A stretch of 42,333 nucleotides of DNA. It comes from Acidimicrobiia bacterium. GTDB taxonomy: Bacteria > Acidobacteriota > Vicinamibacteria > Vicinamibacterales > UBA2999. Both the position numbers and the translations under genes were made by a program. The stretch covers positions 1 through 42,333 of the forward strand of contig VFZG01000001.1 in the NCBI GenBank assembly GCA_016871275.1. The letters run 5' to 3'. Shown one piece after another: positions 1-42,333 of the stretch. Under the pieces are notes generated by a model. It had not been told where the DNA came from. It did not search any database and was given only the letters and a program-made list of their open reading frames with translations. Numbering within the stretch: the stretch's first letter is position 1; every line of letters begins with the position of its first letter.

Positions 1-746
1 ACCTGCGCGGCGAGGCCGTCGAGCGGGAAGCGCAGGTGCGCCTTGAAGATCGCCCAGCGGCCAAAGGTGTCGTTATAGGTGTGTGGGTAGAACCCGTAGT
101 AGAGGCCCAGCAGCACGAACATTACGGCCATCGGCGCGCCGAACCACAAGAGGTTCTTCAACGATCCGTCGCGCCTCATCGGCACGACCACCAGCGTCAG
201 CACGCACAACCAGACCATGGTGAGCGGCGCCGTGGGATGGGTGAGCATGCCGACCGCCAGCCCGGTGCCCGCGATGGCCAGCGATCGCGACCCATCCCTC
301 GCCAGGAAGTGCGCCACACCCGCCAGCCAGGTCAGGACGAACGGCATGGGATAGATCGCGCTGGTGCCCTCGATCGCGAACCACCAGTGCGCCGGCATGA
401 TCATCAGCAGCAGGGCCGCCGCAAGGCCGAGGAAGGCGTGGTTGAACAGCAGGTGAGCGGCGACGTAGATCAACCCCACGTTAACCGCACCGACGATCGC
501 ACCGGCGATGCGGCCGGAGCCCTCTCCGCCGCCGACGGCGTGCACGATGGCCGTGAGGTAGAGTCCCAGCGGCTGCAGCCACCGCCCGTCCCCGGCGTGG
601 TAGAACAGCTGCGGCTTGGCTGCCACCGAGCGGGAGCCGGCCAGGAACACGTGTTCCTCGGGCGTGAGCGGACCCGATCGAAGACCGTAGAAGAACAGAG
701 TAGCGGCGGCGAGAACACACGCCGTGACGAGCGGCCGGAAGGGCAT
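1..746 (-). CDS. GT-C type membrane glycosyltransferase (ArnT/PMT-like), partial
   Basis: The minus strand is open from an ATG at 746 to the window edge, so about 248 N-terminal residues are visible and the C-terminus is missing. The protein starts with a hydrophobic segment (about residues 5-22), then a loop with an acidic pair (E30-E31 in LTPEEHVF). A run of hydrophobic helices follows, including GRIAGAIVGAVNVGLIYVAA. A first-loop acidic pair followed by many helices is the architecture of GT-C enzymes, which move sugars from polyprenyl-phosphate donors in the membrane. The donor and acceptor cannot be read from this part. It ends 18 bases from tRNA-Val and is probably transcribed out of the window. 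Other multi-spanning proteins are possible; the family call is moderately secure and the specific function unknown. Confidence 0.6.
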   Translation of the reverse strand, partial: MPFRPLVTACVLAAATLFFYGLRSGPLTPEEHVFLAGSRSVAAKPQLFYHAGDGRWLQPLGLYLTAIVHAVGGGEGSGRIAGAIVGAVNVGLIYVAAHLLFNHAFLGLAAALLLMIMPAHWWFAIEGTSAIYPMPFVLTWLAGVAHFLARDGSRSLAIAGTGLAVGMLTHPTAPLTMVWLCVLTLVVVPMRRDGSLKNLLWFGAPMAVMFVLLGLYYGFYPHTYNDTFGRWAIFKAHLRFPLDGLAAQ

Positions 747-763
747 GCTCACATTAGAGAAGA

Positions 764-838
<75 letters not shown>

Positions 839-865
839 GCCCGGACCGTTCATCATAGCATCAAG

Positions 866-1486
866 CTAAACCGTTCCGAAAAGACGATCGCCGAAATCGC
901 CCAGGCCGGGAACGATGAACTTGTGGGCATTCAGCTCGCGGTCCACCACCGCCGTAAAGATGGGCACCGACGGATAGGCGGTCTCGACCGCCCTGACCCC
1001 TTCCGGGGCCGCCACGATGCACACCAGGCGCATGTGACGCGCACCGGCCCTGGTCAGCACATCGAGCGCCGCGACCGCACTGCCACCGGTGGCCAGCATC
1101 GGGTCGATTAGCAGGACGTAGCTGTCCTCGATATTCTTCGGCAGCTTCGCGTAGTACTGCGAGGCCACCGCGGTGCGTTCGTCGCGCTGCAGTCCCAGGT
1201 GCCCGACCCGCGCGTTCGGCACCAGCTCCAGCATGCCCGGCAGCATGCCCAGGCCGGCGCGGAGCACCGGCGCCACCACCACGTCGGCCGCAAGCCGCCG
1301 GCACGGTGACGGTCCGAGCGGCGTCTCCACGGTTTCGCTGACGGTCGGCACGTCTCGCAGCGCCTCGGCGCCGAGCAGAACGCTGATGCGATCGGCCAGC
1401 GACCGGAACCGCTCCGGCGTGGTGCGCGCATCGCGCAGTTCGGCCAGACACTCGTGCACGAGCGGGTGGGTGACAAGTTGGAGCAC
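866..1486 (-). CDS. upp: uracil phosphoribosyltransferase
   Basis: Converts uracil and PRPP to UMP in pyrimidine salvage, in the cytoplasm. The 206-residue product has the family length. It carries the PRPP-binding loop LLIDPMLATGGSA (about 125-137) and the C-terminal uracil-binding signature VPGLGDFGDRLFG (about 192-204). APVLRAGLGM near residue 72-81 is the conserved segment following strand 2. The start is a GTG at 1486. The gene is divergent from the exported amidohydrolase at 1539, with 52 bases between them. hpt, another salvage phosphoribosyltransferase, lies 1.5 kb away, so this corner of the genome is rich in nucleobase salvage. Confidence 0.96.
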   Translation of the reverse strand: MLQLVTHPLVHECLAELRDARTTPERFRSLADRISVLLGAEALRDVPTVSETVETPLGPSPCRRLAADVVVAPVLRAGLGMLPGMLELVPNARVGHLGLQRDERTAVASQYYAKLPKNIEDSYVLLIDPMLATGGSAVAALDVLTRAGARHMRLVCIVAAPEGVRAVETAYPSVPIFTAVVDRELNAHKFIVPGLGDFGDRLFGTV

Positions 1487-1538
1487 GGTGCAGAGAGCTT
1501 ACACGCAATCCCGCTGATTCACGTACAATTCCAGCGGC

Positions 1539-2930
1539 ATGATCACTCGCGTTGCGGTTGTCGCACTGACCGCGCTCGTCCTGGCGCCGCTCAGCGCGCA
1601 GCAGCCGGCCACGGTCTCGCTCATCATCAACAACGGCATCGTCATTACCGTCGACGGCAATCGACGCGTGCTCAACCCGGGCGCCATCGCCATCAACGGC
1701 AACGCGATCGTTGCCGTCGATACGCCCTCCGCGGTCGCGTCGCGTTACAAGGCCACGCAGACGATCGACGCCACCGGTCAGGTGGTGATGCCCGGCCTGA
1801 TCAACACGCATACGCACGCGGCCATGGTCCTGTTCCGGGGCCTCGGCAGCGACATGAACCTGATGGACTGGCTGAACAAGGTCATCTTCCCGGCCGAAGC
1901 CAAGACGTTGACCGCCGACTTCGTGCGCATCGGCACCGAGCTGGCACTGCTCGAGATGATCCAATCGGGCACGACCTACTTCAGCGACATGTACTACTTC
2001 ATGGATACGGTCGGCCGCGCCGCGCGCGCCGCTGGTGTCCGCGCGATGGTGGGGCAGACGGTGATCGACTTCCCGACACCCGATGCGAACACTCACGAGG
2101 AGGCCATTCAGCGAACGGTGGCGCTCGCGAAGGAGTTTGCGGGCGACGAGTTGATTACGCCGTCGATTGCGCCGCACGCGGTCTATACCGTCTCGGCGGC
2201 CCATCTCGAAAGCGTCAGCCGGACCGCCCGTCAGCTCAAGATTCCGATCCAGATTCACCTGTCGGAGACCAATGACGAGCTCAGGCAGTCTGCCGAGCAG
2301 CACCAGGCCCGGCCGGTCGCGGTTCTGGACCGCCTGAACTTCTGGGCACCGATCACCGTCGCCGCACACGGCGTCTGGGTCAACGACAGCGAGATCGCGC
2401 TCCTGAAGAGCCGCAATGTCGGCATCGCGCACAACCCCGAAAGCAACATGAAGCTGTCGAGCGGCACGGCGCCGGTGGTCAGCTATCGCAGGGCCGGCGT
2501 GAATGTCGGCATCGGCACCGACGGCGCCGCCAGCAACAACGACCTCGACATGTTCGAGGCCATGCGGCAGGCGGCCTTCCAGGCGAAACTCGTGACCGGC
2601 GACCCGACGGCGGTCAGCGCCGTTGAGGCCATCGAGATGGCCACCATCGGAGGCGCCCGGGTCGTCGGTCAGCAGGACCGCATCGGCTCACTTGAAGCGG
2701 GTAAGCGTGCCGACCTGATCATCGTCGACATGTCGCGCCCGCGTCAGACGCCGCTCTACGATCCGGTCGCGCAGGTGGTGTTCGCCACCAACGGCAACGA
2801 CGTCGTGACGACGATCGTGAACGGGACGATCCTGATGCGCGATCGCAAGGTGCTCACGATGGACGAGGGTACGGTGCTCGCCGCCGCTCGTGGCGCCGTG
2901 GCGACCGTCCGCAAGGCGATCGCGCCGTGA
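1539..2930 (+). CDS. exported amidohydrolase, MtaD/SAH-deaminase-like
   Basis: 463 residues of the metal-dependent amidohydrolase superfamily, closest in motifs to 5'-methylthioadenosine/S-adenosylhomocysteine deaminases. Metal ligands and catalytic residues are all visible: H91 and H93 (NTHTH), H213 (APHAVYT), H240 and E243 (HLSE), H277 (AHGV) and D328 (GTDG). AHNPESNMKLSSG and the C-terminal GSLEAGKRADLIIVD are also typical. Unlike the cytoplasmic family members, residues 1-20 (MITRVAVVALTALVLAPLSA) look like a Sec signal peptide, so this copy is probably periplasmic. A TACAAT hexamer lies 9 bases before the ATG and no clear Shine-Dalgarno is seen. The substrate could be another purine or a related ring; the superfamily is certain. 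Confidence 0.88.
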   Translation: MITRVAVVALTALVLAPLSAQQPATVSLIINNGIVITVDGNRRVLNPGAIAINGNAIVAVDTPSAVASRYKATQTIDATGQVVMPGLINTHTHAAMVLFRGLGSDMNLMDWLNKVIFPAEAKTLTADFVRIGTELALLEMIQSGTTYFSDMYYFMDTVGRAARAAGVRAMVGQTVIDFPTPDANTHEEAIQRTVALAKEFAGDELITPSIAPHAVYTVSAAHLESVSRTARQLKIPIQIHLSETNDELRQSAEQHQARPVAVLDRLNFWAPITVAAHGVWVNDSEIALLKSRNVGIAHNPESNMKLSSGTAPVVSYRRAGVNVGIGTDGAASNNDLDMFEAMRQAAFQAKLVTGDPTAVSAVEAIEMATIGGARVVGQQDRIGSLEAGKRADLIIVDMSRPRQTPLYDPVAQVVFATNGNDVVTTIVNGTILMRDRKVLTMDEGTVLAAARGAVATVRKAIAP

Positions 2931-2935
2931 GATGT

Positions 2936-3457
2936 TCACAGGATGCCGATATACGGCACGTTGCGGTACTGCTCGGCGTAGTCGAGTCCGTAACCCACCA
3001 CGAACTTGTCCTCGATCGTGAAGCCGATGTAGTCCACCTTCACGTCAATCTTGCGGCGGCTCGGTTTGCTGAGCAGGCACGCCGTGCGCAGTGTCCGCGG
3101 CCCGCGCGCCTGGAGTATTTCCTGCAGGTAGTGCAGGGTCAGGCCGGTATCGACGATGTCCTCGACGATGATGACGTCGCGGCCTTCGATGCTGGCGTCG
3201 AGGTCCTTGGTCAGCCGGACTTCGCCGGACGAGCTGGTCGCCGCGCCGTAGCTCGAGCAGGCCATGAAATCAATGCTGACCGGCCCCTCGGTGGCGCGTA
3301 TCAGGTCGCCGAGAAACAGGAAGGCGCCCTTGAGGACGCAGATGAAATGCAGTTGACCACTGGGCAGGTCGGAGCGGATTTCCTGGGCGAGTGCCGCGAT
3401 GCGGGCGGTCAGCTCGTCCTGGCCGATCAGGACAGTGGGAGTGGCGGTCGTTGTCAC
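2936..3457 (-). CDS. hpt: hypoxanthine phosphoribosyltransferase
   Basis: Makes IMP or GMP from hypoxanthine or guanine with PRPP. The PRPP motif VIIVEDIVDTGLT spans about residues 95-107. DFMACSSYG (about 63-71) and the C-terminal VGYGLDYAEQYRN are the other conserved blocks. The frame stays open upstream to 3670, but that would run through the divergent RpiB-like gene. A GTG at 3457 gives MTTTATPTVLIGQDEL and 173 residues, the normal family length, and is chosen here. The stop falls 5 bases from the stop of the convergent amidohydrolase gene. Its start is only 25 bases from the divergent start at 3483. Confidence 0.95.
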   Translation of the reverse strand: MTTTATPTVLIGQDELTARIAALAQEIRSDLPSGQLHFICVLKGAFLFLGDLIRATEGPVSIDFMACSSYGAATSSSGEVRLTKDLDASIEGRDVIIVEDIVDTGLTLHYLQEILQARGPRTLRTACLLSKPSRRKIDVKVDYIGFTIEDKFVVGYGLDYAEQYRNVPYIGIL

Positions 3458-3482
3458 GCGCGAGACATTAACATAGACATAG

Positions 3483-4112
3483 ATGAAATCGTTCGACATC
3501 ATCACTGAGGCGGATGCCCGGAATCTCGAAATCGGGTCCAGCGTGACGCTGAGGGCCGGCGGGCACGTCACACCGCTTGCTGCTGACACGCTGAAGGCGC
3601 GGCGCATCACCGTCCTGGGCGGCGTGACCGACGCCAGTCTCGATGGCCTGGCGCCGGTCGCCGACGTCAAGTCGATTGCGATTGGCAGCGATCATTCCGG
3701 CGTGGCGTTGAAGGCCGGGTTGCGCGACCATCTGCGCCAGCGTGGATTGAGCGTGCTTGACGTCGGCACCGACGGCAGCGACCCGGTGGACTATCCGGAT
3801 ATTGCGGCTCAACTCGGCCGGCTGGTGGCGCGACGGGAAGTGGATGCCGCGATTGTCATTGACGGCGCCGGGATTGGATCGGCCATCGCCGCCAACAAGA
3901 TCGACGGCGTGCGTGCGGCGATGTGCACGGACAAGACCATTGCCCGGTATTCTCGTGAACACAATGGCGCCAACGTGCTGACGCTTGGCGCCACGCTGCT
4001 GTCGGTGGAGGATGCCACGGCGATCGTCGAGACATGGCTGGCGACGCCGATGGGCGAGGCGCGCTACCTTCGCCGGCTGGCGAAGATTCACGCCCTGGAG
4101 AAGATGCCGTGA
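3483..4112 (+). CDS. RpiB/LacAB-family sugar-phosphate isomerase with EutT/EutQ-like N-terminal domain
   Basis: 209 residues in two parts. Residues about 63-209 are an RpiB/LacA/LacB fold: [36 protein letters not shown] and [13 protein letters not shown]. Canonical RpiB has a catalytic Cys in CGTGIG; here that block is DGAGIG, so Cys is replaced by Asp (D127) and Thr by Ala. Residues 1-46 ([23 protein letters not shown]) resemble the N-terminal domain of EutT/EutQ and related microcompartment enzymes. The gene overlaps the DeoC start (GTGA), so the two are coupled. RpiB and DeoC are the signature enzymes of sugar-phosphate-type bacterial microcompartments. I infer an enzyme derived from or destined for such a compartment; the reaction is uncertain because of the lost Cys. 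Confidence 0.8.
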
Positions 4113-4978
4113 CCGATTATCGACGGGTCATCGAACTGATCCTCGAAGAGCTGGCGCGGGCCGGCGCCGTGGCGCCACAACGGTGCAGCTGCCACGGCTT
4201 CACGTTTGACTGCTGTCCCGATCGCGTGAGGCACGTCATCGACGCCGGCGCCACGCGCCTCGGCCTGCACGCCTCGGAGGGCGGCGCCAGCGGCGTGTCG
4301 GGGTATATCGATCACACGCTGCTGAAGCCCGACGCCACCGCCAGGGACATCGAACGACTCTGCACGGAAGCGGCGGAGTGGAAGTTCGCGACGGTGTGCA
4401 TCAACCCGACGTGGGTGGCGCTGGCCGCCAGGCTGCTGCGCGGTACGCCGGTGGGCGTGTGCACCGTGGTGGGATTCCCGCTGGGCGCCAACACGCCTGA
4501 TGTGAAGCAGTTCGAGGCACGGCGGTCGATGTTCGACGGCGCATCCGAGATTGACATGGTGATCAATGTCGGCGCCCTGAAGTCGGGCGATGTTCGCCTG
4601 GTGACCGACGACATTCGCGGCGTGGTGTCGGCCTGCCACGCCGCCGGAGCCGGCAGCAAGGTAATCATCGAGACCGCGCTGTTGACGGACGAAGAGAAGA
4701 TCACGGCCTGCACGCTGTCCAAGGCGGCCGGCGCCGACTTCGTGAAAACCTCCACCGGCTTCGGCCCTGGCGGTGCCACGGTGGCCGACATTGCCCTGAT
4801 GCGGCGGGTGGTCGGGGACGACATGGGCGTGAAGGCCAGCGGCGGCGTCCGCGACCTCGAACAAACCAAGGCCATGATTGCGGCCGGCGCCAGCCGCATT
4901 GGCGCCAGTGCCGGCGTGCGCATCGTCAAGGAATCACGCGGCGAAGCGCCGCCGGCTGTCAGGGCCGGCGGCTACTGA
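4109..4978 (+). CDS. deoC: deoxyribose-phosphate aldolase with N-terminal extension
   Basis: Class I aldolase cleaving 2-deoxyribose 5-phosphate to glyceraldehyde 3-phosphate and acetaldehyde. Catalytic residues are present: D149 ([10 protein letters not shown]), the Schiff-base K213 ([12 protein letters not shown]) and K242 (VKASGGV). The catalytic domain begins near residue 64 ([11 protein letters not shown]). Before it are about 60 extra residues: an amphipathic helix ([16 protein letters not shown]), then a Cys-rich stretch [14 protein letters not shown] (C26, C28, C35, C36). The helix looks like a microcompartment encapsulation peptide. The GTG start at 4109 overlaps the preceding TGA and gives 289 residues; starts further upstream would lie inside the RpiB-like gene. 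No shell protein gene is present in the window. Confidence 0.93.
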
Positions 4979-5637
4979 TGAGATACGCGATCGTCGTTCT
5001 GTTGCTGATCACGGCCGTTCGCGCGGCGGCCCAAACCTCCTCGGAGCGGTTGCCCAGGTTCGTCGTCGACGCACACGCCGCCACCGTGGGACTGCCGCAG
5101 GCTGAAGGCTGGGTTCCGGTGATGGCCAAGGGCACTGAACTCCCGGGACGTTTCTTGGGGCTTGCGGGCGGCGCCACGGTGTATCCGCTCCGGCTTGGCG
5201 TCGTGACCTTCGGTGTCGGCGCCTCAATTATCAGGGGGAGCGGGAGGGCCGAGACGGTGCTCGTAACTGGCTCGGGACTCACGCTCAAGAAGACCACCAT
5301 TGCAGTCGTTCACACAGCCGCGACGAGCCTCGTGCCGCAGGTGTCGATCAACTTCGGCCGTAAGCTGGGGTGGAGCTATCTGAGCGCGGGGATGGGACGG
5401 TCGAAGGCCAGCAGCCGGTCCGAAGCGATCGGCACATCGCCGGCGCGGTCCGTGCCCGAGACCTGGAGTTCCGCGATGAACTTCGGCGGCGGCGCCAGGT
5501 GGTTCATGAAACCACGCATCGGCGCCGGCTTCGATGTCCGCTTCCTCAGGCTGCCGTCGCGAGCACCGACGGCGTTGCCGCCCGAGGCCATGGGCCGCCA
5601 GCTCTGGAACATCAGCGCGGGGATCTCGATCCAGTAA
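4978..5637 (+). CDS. small exported beta-rich protein, possibly outer membrane barrel
   Basis: 219 residues with a Sec signal peptide ([19 protein letters not shown]). The rest alternates short glycine-rich strands (GVVTFGVGASI, WSYLSAGMGR, NFGGGARWF, IGAGFDVRFL) and ends in LWNISAGISIQ, a pattern common in small outer-membrane barrels of this phylum. I do not recognise a family. Its ATG overlaps the deoC stop (TGATG), so it is translationally coupled to the RpiB-like/deoC pair. Its role there is unknown. Confidence 0.7.
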   Translation: MRYAIVVLLLITAVRAAAQTSSERLPRFVVDAHAATVGLPQAEGWVPVMAKGTELPGRFLGLAGGATVYPLRLGVVTFGVGASIIRGSGRAETVLVTGSGLTLKKTTIAVVHTAATSLVPQVSINFGRKLGWSYLSAGMGRSKASSRSEAIGTSPARSVPETWSSAMNFGGGARWFMKPRIGAGFDVRFLRLPSRAPTALPPEAMGRQLWNISAGISIQ

Positions 5638-5696
5638 CGACGGCCTGGCAATCCGGCCGATCCCAAACGATGACGGCGAGGCGCATGTCCAGGGAA

Positions 5697-5771
5697 TGGA
5701 GCGGGAGACGGGGATCGAACCCGCGACATCGAGCTTGGGAAGCTCGCGTTCTACCGCTGAACTACTCCCGC
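5697..5771 (-). tRNA. tRNA-Gly (anticodon CCC)
   Basis: Minus-strand cloverleaf: acceptor GCGGGAG pairs with CTCCCGC, discriminator T, encoded CCA at 5697-5699. The anticodon stem CGAGC/GCTCG encloses TTCCCAA, so the anticodon is CCC (reads GGG). The T-arm has GGTTCGATCC. Like the tRNA-Val at 764, it reads a G-ending codon, in keeping with the GC-rich coding style. Confidence 0.96.
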
Positions 5772-5841
5772 TCAGCCGTTTGAATTCTACGCTATTCCGT
5801 CAGCAACGCGATAGGGGGTTTGAAATTTCGGGCGGCGGCGT

Positions 5842-7194
5842 TCAGCCTCGGATGAGGTCCAGCAGCTCGTCGCGCCGCTTCTCCATGATTTCAGGTGTCA
5901 GCCCCTCGAGATTCAGGCGCAGCAGAGGCTCGGTGTTCGACTGGCGCACGTTGAAGTGCCAGTCCGGGTACTCCGCCGAGACGCCGTCCAGGTCGTACGG
6001 ATTGCCGTCGGCGTAGCGCGTCCGGAGCTCCGCGATCTTCGTGGCGGCCACGTCCATGCTGGCGACCGTGGTGTTGATCTCGCCGGAGATGAAGTACTTC
6101 TCGCGTAGCGGCTTCAGCAGGTCGCGCAGCGACAGATTCTTCTTCGACATCAGCTCGAGAATCATCAGCGCCGGAATGAAGCCGTTGTCGGCGTAGAAGT
6201 TGTCGCGGAAGTAGTAGTGGCCGGTCACCTCGCCGCCGAAGATGCCGTTCTCTTCGCGCATGCGGCGCTTGATGAAGGCGTGTCCGACGCGATTCATCAG
6301 CGCCTTGCCGCCGTACCTGGCGACGACATCCTTCACCGCGTAGCTGGCGCGCACGTCGTAAATGATGGTCTCACCGGGGTGCTTCAGCAGGATGTTCTCG
6401 GCGAGCAGGGCAGTAACGAAATCGCCGGCAATGAACTCGCCGGTACCGTCCAGGAAGAAGCAGCGGTCGGCATCGCCGTCCCAGGCAATGCCGATGTCTG
6501 CCTTCTGGTTGACCACCTCGGCGGTGATGTCCCGGCGGTTCTCCTCAATCAGCGGGTTGGCTTCGTGATTGGGGAACGTGCCGTCCACTTCGAAGCACAG
6601 TCTGGTGGTCTTGCAGGGCAGCCGATCGAACAGCGGCGGTGCCACGATTCCCGCGACGCCGCTGCCGGCGTCGAGGACGACGTTGCACGGCTTGATCGCC
6701 CGCTCATCGACGAACGACATCACGTGCTCGACATAACGGTCCAGCACCTGGCGCTGCTCGACCGTCCCCGGAGAGGCCGGCGGGGCAGGGATTGAGCCGG
6801 CCAGGATCATCTCCTTCATCTCCTTGATGCCGGCGTCGCCGCTCAGCGGAAACGCCTCCTTCCGCACCATCTTGCAGCCGTTGTACTGACCGGGGTTGTG
6901 CGACGCGGTGACCTGCGCGCCGCCGTCCAGGTCGTCGGCCGCGACGGCGAAATACATCTGGTCGGTGCCCAGCATCCCGTAGTCGATGATCGTGCCGCCC
7001 TGCTTGACCGCGCCGTCGATGAAGGCCTTCGTCAGCGACGGCGACGACACGCGCATGTCGCGCGTGACGGCATACTTGCCGGGGCCGAGGTAGGCCACGA
7101 AGGCGCGGCCCAGCTGATAGAACACCTCTTCGGTGATCTCCGACGGATACAATCCGCGGACATCGTAGGCCTTGAACACAGACGGGTTGATCAT
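5842..7194 (-). CDS. manB: phosphomannomutase/phosphoglucomutase
   Basis: 450 residues, the normal length of the alpha-D-phosphohexomutase family; interconverts hexose 6- and 1-phosphates. All four active-site loops are visible: phosphoserine TASHNP (S98), metal loop DGDADR (239-244), sugar loop GGEVTGH (320-326) and phosphate loop RQSNTEP (417-423). The ATG at 7194 gives MINPSVFKAYDVRG, the canonical N-terminus; a longer open frame upstream is only read-through into the previous gene. It overlaps the upstream nucleotidyltransferase gene by four bases (ATGA), so the two enzymes are made together and would act in sequence to supply an NDP-sugar. Confidence 0.93.
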   Translation of the reverse strand: MINPSVFKAYDVRGLYPSEITEEVFYQLGRAFVAYLGPGKYAVTRDMRVSSPSLTKAFIDGAVKQGGTIIDYGMLGTDQMYFAVAADDLDGGAQVTASHNPGQYNGCKMVRKEAFPLSGDAGIKEMKEMILAGSIPAPPASPGTVEQRQVLDRYVEHVMSFVDERAIKPCNVVLDAGSGVAGIVAPPLFDRLPCKTTRLCFEVDGTFPNHEANPLIEENRRDITAEVVNQKADIGIAWDGDADRCFFLDGTGEFIAGDFVTALLAENILLKHPGETIIYDVRASYAVKDVVARYGGKALMNRVGHAFIKRRMREENGIFGGEVTGHYYFRDNFYADNGFIPALMILELMSKKNLSLRDLLKPLREKYFISGEINTTVASMDVAATKIAELRTRYADGNPYDLDGVSAEYPDWHFNVRQSNTEPLLRLNLEGLTPEIMEKRRDELLDLIRG

Positions 7195-8255
7195 GATCCG
7201 ATGCTCGTGACGTCGGTCAGTTGTGACTTGTCGCCAAGCAGCATGCGGCCCTTCAGCACGCTGTCGCGGCCAATGTGGCAACTGCGCCCGACGATGGCGC
7301 CGTGCACGACGGCGTTCTGGCCGATGCGCGAGTTCGGCCAGATGATGGTGTTCTGCAGATCGGCGGATTCCTCGATCAGCGCGCCTCGCCCGATGACGGA
7401 GTATGCGCCAATCGTCGTGCCGCTCTTGATGTGCGCGCCGGCATCGATGAAACACGGCGCCGTCATCGTCACGCCGTCCTCAATGCGCGCCTCTGGTGAC
7501 ACCATCGGCTTGGTGCGGTCGCCGGTGGCGAACAGCCCGCCGGCGAACTTGCCGTCGAACATGTCGTGGTGCACCTGGACGTACTTGTCGGGCGTGCCGA
7601 TGTCGATCCAGTAGCCGCGATCGACATACGCCACGAACGTGTCCTGGCGCTCGATCAACGATGGAAAGTAGGCGCGCTCAACCGAGTACGGCACGTCCTT
7701 CGGAATCCGATCGAAGGTGTCCGGCTCCAGCACGTAGATACCGGCGTTGATGGTGTCGCAGGTAATACAATCGGGATTCGGCTTTTCGAGGAACCGCCGG
7801 ACGCGGCCGTCAGCCTCGGTTTCAACCAGGCCGTAGGCGCTGGGGTTGTCCACCGGCGTCAGCACGATCGTGGCCTTGGCCTGTCGCTCGCGGTGGAGCG
7901 CCACGACCGCCTTGACGTCGATGCCGGTCATGACGTCGCCGTTGAACACCACCAGCGTGTCGTCAGTGCCTTGCGCGGCGTATCGAATCGCGCCGCCCGT
8001 GCCGAGCGGCGCCGGCTCCACGACGTAGCGGACGCGCACGCCGGTGCCGGTGCCGTCGCCGAATACTTCCTCGATCTTGCGCGGCTGGTAGTTGAGGCTG
8101 AGGATGACCTCGTCGATCTCTGGCACCTGCTTCAGCAGATCGAGCTGGTAGTGCAGGAAGGCGCGATCGAAGATCGGCACGACCGGTTTGGGGGTGTGAA
8201 GCGTGAGGGGGCGCAAGCGCGTGCCCTTGCCGCCGGCAAGCAGAACAGCCTTCAT
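7191..8255 (-). CDS. sugar-1-phosphate nucleotidyltransferase (mannose-1-P guanylyltransferase-like)
   Basis: 354 residues. The N-terminal Rossmann-type domain has LAGGKGTRLRPLT (6-18), the metal-binding NGDV (105-108), LEKPN (156-160) and GYWIDIGTPDKY (214-225). From about residue 250 a left-handed beta-helix of hexapeptide repeats follows (IEDGVTM, IKSGTTIGAYSVIG, IGQNAVVHGAIVG). This build is typical of GDP-mannose pyrophosphorylases and some UDP/dTDP-glucose enzymes. The coupled phosphohexomutase makes mannose-1-phosphate or glucose-1-phosphate the likely substrate; the nucleotide cannot be fixed by eye. The start chosen is the ATG at 8255 (MKAVLLAGG); the frame is open upstream to 8330 but without family similarity. 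Divergent from pgsA. Confidence 0.9.
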   Translation of the reverse strand: MKAVLLAGGKGTRLRPLTLHTPKPVVPIFDRAFLHYQLDLLKQVPEIDEVILSLNYQPRKIEEVFGDGTGTGVRVRYVVEPAPLGTGGAIRYAAQGTDDTLVVFNGDVMTGIDVKAVVALHRERQAKATIVLTPVDNPSAYGLVETEADGRVRRFLEKPNPDCITCDTINAGIYVLEPDTFDRIPKDVPYSVERAYFPSLIERQDTFVAYVDRGYWIDIGTPDKYVQVHHDMFDGKFAGGLFATGDRTKPMVSPEARIEDGVTMTAPCFIDAGAHIKSGTTIGAYSVIGRGALIEESADLQNTIIWPNSRIGQNAVVHGAIVGRSCHIGRDSVLKGRMLLGDKSQLTDVTSIGS

Positions 8256-8335
8256 GACAAACTTCCATCTTACCCGAGCGAAGCGTAGAATGGCGACAGG
8301 TCCGCCCTGGCTCCGGTGATGACGGGACACACGCG

Positions 8336-8950
8336 ATGAACCTGCCGAACACGCTGAGCGTCGCCCGCATTTTCCTCGTGCCGGTGCTCGTGTCCGTGCT
8401 CCTGACGAAGTTCGAGGGTCGGCTGGTACTGGGATTGCCGGTCGAACTGGTCGCGGCGGCCATTTTCGGCATCGCCTCCCTGACTGACTGGCTGGACGGC
8501 TATCTGGCGCGCCGCCGCCAGCAGGTCACGACCGTCGGGCAGATTCTCGACCCGCTCGCCGACAAGCTGCTGATCTCCGCCACGCTGATCTCGCTTGTGC
8601 AGCTCGACCTGGTGCAGTCCTGGATGGTCGCGGTGATCATCGGCCGCGAGATTGCCGTCACCGGTCTCCGGAACCTCGCCTATTCGCGCGGCCTCAGCAT
8701 GCCGGCGTCAGGTCTCGGCAAGCTCAAGATGGCGTCGCAGGTCACCGCCATCCTGCTGCTGTTGCTGGGGTGGGAGCGATTGCCGCTGCTGCTGCTGCTG
8801 GGACAGGCCGCGATGTGGGTCGTGCTGATCACCGCCGTGGTCTCCGCGATCGACTACTACCGCGGGTTCCAGCGCGCGATGATCAGCTGCAGCGCGAAGA
8901 TTGCCGACTTCGAGTCAGCCAAGGCCGCCCGCGAAAAGAAAATCAGCTAA
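8336..8950 (+). CDS. pgsA: CDP-diacylglycerol-glycerol-3-phosphate 3-phosphatidyltransferase
   Basis: Membrane enzyme making phosphatidylglycerol phosphate, the committed step to PG and cardiolipin. The complete CDP-alcohol phosphotransferase signature is present: D51, D54-G55, A58-R59, G68, D72 and D76 (DWLDGYLARR ... GQILDPLAD). The N-terminus MNLPNTLSVARIFLVP is the family's usual start. About five hydrophobic segments follow in 204 residues, a little longer than usual at the C-terminus. A TAGAAT hexamer at 8286-8291 could be a -10 element. The gene stands alone between divergent and convergent neighbours. Confidence 0.95.
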   Translation: MNLPNTLSVARIFLVPVLVSVLLTKFEGRLVLGLPVELVAAAIFGIASLTDWLDGYLARRRQQVTTVGQILDPLADKLLISATLISLVQLDLVQSWMVAVIIGREIAVTGLRNLAYSRGLSMPASGLGKLKMASQVTAILLLLLGWERLPLLLLLGQAAMWVVLITAVVSAIDYYRGFQRAMISCSAKIADFESAKAAREKKIS

Positions 8951-8952
8951 GC

Positions 8953-9714
8953 CTACGGTTGACGGCGCGGCACCGCCAGGTCGCCCATCTCGATGCCGCC
9001 GGACGCCCTGGTGACCATGACCTTCGACGTCAGCTCACCGGTGGACAACACGACCAACTCACCAATGTAGATGAGCGGCAGGCCGTTGCGTGTGTCGCGA
9101 TACACGGCGTAGCGTTCGCCGGCCACCACGCCGTGAAGCGTGCCGCGGTCGATGGACACCACATCGCCCTGGCCCACCATCACGCGGCCCTCGGCGCCAA
9201 ACAGCAGCGAGGCGCGATCCGTGAAATCGGGAGCCACGGTGTCGGCCGCCGCGGAGGTGGGCAGCGTGATGGTGGCGTACGGCTCCAGAAAGTCACCGAT
9301 CTCAATCGAGTCACACGCGAAATCCACGTGGCCGATCGCATTGACTTCGTCCACGGCCTTGATGGTGACGATGCCGGTGAGGCGAACGTCGCCGAAGCCT
9401 TCGCCGGAGCGGGGGAACTTGCGCTCGTCGCCGTTGATGCGTCCGGTGAGGTATCGCTTGCCCGGTTCCAACCCATCGTCGGCCGAGCGTGCGATGACCA
9501 TCTCGCCGCCTGGGCTGATCGATCGGAAATGGTCGAGGTGATGCGCGCCCTTCACCACGATGCGGCGCGCCGGCCTGGCCACGGCAGGCAGATCCGTGCA
9601 CAGCACCATGTTGGGGGTGAGGGTCCAGGGCCCCGTGACGTCCCTGGGGGACTGGGCAAACACGGGAACTGCCGACAGCGAGAGGGCGGCGACGAAAACA
9701 GCGTAGGGACGCAT
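8953..9714 (-). CDS. exported protein of unknown function
   Basis: 253 residues with a clear signal peptide (MRPYAVFVAALSLSAVPVFA). No membrane segment follows, so the protein is probably periplasmic or on the outer membrane. The middle contains short beta-rich stretches (MVIARSADDGLEPGKRYLTGRI) and the C-terminal third (GDVVSIDRGTLHGVVAGERYAVYRD...GELVVLSTGELTSKVMV) resembles the small beta-barrel folds found in FlgT C-termini and behind some LysM proteins. This resemblance is weak. It follows bamD on the same strand with a 77-base gap and converges with pgsA, with 2 bases between them. Confidence 0.7.
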   Translation of the reverse strand: MRPYAVFVAALSLSAVPVFAQSPRDVTGPWTLTPNMVLCTDLPAVARPARRIVVKGAHHLDHFRSISPGGEMVIARSADDGLEPGKRYLTGRINGDERKFPRSGEGFGDVRLTGIVTIKAVDEVNAIGHVDFACDSIEIGDFLEPYATITLPTSAAADTVAPDFTDRASLLFGAEGRVMVGQGDVVSIDRGTLHGVVAGERYAVYRDTRNGLPLIYIGELVVLSTGELTSKVMVTRASGGIEMGDLAVPRRQP

Positions 9715-9791
9715 TCCAGGCCTACTTTCCGGAAGGGAGAGCGCGCTTGCGGACGATTATCGGCGCGAACGGACTGGAAGGCTAGGCCGGC

Positions 9792-10604
9792 CTAACTGCC
9801 GGCCTTGAGCTCCGAGACTCGCTTCTGGGCCAGCGCCAGAAACTCGGACTTTTCGAACTCCTTGAGCAGCCGCTCGAAGTACGGCAGGGCCTCGGCCTTC
9901 TTGCCGGCCTGTCCGTTGTCGGCTTCGCTGCGGTACAGCGACTCAGCCAGGTGGTAGTACACGGCGTCGCGATTCGTGTAGTTGGGATCGCTTGCCAGCA
10001 GGTCCTTGAAGCGATCGATCGCGCCGGGGTACCACCTGACGCGGAAATAGTAGAAGCCCACGCGATAATTCGCTTCGCTGAGACGATCGCGTGCCTCGCG
10101 TTCTTTGGCTCGCGCTTCGGGCATCAGCTTGCTGTTCGGGAAACGCTGCAAGAAGATTTCGATCTCCTTGATCGCATCCCTGGTGGCGGTCTGGTCCCGT
10201 TCCGGCGCCAGCATCTGCTCGGTGAACGAGGTGGCCAGCTGCAACTGCGCATAGTCGGCACGCGGGTGCGTGGGATAGAACTGCAGGAAGTCGCGGAACT
10301 CGTTCGCCGCCAGCAGCAGGTTTTCGGTGCCGCCGTCGCTGATAAAGGTGTCACCCAGCGCCAGTTTGGCGTCCGGGCGATAAGAGCTCTGCGGGTAGTT
10401 GTCGACCAGGTTTCGGAAGTACTCGCGCGATTCGAGCCACTTGCGCTCCTTGGCGCGTTCGGTGCCGCGGTCGAACAGGAACTTGTCGGCGTCCGCCGAT
10501 CCCGGCGGCAGTGCGGCGGGGCCCTTGGCGGCGCAGCCGGCAAGGCTCACCGTCAGCGCAAGCGCCAGCATGCGAAACCCACTCAATCCGAAATCCGGCA
10601 TCAT
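9792..10604 (-). CDS. bamD: outer membrane assembly lipoprotein BamD
   Basis: 270-residue lipoprotein. The signal peptide ends in the lipobox LAGC with C24 as the lipidated Cys. The mature part is built of TPR-like helical pairs: GTERAKERKWLESREYF, PQSSYRPDAKLALGDTF, NEFRDFLQFYPTHPRADYAQLQLA and EIFLQRFPNSKLMPEA. The spacing FPxS/YPxHP matches the BamD/YfiO (ComL) family. BamD is the essential lipoprotein partner of BamA in inserting outer membrane beta-barrels. The ATG overlaps the stop of the epimerase gene upstream. Length and motifs fit; some acidobacterial BamD-like proteins form paralogous groups, so the exact ortholog is not proven. Confidence 0.87.
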   Translation of the reverse strand: MMPDFGLSGFRMLALALTVSLAGCAAKGPAALPPGSADADKFLFDRGTERAKERKWLESREYFRNLVDNYPQSSYRPDAKLALGDTFISDGGTENLLLAANEFRDFLQFYPTHPRADYAQLQLATSFTEQMLAPERDQTATRDAIKEIEIFLQRFPNSKLMPEARAKEREARDRLSEANYRVGFYYFRVRWYPGAIDRFKDLLASDPNYTNRDAVYYHLAESLYRSEADNGQAGKKAEALPYFERLLKEFEKSEFLALAQKRVSELKAGS

Positions 10605-11542
10605 CTACTCGTCGCTTCCATCCAGCGCCACATGCGCTGCAGACCCTCTTCCAGGGTCACCGTCGGCGCAAAAGCCAGGTCGACTCGTGCCCGGGTCGTG
10701 TCGGCATAGGTGTCGCGCATATCGCCCTTTTGGGCGTCCTGTCGATCAATCTTCACGTCCCGGCCGGACACGTGAGCCAGCAGGTCGAAGACCTCCCGCA
10801 ACGACACGCGGGAGCCTCCACCAATATTGTAGGCGCGCCCGGGTACGCCTCGGACGGCGGCGTCCGCGGTCGCGCGCGCCGCGTCAGCCACGTAGGTATA
10901 GTCCCGGGTCTGGAGGCCGTCGCCGTACTGCACCAGCGGCTGGCCTTTCAGGATGGCGGAAAAGAACCGGTTGAACCCCATGTCGGGACGCTGGCGCGGT
11001 CCATAGACCGTGAAATAGCGCAGCGATACCGCCGGGACCCCGAAGTTCACGTGATAGAGGTGGCACAACTGCTCGGCCGCGAGCTTGGTGACGCCGTAGG
11101 GTGAAACCGGTCGAGGCAGAGCCGTCTCCACCATCGGGATTACCACGTCGTCTCCGTACACCGAGGAGCTCGACGCGTAGACCAGCCGCTCGATCCGTTG
11201 CCTGGCACAGGCTTCGAGCAGGCACTGAGTGGCATCGATGTTGAGCCCGGTGTAGACGCCGAATTCGGTGCCCCAGCTACGGCGGACTCCGGCCTGCGCC
11301 GCAAGGTGAAACACATGCGTGACGCCGCTGAGCAGCGCATCGAGATCGACCTGGCGCAGATCGCCCTCGACGAACTGATAGCCGGTCCGGCCGCGCAGGT
11401 GCTCGAGATTCCGCTCCTTCAGCGGCCGCGGGTAGAAATCGGTAAACGCGTCGATGGCGCGCACGCGCGCGCCGCGCTCGAGCAGCAGCTCACTGAGATG
11501 CGAGCCGATGAATCCGGCTCCGCCAGTGACCAGAGCATTCAT
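10601..11542 (-). CDS. NAD-dependent nucleotide-sugar epimerase/dehydratase
   Basis: 313-residue extended SDR. The NAD-binding TGGAGFIG is at 6-13, the catalytic Ser region YASSSSVYG at 122-130, and the YxxxK pair at Y149/K153 (SPYGVTK). RYFTVYGPRQRPDMGFNRF is the substrate loop seen in UDP-glucose, UDP-glucuronate and related 4-epimerases. The exact sugar is not readable. It overlaps the thioesterase upstream (ATGA) and bamD downstream. Together with the mutase/nucleotidyltransferase pair at 5.8-8.3 kb it suggests nearby envelope polysaccharide synthesis. Confidence 0.9.
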   Translation of the reverse strand: MNALVTGGAGFIGSHLSELLLERGARVRAIDAFTDFYPRPLKERNLEHLRGRTGYQFVEGDLRQVDLDALLSGVTHVFHLAAQAGVRRSWGTEFGVYTGLNIDATQCLLEACARQRIERLVYASSSSVYGDDVVIPMVETALPRPVSPYGVTKLAAEQLCHLYHVNFGVPAVSLRYFTVYGPRQRPDMGFNRFFSAILKGQPLVQYGDGLQTRDYTYVADAARATADAAVRGVPGRAYNIGGGSRVSLREVFDLLAHVSGRDVKIDRQDAQKGDMRDTYADTTRARVDLAFAPTVTLEEGLQRMWRWMEATSR

Positions 11543-11976
11543 GCGAACAGTTCCTTTACGCGATCCGGCATCCGGACCGGGCGGCCCTCTCGGTCGACGG
11601 TCGCGTGCACGGTGTATCCGGTGGCCAGCTGCGCCCCGTCGGCGCGCCGGATCGCCTGGTAGTCGAATTGCACGCGGACGGGCGACAAGCGCTTCGCCCC
11701 CGTCCTGATTTCGACATCATCGTCGTATTGGGCGCCCAGCCGATACTCACAGTGCGCCTCGATGACCGGCAGTCGAATGCCGTCCGCTTCCATCTCGCGA
11801 TAGGTCACGCCGGTGTCACGGAGCCAATCCGTACGGCCAATCTCGAACCACACCAGGTAGTTCGAGTGATAGACCACGCCCATCTGGTCGGTCTCCTGGT
11901 AGCGCACGCGCACGTTCGATGTCGTGTGTCGACCCGCGCTGCCGGCGGCCTGCCCTGAACGAAGTCGAAGCGTCAT
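11539..11976 (-). CDS. ybgC: acyl-CoA thioesterase, YbgC/4HBT family
   Basis: 145-residue hotdog-fold thioesterase. The signature VRYQETDQMGVVYHSNYLVWFE has the catalytic Asp at D30. The ATG at 11976 overlaps the rpe stop (ATGA). The first roughly 12 residues (MTLRLRSGQAAG) are not part of the fold; they are the translation of a dispersed repeat lying on this gene junction. A GTG at codon 22 (NVRVRYQETD) is a possible shorter start closer to family length. In other bacteria YbgC-type enzymes act on short or long acyl-CoA and sit with Tol-Pal genes; here the neighbours are rpe, the epimerase and bamD. Confidence 0.88.
   Translation of the reverse strand: MTLRLRSGQAAGSAGRHTTSNVRVRYQETDQMGVVYHSNYLVWFEIGRTDWLRDTGVTYREMEADGIRLPVIEAHCEYRLGAQYDDDVEIRTGAKRLSPVRVQFDYQAIRRADGAQLATGYTVHATVDREGRPVRMPDRVKELFA
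11948..11970 (-). repeat. dispersed 23-bp repeat, copy 1 (in frame with the thioesterase start)
   Basis: The minus strand reads CTTCGACTTCGTTCAGGGC and four more bases, translated as LRLRSGQA at the start of the thioesterase. A diverged copy (17 of 23 positions identical) lies at 21520-21542. I recall this kind of element scattered through GC-rich Acidobacteria and Chloroflexi genomes, but its copy number here cannot be checked. Confidence 0.55.
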
Positions 11977-12662
11977 TGGGGGAGGGCCGCTTCAGCCTTG
12001 GCCTTGATGGCTCGCGCGGCACGTTCTGCGTCGGGCGTGCCGAAGATGGCGTTGCCGGCCACCAGCCATTCGGCGCCGGCTCTGACGACGCTTTCGACGG
12101 TGTCAAGGTCGACGCCGCCGTCGACTTCTATCGGCGCGCTGTTGCCGGCGCGATTCAACAGGGCTCGCACCGCGCCGACCTTCTTGAGGCTGTTGGGAAT
12201 GAACACCTGACCGCCAAAGCCGGGATTGACCGACATGACCAGCACGAAATCAACCTCGGCGGCGATCTCTTCGATCGACGACACCGGCGTCGACGGATTC
12301 AGGACCACTCCCGCCATGGCGCCGAGTGTCTTGATCTGGCTGATCGTGCGGTGCAGGTGGGGGAGCACCTCGACGTGGACCGAGACCATGTTCGCGCCGG
12401 CCTCGATGAACGGCTCGATGTAGCGATCCGGATCCTCGATCATCAGGTGCACGTCGAGCGGCAGCCGCGTGACCTTGCGCAGCGACTTCACGACGGCTAC
12501 GCCAATGGTGATGTTGGGGACGAAGTGCCCGTCCATCACGTCGACGTGCACCTGGTCGGCGCCCCCGCGCGTCACGGCGGCGATCTCGGCGCCAAGATTG
12601 GCGAAGTCGGCGGCGAGAATCGACGGTGCGAGCCGAATGGCTGGTGCGGAGCGAGAGGTCAC
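11973..12662 (-). CDS. rpe: ribulose-phosphate 3-epimerase
   Basis: Interconverts ribulose 5-phosphate and xylulose 5-phosphate. The TIM-barrel signatures are all present: LAPSILAADFANLG (11-24), VHVDVMDGHFVPN (38-50, metal-binding and catalytic Asp), DVHLMI (70-75), VNPGFGGQVFIP and EVDGGVD. The frame is open to an ATG at 12716, but that would overlap the PASTA gene by 29 bases. A GTG at 12662 gives 229 residues, the usual length, and is preferred. It overlaps the next gene's ATG by four bases. Its position after def-fmt-rsmB-PASTA matches the widespread def-fmt-rsmB-pknB-rpe order. Confidence 0.94.
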   Translation of the reverse strand: MTSRSAPAIRLAPSILAADFANLGAEIAAVTRGGADQVHVDVMDGHFVPNITIGVAVVKSLRKVTRLPLDVHLMIEDPDRYIEPFIEAGANMVSVHVEVLPHLHRTISQIKTLGAMAGVVLNPSTPVSSIEEIAAEVDFVLVMSVNPGFGGQVFIPNSLKKVGAVRALLNRAGNSAPIEVDGGVDLDTVESVVRAGAEWLVAGNAIFGTPDAERAARAIKAKAEAALPQ

Positions 12663-12687
12663 GCGAGCCTGGCCTCGAGTTGGAGAA

Positions 12688-13416
12688 TCATCGGCTGACC
12701 TCGAGCGCGATCGCATCGCCGGGGTGGACCTGGTAGCCGCCGGCCGGCGTCTGCCGGACGACCACGCCGGGTGGAATTGACGACGCCGTCGATTGCGCGG
12801 TGATCGACACGCGGAAACCGCGAATGCGCATGAGGTCGGCGGCCCGGTCGCCGTTCAAGCCGATCAGATCCGGCATGAGGTAGCTGGCGCGATCCTCACC
12901 GCGATTCACCAGCAGCCGGACTTCTGCGGTCTGCGTCGCGGCTGGAGGATCCTGCGCCACCACCACGTCCGGCGCGTACAACGCGGATCGGATCTCGGAC
13001 ACGGTGCCGACCAGCAGGCCCTCCTGCGCGACGCGAATCTCCGCCGAGCGCTGCGTTTCGCCGAGCAGGTTCGGCGCACGCACGATGTGCGCGCCGGCGC
13101 TGATCCAGACGCGAATACTGCGCTGACGGCGGGCCGCCGAACCGGCGGCCGGATCCTGCCCAATCACCATTCCGGCCGGCACCTTGGCATCAGGACGGCG
13201 GGCCTCGTCCATTCGCAGTTGCAGGTCGAGCCCCGAGGCCAGCGCGGTCGCATCAGGCATCGATTTGCCCACCAGGTCGGGAACCGTCACTTGGCGCGCG
13301 CGTATCGCCACGCGCATGGCAATGCCGGCGAACAGGAGAAACGTCGCGGCGAGGGCGCCCGCGAGGACCAGAATCTTGCCGTAGTTCCAGATCCGGGTTC
13401 GAAGGGCAGTGGACAA
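12688..13416 (-). CDS. single-pass membrane protein with three PASTA domains
   Basis: 242 residues: a short cytoplasmic tail, one membrane segment (about 14-37) and three PASTA repeats (about 42-108, 110-172, 180-242). Each repeat has the pattern V-P-D/N-L-G...G-x-V...Q-x-P-A-G (VTVPDLVGKSMPDA, APNLLGETQRSA, MPDLIGLNGDRA). PASTA domains bind muropeptides or beta-lactams in PknB kinases and PBPs. Here no kinase or transpeptidase domain is attached. The start is a TTG at 13416, directly after the rsmB stop (TGATTG). The gene occupies the slot where many bacteria have the PASTA kinase between rsmB and rpe, so it may be a kinase that lost its catalytic half or an independent wall sensor. Confidence 0.9.
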   Translation of the reverse strand: MSTALRTRIWNYGKILVLAGALAATFLLFAGIAMRVAIRARQVTVPDLVGKSMPDATALASGLDLQLRMDEARRPDAKVPAGMVIGQDPAAGSAARRQRSIRVWISAGAHIVRAPNLLGETQRSAEIRVAQEGLLVGTVSEIRSALYAPDVVVAQDPPAATQTAEVRLLVNRGEDRASYLMPDLIGLNGDRAADLMRIRGFRVSITAQSTASSIPPGVVVRQTPAGGYQVHPGDAIALEVSR

Positions 13417-14703
13417 TCAACCAATGGTACTACGACGCAGCACTGCGCCAAAGAACGCTTCCAGCCCGTCGCGGAACGGCAGCGTCTGGTGTCGACGATG
13501 CAGCGAGAAGTCGCTGCGCTCTGCAAGAAAGGCCGTCACCACGTCGTCGTTTTCCTCCGGCTCACTCGAGCAGGTCGCATAGACCAGCGTGCCGCCAGGC
13601 GTGACCAGGCCGGCCGCCCTGGCCAGCAACGCGCGCTGGCCCACGGCGAATCGGTCCAGGTCGCCCGGCGCCCGGCGCCACTTGATGTCGGGATCGCGCC
13701 GCACCGTGCCGAGGCCCGAACACGGCGCGTCGATCACCACCCGCGCAAAGGGCCGTGCCTCGAAGGGCAGCGGGCCGTCTGCGGGAATCAAGGCGGTGGT
13801 CGCATTCGGCACGCGGCAGCGTTCGAGCGTGCGCTGCAGCAGCCTGACCCGCTTCAGGCGCACGTCGCACGCTACGACCGTGCCGTGCGCGCCGGCAGCG
13901 GCACTGAGGGCGAGCGTCTTGCCACCCGGAGAAGCACAGACGTCGAGCACGCGGTCGCCAGGTTGGGTCTCGGCGAGCTCAGCAATCAGTTGCGAGGCCT
14001 CATCCTGCACCAGGAACAGCCCGTCGCTGAAGGCCGGCGTGCTCAAGGCGTTGCCGGTCGTGACCTCGAGCCCGTAGCGGGCCCGACTGGTGGGCGTAGT
14101 CGCGACCCCCTGCGCGGCGAGAGCCGAGGCGACCGCCTCGCGAGTGGCCAGGTGCCGATTGACGGCCAGGCACATGGAGGGGGCGCGATTGTTGAACGCG
14201 ACCCACTGCTCGGCGTGGTCAGCGCCGTGGCGCTCAACCCACCGTTCCACGAGCCACCGCGGATGTGAGTGCACGACCGAGAGGTAGTCGAGCGTCTCGG
14301 TTCTGTCGGGCCATGTCAGCCGACCAAGGTCTCGGCTTAGCCCACGCAGCACGGCATTCGTCAGGCCGGACGCACTCGACTTACCGGAACGGCGCGTGAG
14401 CTCGACGGCATCGTTGATGATCGCCGAGGCCGGCAACCGCGAGAGATAGAGGAGCTGATAGGCGCCCAGGCGCAGCACGCGTTGTATTGCCGGCTCAACG
14501 GCGCGCCGTTGATACTTCTGCAACTGAAAGTCGAGCGCACCCTGCATGCGCAGCGTGCCCCCGACCAGCTCGAGCAGCAGCGCGCGGTCGCGATCGTCAC
14601 GGAGCGTGTGTCGCACCTGCGCCACGGCGGCGCCAAGATCCATCGCGCCCTCGTCGATCGACGCCAACGCGTCCAGCGCCGCTCGTCGAGCGGGCGCGAT
14701 CAT
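13417..14703 (-). CDS. rsmB: 16S rRNA m5C967 methyltransferase
   Basis: 428 residues. An N-terminal NusB-like RNA-binding domain (about 1-140) is followed by the class I SAM-dependent methyltransferase domain. Motif I is VLDVCASPGGKT (252-263). Motif IV DAPCSGLGTVRRDPD carries C328 and motif VI YATCSSEPEEN carries the catalytic C378. This two-cysteine arrangement is specific for RNA m5C methyltransferases. It overlaps fmt upstream by four bases and abuts the PASTA gene downstream. Confidence 0.95.
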   Translation of the reverse strand: MIAPARRAALDALASIDEGAMDLGAAVAQVRHTLRDDRDRALLLELVGGTLRMQGALDFQLQKYQRRAVEPAIQRVLRLGAYQLLYLSRLPASAIINDAVELTRRSGKSSASGLTNAVLRGLSRDLGRLTWPDRTETLDYLSVVHSHPRWLVERWVERHGADHAEQWVAFNNRAPSMCLAVNRHLATREAVASALAAQGVATTPTSRARYGLEVTTGNALSTPAFSDGLFLVQDEASQLIAELAETQPGDRVLDVCASPGGKTLALSAAAGAHGTVVACDVRLKRVRLLQRTLERCRVPNATTALIPADGPLPFEARPFARVVIDAPCSGLGTVRRDPDIKWRRAPGDLDRFAVGQRALLARAAGLVTPGGTLVYATCSSEPEENDDVVTAFLAERSDFSLHRRHQTLPFRDGLEAFFGAVLRRSTIG

Positions 14704-15650
14704 GACGCGCCGAATCGAGCGCCGGGAACCAGGTGTCTGGACGCCATCGCGTCGCGGGCGCTCATCACGCGCTTGCCCTCGAGCTGAATGTCGAGCAGCT
14801 CGACCATAGTACCGCCACCCGCCGCAACATGGAGACCGTCGTTGGCGGATGCCGCGACGATGGTCCCTGGATCGGCGCCGTGTGCGGGCCGCGATGACAG
14901 CCGCGAGCGATGCAGGATGTGCCGCCTCCCGGAGAGGTAGGTAAAGGCGTGCGGCCAGGGCCAGAGACCGCGGATCAGGTTATGAATCCGACTGGCCGGC
15001 AGCGACCAGTCGATTCGCCCTTCGATCTTGGTGATCTTTGGCGCGCAGGTGACACGTGATTCGTCCTGCGGGGTTTCCGGCACGGAGCCGCGCTCGAGGG
15101 CGTCAAGCGTCTCCACCAGCAGCTCGGCCCCCTGGATCGCCAGCCGCGACTCGACGGCCATCGTCGTCTCGTCCCCGGCAATCGGGACCCGCACCGCCGC
15201 CAGCACTGGCCCGGCGTCGAGCGCCTTGACCACACGCATGATGGTGACGCCGGTCTCAGCATCGCCGTTGATGACGGCGCGATGCACCGGTGAGGCGCCA
15301 CGGTAGCTGGGCAGCAGGGACGCGTGCACGTTGATCAACCCCAGCCGCGGCGTCTCGAGCAACCAGTCCGGAAGGATCTTCCCGTAGGCGGCGACGACGC
15401 CGATGTCGGCGGCGAGCGAGGCGAGGGTGGGTTCGAACAGGTCGCGCCCAAGCTTCTCGGGCTGGAAGGCGGGGAGGCGGTGCGACACGGCGAGCGATTT
15501 GACCGGTCCGACGGTCAGTTGTTGACCACGTCCGCGCGGCCGATCTGGCTGCGTCACGACCCCGACGACCGCGTGGGACGAGGCGAGCAGACGCTCGAGT
15601 GTCGGCACGGCGAAGCCGGGCGTGCCGAAGAGCACTACCCGAAGGGCCAT
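14700..15650 (-). CDS. fmt: methionyl-tRNA formyltransferase
   Basis: Formylates initiator Met-tRNA with 10-formyl-THF. 316 residues, family length. Catalytic N107, H109 and D145 sit in INVHASLLPSYRGASPV and ALDAGPVL. The N-terminal FGTPGFAVPTLERLL and VTQPDRPRGRGQ are diagnostic, and the C-terminal beta-barrel domain begins near residue 205. It starts 4 bases after the def stop, giving the common def-fmt order. Confidence 0.96.
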   Translation of the reverse strand: MALRVVLFGTPGFAVPTLERLLASSHAVVGVVTQPDRPRGRGQQLTVGPVKSLAVSHRLPAFQPEKLGRDLFEPTLASLAADIGVVAAYGKILPDWLLETPRLGLINVHASLLPSYRGASPVHRAVINGDAETGVTIMRVVKALDAGPVLAAVRVPIAGDETTMAVESRLAIQGAELLVETLDALERGSVPETPQDESRVTCAPKITKIEGRIDWSLPASRIHNLIRGLWPWPHAFTYLSGRRHILHRSRLSSRPAHGADPGTIVAASANDGLHVAAGGGTMVELLDIQLEGKRVMSARDAMASRHLVPGARFGAS

Positions 15651-15654
15651 TGCC

Positions 15655-16164
15655 TCACCATTGGCCGGCTTTCGACAGCTTCTTGATCTTGCGCAGGATC
15701 AGGTCGCGCGCAATGCCGCGGAGACGGTCGACGAACAGGCACGAGTTGAGGTGATCGACCTCGTGCTGGAGCGCGCGCGCCAGCAGGCCAGTGCCGTCGA
15801 GGGTGTACTCCTCCCCCTGGCGGTTGAGTCCCTTGACCACCACACGCCTGGGCCTCGCCACCGTGGCGGTGAAGCCGGGCACGCTCAGACACCCCTCCTC
15901 TTCGAGCTGCATGCCATCGCGCTCGACGAACTCGGGGTTGATCATCACCTGCAGGGCGGTGGGGTCCTTCCCAAGGGACAGGTCGATGACAAAGATGCGG
16001 AGCGAGACGCCGACCTGCGGGGCCGCCAGGCCAATGCCCGGGGCGGCGTACATGGTCGCGATCATGTCGTCGATGAGCGTGTCGATTTCCGGGGTGATGG
16101 CGTCGACGGCCCGCGCCGGCTCGCAGAGGATGGAATCCCCGAGCCGCAGGATGGGGCGAAGCAC
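15655..16164 (-). CDS. def: peptide deformylase
   Basis: Removes the formyl group from nascent proteins. 169 residues. The three metal-site motifs are complete: GIGLAAPQVG (43-52), EEGCLSVPG with C92, and QHEVDHL with H134 and H138 and the catalytic Glu between them. Three bases separate it from the aroC stop and four from fmt, so all three are co-transcribed. Confidence 0.97.
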   Translation of the reverse strand: MLRPILRLGDSILCEPARAVDAITPEIDTLIDDMIATMYAAPGIGLAAPQVGVSLRIFVIDLSLGKDPTALQVMINPEFVERDGMQLEEEGCLSVPGFTATVARPRRVVVKGLNRQGEEYTLDGTGLLARALQHEVDHLNSCLFVDRLRGIARDLILRKIKKLSKAGQW

Positions 16165-16167
16165 CGC

Positions 16168-17391
16168 TCAGGCCCGGACCGGCGCTGCGCGCCGCGCGAT
16201 CCGGCCGCGGAGTCTGGACGCCGTCGTGGTCACGCGCGACTGGAGATCCACCATCGAATCGCCGCCGAACCGCTCGAGAACGGCGTCGGCAAGGACCAAC
16301 GCGACCATGGCTTCCGCAACGACCGCCGCAGCGGGGACGGCGCAGGTGTCGCTGCGCTCGATGGCTGCGGGGGCTTCGTCCAGCGTCGTCAGATCGACGG
16401 AGCGGAGCGGTTTCATCAGCGTCGAAATTGGCTTCATGAACCCGGTGATTCGCAGTTCCTCGCCGTTCGTGACGCCGCCTTCAAGGCCCCCGGCACGATT
16501 GGTGGGGCGGGCAATCATCGGCTCGCCGATTGCGGCGTCGAGATTGGCGACAATCTCGTCGTGCACCGTCGACCCGGGCCGCCGCGCGCCGTCAACGCCG
16601 TCGCCAATCGACACCGCCTTGATCGCCTGGATCGACATCAGGGCCTGCGCCAGACGGCCGTCGAGTTTGCGGTCCCACTGGACGTAGCTTCCCAGGCCAA
16701 GCGGGACATTGCGGACAATCACTTCGAACCGGCCGCCGAGCGTATCGCCGGCCGCCTTGGCCGCGTCGATCGCGGCCATCATGTCCCGCTCGAGCGCGGG
16801 ATCGGCGCATCGGAGCGGCGCTTGGGGCGCCAGGGCGCGCGCCACCTCGAACGGCACGGCCGTGCCCTCCGGAGCGACGGCCGCGCCGATACCGGTAATG
16901 TGACTGGTGAGCTCGCATCCGATCGACGCCAACAGTTGCCGGGCCAGGCATCCCGCTGCCACCCGAGCCGCTGTCTCGCGGGCGCTGGCGCGCTCCAGCA
17001 CGTCGCGAATGTCGTCGTGGTCGTACTTGAGCGCGCCGGCCAGGTCGGCGTGACCGGGGCGCGGACGGATCACCGGTGCGCGGCTGGCGCCCGTCGCGCC
17101 GGCCGGCGCCTGCGGCTCGACGTGCATCGTGTTCTGCCAGTTCTCCCAGTCCTTGTTGCGAATCAGCATGGCGACCGGAGCACCCGTCGTGCGTCCTCGC
17201 CGAACGCCCGACAGAATTTCGGCACGATCGGATTCGATGACCATGCGGCGGCCGCGGCCGTAGCCGCCCTGACGGCGGCGCAACTCGAGCGTGATGGCGT
17301 CGAAGTCAATCGACAACCCGGCCGGCAGCCCCTCGACGATCGTGACGAGACCCTGGCCATGCGACTCACCTGACGTCAGAAAACGCAGCAT
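16168..17391 (-). CDS. aroC: chorismate synthase
   Basis: Last step of the shikimate pathway, EPSP to chorismate, using reduced FMN. 407 residues, a little longer than the common 360-390. N-terminal LRFLTSGESHGQGLVTIVEGLPAG, LELRRRQGGYGRGRRM, RPGHADLAGALKY and RASARETAARVAAG are the family signatures. It heads the minus-strand def-fmt-rsmB operon rather than joining the aromatic operon 11 kb away. TAGAAT on the minus strand lies 9 bases before the ATG, without a clear -35 element. Confidence 0.96.
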   Translation of the reverse strand: MLRFLTSGESHGQGLVTIVEGLPAGLSIDFDAITLELRRRQGGYGRGRRMVIESDRAEILSGVRRGRTTGAPVAMLIRNKDWENWQNTMHVEPQAPAGATGASRAPVIRPRPGHADLAGALKYDHDDIRDVLERASARETAARVAAGCLARQLLASIGCELTSHITGIGAAVAPEGTAVPFEVARALAPQAPLRCADPALERDMMAAIDAAKAAGDTLGGRFEVIVRNVPLGLGSYVQWDRKLDGRLAQALMSIQAIKAVSIGDGVDGARRPGSTVHDEIVANLDAAIGEPMIARPTNRAGGLEGGVTNGEELRITGFMKPISTLMKPLRSVDLTTLDEAPAAIERSDTCAVPAAAVVAEAMVALVLADAVLERFGGDSMVDLQSRVTTTASRLRGRIARRAAPVRA

Positions 17392-17484
17392 CCGCCTAGC
17401 ATTCTAATACGAGAAATTGCGACGTCTCGGTGAGGCGCGGCGCGATTTGGGCGACAACACGTCGATTCGCACCGGGCCGCTGGT

Positions 17485-19776
17485 TTGCACCTGTGTGTGC
17501 CCATGCTGATGCTCGATCGCTACCTCGTGGCCTCTGGGCGCGCCGTGGATCTCGCCACCGGCGCTGCGGTCCGCTTCCACACGCGCGCCGTGCCGGCGCG
17601 AAGAGCGCCGACGCTGTTCACGATGAGAGGCCGCTGCTGGCTGATTGACTTCGATCTGCGCAAGCACACGCGGCTCGAGGTGTGGGAACGCGCCGATAAG
17701 ATGGATGCCGAGCTGGACCAACGCACCCTGCAGGCGTTTCGATCGGCCATCGCCGATGCGCGTGATGGACAGCCGCGAGCCTTCGACGTCGTTGAGCCTT
17801 CTGCCGACAAGTGGCAGTTACTGCAACGAGTCCTGGCGCGTGAGGCCCGCCTGGCCGGATTCGTGCCCATTGCGGCGGATGCGCTCGGCGCGGTCCTCGC
17901 CGAAGCGCACTGGCGATGGCCATCCTGGATCAAGGACCGCTCGTTGGTGCTGTTCGCGACCGACACCCGCTGGTCACCGGATGCCAGCCTGGCGCTCTTC
18001 AGGCTCGCCACCAGGGACGCCCGGCCGCATTTGATCGTCCGGTGCGCCACCTCCGAGCTGTGGCGCCCGAAGCTCGCAGCGACGGTGTTGTCCATTCACG
18101 ACAGCGCCCACCAGGACGGGGCCGGCGACGGGTCACTGGTGGAACGGGCGGAGGCGCTGCACCAGGCGGGCAAGATGGTCGAGGCCGAGTCCGTCGCCCG
18201 CTGGAGCGTGCTGCTGTCCGATGACGAAGGGCCGGCCCGTTGCGCGCTGGCGAAATCCCTCACCGGTCAACGCCGGCTGCTCGAAGCGCGCGCAGCACTG
18301 GCTTCGATCGACTCCGCGGAGGCCGAGGCGGTGCGAGCCTCCATCCGCACCGCCGCCGGCCAATCACGCTTCGAACCTGCGATGGTGGAAGGGCTGATCG
18401 ACATCCTGCGCGTCTGCCACGAACTGGACGACCCGTCGGCCGCCCTGTCGCGCGTGGCGGACATGCTTCGCTCATCAATGGCCGCCTCCGTGGTCGCGTT
18501 CATCATTGCGGACCGCCAGCACCCGCACTCGGCGGCGCATGCCGGTGCGTATGTCCCGTCTGCGGCTCACCTGCGTCTGGCCGCGCAGACGCTTGATACC
18601 GGCATCGCGTCGCCGTTGACCGGTTGCGGCCCTGGTGATGAGACCACGTGGCCGATTCGCTACGGGGCTTCGATCGTCGGCGCCGTCTGGGTCCAGTGGG
18701 CGATGGGTGCACCACTTACGACAAACGACGTCGCGACGCTGCTGGGGCTGGCGGCCGCGGCCACGGCGCCTGCCGTCCACGCGCTGAACGAACGACTGCG
18801 GGCGCCACGGGGCGCCGCGTCGGCCATCCCCGATTTGATCGGCAACAGTCCGGCAATCGAGAAGGTGCGTCAGGCGGTCCTGAAGGCGGCCGCGTCGCCA
18901 TTCCCGGTGCTGATAGAAGGAGAGAGTGGCGCAGGCAAGGAACTGGTGGCCCGCGCGGTCCACGCGGCCAGCCTGCGCCGCAGCAAGCGGTTCTGCGCGC
19001 TCAACTGTGCGGCGCTCAGCGACGAGCTCGTCGAGGCCGAGCTGTTCGGTCACACTCGCGGCGCGTTCACCGGCGCCATCGCCGAGCGCCTCGGGCTCTT
19101 CGAGGAATCACAGGGCGGCACGCTGTTTCTCGACGAGGTCGCGGAGTTGAGCGCACGCGTGCAGGCAAAGTTGCTTCGCACGCTGCAGGAGGGCGAAGTG
19201 CGCCGGGTGGGCGAATCGACGACCCGAAAGGTGGACGCGCGAATCGTCGCCGCCACCAATCGGCCGCTGGGCGGTGAGGTCACGGCCGGTCATTTCCGTA
19301 ACGATTTGCGGTACCGCCTGGACGTGCTGCGCATCACATTGCCACCGCTGCGCGAGCGCGTCGATGACATTCCGCCGCTCGTGCGGCACATCTGGGCCAC
19401 GCTGTCCGAGCGGACCCGGAGCCGCGCCGTGTTGTCCCCCTCCGCGCTGTCTTTGCTCGGCGCCTACGACTGGCCCGGCAACGTGCGAGAGCTGCAGAAC
19501 GTCCTCGCGTCGGTCATGGTGAGTGCTCCGCAGCGTGGGGTGATCGGGCCGCACGCGCTGCCCGGCCACATCAGCCGGGCGGCGGCAGTGGCCAGCCGCG
19601 CCACGCTGGCCGAGGCGCGCCGGGAGTTCGAGGCGCGATTCGTTCGCGCCGCCCTCGCGCGCTCGGGGGGCCGGGCCGTGAGCGCCGCCCGCGAGCTTGG
19701 CGTGTCGCGCCAGGGCCTGCGCAAGCTCACCATGCGGCTGGGTTTATCGAACCTCGACGGCCGCGGCACGCACTAA
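17485..19776 (+). CDS. sigma54-dependent transcriptional activator with unusual N-terminal region
   Basis: 763 residues. The AAA+ domain (about 450-665) has Walker A GESGAGKE (478-485), the sigma54-contacting GAFTGA loop (526-531), Walker B GTLFLDE (545-551) and PPLRERVDDIPPL. A Fis-type helix-turn-helix closes the protein (AARELGVSRQGLRKL). The first 440 residues carry no receiver domain; the region at about 310-435 looks like a GAF-type sensor, and about 215-300 is helical, TPR-like. An internal ATG at 17503 (MLMLDRY) is an alternative start. It ends 11 bases before an ABC permease gene, which may be its target. Ligand unknown. Confidence 0.9.
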   Translation: MHLCVPMLMLDRYLVASGRAVDLATGAAVRFHTRAVPARRAPTLFTMRGRCWLIDFDLRKHTRLEVWERADKMDAELDQRTLQAFRSAIADARDGQPRAFDVVEPSADKWQLLQRVLAREARLAGFVPIAADALGAVLAEAHWRWPSWIKDRSLVLFATDTRWSPDASLALFRLATRDARPHLIVRCATSELWRPKLAATVLSIHDSAHQDGAGDGSLVERAEALHQAGKMVEAESVARWSVLLSDDEGPARCALAKSLTGQRRLLEARAALASIDSAEAEAVRASIRTAAGQSRFEPAMVEGLIDILRVCHELDDPSAALSRVADMLRSSMAASVVAFIIADRQHPHSAAHAGAYVPSAAHLRLAAQTLDTGIASPLTGCGPGDETTWPIRYGASIVGAVWVQWAMGAPLTTNDVATLLGLAAAATAPAVHALNERLRAPRGAASAIPDLIGNSPAIEKVRQAVLKAAASPFPVLIEGESGAGKELVARAVHAASLRRSKRFCALNCAALSDELVEAELFGHTRGAFTGAIAERLGLFEESQGGTLFLDEVAELSARVQAKLLRTLQEGEVRRVGESTTRKVDARIVAATNRPLGGEVTAGHFRNDLRYRLDVLRITLPPLRERVDDIPPLVRHIWATLSERTRSRAVLSPSALSLLGAYDWPGNVRELQNVLASVMVSAPQRGVIGPHALPGHISRAAAVASRATLAEARREFEARFVRAALARSGGRAVSAARELGVSRQGLRKLTMRLGLSNLDGRGTH

Positions 19777-19787
19777 AATGAGCGTAC

Positions 19788-20708
19788 GTGCTTCGCTACG
19801 TCGTTCGTCGCGTGCTCCTCGCCGTCCCTGTGCTGCTTGGCGTCGCCACGCTGGTGTTCTCGCTGATTCACCTGGTGCCGGGCGATCCCGCGCAGGCCAT
19901 GCTCGGCGACGGCGCCGCGCCGCAGGATGTCATCGAGCTGCGCCAGAGCCTCGGCCTCGATCAGCCGTTGTTCACGCAGTACGCCGCGTTCCTCCGCCGG
20001 GCCGCGACCGGCGATCTGGGCACGTCGTTCAGAACAGGCCAGCCGGTCACGACCATGATTGCGGAGCGGATACCGGCCACGGTGGAGCTGGCGGTGGCCG
20101 CGATGGTCGTCGCGATGGTCATCGCGCTTCCTCTCGGCGTGATCGCCGCCGTCTGGCGAGGCACCGCCATCGACTACGGCGCGATGACGTTTGCGCTGGC
20201 GGGTGTGTCGATACCCAATTTCTGGCTGGGTCCGTTGCTCGCGATCGTCTTTGCGGTGGAGCTTGGCTGGTTACCGGTTTCCGGCCGCGGCACATTGGGC
20301 CACCTGGTACTGCCCGCGCTGTCGCTCGGACTGGCGCTGGCGGCAATCCTCGCGCGCATGACCCGCGCCAGCCTGCTCGACGAACTGAACGAGTTGTATG
20401 TCAGGGCCGCGCAGGCCCGCGGCGTCTCGCGCGCCGCCTCGATTACCGGGCACGCGCTCCGCAACAGCTTCGTGTTGCTGCTGACGATCGTCGCATTGCA
20501 GTTCGGCGTGGTGCTCACCGGTGCCGTGATCACCGAAACCATCTTCGCCTGGCCCGGTATTGGCCGGCTCCTGATCCAGTCGATCGGCTTTCGTGATTAT
20601 CCCATGGTGCAGGGCTGCATCCTGCTGATCGCGGTCACCTACGTCACCATCAATCTGCTTACCGACCTGATGTACGGCGTGCTCGATCCCAGGATCCGGC
20701 TCGGATGA
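19788..20708 (+). CDS. ABC transporter permease, DppB/OppB type
   Basis: 306 residues with six predicted membrane segments, starting MLRYVVRRVLLAVPVLLGVATLVFSLIHLVPGDP in the characteristic DppB/OppB manner. The cytoplasmic EAA loop is visible (YVRAAQARGVSRAASITGHALRNS). It forms half of the channel of a peptide/nickel-type importer. Start GTG at 19788; an ATG at 19778 is out of frame. It overlaps the second permease by four bases (ATGA). No ATPase or solute-binding protein gene is in the window. Confidence 0.92.
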   Translation: MLRYVVRRVLLAVPVLLGVATLVFSLIHLVPGDPAQAMLGDGAAPQDVIELRQSLGLDQPLFTQYAAFLRRAATGDLGTSFRTGQPVTTMIAERIPATVELAVAAMVVAMVIALPLGVIAAVWRGTAIDYGAMTFALAGVSIPNFWLGPLLAIVFAVELGWLPVSGRGTLGHLVLPALSLGLALAAILARMTRASLLDELNELYVRAAQARGVSRAASITGHALRNSFVLLLTIVALQFGVVLTGAVITETIFAWPGIGRLLIQSIGFRDYPMVQGCILLIAVTYVTINLLTDLMYGVLDPRIRLG

Positions 20709-21514
20709 ACGGGCCGGCACGCTCCGGGTCGATCATCGTCTCGATCGTGGTAGTGTCGGCGCTCCTGGCGCCGTGGTTTCTGCCGGGGGACGCGACGACG
20801 CAGGATCTGCCGAACCGGTTGCAGGGCCCGACCTGGGAGCATTGGTTCGGTCTCGACGAGCTCGGGCGCGACATTCTGGCTCGCGTGCTGCTGGGCGCGC
20901 GCGTCTCCCTGCTGGTCGGCATCATCGTCGTTGGCGTGTCGTCAATCGCGGGAATGGTCGTGGGTGGGATGTCCGGGTATTACGGCGGCACGGTGGATCA
21001 GGTCATCGGCCGCGTGATGGACGTGCTGATGGCCTTTCCCGGAATGCTGCTCGCCATCGCGCTGGTGGCCGTGCGTGGGCCCAGTCTGGTCAACGTCGTG
21101 ATTGCGCTCGCCGTGATCGGCTGGGTCGGCTACGCCCGGTTGGTGAGGGGGCAGGTCTTACGAGCCCGTGAGTTCGATTACGTCACCGCGGCGCGCGCGC
21201 TTGGCGCCAGCACGATTCGTATTCTCGGCCGGCACGTCCTGCCGACCGCTCTGCCGGCGCTCCTGGTGCAGGCGACGCTGGGCATGGCGGGCGCCATCCT
21301 TTCCGAAGCGGCGTTGAGTTTCCTGGGCCTCGGGGTGCAGCCCCCGACACCGAGCTGGGGGACGATGATCAACGGCGGACGGGTGCACTTGCTCGACGCG
21401 CCGCACCTGACGATCTTTCCGGGGTTGCTCCTGGCGGCCGTGGTGCTCGGCTTCAACTTCCTCGGCGACGGCCTCCGGGACGCGATCGATCCCCGAAGGC
21501 GCCACTCGGCGTAG
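20705..21514 (+). CDS. ABC transporter permease, DppC/OppC type
   Basis: 269 residues. The N-terminus with one hydrophobic segment followed by HWFGLDELGRDILARVLLGARVSL is diagnostic of DppC/OppC. The EAA loop reads YVTAARALGASTIRILGRHVLPTALP, and the C-terminus NFLGDGLRDAIDPR is typical. It pairs with the DppB-type permease at 19788 through an overlapping ATGA. The cargo (peptide, nickel, other) cannot be told without the binding protein. Confidence 0.92.
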   Translation: MNGPARSGSIIVSIVVVSALLAPWFLPGDATTQDLPNRLQGPTWEHWFGLDELGRDILARVLLGARVSLLVGIIVVGVSSIAGMVVGGMSGYYGGTVDQVIGRVMDVLMAFPGMLLAIALVAVRGPSLVNVVIALAVIGWVGYARLVRGQVLRAREFDYVTAARALGASTIRILGRHVLPTALPALLVQATLGMAGAILSEAALSFLGLGVQPPTPSWGTMINGGRVHLLDAPHLTIFPGLLLAAVVLGFNFLGDGLRDAIDPRRRHSA

Positions 21515-21519
21515 TTCGG

Positions 21520-21542
21520 CGCTGCGCTCGACGAACTCGAAG
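21520..21542 (-). repeat. dispersed 23-bp repeat, copy 2
   Basis: The minus strand reads CTTCGAGTTCGTCGAGCGC and four more bases, matching 17 of 23 positions of the copy at 11948-11970. It fills most of the 31 bases between the convergent OppC-type and TPR genes. It has no T-tract, so it is not an obvious terminator. Confidence 0.45.
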
Positions 21543-21545
21543 GCA

Positions 21546-22934
21546 CTAGCGCGGCGGGATGCGCCGCTTGAGCTGCTGCAGCGAGCGGTTGGCCGGCTCG
21601 GCAGCGAGCCCTTCGTCGATCACCTGGCTCGCGCGCGCCACGTCTCCGGCGCGCAACGCCGCATCCGCCAGCCTGGCCCGCAGTGCTGGACTCGGCCCGG
21701 CTTCGTCGATCGCGCGATCGAACCATCGCACGGCCAGCGCGGGTTCGCCGAGCCTGATCGAGTAATCACCAATCTGCGTCGCGATGTTCGCCAGCGGCTT
21801 CTCGTCGCCGATCAACGTGGCGTAGTTCAGCAAGGCGTCGCGCGCGTCCTGGATGCGCCCGTCGCGCGACGTGACGTCTGCGAGGTGCAGGTAGGCGTCT
21901 GGCGGCACCGGCAGCTTCGCCACGGATTGGCGCAACGCTTGCTCGGCAGCCGGACGATCGCCGGCCAACAGCAGAGCGCGGCCGAGTTCGGCATAGGTCT
22001 CGCTGGTGGCATCCGACCGGCGGGCAGCAGTGCTGAGCGCCTCTACGGCTTTCATCAACGCGATGCGATCGCCGCGCCGCTGCGCCTCGGTGAGCCAGAC
22101 ATGGCCCAGGGCCGCGTAGACCTGCGGCGCGTCCGGGAATCGCTCGACCGCCCGGCCGAGCGTGATCACAGCCGCGTCCTCGCGACCGGCCCGAACTTGC
22201 GCAAGTCCGACGGCAATGGCGCGGTCGTGGCGCGCCGGCTCGAGCGCGGCGAGCGCTTCGAGCTGATTGATGGCCCGGCCGAAATCGCCCTCCAGCAGGT
22301 AGAGATCCGCCAGCGCTTCACGCGCCGCCGTTTGCCCGGCAGGGGCGCGGCGGGCGGCCTCTTCAAGGGACTTCCGCGCCGGCGCGAGCTGGTTCAGGTC
22401 ACGCCGTGCCAGTCCCATCACGTAATGAGCCTCGCTCATGTCCGGCTCAATCTGAAGGGCCTGCTGCAACGGCGCTACGGCATCCCTGGCGCGGCCAGCC
22501 CGATAACGCGCCAGTCCAAGTTTGTAGAGCACCCGGGCGTTGCGATCGTCTAGGCCCACAAACGATTCGTAGCGCTCAACAGCCCGGTCATACCGGGCCA
22601 GAGCGACGTTCACGTCACCCAGCGACTCCATGGCCCGAAGCGAACTCGGGTCGAGTTCCGATGCAGTCCTGAAGTCTCGGAGGGCGGCTTCGATTTCGTT
22701 CTGTGACTGGTAGACTGCGCCGCGCTTGTAGTGGGCCAGCATGGAATCAGCCTGTCGGGAGATCGCCCCGCTGTAGGCTTCGATGGCCTCGAAGGGACGC
22801 TCCGCGGCCACGGCAGCGTCGCCGTCGGCAATCAGGCGCTCGAATTCACGCTCGTTGGCGAGCGCGCCGAACGCCAGGGCCACGGCAACTCCGGCGAGGG
22901 CGACAAACACGACGACGATGGCGGTGCGCCGCAC
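21546..22934 (-). CDS. membrane-anchored TPR protein
   Basis: 462 residues: one N-terminal membrane segment (about 4-25, TAIVVVFVALAGVAVALAFGAL), then TPR units to the C-terminus (AIEAYSGAISRQADSMLAHYKRGAVYQ, ERYESFVGLDDRNARVLYKLGLARY, QALQIEPDMSEAHYVMGLARRDL and later copies). Such proteins act as periplasmic or cytoplasmic scaffolds; the function is unknown. Start GTG at 22934. The TPR gene is divergent from the ECF sigma gene, whose promoter occupies the 59-base gap. Confidence 0.85.
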   Translation of the reverse strand: MRRTAIVVVFVALAGVAVALAFGALANEREFERLIADGDAAVAAERPFEAIEAYSGAISRQADSMLAHYKRGAVYQSQNEIEAALRDFRTASELDPSSLRAMESLGDVNVALARYDRAVERYESFVGLDDRNARVLYKLGLARYRAGRARDAVAPLQQALQIEPDMSEAHYVMGLARRDLNQLAPARKSLEEAARRAPAGQTAAREALADLYLLEGDFGRAINQLEALAALEPARHDRAIAVGLAQVRAGREDAAVITLGRAVERFPDAPQVYAALGHVWLTEAQRRGDRIALMKAVEALSTAARRSDATSETYAELGRALLLAGDRPAAEQALRQSVAKLPVPPDAYLHLADVTSRDGRIQDARDALLNYATLIGDEKPLANIATQIGDYSIRLGEPALAVRWFDRAIDEAGPSPALRARLADAALRAGDVARASQVIDEGLAAEPANRSLQQLKRRIPPR

Positions 22935-22950
22935 GTTTGAATGGTAGCAG

Positions 22951-22979
22951 GGAACTTTTCCACAGGGGTGGTTTCTAAG
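22951..22979 (+). promoter_or_regulatory. sigma-E type (ECF) promoter
   Basis: GGAACTT at 22951-22957 and TCTAA at 22974-22978 are separated by 16 bases. This is the -35/-10 pair of RpoE-like ECF sigma factors. It lies directly before the ECF sigma gene, so the sigma factor most likely drives its own transcription. The predicted start near 22985 leaves a very short leader before the ATG at 22994. Confidence 0.8.
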
Positions 22980-22993
22980 CTGTTAGACTGCCT

Positions 22994-23629
22994 ATGGCCG
23001 TTCGAAGCGTTGCCGATTCCGTCATGAAAGACGCCGGAGCTCTCGGGTGGGTAGAGGTCGGACACCCCGAAGCGGTGCTCATCGAGCGTTGCGCGGCGGG
23101 GGAGGCATCGGCCTGCGCTGAGCTGGTCGCCGGTCACGAACGCATGGTCTACCAGCTCGCCCTGCACCTGCTGGGCGACCGGGACGAAGCTCTCGACCTG
23201 TCCCAGGAAGTCTTCTTCAGCGTCTTCCGCACCATCCGGACCTTCCGTGGTCAGTCGGCCCTCAAGACCTGGATCTACCGGATTGTCATCAACCAGGCCC
23301 GGAACCGACAGCGGTGGTGGCGGCGGCGGCACAAGGCCAACCAGGTATCGCTCGACCAGCACGTGGCCACCCACGGCGACCTGCGCCAGCCCGGCGATCA
23401 CACCGCACCGGACCGCGCCTACGCCCGCAAGCAGCTGGCCGACAGGCTGTGGGCCGCGCTCGATCAGCTGCCGTTCGATCAGCGCACGGTGATCGTCCTG
23501 CGCGAAGTGGATGGTCTGAGCTACGAAGAGATCGCCGATTCGCTCGGCGTCGCGATCGGCACGGTCAAGTCCCGATTGACTCGCGCGCGGCAGACCCTGC
23601 GCGACGAGCTCCGCGAGGTGCGGCCATGA
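22994..23629 (+). CDS. rpoE: ECF RNA polymerase sigma factor, RpoE-like
   Basis: 211 residues. Region 2 covers DRDEALDLSQEVFFSVFRTIRTFRG and ALKTWIYRIVINQARNRQR (core and -10 binding). Region 4 covers LPFDQRTVIVLREVDGLSYEEIADSLGVAIGTVKSRLTRAR (-35 helix-turn-helix). Regions 1.1 and 3 are absent, as in all ECF factors. Start ATG at 22994; the ATG at 23024 (MKDAG) is an alternative with about 201 residues, nearer the usual length. The stop overlaps the anti-sigma ATG (ATGA), so the pair is made in balance. A matching ECF promoter precedes it. Confidence 0.95.
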   Translation: MAVRSVADSVMKDAGALGWVEVGHPEAVLIERCAAGEASACAELVAGHERMVYQLALHLLGDRDEALDLSQEVFFSVFRTIRTFRGQSALKTWIYRIVINQARNRQRWWRRRHKANQVSLDQHVATHGDLRQPGDHTAPDRAYARKQLADRLWAALDQLPFDQRTVIVLREVDGLSYEEIADSLGVAIGTVKSRLTRARQTLRDELREVRP

Positions 23630-24525
23630 TGCACCAGCATGCGTGCGCCGACGTCCGCGAGCAGCTCGAAGCCTTCCACGACGGCGAGCTTTCCATCCAT
23701 CAGCGGCTGGCCGTTCAGAACCACCTCGAGGACTGCGTGTCGTGCAGCCTGGCCGCGTCGGAGCTGTCGAACCTGAGCTCGGTGCTCCGTGACTTCTCGT
23801 CGGAGGCCGTTGACGCCGACGCCGCCGTCGTGTCGCGTCTGTCCAGGCACGTACTCGAGCGGGTGCGCGTCGAGGAGCAGTTCTCGATTCGCGCGAAGAT
23901 GTCGGACTGGTTCCAGGACATGCACCTCGTGTGGGCAGGGCTTGGCGCATCGGTCGCGACGCTGGTCTGCATCATCGGCTCCGCCAGCGTGCTGCACGCC
24001 ACCAGCCAGGAGCGCCCGAACTCGATGGCGCGCACCCTGGCGGTGCTCGCCAGTCCAGGCTCGAACGACAACCCGTTGCGCCTGAGTTACAGCATGGTCG
24101 TGCCCAGCGCCGTCACCACCGCCGCGATCGAGATGTCCGAAGAAAACGCGCACTACACGTTGTCTGCGGTCGTGTCACGCGAAGGCCGCGTGCAGGGTGT
24201 GGAGATGATCAACCAGCCGAACCGGCCCGGCATGAACGCGATGCTGAACGACGCCTACCGGATGCAGTTCTCGCCGGCCATGGATCGCGGTGATGCCGTG
24301 GCGGTGAGCATGGTGTGGTTGCTGGCGAACACCACCGTCAAGGGACGGCCCCTCGACATGATGGAGGTGGTGCGCGAGGCGTTGCGCCTGCATAATTCGC
24401 CGGAGCCGCTCAGGGCCTTGCCGGTCCCGGAAGACGCCGCTGCGCCCACGCCTCAGGCCGCGCCGCTGATGAAACCCGACACGCCTGAGACGTCCTCCTT
24501 GACGGCGCTGGCCGACGGGCCCTGA
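23626..24525 (+). CDS. zinc-finger anti-sigma factor with TonB-C-like periplasmic domain
   Basis: 299 residues. The N-terminal cytoplasmic part has the anti-sigma zinc motif H33-x3-C37-x2-C40 (HLEDCVSC). A membrane segment spans about 103-124 (WAGLGASVATLVCIIGSASVL). The periplasmic part (about 150-260) contains SREGRVQGVEMINQP and MQFSPAMDRGDAVAVSMVWL, which resembles the C-terminal domain of TonB energy transducers. The frame is open far upstream, but the ATG at 23626 overlaps the sigma stop and begins the conserved part. It should hold the sigma factor at the membrane until released by an envelope signal. Confidence 0.88.
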   Translation: MMHQHACADVREQLEAFHDGELSIHQRLAVQNHLEDCVSCSLAASELSNLSSVLRDFSSEAVDADAAVVSRLSRHVLERVRVEEQFSIRAKMSDWFQDMHLVWAGLGASVATLVCIIGSASVLHATSQERPNSMARTLAVLASPGSNDNPLRLSYSMVVPSAVTTAAIEMSEENAHYTLSAVVSREGRVQGVEMINQPNRPGMNAMLNDAYRMQFSPAMDRGDAVAVSMVWLLANTTVKGRPLDMMEVVREALRLHNSPEPLRALPVPEDAAAPTPQAAPLMKPDTPETSSLTALADGP

Positions 24526-24538
24526 GAACGTCCCGACG

Positions 24539-26761
24539 CTACTGAATTCGGGCCTGGCCGGTGCCGACGTTTCCGAGCGCGTCGGTCGCGCGGATGACGA
24601 GCGTGCGGCCGGCGGAATCTGCATCCAACCGGATCTCGAACGCTTCGCTGCGGCCGTCGAGAATCCCGTCGAGGGGGAACGCCGGCTGCCAGCGTTGCGC
24701 ATCGAGCGAGTACTCGACTCTCGAGACGGCGGAATCGGTGTCGCGAATGCCGGCCGGCACGACAAACCGGGTGCCGTCACGTCGTACGGCGCCGATCTGC
24801 ACGGTGGGCGCCACGTTGTCGATCTCAAAGCTGCTGCTTTCGAGCTCGCCGGCCAGCGACGCCTCGACGGGGTGTGACTTGCGGTCGGACGCGAGCACCT
24901 TCAACACGTAGGTGCCATTCGGCACCGAGCTCGTGTCCCACACCAGCAACGTCTCCCGCAAATCCAACTTCAACGCTCGCCACGCGGTGTCGCCTTCGCG
25001 CCGGTAGAACACGTCGTAGCTCAGCTCGTCGCCATTGTCGTCGTCGGCCTTCCACTGAAAGGTCTGCAGGCCACGCTGGAAGACCTTGCGGCCCAGTGCC
25101 GGCAGGCCGACCGCGGCGACGGCCTGCGGGTTGCGCCGGTCCTGCGCCTCGTCGTCAAGACCGGCGATCTCCGTTTCGCCACTGGAGAACGGCTTCTGGA
25201 ACACCACCCCTGGTGGATGCACGGTGATGGTGTCGACACGTGGACGGATGTTGCGCGGCAAATAGGCGGACGACAACGACGTCAGCACCGGCGCGGCAGT
25301 CGCCGTGCCGGTCAGGACGGCGCGCCATTGCAGGTATCGGGCCTTCGGGCTCGCGATCGGCGAGCCGTCGGCCGACGTGTACGGCCCGTTCCAGTCGCTC
25401 CAGGCCTCATCGGGGGTGCGCGTATTGCCGGCGCGGGTGAAGATTTCAACAGACGTTCCCGGGGGAGTCGTGGCACGCCAGCTCATGACGCCCCAGGTGG
25501 ACACGAGCCTGGCGTCCTTCACATCGGACTCGAACGTGCCGCGCAGCGCGCGCGTCGTGGCGACCGACATCAACAACCCGGGGTTCGCGGTGGCGACGAA
25601 TGTGCGATCGCCGGCGCGTGCGATCATCGTCGCCTGCTGTGCCGGAACACGGGTCAACAACACGGCGCTCACGGGGTCGCCGCCCAGACGAAACAGCTTG
25701 CCCTTCGCGCCGGTCGCCACCAGCACCGAACCATCGGCCTCAACCGCCACATCGTACGGCGCGTCGTCTCTCGTCGACCACAACTCATCCCAGAGACCGT
25801 CCGGCTGCACCCGGTACACAGCCCCGGTCATGCTCAAGCGACGGTCGGCCGCCGGCGAACTCGTGGATGGCTGGCTGCTCACGTCAACCACCGTCATCGA
25901 CGTGATCTCCGTCGACACGTTGGGGACCGAGGGCGCGACGGTCGGCGGCACGGCGGGCGTCTCCGGCAGGTTGTCGTTGCCACCCTGGGGGCGGCCACTC
26001 TGGGCCGCGGCGTAGACTACGCCCTTCGGGTCCACTCGGATCGAGCGGATTTCCTGATAGGTCGTGTCGAGCAGGAGAAATCCCTTGCCCGCGGGATCGA
26101 CGCGGAACACGCGTCCAGGTGCGCCGGTGCCGATCAACAGTTGCCGGTTGGCGTCAAACGCAAGGGACGCGGCGTGCGCGGTCTTCGTCGCAAAGAAACG
26201 CTGCCCCTTGCCGTCCGGCGAGATTCTGTAGACCGTGCCCTGGTCGCCCGTGCCCGCAAACACGGTGCCGTCGCGGTCGATGACCAGCGCCCAGATGTAC
26301 TTGTCGTCGGGATCGAAGAACGTCGTGGCTTGCCCCTTCGCATCGACGCGATAGATGCGGCCGTCGGGCGATGTCCCGACGTACAGACCGCCGTCCGGCG
26401 CGGCTGCCAGCGCGTGGACTTCCAGTTCCGGACTGTCGTAGAACAGCGAGCCCTGGTTGTTGCGATCGACGCGGATCACCTTGCCGTCGTTGCCGGTGCC
26501 AAGAAACCAGGATCCATCCGCACCCGCCGCCATCGTCCAGACGAACGGGGCAGCCGCATCGTGCACGCGGCTCAGCGCCGGACCAAGCGTCACGCGGCCG
26601 TGCTGATCGATTGAGAGCTGATCCACTTCACCGCGCAGGAAATCGGCCTGCGTGGCCGCCTGCCAGAATCCAGGCGCAGCAGAAACAGAGACGGTCGCAA
26701 TCAGCGCCGCGAGCTGGGCGACCGCCAGCAGTGGCCGTCGCCGGATAGTCATTGGAGGCAT
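24539..26761 (-). CDS. large exported beta-propeller-like protein
   Basis: 740 residues with a signal peptide (TIRRRPLLAVAQLAALIATVSVSAA). Residues about 70-430 are repeated blades of the type DGSWFLGTGNDGKVIRVD, DGGLYVGTSPDGRIYRVD and DGTVFAGTGDQGTVYRIS, the pattern of NHL/PQQ-like propellers. The C-terminal half has Ig/fibronectin-like beta segments (SYDVFYRREGDTAWRAL, GTYVLKVLASDRKSHPVEA). The ATG at 26761 overlaps the S55-like gene's stop by one base (TGATG), so the two are translated together; a longer start at 26830 would sit inside that gene. No enzymatic motif is seen. It may bind ligand or substrate for the coupled peptidase-like protein. Confidence 0.82.
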   Translation of the reverse strand: MPPMTIRRRPLLAVAQLAALIATVSVSAAPGFWQAATQADFLRGEVDQLSIDQHGRVTLGPALSRVHDAAAPFVWTMAAGADGSWFLGTGNDGKVIRVDRNNQGSLFYDSPELEVHALAAAPDGGLYVGTSPDGRIYRVDAKGQATTFFDPDDKYIWALVIDRDGTVFAGTGDQGTVYRISPDGKGQRFFATKTAHAASLAFDANRQLLIGTGAPGRVFRVDPAGKGFLLLDTTYQEIRSIRVDPKGVVYAAAQSGRPQGGNDNLPETPAVPPTVAPSVPNVSTEITSMTVVDVSSQPSTSSPAADRRLSMTGAVYRVQPDGLWDELWSTRDDAPYDVAVEADGSVLVATGAKGKLFRLGGDPVSAVLLTRVPAQQATMIARAGDRTFVATANPGLLMSVATTRALRGTFESDVKDARLVSTWGVMSWRATTPPGTSVEIFTRAGNTRTPDEAWSDWNGPYTSADGSPIASPKARYLQWRAVLTGTATAAPVLTSLSSAYLPRNIRPRVDTITVHPPGVVFQKPFSSGETEIAGLDDEAQDRRNPQAVAAVGLPALGRKVFQRGLQTFQWKADDDNGDELSYDVFYRREGDTAWRALKLDLRETLLVWDTSSVPNGTYVLKVLASDRKSHPVEASLAGELESSSFEIDNVAPTVQIGAVRRDGTRFVVPAGIRDTDSAVSRVEYSLDAQRWQPAFPLDGILDGRSEAFEIRLDADSAGRTLVIRATDALGNVGTGQARIQ

Positions 26762-28596
26762 CAGGGTTGATCGAGGGTCAGGGTCAACTGTCGTGAACCG
26801 GTCACCGCGAAGTCGAGCGCCAGTTCCCATTCACCGCGGGTCATGGTGCGCAGCGAACCCACGGTGCCGCTGTTGCGATCGGCTTCGATGACCGCCAGCA
26901 CCGACGGTAGCAGCCCCGCCATGGGCTCGCCATTGACGATGGCGCCGGCGTCGGACGAGGTCAGGCGGACATAGAGCCGGTTGTTCCTGCGGGCGCGGTT
27001 GAAGGTGCGCATCAACTGCGACACGCGCTGCATGTCGGCTCCGCGTGTGGCACGGCGATCGTCGGCGGCAGTGCGTATCGCGTCGGCGACCGTGAGCTGC
27101 AGGGATCCGGTCAGGTTGGCCGGAATCTGGATCGGCACCTGCCGGACGATCTCCTGCCCGCGCGCCGAGCGCAACGCCACGTTGACGGTCGCGTTCTGGC
27201 CGGCGCGGGGGCTGGCGGCATCCAGCCACACCCGTTCGATGCGTGCCGCGCGCTGCTGTTCGCTGGCGTCGATCGTCAGCGCAATGCGCTCGACTTCGAC
27301 GTGTTCGGTGGAGTTCTTCACCAACGCGGTGAGCGGGCCTGCCACGTAGGCGGCCGCGCCGCTCACCGACTGATCGCCCGAGAAGATGTCCTCGAAGGCC
27401 AGGTCCCCCTCGGAACGAATCGACGCGCTGCCGCGAATCGAAAACGACGCCGGGCCAACGGCACGCTCGTACGACGTCAGCACGTTCGCGACCGAGAGGT
27501 AGGTGAGCAGCGGCGTAAACGTAAAGTCGCGGACCACGCCGAAGTTGAAGGTGCGAGACGGCGTGCGATCGGAGTTCAATGTGATCGTCACGGGAATCAT
27601 CGGCGGCGCCGCCCCAAGCCTGCCGGCAATGGCGGTCGCGCGATCCTGCTGCGCCGTGCCAATCACCTCACCGAAACTCGCGAGCTTGCTCGAGGCCATC
27701 AGGCTCGGCAGGATCACCTGCACCTGCGCCCGGGTCATTGGGAACTCCGTGGGGCCGAGGTTGTAGAGCGGGTGGCCGAAGGCGTAGACCCGATCGCCGT
27801 CGACATGCGTGACGGTGCCCGTGGCGCCGAGCTCGAAGTCGCCGGTCATCAGGCCGACGCCCACCGCATCGCCCGGCTGAAGCCGTCCCGTCATCGCAAC
27901 CGGCGGCGGCCCCTGTGCCTGCGAGCTCGACATCGGCACGAAGCCGGCCGCTGAGAGCGTGGAGGACATCGGATCGAACACGGACCAATCGAAGCCGGTC
28001 GCAATCATCGGCACGGCGATCGGGCGAAGCATCGCCCCCATGCGCGTCAGGTCGCCGGCCGGGCCTGACAACACGAGCGCTTCGGAGGCGTGTTCCACGA
28101 AGGACATCGATCGGCCAAGATCGCGCGCCCACAGCTCGAGCAGCTCACGAGGCGTCGGCCGCAGCGAGACGGCCACCGGCTGCGTGGCTCTCGACGCGGC
28201 CGGCATCATCGTGGCGTCAATCATTTCGTCGATCGGCGTAATGCCCGCGATCGGTTCCGTGGAGAACTGGCCCAGCGAATACGACACCGCGCCAATCAGC
28301 TTGCCGTCGACATACACCGGGCTGCCGCTCATGCCGGCAATCACGCCGGTCTTGGCCAGCGGTCCGCCTTCGAGCTTTGCAAGAATCAGGTTGCGCTTCG
28401 GCCCGATCACGTTGCGCATCACGCCGAGGATGTGGACCTTGAAGTCCTCAAGCCTGGTGCCGGAGAACACCGTCCGGCCAATCCCGACCATGCCCGGACG
28501 GACCTGGTCGAGCGACAGGTAGGTAGTCTGCGCCCTCAGGGCCGCGACGCATAGACCAACAGCCAGAGCAGCGACCGCAATCGTGCGTAAAGTCAT
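26761..28596 (-). CDS. exported SpoIVB/S55-family peptidase-like protein
   Basis: 611 residues with a signal peptide (MTLRTIAVAALAVGLCVAALRA). The core PGMVGIGRTVFSG...EDFKVHILGV...ILAKLEGGPLAKTGVIAGMSGSPVYVDGKLIGAVSY is the SpoIVB-type S55 domain, with the predicted nucleophile S90 in GMSGSP (compare GDSGGP in trypsin-like enzymes). A second block GAIVTHVDGD-type (TGTVTHVDGDRVYAFGHPLYNLG) is also typical of this family. SpoIVB itself is a forespore protease; this organism shows no sign of sporulation. It heads a two-gene unit with the propeller protein and has a good -10 element (TATAAT) 32 bases upstream of the ATG. Whether it cleaves or only binds is unknown. Confidence 0.85.
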   Translation of the reverse strand: MTLRTIAVAALAVGLCVAALRAQTTYLSLDQVRPGMVGIGRTVFSGTRLEDFKVHILGVMRNVIGPKRNLILAKLEGGPLAKTGVIAGMSGSPVYVDGKLIGAVSYSLGQFSTEPIAGITPIDEMIDATMMPAASRATQPVAVSLRPTPRELLELWARDLGRSMSFVEHASEALVLSGPAGDLTRMGAMLRPIAVPMIATGFDWSVFDPMSSTLSAAGFVPMSSSQAQGPPPVAMTGRLQPGDAVGVGLMTGDFELGATGTVTHVDGDRVYAFGHPLYNLGPTEFPMTRAQVQVILPSLMASSKLASFGEVIGTAQQDRATAIAGRLGAAPPMIPVTITLNSDRTPSRTFNFGVVRDFTFTPLLTYLSVANVLTSYERAVGPASFSIRGSASIRSEGDLAFEDIFSGDQSVSGAAAYVAGPLTALVKNSTEHVEVERIALTIDASEQQRAARIERVWLDAASPRAGQNATVNVALRSARGQEIVRQVPIQIPANLTGSLQLTVADAIRTAADDRRATRGADMQRVSQLMRTFNRARRNNRLYVRLTSSDAGAIVNGEPMAGLLPSVLAVIEADRNSGTVGSLRTMTRGEWELALDFAVTGSRQLTLTLDQP

Positions 28597-28628
28597 GCAA
28601 GTGTCGGGTAGAGACAGATTGAAATCCT

Positions 28629-28634
28629 ATTATA
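28629..28634 (-). promoter_or_regulatory. -10 element for the S55-peptidase gene
   Basis: The minus strand reads TATAAT here, a perfect -10 hexamer, 32 bases upstream of the ATG at 28596. No good -35 hexamer is seen at the right distance. Confidence 0.5.
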
Positions 28635-28647
28635 CGAGCTTGTCAGG

Positions 28648-28676
28648 TTGACGGCTGCGTGGACGTCCTGTAGGAT
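28648..28676 (+). promoter_or_regulatory. sigma70-type promoter of the aromatic operon
   Basis: TTGACG (28648-28653), a 17-base spacer, and TAGGAT (28671-28676). The predicted transcription start is near 28683, only a few bases before the ATG of the leader peptide at 28689, so the leader would be nearly leaderless. Confidence 0.65.
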
Positions 28677-28688
28677 CTCGGGGTTCAC

Positions 28689-28790
28689 ATGCGCTCGCGA
28701 GCCGTCACCAATCGGACCGTTCCGACTTTCGCGCCTTACGCGGCGTGGTGGTATTGGTGCCCATCTGCAGAGGCTAACCGGTCCGTGTAG
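28689..28790 (+). CDS. trpL: aromatic operon leader peptide (trpL)
   Basis: A 33-codon open frame, ATG to TAG, too short for ordinary gene calling. Residues 12-24 read P-T-F-A-P-Y-A-A-W-W-Y-W-C: one Phe, two Tyr and three Trp codons in ten positions (F14, Y17, W20, W21, Y22, W23). Trp codons are rare elsewhere, so this cluster is strong evidence of a sensing leader. It is followed by mutually exclusive antiterminator and terminator stems and then by the aro/trp genes. By analogy with E. coli trpL, stalling at the Trp or Tyr codons would favour read-through. Confidence 0.9.
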   Translation: MRSRAVTNRTVPTFAPYAAWWYWCPSAEANRSV

Positions 28791-28828
28791 TTTCACCACA
28801 CATTCTGACGCTCGACCGAAGCGCCTCT
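28745..28828 (+). promoter_or_regulatory. attenuator: protector and antiterminator pairings
   Basis: AGAGGC (28769-28774) and CGGTC (28779-28783) can pair with GCCTCT (28823-28828) and GACCG (28814-28818). This gives a 6+5 bp stem with a symmetric 4-base internal loop: the antiterminator, which uses the 5' arm of the terminator. Separately GTGGTG over the first Trp codons (28745-28750) can pair with CACCAC (28794-28799), which would enclose the antiterminator strand. The leader stop codon at 28788 places a terminating ribosome over the antiterminator strand. Confidence 0.82.
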
Positions 28829-28853
28829 TCCCCTTGGAGAGGCGTTTTTTTTT
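28822..28853 (+). terminator. intrinsic terminator of the attenuator
   Basis: CGCCTCT (28822-28828) pairs with AGAGGCG (28838-28844), with two further C-G pairs inside, followed directly by nine T residues (28845-28853). It lies between the leader peptide and aroDE, only 4 bases before the ATG, so it can only act as a premature terminator. Its 3' arm includes GGAGAGG, the only Shine-Dalgarno-like stretch before aroDE. Confidence 0.92.
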
Positions 28854-28857
28854 GCCT

Positions 28858-30333
28858 ATGACCCCATCCAGACTCTGCGTCACCCTGACGGCCGCCACGA
28901 CGGCCGAACTGCGTACGCGGCGGGACCAGGTCATCGATGCCGACCTGGTCGAGCTGCGGCTCGACACGGTCGCCGATCCGAGCGCAGCCGGCGCGCTGGC
29001 AGGCCGGAAGAAACCCGTCATCGTGACCTGCCGGCCCAAGGGGCAGGGCGGGCACTTCGCCGGCAGCGAAGACGAACGTCGCGCGATTCTCAGTGACGCC
29101 CTCGCGCTCGGGGCGGACTATGTCGACATCGAGTGGCGCGGGTCCTGCGCCGATCTCATCGAACGCACCGGCGGTCGGCGCGTGGTGCTGTCGCATCATG
29201 ACTTCCAGGGCGTTCCCCGCGACCTGGACGACATCGCCCACGCGATGCTCGCCAGCGGGACAGAGGTCGTGAAGCTCGCCGTCATGGCGTCTCGACTTGG
29301 CGACTGCGTGCGGCTACGGGCGGTCGGACGACATGCGGGTGCGCCAATGTCGCTGATTGCCATGGGTGAAGCGGGCCTGCCGTCACGCGTCCTGGCCGGC
29401 TGGATGGGATCGTGCTGGACGTACACCGGCGACGGCGTCGCACCCGGCCAGTTGTCGGAGCGGACGATGCACGACGAATTCCGTTTCCGGCGGATTGGCT
29501 CGCGCACCGGCATCTACGGTGTGATCGGCAGGCCGGTCGCCCATTCGGTATCGCCCGCTATGCACAACGCCGCCTTTCGAGCGACGAGCCTCGACGCGGT
29601 CTATCTGCCGCTGGCGGCTGCGGACTTCAATGATTTCCAGGCCTTCGCCGCGGCGGCGGGAATGGCCGGTGTCAGCGTGACCGCGCCGTTCAAGGTCAAC
29701 GCATTTGAGAGCGCCGATGAGTGTGACGCCGTCACTCGCCGCAGTCAGTCGGTCAATACGCTTCGCCGTGATGGCAGCAGGTGGCTCGGCATGAACAGCG
29801 ACGTGCCCGGGTTCCTCGCGCCGCTCGAATCGGCGATGCGATTGGCCGGCACGCGCGCGACGATCCTTGGCGCCGGCGGCGCCTCACGATCGGTGGCCAT
29901 CGCGCTCGCATCCGCCGGAGTGCGCGTCTCCGTCTCGGCACGGCGCGAGGATCAGGCCCACAGCGTAGCGGCACTGACCGGTGCGCAGGTCGCAGCCTGG
30001 CCGCCCGATCCGGCCGGCTGGGACCTGCTTGTGAACGCCACGCCGGTCGGCACCCTGCCCGGCATCGACGCGTCGCCCCTGCCGCAGAACTATCCGTTCA
30101 ATCCGCGCGGCCTGGTGTACGACCTCGTCTACAACCCGACCGTCACCCGGATGCTGGCTCTGGCTGAGCGCGCCGGGTGCCGGACCATCGGCGGGCTCGA
30201 CATGCTCGTCGCCCAGGCACAGGCGCAGTTTGAGTGGTGGACCGGCCACCGCCCATCCGAGCGGGTCATGCGCGATGCCGCGCTTGCCCGACTGACCGGC
30301 CACGTGGCCGCAAGCCCCGAGAGGACACCGTGA
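28858..30333 (+). CDS. aroDE: bifunctional 3-dehydroquinate dehydratase / shikimate dehydrogenase
   Basis: 491 residues joining two consecutive shikimate-pathway enzymes. Residues 1-215 are a type I dehydroquinase: VELRLD, VIVTCRP, H114 in LSHHDF, the Schiff-base K139 in VVKLAV, and GLPSRVLAGWMGSCWTYTG. Residues about 218-485 are AroE: GVIGRPVAHSVSPAMHN, K279 in VTAPFKV, D315 in GMNSDVPGF, and the NADP loop GAGGASR (338-344). The same fusion order occurs in plants and a few bacteria. The ATG at 28858 begins the conserved protein; an upstream in-frame ATG at 28648 would read through the leader and terminator. It is first in the attenuated operon and overlaps trpE. Confidence 0.94.
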   Translation: MTPSRLCVTLTAATTAELRTRRDQVIDADLVELRLDTVADPSAAGALAGRKKPVIVTCRPKGQGGHFAGSEDERRAILSDALALGADYVDIEWRGSCADLIERTGGRRVVLSHHDFQGVPRDLDDIAHAMLASGTEVVKLAVMASRLGDCVRLRAVGRHAGAPMSLIAMGEAGLPSRVLAGWMGSCWTYTGDGVAPGQLSERTMHDEFRFRRIGSRTGIYGVIGRPVAHSVSPAMHNAAFRATSLDAVYLPLAAADFNDFQAFAAAAGMAGVSVTAPFKVNAFESADECDAVTRRSQSVNTLRRDGSRWLGMNSDVPGFLAPLESAMRLAGTRATILGAGGASRSVAIALASAGVRVSVSARREDQAHSVAALTGAQVAAWPPDPAGWDLLVNATPVGTLPGIDASPLPQNYPFNPRGLVYDLVYNPTVTRMLALAERAGCRTIGGLDMLVAQAQAQFEWWTGHRPSERVMRDAALARLTGHVAASPERTP

Positions 30334-31802
30334 AGCTGACGACGTTCGATGAATTCGTGGATCTGGCCAAGCGCGCCACCTTCGTGCCGGTGTGCAAGGA
30401 GCTCGTGGCCGATCTCCTGACGCCGGTATCGGCCTTCCTCAAGGTGGCCGAGCACTCCGACTACGCCTTCCTGCTCGAGAGCGTCGAAGGCGGCGAACAC
30501 ATGGGGCGCTATTCGTTCCTGGGGAAGGATCCGTTCCTGATCCTGCGCGGGCGTCACGGCCAGACGGTGCTGGAGCGGGCGGGCGTCACGACCGACAGCG
30601 ATCAGCCGTTCATCGACACGCTGCGCCAGTTGATGAACAGCTTCCAGTCGCCGTTCGTGTCCGGCCTGCCACGCTTCACCGGCGGCGCGGTCGGCTACCT
30701 CGGATACGACACCGCGGCCTGGTTCGAGCCGACAACGGCGCGGACTGAAGACGTGCCGGCCGGCCGTGACGATGCCGGCTTCATGCTGTTCGATACGGTG
30801 CTGGCGTTCGATCACGTGCAGCATCGCATTCTGCTGATTGCCAACGCCAGAATCTCCGGCGACGAGGACCTGAAGTCGCTCTACCAGTTTGCATGCGCCA
30901 AGATTGAGTTCCTCGAGCGCGAGCTCGAACGGGCGCTGTCGCTGAAGCGCCCCGCGGGTGCCACCGGAATCAATCTGGTGTCCAACATGGCCCAGCCGGC
31001 CTACGAATCCATCGTCAGGCAGGCCAAGGAGTACATCGCGGCCGGCGACATCTACCAGGTCGTGCTGTCGCAGCGCTTCGAAGCGGAAGTTGGCGTCGAT
31101 GCCTTCACCGTCTACCGCGCGCTGCGCCACGTCAATCCGTCACCCTACATGTTCTTCATCCGGATGGGCGACCGCTCGATTGTCGGCTCCTCGCCGGAGA
31201 TGCTGGTCCGGGTCGAAGGCCGCCATGCGATTACGCATCCCATCGCCGGGACTCGGCCCCGCGGCAAGTCCGAGGAAGAGGATGTCAGGCTCGGCGAAGA
31301 GCTGAAACGCAACGAGAAGGAGAAGGCCGAGCATGTCATGCTGGTCGATCTCGGGCGCAACGACATCGGCCGGGTCTGCGACTACGGCACCGTGCGGGTG
31401 CCGACCTTCATGACGCTCGAACGATACTCGCACGTCATGCATCTGGTGTCGGTCGTCGAAGGGCAGCTCGCCGAGGGCCGCGACCGGCTGGATGCGCTCG
31501 TCTCGTGTTTCCCAGCCGGCACGGTCTCCGGCGCGCCCAAGGTGCGCGCAATGCAAATCATCAACCAGCTCGAGCCGACGCGGCGCGGCCTCTACGCCGG
31601 CGCCGTTGGGTATCTCGATTTTGCCGGCAACCTGGACTTCTGCATCGCCATCCGCACCATCGTCCTTGACGGCGGCAAGGCCTACATCCAGGCCGGCGCC
31701 GGCATTGTCGCCGACTCGAATCCCACCTCGGAATACGAGGAAACGCGTGACAAGGCGCGGGCGATGATCCGGGCCCTCGAGCTCGCGCAGGCGGGGCTGT
31801 AG
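30330..31802 (+). CDS. trpE: anthranilate synthase component I
   Basis: Chorismate to anthranilate with ammonia from TrpG. 490 residues from the GTG at 30330, which overlaps the aroDE stop (GTGA). L48-L49-E50-S51 matches the LLES Trp-binding motif that gives feedback inhibition, followed by GRYSFLG. The catalytic domain has YQVVLSQRF, NPSPYMFF, ITHPIAGTRPRG, EEDVRLGEELKRNEKEKAEHVMLVDLGRNDIGRV and GTVSGAPKVRAM. Product repression by Trp is therefore likely on top of attenuation. Confidence 0.97.
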   Translation: MKLTTFDEFVDLAKRATFVPVCKELVADLLTPVSAFLKVAEHSDYAFLLESVEGGEHMGRYSFLGKDPFLILRGRHGQTVLERAGVTTDSDQPFIDTLRQLMNSFQSPFVSGLPRFTGGAVGYLGYDTAAWFEPTTARTEDVPAGRDDAGFMLFDTVLAFDHVQHRILLIANARISGDEDLKSLYQFACAKIEFLERELERALSLKRPAGATGINLVSNMAQPAYESIVRQAKEYIAAGDIYQVVLSQRFEAEVGVDAFTVYRALRHVNPSPYMFFIRMGDRSIVGSSPEMLVRVEGRHAITHPIAGTRPRGKSEEEDVRLGEELKRNEKEKAEHVMLVDLGRNDIGRVCDYGTVRVPTFMTLERYSHVMHLVSVVEGQLAEGRDRLDALVSCFPAGTVSGAPKVRAMQIINQLEPTRRGLYAGAVGYLDFAGNLDFCIAIRTIVLDGGKAYIQAGAGIVADSNPTSEYEETRDKARAMIRALELAQAGL

Positions 31803-31806
31803 CGAC

Positions 31807-32369
<563 letters not shown>

Positions 32370-32373
<4 letters not shown>

Positions 32374-33398
32374 TCATGTTTCCAAGTCTGATCGAGAAGC
32401 TTCGCCGGCAGGAAGACCTGACCACGTCGGAGGCTGCCGCCGCCATGGCTGCCATCATGAAGGGCGAGGCGGCACAGGCCCAGATTGCCGGGTTGCTGGT
32501 GGGACTCGCCATGAAGGGCGAGCGGCCCGCCGAGCTGGTGGGCTTTGCGCAGACCATGCGCGCCAATGCGGTGACCCTCACGCCGCCGGCCGGTGCGGTG
32601 TTCGACACCTGCGGCACCGGTGGTGACCGCTCCGGCACGTTCAACATCTCCACCGCCGCCGCGATCGTGCTGGGCGCGTGCGGGATGCGCATCGCCAAGC
32701 ACGGCAATCGATCCGTCTCGAGCCAATGCGGCAGCGCCGACGTCCTGGAAGCACTCGGCGTCAACATTGCCGCCACTCCCGTGATCGTCGAGCAGTGCCT
32801 CAACGAGGTCGGTGTCGCCTTCCTCTTCGCGCCAACGTTTCATCCAGCCATGAAGCATGCCGCGCAGGCGCGCAAAGACCTTGGGGTGCGGACCGCCTTC
32901 AATCTGCTGGGGCCGCTCACCAATCCGGCGAGGCCGACGCGCCAGATTGTCGGAGTACCTCGTCCCGAGCTGACCGAACTGCTGGCGCGCTCGCTCTCGC
33001 TGCTTGGGTCGGAGCGCGCCTGGGTCGTGCACGGCGCCGACGGCCTCGACGAGTTGTCGACGACGGGCTACACGAAGGTGTCGGAATGCCGCGGGGATGC
33101 AGTCCAGACCTTCTATGTGCATCCCGCTGACTTCGGCCTGCAGAAGGCCACGCCGGAATCGCTCAAAGGCGGCAACGCCGCAACCAACGCGGCAATCGTC
33201 CGGGCGGTGCTCGACGGTGAGCCCGGCCCCCCCCGCGACGTGGTTCTGCTCAACGCCGGCGCGGCGCTGTTCGTGGCGGGCCACGCCGAAACGGTCAAGG
33301 CCGGCATTGCCACGTCGGCGAATGCCATCGACAGCGGGAAGTCCGCCGAGACACTGAAGAAGCTGATCGAGGCATCGAATCGTGGAGCCCAGGCGTGA
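32370..33398 (+). CDS. trpD: anthranilate phosphoribosyltransferase
   Basis: 342 residues. The PRPP site is CGTGGDRSGTFNIST, followed by KHGNRSVSSQCGSADVLEALG and FAPTFHPAMKHAAQARKDLGVRTAFNLLGPLTNP, all canonical. Two starts are possible: the GTG at 32370 overlapping the trpG stop, or the ATG at 32376, the second giving the typical MFPSLIEKL. It overlaps trpC by four bases. Confidence 0.96.
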
Positions 33399-34204
33399 GC
33401 ACACCCGACCTGCTCGAGGCGATCGTGGCCGCCACGCGCGCCCGCGTGGACGCGGCCATGAGCCGCGAGCCTCGCGCGGCGGTCGAGCAGCGCGCCATGG
33501 CTCGCAGGCCGAATGGCCGCGCGTTCAGGGAGGGATTGGCCGACCGGCGCGCGATCAACGTGATCGCCGAATGTAAACGCCGCTCGCCATCACGAGGTGT
33601 GTTGCGCGCGGCTTACGATCCCGCCGCGGTTGCCAAGAGCTACGAGCAGGCCGGTGCCAAGGCGATCTCAGTGCTGACGGAGCCCGGATTCTTCGATGGG
33701 TCGCTGGCGCATCTCGAAGCGGTGCGCGCCGCGGTGGCCATTCCGCTGCTGCGCAAGGATTTCATCATTCACGAGTACCAATTGCTGGAGGCCAGGGCGG
33801 CCGGAGCGGACGCCATCCTGCTGGTTGTCGCGGCGCTTGACGACACCACGCTGCGATCGTTGCTCGATGCGGCGATCGGCCTGGAGTTGGCGCCGCTCGT
33901 CGAAGTGCATGATGCCGACGAGTGCCGGCGCGCCATCCACGCCGGGGCGTCGGTGATTGGCGTCAATAACCGCAACCTGCGAACCCTCGAAGTGGACCTC
34001 GACGCGTCGCGAGTCGTGGGACAGATGATCCCGCCCGATGCCGTGGGCGTCAGCGAAAGCGGGCTAAAAACGGCTGCAGACCTCCGCGCCATGCGTGAGT
34101 ATGGCTATCGCGCGTTCCTGATGGGCGAGCGCTTCATGACCGCCGCCGATCCGGGCGCGGCCCTGGCCGGCTTGCTCGAATCCCTGGGGGCCACCGCGCG
34201 GTGA
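33395..34204 (+). CDS. trpC: indole-3-glycerol phosphate synthase
   Basis: 269-residue TIM barrel. NVIAECKRRSPSRGVLR, ISVLTEPGFFDGSLAHLEAVR, PLLRKDFIIHEYQLLEARAAGADAILLV, IGVNNRNLRTLEVDL and VSESGLKT contain the conserved catalytic Lys/Glu residues. Start GTG at 33395, overlapping trpD (GTGA); its own TGA overlaps the trpF GTG. It is separate from trpF, unlike the TrpCF fusion of enterobacteria. Confidence 0.96.
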   Translation: MSTPDLLEAIVAATRARVDAAMSREPRAAVEQRAMARRPNGRAFREGLADRRAINVIAECKRRSPSRGVLRAAYDPAAVAKSYEQAGAKAISVLTEPGFFDGSLAHLEAVRAAVAIPLLRKDFIIHEYQLLEARAAGADAILLVVAALDDTTLRSLLDAAIGLELAPLVEVHDADECRRAIHAGASVIGVNNRNLRTLEVDLDASRVVGQMIPPDAVGVSESGLKTAADLRAMREYGYRAFLMGERFMTAADPGAALAGLLESLGATAR

Positions 34205-34812
34205 CCGCCTTCAAGATCTGCGGCATCACGCGTGAGGCCGACGCCGAGCTGGCTGCTTCGCTCGGCGCCTGGGCCGTCGGGTTCGTGTTGTGGCCGAAGA
34301 GCCCCCGCCACATCACGATCGACGGCGTTTGCGCGATCGTCCGCAACCTGCCGCCAGCTGTGGAGCCCGTCGGCGTGTTTGTCGATCCAACCGCGGAGGA
34401 AGTGCGGGCCGCCGCTGACGCCGGGATACGCATCGCGCAGATTCATGGCGAAGTACCGCTGGTGGATCTACCCGTCATCCGGGCGGTGCGCTTGTGTGGC
34501 GACGGCATCGAACCCGCGGTCGGCGACGCAACCATCCTGCTCGATGCCCACGATCCCGTCCGGCGGGGCGGCACCGGCACTCCGATCGACTGGCATCGTG
34601 CCGCCGCTGTCGCCCGATCGCGCCGCGTCATCCTGGCCGGCGGCCTGCGCGCCGACAACGTCGGCGAGGCGATCGCGGTCGTCAAGCCCTTTGCCGTGGA
34701 CGTGTCATCCGGCGTGGAGGCGGGGCCGGGTATCAAGGATCACGAGAGGCTGCGAGCCTTCGCGCGTGCGGTGATGCGACGGCGGCCGCAGAGAGCACAG
34801 CCCTATGAGTGA
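34201..34812 (+). CDS. trpF: phosphoribosylanthranilate isomerase
   Basis: 203 residues. The catalytic Cys is in [13 protein letters not shown], and the catalytic Asp in [40 protein letters not shown] and [15 protein letters not shown] are diagnostic. GTG start overlapping the trpC stop; it overlaps the trpB ATG by eight bases. Confidence 0.95.
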
Positions 34813-36034
34813 ACAATCAACATGGTTTGGACGGCGCGATCCTGACGCGCGCGGCTACTACGGCGCCTTCGGCGGCCGCTACGTGCCGGAGACGCTGGTT
34901 GCCCCGATCGAGGCACTCGACGCCGAGTATCTGAAGGCGCGGCAGGACCCGGCGTTCGCGCAGGAGCTGTCCCGGCTGTTGCAGCATTACGTCGGCCGGC
35001 CCACGCCGCTCTGGGAGGCACGGCGGCTGGCGGATGCCGCCGGCGCCGGACGCGTGTTCCTGAAGCGCGAGGACCTGACGCATACCGGCGCGCACAAGAT
35101 CAACAACGCGCTGGGCCAGGCGCTGCTCGCCAGACGCATGGGCAAGTCCCGCGTGGTTGCTGAGACGGGCGCAGGCCAGCACGGTGTTGCCAGCGCGACG
35201 GCGTGCGCGTTGCTCGGGCTCGAGTGCGTGGTCTACATGGGGACCGAGGACATGCGCCGCCAGGCGCTGAACGTTTTTCGGATGCGATTGCTCGGCGCCA
35301 GGGTGGAAGGCGTCGATTCCGGCAGCCGCACGCTGAAAGACGCGATTAACGAGGCGATGCGCGACTGGGTGGCGCGCCCGGCCGACACGCACTACCTGCT
35401 CGGCTCGGCGCTCGGTCCGCATCCCTATCCGCTGATGGTGCGCGAGTTTCAGTCGGTGATTGGCCGGGAAGCGCGCCGGCAGATTCTCGAACAGGCGGGG
35501 CGGCTGCCATCGGCGGTGATCGCGTGCGTCGGCGGCGGCAGCAATGCCATCGGCATCTTCGATGCGTTCATCGACGACCGCGACGTGCGGTTGATTGGCG
35601 TGGAGGCCGGCGGTGAAGCGATTCGTCCGGGACGGCACGCCGCGCGGTTCGCCGGCGGGGCGGCCGGCGTGTTGCAGGGCACACGCACCTACGTGCTGCA
35701 GGATGCCGACGGCAACATCGAGCTCACGCACTCGGTGTCGGCGGGCCTCGACTACGCGGCGATCGGGCCGGAACACGCATGGCTGCAGGAGACCGGGCGC
35801 GCGGAGTATGCCTATGCCACCGACCACGAGGCGCTGGAGGCCTTCCAGCAGCTGGCGCGCCTCGAAGGCATCATCCCCGCGCTCGAGTCGTCTCACGCCA
35901 TCGCGCATGTCCGCAAGGCCGCCGGGCAACTCGGCAAGGACGCCGTGCTGCTGGTGAATCTCTCCGGCCGCGGCGACAAGGACGTGACCAGCGTGGAACA
36001 GATCCTGGAGGAGACGCCTCGTGTCTCGAATTGA
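34805..36034 (+). CDS. trpB: tryptophan synthase beta chain
   Basis: 409 residues. The PLP lysine is K98 in [10 protein letters not shown], with catalytic E120 in AETGAGQHG. The phosphate-binding loop is [24 protein letters not shown] is the standard N-terminus, so this is the TrpB1 type that pairs with TrpA. The last 14 bases overlap trpA. Confidence 0.97.
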
Positions 36035-36806
36035 GGGGAGATTCAACGAGCTGCGCGCGGCGGGGACAACCGGCCTGGTGACGTACGTCACCGCGGGCGA
36101 TCCCGACATGACGCGATCCGCCGAGATCATCACCCGCCTGGACCACGCTGGCGCCGATGTGTTGGAGATCGGCGTGCCGTTCTCCGATCCGCTGGCCGAC
36201 GGCCCGGTCATTCAGCGGGCCACCGAACGGGCCCTGGCGGCGGGCGCCACCCTGACCGGCGTCCTCGGGATGTTGACATCGCTCCGCCCCTCGATCTCCG
36301 CGCCCGTCGTCATCTTCAGCTACGCCAATCCGATACTGAGGATGGGCCTGGACACATTCGTCGCACAGGCGCAGGCGGCCGGTGTGGATGGGGTGCTGAC
36401 ACTCGACCTGCCGCCAGAGGAGGGTGAGACGTTCCGCTCCACCTTCAGGCGGGCCGGGATTGATACAATTTTCCTGTTGAGCCCCACGACGACCGTGGCG
36501 CGGATTCGGCGGGCGTCGGAGCTGGGCAGCGGCTTCCTGTACGGGATCTCGCGGCTGGGTGTCACCGGCGTACGCGACACCGTGGATGACTCCGCGCGGG
36601 AACTGGCCCAGCGGGTCAAGGCGGAAACGCGCCTGCCGCTGGCACTCGGATTCGGCATTTCGCGTCCCGAACATGTGAAGGCCGTCGGTCAGTGGGCCGA
36701 CGCCGCCGTGGTCGGCAGCGCGCTCGTGAAGGTGATCGCGGAGCACGGGCAGTCGGCTGGTCTGCTGGACGAGGTGGAAAGGTACATCCGATGGCTGCGG
36801 AACTGA
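36021..36806 (+). CDS. trpA: tryptophan synthase alpha chain
   Basis: 261 residues. Catalytic E49 ([11 protein letters not shown]) and D60 ([10 protein letters not shown]) fall at the same positions as in E. coli. [19 protein letters not shown] and [13 protein letters not shown] complete the family pattern. GTG start inside the end of trpB; overlaps aroQ by 16 bases. Confidence 0.97.
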
Positions 36807-37141
36807 GCCTGGAACAACTCCGCGACGAGATCGACAAGATCGACGAGGTGATCGTGCGCCTCCTCGATAGCCGCGCGCGATGCGCCTACACGGTCGGCCG
36901 GCTGAAGCATCAGCTCGGGCGCCCGATTTACGAGCCGGCGCGCGAGGCCGCGGTCATCGCGCACGTGCGGCAGGTCAACGGCACCCTCGGCGGCCCGCTG
37001 GATAGCGATGCCGTCGCGCGCTTGTACGAACGCATCATGGACGAAGCACGCCGCATCCAGCGCATTGAAGCCGAGCGCGATGCGGCAGCGCAGCGGTTGG
37101 CGGACGGCCCCACACCCGAGGCAGAAAGCGTAGAGAGCTGA
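36791..37141 (+). CDS. aroQ: chorismate mutase, AroQ type
   Basis: 116-residue helical protein. LRDEIDKIDEVIVRLLDSRARCAYTVGRLK has R11, R28/R30 and K39 of the AroQ active site, and EPAREAAVIAHVR supplies R51. The second half, DSDAVARLYERIMDEARRIQ, is the third helix. It turns chorismate into prephenate for Tyr and Phe. The ATG at 36791 lies within trpA. A longer frame upstream in trpA is not part of the family. Confidence 0.92.
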   Translation: MAAELSLEQLRDEIDKIDEVIVRLLDSRARCAYTVGRLKHQLGRPIYEPAREAAVIAHVRQVNGTLGGPLDSDAVARLYERIMDEARRIQRIEAERDAAAQRLADGPTPEAESVES

Positions 37142-37143
37142 TC

Positions 37144-38190
37144 ATGGTTGTTGTGATGAAAGAACGCGCGAGCGATACCGAGGTCGAAGCGGTCATCGCG
37201 CAACTGGTCGAACAAGGCATGGACGTGCACCGCTCGACCGGCGCCTCGCGCATCGTGCTGGGGGTGGTCGGCGGCGGCAAGGTCGACCCGCGGTTGATCG
37301 AGCTGCTGCCCGGCGTCCACGAGGTCGTGCGCATCTCAGAGCCCTACAAGCTCGCCAGCCGGACGTTTCAGGCCGAAGACACCGTCATCACTATCGGCGA
37401 TCTCCGCATCGGCGGCGACGAAGTGATCGTGATGGCCGGCCCGTGCTCGGCGGAACACGAGCAGCAGGTCCACGCGACGGCGGCCGCGGTGAAGCGCGCC
37501 GGCGCCAAGGTGCTCAGAGGCGGCGCGTTCAAGCCGCGTTCCTCACCCTACAGCTTCCAGGGCATGGGCGAAGCCGGCCTGCAGCTGCTGCGCGAGGGCG
37601 CCAACGCCCATGGTCTCAAGCTGGTCACCGAGGTGATGGACGCCAGCCAGATCGAGGTGATCGGCAAGTACGCCGACATTTATCAGGTCGGCGCGCGCAA
37701 CATGCAGAACTTCACCCTGCTCCGCGAGCTGGGGCGCACCCGCAAGCCGATTCTGCTCAAGCGCGGCATTGCCGCGACCATGGAGGAGTGGTTGTTGTCG
37801 GCGGAATACATCCTCGCCGGCGGCAATAAGGACGTCATCCTCTGCGAGCGCGGCATCCGCACGTTCGAGACGTTCACCCGCAACACGCTCGACCTGTCGG
37901 CGATCCCGATCGTCAAGGAGCTGTCCCACTTGCCGGTCTTCGTGGATCCGAGCCACGGCATGGGCCGTCGCGACAAGGTGGCGCCGATGGCGCGCGCGGC
38001 CGTCGCTGCGGGTGCGGACGGCTTGATTATCGAAGTCCACAACGATCCTGATCACGCGATGAGCGATGGCGCGCAGTCAATGTTCCCGGCACAGTTCGAT
38101 CGCCTGATGGCGGAACTGCGAATCATTGCGCCGGCCATCGGCCGCAGCATCTGCCTCGAGCCCGTCGCCCGCCGCGGCTGGGCCAGATAG
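37144..38190 (+). CDS. aroF: 3-deoxy-7-phosphoheptulonate synthase, class I-beta
   Basis: First step of the shikimate pathway, PEP plus erythrose 4-phosphate to DAHP. 348 residues. An N-terminal ferredoxin-like domain (about 1-75, MVVVMKERASDTEVEAV...) precedes the barrel, as in the Thermotoga and Bacillus-type enzymes where it gives Tyr/Phe or prephenate feedback control. Barrel motifs: VMAGPCSAEHEQQ, KVLRGGAFKPRSSPYSFQG, YADIYQVGARNMQNF, ILLKRG and PVFVDPSHGMGRRDKV. It starts two bases after the aroQ stop; in other bacteria this domain can be an AroQ-like module, here a separate neighbouring gene. Confidence 0.96.
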   Translation: MVVVMKERASDTEVEAVIAQLVEQGMDVHRSTGASRIVLGVVGGGKVDPRLIELLPGVHEVVRISEPYKLASRTFQAEDTVITIGDLRIGGDEVIVMAGPCSAEHEQQVHATAAAVKRAGAKVLRGGAFKPRSSPYSFQGMGEAGLQLLREGANAHGLKLVTEVMDASQIEVIGKYADIYQVGARNMQNFTLLRELGRTRKPILLKRGIAATMEEWLLSAEYILAGGNKDVILCERGIRTFETFTRNTLDLSAIPIVKELSHLPVFVDPSHGMGRRDKVAPMARAAVAAGADGLIIEVHNDPDHAMSDGAQSMFPAQFDRLMAELRIIAPAIGRSICLEPVARRGWAR

Positions 38191-38197
38191 GTGGTTG

Positions 38198-38971
38198 GTG
38201 CAGGGAATCGCGATTGTCGGGCCGGGGCTGATCGGCACCTCCGTGGCGCTCGCGGCGAGGCGGCGCTGGCCAGATGCAGTCATCAAGACCGTCGACCGGG
38301 GCGAGTCGTTGAGCGGCATCGGCCATGCGATGGTGGTGGTCCTGTCGGCGCCCGTTGACGTGATCCTCGACACCATCCCGGCACTGCCGCGGGTCATCCA
38401 ATCAGAGGCGCTGGTGATCGATACCGGCAGCACGAAGCGCGCGATCATGGCGGCGGCAGCGAACGCCGGCCTCCGGCAGTTCGTGGGCGGTCACCCCATG
38501 GCCGGCGGCACCGGCGTCTCGGAGGCGCGTGCCGATCTCTTCGACGGACGCCCCTGGTTCCTCACCAGCCCCGACGCGCCGGACGCACTCCGCCGCGCCT
38601 CACAACTCGTCGACGCGCTTGGCGCGCGGCCGGTGGTGCTGTCCGATCGGGGCGAGGAGCACGATCGCCTGATGGCGGCGATCAGTCACCTGCCGCAGGT
38701 GACCGCCACGATGCTGATGACCGTCGTCGCCAGGACGGTCGGCACCGAGCACCTGCAGTGGGCAGGCAGCGGACTCCGGGACACGACGCGGCTCGCCACG
38801 AGCTCCGCGGCGGTGTGGCAGAGCATCCTGTCGAGCAACAAGGATGAGCTCAGGCCGCTGCTGAAGTCCCTGGCCTCCGAGCTGGCCACCTTCGCGGATC
38901 GCCTCGACGATCACGAATCGGTGCAGCAGGTGTTCGACGAGGCCAATCGCGCCAAGACGGCCGCCGGGTAG
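38198..38971 (+). CDS. tyrA: prephenate dehydrogenase
   Basis: 257 residues from a GTG at 38198. The NAD-binding GPGLIG spans 8-13. IDTGSTKRAIM and FVGGHPMAGG (H99) are the TyrA family motifs, and SSAAVWQSILSSNKDEL is the helical dimer domain. No ACT domain follows, so allosteric control by Tyr at this protein is less likely. The start is uncertain: a TTG at 38195 is adjacent, and the frame is open further up inside aroF. Last gene of the aromatic operon; no pheA is seen. Confidence 0.93.
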   Translation: MQGIAIVGPGLIGTSVALAARRRWPDAVIKTVDRGESLSGIGHAMVVVLSAPVDVILDTIPALPRVIQSEALVIDTGSTKRAIMAAAANAGLRQFVGGHPMAGGTGVSEARADLFDGRPWFLTSPDAPDALRRASQLVDALGARPVVLSDRGEEHDRLMAAISHLPQVTATMLMTVVARTVGTEHLQWAGSGLRDTTRLATSSAAVWQSILSSNKDELRPLLKSLASELATFADRLDDHESVQQVFDEANRAKTAAG

Positions 38972-38980
38972 AATCACCGT

Positions 38981-39676
38981 ATGAACAAAGTGTTGGCCAC
39001 GGCTGACGAAGCGGTCGCCGTCATTCCGGACGGCGCGACCATCATGGTCGGCGGGTTTGGGCTCTGCGGCATTCCCGAGCACCTGCTGGCCGCGCTGCAC
39101 CGCCGCGGCACCACGCAGCTCACCATCGTCAGCAACAACGCCGGCGTGGACGACTACGGCGTCGGGCCGTTGCTGCGCGCCCGGCAGATCCGCAAGATGA
39201 TCGCGACCTACGTGGGCGAGAACAAGGAATTCGAGCGGCAGTTCCTCCAGCAGGAGATCGAGGTCGAGCTCGTGCCGCAGGGCACCTTCTCGGAGCGGAT
39301 GCGCGCCGCCGGCGCGGGCATCGGCGGCTTCTTCACGCCGACCGGCGCCGGCACGCTGATCGCCGAAGGCAAGGAAAGCCGGGTGATCAACGGCCGGACG
39401 TTCATCCTCGAAGCGCCATTGCACGCCGACTTCGCGTTCGTGAAGGCGTGGAAAGGCGATCGCGCCGGCAACCTGGTGTTTCGCAAGACCGCGCGCAACT
39501 TCAACCCCATGATGGCCACCGCGGCGCGGCACACGATTGCCGAAGTCGAACAGCTGGTGCCGAATGGCGCGCTGGATCCCGACGGCATTCACACCCCAGG
39601 CATCTTCGTGAAGCGGATCATCCAGGGGCGGTCGTACGAGAAGCGTGTCGAAAAGAGGACGATTCGCAATGGATAA
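38981..39676 (+). CDS. scoA: 3-oxoacid CoA-transferase subunit A
   Basis: 231 residues. [18 protein letters not shown] is the CoA-transferase family I subunit A signature. [22 protein letters not shown] and [15 protein letters not shown] also fit succinyl-CoA:3-ketoacid CoA-transferase. It moves CoA between succinate and acetoacetate; an acetate or butyrate-type enzyme is possible. It begins 9 bases after the tyrA stop and overlaps subunit B by eight bases. TAGAAT lies 6 bases before its ATG, of which TAG is the tyrA stop. Confidence 0.94.
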
Positions 39677-40316
39677 ACGCGATCGCATCGTTCAGCGCAT
39701 TGCGCGCGACCTGCGCGACGGCGACTACGTCAACCTCGGCATCGGCATGCCGACGCTCGTGGCCAACTGCCTACCGCCGGGCGTCGAGATCACCCTGCAC
39801 TCAGAAAACGGCATGCTCGGTGTCGGGCCGTATCCCACCGAAGACCATGTGGACCCTGACCTGATCAACGCCGGCAAGGAAGTGGTGACCGAGCTGCCCG
39901 GCACGTCGTACTTCAGCAGCGCCGATTCGTTCGCCATGGTTCGTGGCGGGCACATCGACGTCACCGTACTCGGCGCGCTGGAAGTCGATCAGGAAGGGAA
40001 CCTTGCCAACTGGATGATCCCCGGCAAGATGGTCAAGGGCATGGGCGGCGCGATGGACCTGGTCGCCGGCGCCAAGCGGGTCATCATTGCGATGGAGCAC
40101 GTCACCAAGGACGGCGGGCACAAGATCCTCGAGCAGTGCACGCTGCCGCTGACCGGCCTGAAGGTCGTCAACCGCATCGTCACCGAGCTGGCGGTGATCG
40201 ACGTCACCGAGCATGGCCTGGTGCTGCGCGAGATTGCCACGGACACGGCCCTGGATGCGGTCGTCGCGGCCACCGGCGCGAAACTGACCATTGCGGAACC
40301 GCTGGGACGGTTTTAA
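39669..40316 (+). CDS. scoB: 3-oxoacid CoA-transferase subunit B
   Basis: 215 residues. The catalytic Glu is E46 in [63 protein letters not shown] and [19 protein letters not shown] are diagnostic of subunit B. The ATG at 39669 overlaps subunit A. Confidence 0.95.
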
Positions 40317-40340
40317 CGTCCGCAGGGAAGTGGAGGCCCA

Positions 40341-41345
40341 ATGCGCAAGGCGTGGTTGACGCTCTTCGCCCTCACCCTGCTGCTCCAGCCGTCAGTGGCC
40401 GCGCAATCCCAGGACTCCACGACCCATCGCCTGACCGGCACCCGCATCGCGTTCGGCCAGGACGTCCGCATCGAGCGTGATGAAGAGGTCACCGACGCCG
40501 TCATCGTGGTTGGCGGCAGCGCCACGATCGATGGACGCGTCCGCGACGGCGTGGTGGTCGTAGGAGGCAACCTCTCTCTCAACGCCACGGCGGATGTCCG
40601 CGGCGATATCGTCCTGGTGGGCGGCACGCTGACGCGCGATCCCGGCGCCCGGCTGGTGGGCGGCGTGACCTACGTGTCGTTCGGTGACTGGTCGCGGCGT
40701 AGCTTCAGCTGGTTCCCCAGCGTGCGCTTCGGCGAAATGAGCCACTGGCTCAGTTTGGCCGGCACCGTCGCCCGTGTGTCGGTGCTCGGGCTGCTGATGG
40801 CCATGATGTTGATCGTGGCCCGTGCGCCGGTGGCGCGCGTTGGCCGCGCCGCGCTTGCCGAGCCGCTCAAGTCGCTGGTCGTCGGGCTGGCGGCGGAAAT
40901 CTTCTTCATCCCGCTGCTGATCGCCGCATCGATTGGCCTGGCGCTGACCATCATCGGCCTTCCGTTCGTCGCGGTGCTCGTGCCGATCGCGGTCATCCTG
41001 CTGGTGTTTGCGTTCGTGCTCGGCTTCACGGCGCTGGCGTGCCGGCTGGGCGAGTGGGTTGAAGATCGCCTCGGCTGGCAGCCGGGCAACGCCTTGCTCG
41101 CCACGGCGATCGGTTTCATCATCCTGCTGGCGCCGACGTTGCTGGCGCGCGCCATGAACGTGGCGTCCGACAACGTGGCGCCGCTGACGTGGGTGATGGT
41201 GTCGATCGGCACGACGGAGGAATTCATCGCCTGGACGATTGGACTCGGCGCCGCGATCACGACCGGCCTGGGCCGGTGGTACACCGTGCCGCCGCCGATC
41301 ACCGCGCGACCGGCGGAACCAACAGCGGTCCCAAGCGCGTTCTAG
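40341..41345 (+). CDS. membrane protein with bactofilin-like exported repeat region
   Basis: 334 residues. A signal peptide (MRKAWLTLFALTLLLQPSVAA) is followed by short beta repeats of the kind ATIDGRVRDGVVVVGGNLSLNATADVRGDIVLVGGTLT (in order, about residues 52-95), like polymer-forming bactofilin turns. Then about four membrane segments lie between residues 130 and 315. A good Shine-Dalgarno (GGAGG) sits 6 bases before the ATG. Its stop TAG shares the sequence CTAG with the stop of the convergent gene. Function unknown. Confidence 0.8.
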   Translation: MRKAWLTLFALTLLLQPSVAAQSQDSTTHRLTGTRIAFGQDVRIERDEEVTDAVIVVGGSATIDGRVRDGVVVVGGNLSLNATADVRGDIVLVGGTLTRDPGARLVGGVTYVSFGDWSRRSFSWFPSVRFGEMSHWLSLAGTVARVSVLGLLMAMMLIVARAPVARVGRAALAEPLKSLVVGLAAEIFFIPLLIAASIGLALTIIGLPFVAVLVPIAVILLVFAFVLGFTALACRLGEWVEDRLGWQPGNALLATAIGFIILLAPTLLARAMNVASDNVAPLTWVMVSIGTTEEFIAWTIGLGAAITTGLGRWYTVPPPITARPAEPTAVPSAF

Positions 41346-41785
41346 AAGCCGGGGTCGCCGAGGCCGGCGCGGACCTGCACCTGCGTGTTCGCCGCGGCGA
41401 CGACGCGGGTGCTCTTCTTGAATCGCACGAACACCCGGTACGAGCCGGCGTTCTTGAACTGACGCTCGATGGTGTAGCGCCGTCTGATGGTGCTCTTGCC
41501 GGCCTCGTACGGGGCGCAGTCGCTCTCCTGGGTCGACCGTGTCAGGTCGTCCCATTCCCACTCCAGCGTCGGGCAGTAGAAGTCCTCGAAGTCGTCGGAC
41601 CCGCCCTTGACCTCGACCACCATCACCACGCGCGAGGGCGCGAAGGAGATGGCCGGGGTCGCCTTGAGTGATAAGCTTGGCTTCTTGCCGCCCTGTTCGC
41701 GGGCTTGTAGGGCAGCGGACGGGATGAGTATTAACGCGCTGAACGCCAGGACGACGACCTGGGCGACGCCTGATGTTTGTGTCAT
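41342..41785 (-). CDS. small exported protein of unknown function
   Basis: 147 residues with a signal peptide (MTQTSGVAQVVVLAFSALILIPSAALQA). The rest is beta-rich with two Cys (YCPTLEWEWDD, SDCAPYE), which could form a disulphide, and RFKNAGSYRVFVRFKK-type strands (QFKNAGSYRVFVRFKK here) resembling an Ig/PKD-like fold. The ATG at 41785 has a GGGAGA Shine-Dalgarno before it and is preferred over the ATG at 41800. Confidence 0.7.
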   Translation of the reverse strand: MTQTSGVAQVVVLAFSALILIPSAALQAREQGGKKPSLSLKATPAISFAPSRVVMVVEVKGGSDDFEDFYCPTLEWEWDDLTRSTQESDCAPYEAGKSTIRRRYTIERQFKNAGSYRVFVRFKKSTRVVAAANTQVQVRAGLGDPGF

Positions 41786-41834
41786 GAGCAGGTCTCCCAA
41801 TGCAGGCTGGGCGCAGAGAGAATTCTAACCCAAC

Positions 41835-42333
41835 ATGCACGCACCGTACGAAGTGCCCCGCATCGTGGTCAGTGGCTCGCCGCTCGCCGATGCGGACGTC
41901 GACCTCATCATTATTCCCGTCGCCGAAGACGGCGCCGAGTCAGCCGCCAGGCACCACGACGGGCCGCTGGGCAACGAACTGCGCTCCGCGCTGGATCGTG
42001 GCGAGTTCCGCGGCAAGGCGAACGAGATCTTCACGGCACGTCCGGCCGGCTGGCGCGCGTCGCGCGTCGTGTTCGTCGGCGGTGGCCCGCGCCACGAGGT
42101 CGGTGCCGAGCGCATCCGGCGCATGGCCGTTTCAGCCGCGCAGGCGGCTCGCCACCAGAAGCGGGCGCGCATCGCCTGGGCCGACCTGGAACCGGGCACG
42201 CTGGGCGCCGCGGCGCGGATTGAACTCGTGGCCGAGGCCTTCGTACTGGCGAACTTCGACAACGGCGTGCACAAGAGCCGGGACGGCCAGCGGTTCTTCA
42301 TTTCAGATGCGACCATCCTGACGTCTGACGATG
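41835..42333 (+). CDS. pepA: leucyl aminopeptidase (M17), N-terminal part
   Basis: The frame from the ATG at 41835 runs off the window, showing 166 residues. They fit the peptidase M17 N-terminal macro-like domain: VDLIIIPVAEDG, VVFVGGGPRHEVGAERIRRMAVSAAQAA and ELVAEAFVLANFDNGVHKS, the last just before where the catalytic domain should begin. The metal-binding catalytic residues lie beyond the window, so the call rests on the N-domain only. Confidence 0.7.
   Translation, partial: MHAPYEVPRIVVSGSPLADADVDLIIIPVAEDGAESAARHHDGPLGNELRSALDRGEFRGKANEIFTARPAGWRASRVVFVGGGPRHEVGAERIRRMAVSAAQAARHQKRARIAWADLEPGTLGAAARIELVAEAFVLANFDNGVHKSRDGQRFFISDATILTSDD

Follow-up and report, generated by a model that had tools for sequence, protein, structure and literature searches.

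An RpiB-like protein with aspartate at the place of the catalytic cysteine suggests that an odd isomerase helps a protein-shelled organelle to use the sugar of DNA

2-Deoxyribose 5-phosphate (dR5P), the substrate of deoxyribose-phosphate aldolase (DeoC), carries no oxygen on C2 and, without this hydroxyl group, cannot become a ketose. What, then, is the function of an isomerase that is encoded next to DeoC? The combination of RpiB and DeoC is the published signature of sugar-phosphate utilisation (SPU) microcompartments (PMC4207490, PMC8217296), one of the most prevalent microcompartment types, with over 280 loci from 26 phyla (PMC8217296). As far as its accessible text goes, the SPU literature does not explain why an isomerase should accompany an aldolase that acts on a sugar unfit for isomerisation (PMC8217296). 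The two genes are also adjacent in the window, that is the whole stretch of 42,333 nucleotides analysed here, and the RpiB-like protein has aspartate in place of the catalytic cysteine. Since dR5P cannot be converted to a ketose, we propose that the protein opens the ring of dR5P for the adjacent DeoC and that it is docked as cargo to a microcompartment shell. This is the reading we favour, although we give it somewhat less than an even chance. It suggests that an odd isomerase helps a protein-shelled organelle to use the sugar of DNA. The genes and domains of the locus are:

1539..2930, plus strand: amidohydrolase of the nucleoside (MTA/SAH/5'-deoxyadenosine) deaminase kind (PF01979, E 3.2e-75; NF005557, E 3.1e-108, under its cut-off)
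2936..3457, minus strand: hypoxanthine phosphoribosyltransferase (HPRT), divergent neighbour (TIGR01203, E 1e-63; start assumed)
3483..3620, plus strand: tether-like domain of the EutT/EutQ type, residues 1-46 of the RpiB-like protein (profile matches, AlphaFold, likeness to the C terminus of a microcompartment aldehyde dehydrogenase)
3633..3659, plus strand: linker, residues 51-59 (AlphaFold pLDDT <50)
3675..4088, plus strand: RpiB/LacAB domain, residues 65-202 (PF02502, E 4.5e-46; model similar to E. coli RpiB 1nn4, Foldseek E 1.8e-14)
4109..4978, plus strand: DeoC (TIGR00126, E 9.1e-87; GTG start assumed; 4-base overlap with the stop of the RpiB-like gene)
4109..4300, plus strand: N-terminal extension of DeoC, by eye a short helix-like stretch ([14 protein letters not shown]) and a Cys motif, CSCH..DCCPDR

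The ORF at 3483-4112 of the plus strand starts with ATG and encodes 209 amino acids. The Pfam family LacAB_rpiB covers residues 65-202 with 138 of 138 model positions, and the NCBIfam models NF004051 and TIGR00689 place the protein in the RpiB/LacA/LacB subfamily; the rpiB equivalog TIGR01120 is narrowly missed (137.1 bits versus a cut-off of 138.65). LacA, LacB and D-erythrulose-4-phosphate isomerase were rejected as identities, their models scoring far under the cut-offs. The original prediction had described an RpiB-like enzyme with an additional domain at the front, and the structure predicted by AlphaFold has just this layout, with a compact small domain at residues 1-46 and an RpiB fold that matches 1nn4.

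Aspartate had also been predicted at the place of the catalytic cysteine, and the alignment of the active site agrees. In the isomerase block the protein has [15 protein letters not shown]. Of five solved RpiBs compared, four have CGTG here, and the mutant 3k7p has Ala at the Cys place. The codons concerned are:

3861..3863, plus strand: Asp127, place of the catalytic Cys (sequence, alignment)
3867..3869, plus strand: Ala129, place of the proton-shuttling Thr/Ser (alignment)
3960..3962, plus strand: His160, the ring-opening His (EcRpiB His99; alignment)
4062..4076, plus strand: Arg194-Tyr195-..-Arg198, two phosphate Args retained, second ring-opening His replaced by Tyr (alignment)

Where an RpiB has Cys with a Thr/Ser partner, or a base of the Glu75 type, this protein has Asp127, Ala129 and Ser133. 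Among 210 RpiB-family ORFs aligned, the residue at the Cys place is Asp in 130, Cys in 69 and Gly in 11. Because the same place holds Asp in 130 of 210 ORFs, the Asp is, on the sequences compared, no chance substitution but a class-wide feature with a second, linked change. The 11 Gly rows are, by their motif, presumably RpiBs of the M. tuberculosis type (PMC3755991). Together with the references, the alignment has 213 rows, of which 132 are Asp (LacA and a second copy of the window's protein added to the 130 locus ORFs), 70 Cys (69 plus LacB) and 11 Gly. Position 129 is Ala in 123 of the 132 Asp rows and Thr/Ser in 3 (absent in 129), whereas Thr/Ser is the rule among the Cys rows (69 of 70) and is present in each of the 11 Gly rows. 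At position 133, Asp rows have Ser with a single exception (131/132) and every Gly row has Glu. An Arg at position 171, common in Cys rows (65/70) and present in all 11 Gly rows, is retained by only 20 of the 132 Asp rows. Invariant throughout the 132 Asp rows are His160, Arg194, Arg198, K139 and G130, followed by D70 (131/132) and Asn161 (127/132). Position 195 is His in 106 Asp rows and Tyr in 26, the window's protein being among the latter.

In RPIB of T. cruzi, Cys69 serves isomerisation, His102 and His138 serve ring opening and Arg113, Arg137 and Arg141 the phosphate (PMC4882579). Thr67 of LacB contacts O1 and O2, and the T67A variant is about 20-fold slower (PMC3755991). Measured against these enzymes by its residues, the Asp class is without the isomerisation base and the O2-contacting residue, and it keeps the counterpart of His102 and two of the arginines. 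In the mechanism that we propose, Asp127 would take the proton of O1 and His160 would protonate the ring oxygen, whereupon the furanose opens; His160, Asn161 and the two phosphate arginines would have been kept for this step and the isomerisation pair lost. A precedent for enzymatic ring opening is KdgF, which acts on unsaturated glucuronate (PMC12838403). Several points speak against ring opening: the second ring-opening His (TcRPIB His138) has as its counterpart the Tyr mentioned above in 26 of 132 Asp rows, the window's protein included, the counterpart of the phosphate-contacting Arg113, position 171, is mostly gone, and dR5P may open spontaneously at a rate that makes an enzyme unnecessary.

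The main rival is a carboxylate-base isomerase. Asp127 would then replace Cys as base, and inside the same compartment the protein would convert an aldose phosphate (ribose 5-phosphate or another) to its ketose and back, so that RNA sugars would be handled as well. We regard this as possible but doubtful. The fold and most of the active-site residues are retained, and in M. tuberculosis RpiB the base is Glu75, so that a carboxylate is usable as isomerase base within the family (PMC3755991), in line with the Glu at 133 of all 11 Gly rows; moreover, the accessible text of the SPU literature calls the protein an RpiB type that isomerises ribose 5-phosphate (PMC8217296). However, the Gly rows have kept the Thr/Ser at 129 that nearly all Asp rows have lost, and Arg171 is rare in the Asp rows. 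The genome search also revealed a second RpiB in the window's genome, which is of the Cys type, for ribose 5-phosphate, and the substrate of the partner aldolase has no hydroxyl group on C2. The original prediction had gone from the exchange of Cys to an altered chemistry. The additional loss of the Thr/Ser partner and the pairing with DeoC, whose substrate cannot be isomerised, strengthen this view, but a carboxylate base is possible and altered chemistry is, therefore, what we infer from the residues.

The class is not confined to the phylum of the window. This phylum is probably Acidobacteriota, given that the two named sequences nearest to the protein in an alignment headed by it belong to Acidobacteria and that the locus fits the ACI microcompartment type discussed below. 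A search of the phylum with the 3483-4112 protein, which is unbiased toward Asp, covered 297 genomes with matches in 259; 131 RpiB-family ORFs, mostly best-scoring matches, comprised 79 with Asp, 47 with Cys and 5 with Gly. A contig scan gave 80 further loci (Asp 51, Cys 22, Gly 6), one of its two patterns containing DGAGIGS and thus favouring Asp rows. Here, the Asp rows were, by record titles, from Chloroflexi, Planctomycetota, Calditrichia, Neomarinimicrobiota, Acidimicrobiia, Spirochaetales, Bacteroidetes, Lentisphaerae, Woeseiaceae and others. In a quick tree calculated with the motif columns excluded, the Asp label needs four changes with LacA/LacB and two without. A tree that forces the 130 Asp rows into one clade beats the free tree by 26.7 log units (p-AU 0.67); a single origin is compatible with the trees and is not rejected. 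Since one origin fits, the counts for the class are not independent events, and the link to DeoC described below may be one event that was retained.

The DeoC of the window is the only one detected in the genome. It has lysines in KTSTG (from 213) and KASGG (from 242) and an aspartate in DMV (149), which we take to be the catalytic residues known from E. coli DERA. The count was restricted to rows with flanks of 1 kb or more on either side (10 Asp and 28 Cys/Gly rows with shorter flanks were dropped). Of the 120 Asp rows that remained, 106 have DeoC within 1 kb, versus 0 of 52 Cys/Gly rows. The two proteins are even fused in 20 of 130 Asp rows, 11 from the phylum set and 9 from the contig set. 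On the other side are the 14 of 120 Asp rows without DeoC within 1 kb and the shell loci L174 and L208, which have an Asp-type gene and no DeoC found; these exceptions argue against a ring opener that works for DeoC. L174 also has Thr at 129. In L048, L057, L058, L070, L071 and L074 an Asp-type gene is present with no DeoC in the 11 kb examined; an HPRT-like gene is near in L048, L057 and L058 and an aminotransferase-like gene in L048 and L058. The N-terminal extensions of DeoC in the window and its near relatives have the motif CxCH..CCPDR between a short helix-like stretch and the aldolase, and a simple CP pattern is seen in 40 of 92 unfused DeoCs. HPRT is found in 48 of 130 Asp-type loci (flanks unequal), some of them from outside the taxonomic order of the window. 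This neighbourhood is consistent with a breakdown of deoxynucleosides, which would yield dR5P as the shared substrate of the Asp-class protein and DeoC.

Fusion to DeoC could also mean that the protein is catalytically dead and that its RpiB fold now serves only to arrange DeoC or the compartment core. Both the catalytic Cys and its partner residue are lost, after all, and LacA, which likewise has Asp at this place, works together with the Cys-bearing LacB (PMC3755991). We consider this unlikely, because the conservation of His160, R194, R198, K139 and G130 in every Asp row, and of D70 in all but one, exceeds what a scaffold needs.

How would the proposed ring opener reach a shell? AlphaFold predicts for residues 1-46 the order strand-helix-strand-helix-strand, with block means of 91-97 up to residue 40 and 77 for residues 41-50. 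No Pfam or NCBIfam model matches residues 1-60 at E 0.1, and a profile of 20 rows found nothing significant among the PDB sequences (best E 0.38). A profile built from 86 rows was then searched against 15 E. coli proteins, with E-values scaled to 4300 proteins. EutT ranked first of the 15, matching with its first ~45 residues (E 2.9e-6 for the whole protein, 6.1e-6 for the best stretch), and EutQ second, with a weak match of its first ~45 residues (3-45; E 0.035, best stretch 0.34); none of 2000 shuffled EutT or EutQ N-termini attained the score of the real one. The predicted resemblance of the front 46 residues to EutT and EutQ was thus recovered, and the relationship suggested by the profiles is clear for EutT and weak for EutQ. 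The Pfam matches of EutQ and EutT begin only at residues 85 and 95. In EutQ of Salmonella, deletions led the authors to assign shell contact to H1/H2 (within residues 9-41) and cargo contact to H3/H4 (PMC12487888). By analogy to these first helices of EutQ, residues 1-46 would dock the RpiB-like protein to the shell; the weakness of the EutQ match speaks against this part of the proposal.

The domain profile matches 85 of the 130 Asp rows and none of the 80 other rows. The remaining 45 Asp rows have, by eye, a short helix resembling an encapsulation peptide, a fusion to DeoC, or neither. The exchange to Asp had been presented as a trait of this protein together with its front domain; it is present, but it marks the whole class, including these 45 members without the domain. 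Stand-alone proteins of ~106-110 amino acids with a weak match to the tether domain are encoded in or near shell loci (L174:3500-3820, E 0.016; L165:13327-13659, E 0.0017). They are possibly EutQ-like adaptors without an enzyme.

None of the BMC-H and BMC-P genes recovered by genome-wide searches lies in the window. The shell genes detected are BMC-H at C1:166835, C11:7676 and C15:67227 and three BMC-P in a row on C15, the BMC-H and BMC-P genes of C15 being at C15:67227-68327. C1 is the contig of the window, and its BMC-H gene is ~163 kb away from the RpiB-like gene and followed by an aldehyde dehydrogenase (AldDH). A class II aldolase lies beside the BMC-H/BMC-P genes on C15, a contig that ends 1.2 kb past the last BMC-P. 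Across genomes, BMC-H was found in 77 of 79 with an Asp row versus 8 of 33 in which only Cys/Gly rows were read. This comparison was chosen because, of the 27 among 52 Cys/Gly rows that come with BMC-H in the genome, 19 are from genomes that also carry an Asp row. Of the 130 Asp rows, 48 have BMC-H/BMC-P genes within the examined locus, as against none of the 80 other rows (flanks unequal). The two exceptions to BMC-H, G056 and G079, belong to one genus and have an Asp-type RpiB with DeoC and the altered motif DGLGIAS (L062, L076); this is either an assembly gap or a shell-free version.

A further link to the shell comes from AldDH. The 30 best-scoring AldDH loci from 60 genomes of the order gave 29 C-termini, one locus being without a full frame, and in 29 of 29, the window's own genome included, the domain of the RpiB N terminus was recognised by eye. 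A profile-profile comparison of the two gave E 9.3e-11 and a score of 49.4, versus at most 18.3 in 200 column shuffles. AldDH (E <=8e-135) is present in 45 of the 60 genomes, and an RpiB match that starts at residues 1-4 (E <=1.7e-58) in 38 of these 45 versus 1 of the 15 without AldDH. Seen from the other side, 39 genomes have the N-domain RpiB, and 38 of these have AldDH; of the 21 genomes that lack it, 7 have AldDH. Residue 127 and the AldDH C terminus were read in those of the 60 genomes whose loci were fetched. Fisher's exact test gives p 9e-8 with kinship ignored, and six of the seven genomes with AldDH only belong to one family. The microcompartment link that had been predicted for this type of protein is borne out by the co-occurrence with shell genes and by the domain shared with AldDH. 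We infer that RpiB and AldDH, although encoded far apart, probably dock to the same shell. The seven genomes with AldDH and no tethered RpiB argue against joint docking.

What kind of shell might this be? The ACI microcompartment of Acidobacteria has its AldDH in a satellite locus and is listed among the types without an obvious aldehyde-forming enzyme, and a class II aldolase was noted as a hint of carbohydrate use (PMC8217296, accessible text). Of the ACI genes, the genome of the window has class II aldolase, BMC-H and three BMC-P together and AldDH in a satellite; a hydroxyacid dehydrogenase is a further gene of ACI loci, and C15 breaks off 1.2 kb past its last BMC-P. By gene content, the shell set resembles the ACI type, to which we assign it as putative. 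In such a compartment, the open aldehyde of dR5P would be cleaved by DeoC to acetaldehyde and glyceraldehyde 3-phosphate inside the shell, and the tethered AldDH would convert acetaldehyde to acetyl-CoA. Against the reading that we favour, no PTAC of the PduL type was found in the search of the genome.

The class II aldolase next to the BMC-H/BMC-P genes brings up another substrate. The protein could isomerise a different deoxy sugar phosphate, e.g. one derived from 5'-deoxyadenosine, and the aldolase of the ACI locus would make the aldehyde. A deaminase-like amidohydrolase is close by in the window, and salvage of 5-deoxyribose by phosphorylation, isomerisation and aldol cleavage is known (PMC6079011). 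The usual partner is DeoC, however, and only 21 of the 130 Asp-type loci, with flanks of differing length, have the amidohydrolase, an enzyme that may be secreted; this substrate is therefore quite improbable. By eye, the amidohydrolase has an apparent signal peptide, which is odd in an enzyme of nucleoside salvage. That we are dealing with an ordinary RpiB with a harmless substitution and no compartment link, as the distance to the shell genes and the assignment to the RpiB/LacAB subfamily by the NCBI models might suggest, is scarcely credible in view of an Asp that is retained class-wide with a second linked change, the domain in common with AldDH and the co-occurrence with shells.

It is tempting to extend the proposed ring opening of dR5P to the entire class. 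Asp-type RpiBs would then be a new class of dR5P ring openers (mutarotases) that feed DeoC in microcompartments of many phyla and, in the order of the window, would together with DeoC be the missing aldehyde-forming cargo of ACI, docked by a shared tether domain for which Pfam has no model. This generalisation is speculative and we would not call it likely. In the open-access PMC literature, subscription papers and supplements aside, the accessible text contains no report of an Asp-type microcompartment RpiB, of its activity or of the N-terminal domain on an RpiB. As far as literature searches reach, the Asp class with the linked change of Thr/Ser to Ala, the tether domain on RpiB and the shell-less satellite of a putative ACI compartment are apparently new. 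The fixed change of two active-site residues makes the question of the SPU isomerase testable by one enzyme assay. In addition, the DeoC of the window is a candidate for the enzyme that forms the aldehyde in the orphan ACI compartment. The domain, found on two different enzymes and at either terminus, is possibly a portable tag for docking to shells.

Compared to known systems, the protein has the fold of canonical RpiB from E. coli and C. thermocellum and its His160, Asn161, R194, R198, D70/H71 and Tyr104, but it has Asp for Cys, Ala for Thr and Ser at 133, and Arg171 is not kept. The absence of Cys is shared with RpiB of the M. tuberculosis type; there, however, the combination is Gly, Glu133 and Ser/Thr129, versus Asp, Ser133 and Ala129 in the window. 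LacA (galactose-6-phosphate isomerase) also has Asp at the Cys place (IDAYGAG), but it works with LacB, which supplies Cys and Thr, and its very long branch makes its place in the tree unsure. The N-terminal domain is alignable to EutT/EutQ over ~40 residues, and the stretch in EutQ contacts the shell (PMC12487888, accessible text); in those proteins the domain is carried by a cobalamin adenosyltransferase or a cupin, not by an isomerase. Like SPU loci, the window has a PF02502 protein next to a DeoC-type aldolase (PF01791), the two being fused in some loci, and Asp-type genes do occur in such shell loci. Unlike there, the pair in the window lies apart from the detected shell genes, and in their accessible text the SPU papers treat the protein as a plain RpiB, with no mention of the Asp or the N-terminal domain (PMC4207490, PMC8217296). 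With ACI, finally, the genome shares a contig that carries a class II aldolase together with BMC-H and three BMC-P, and also an AldDH beside a BMC-H elsewhere; the difference is the DeoC of the window, which we propose as the aldehyde-forming enzyme.
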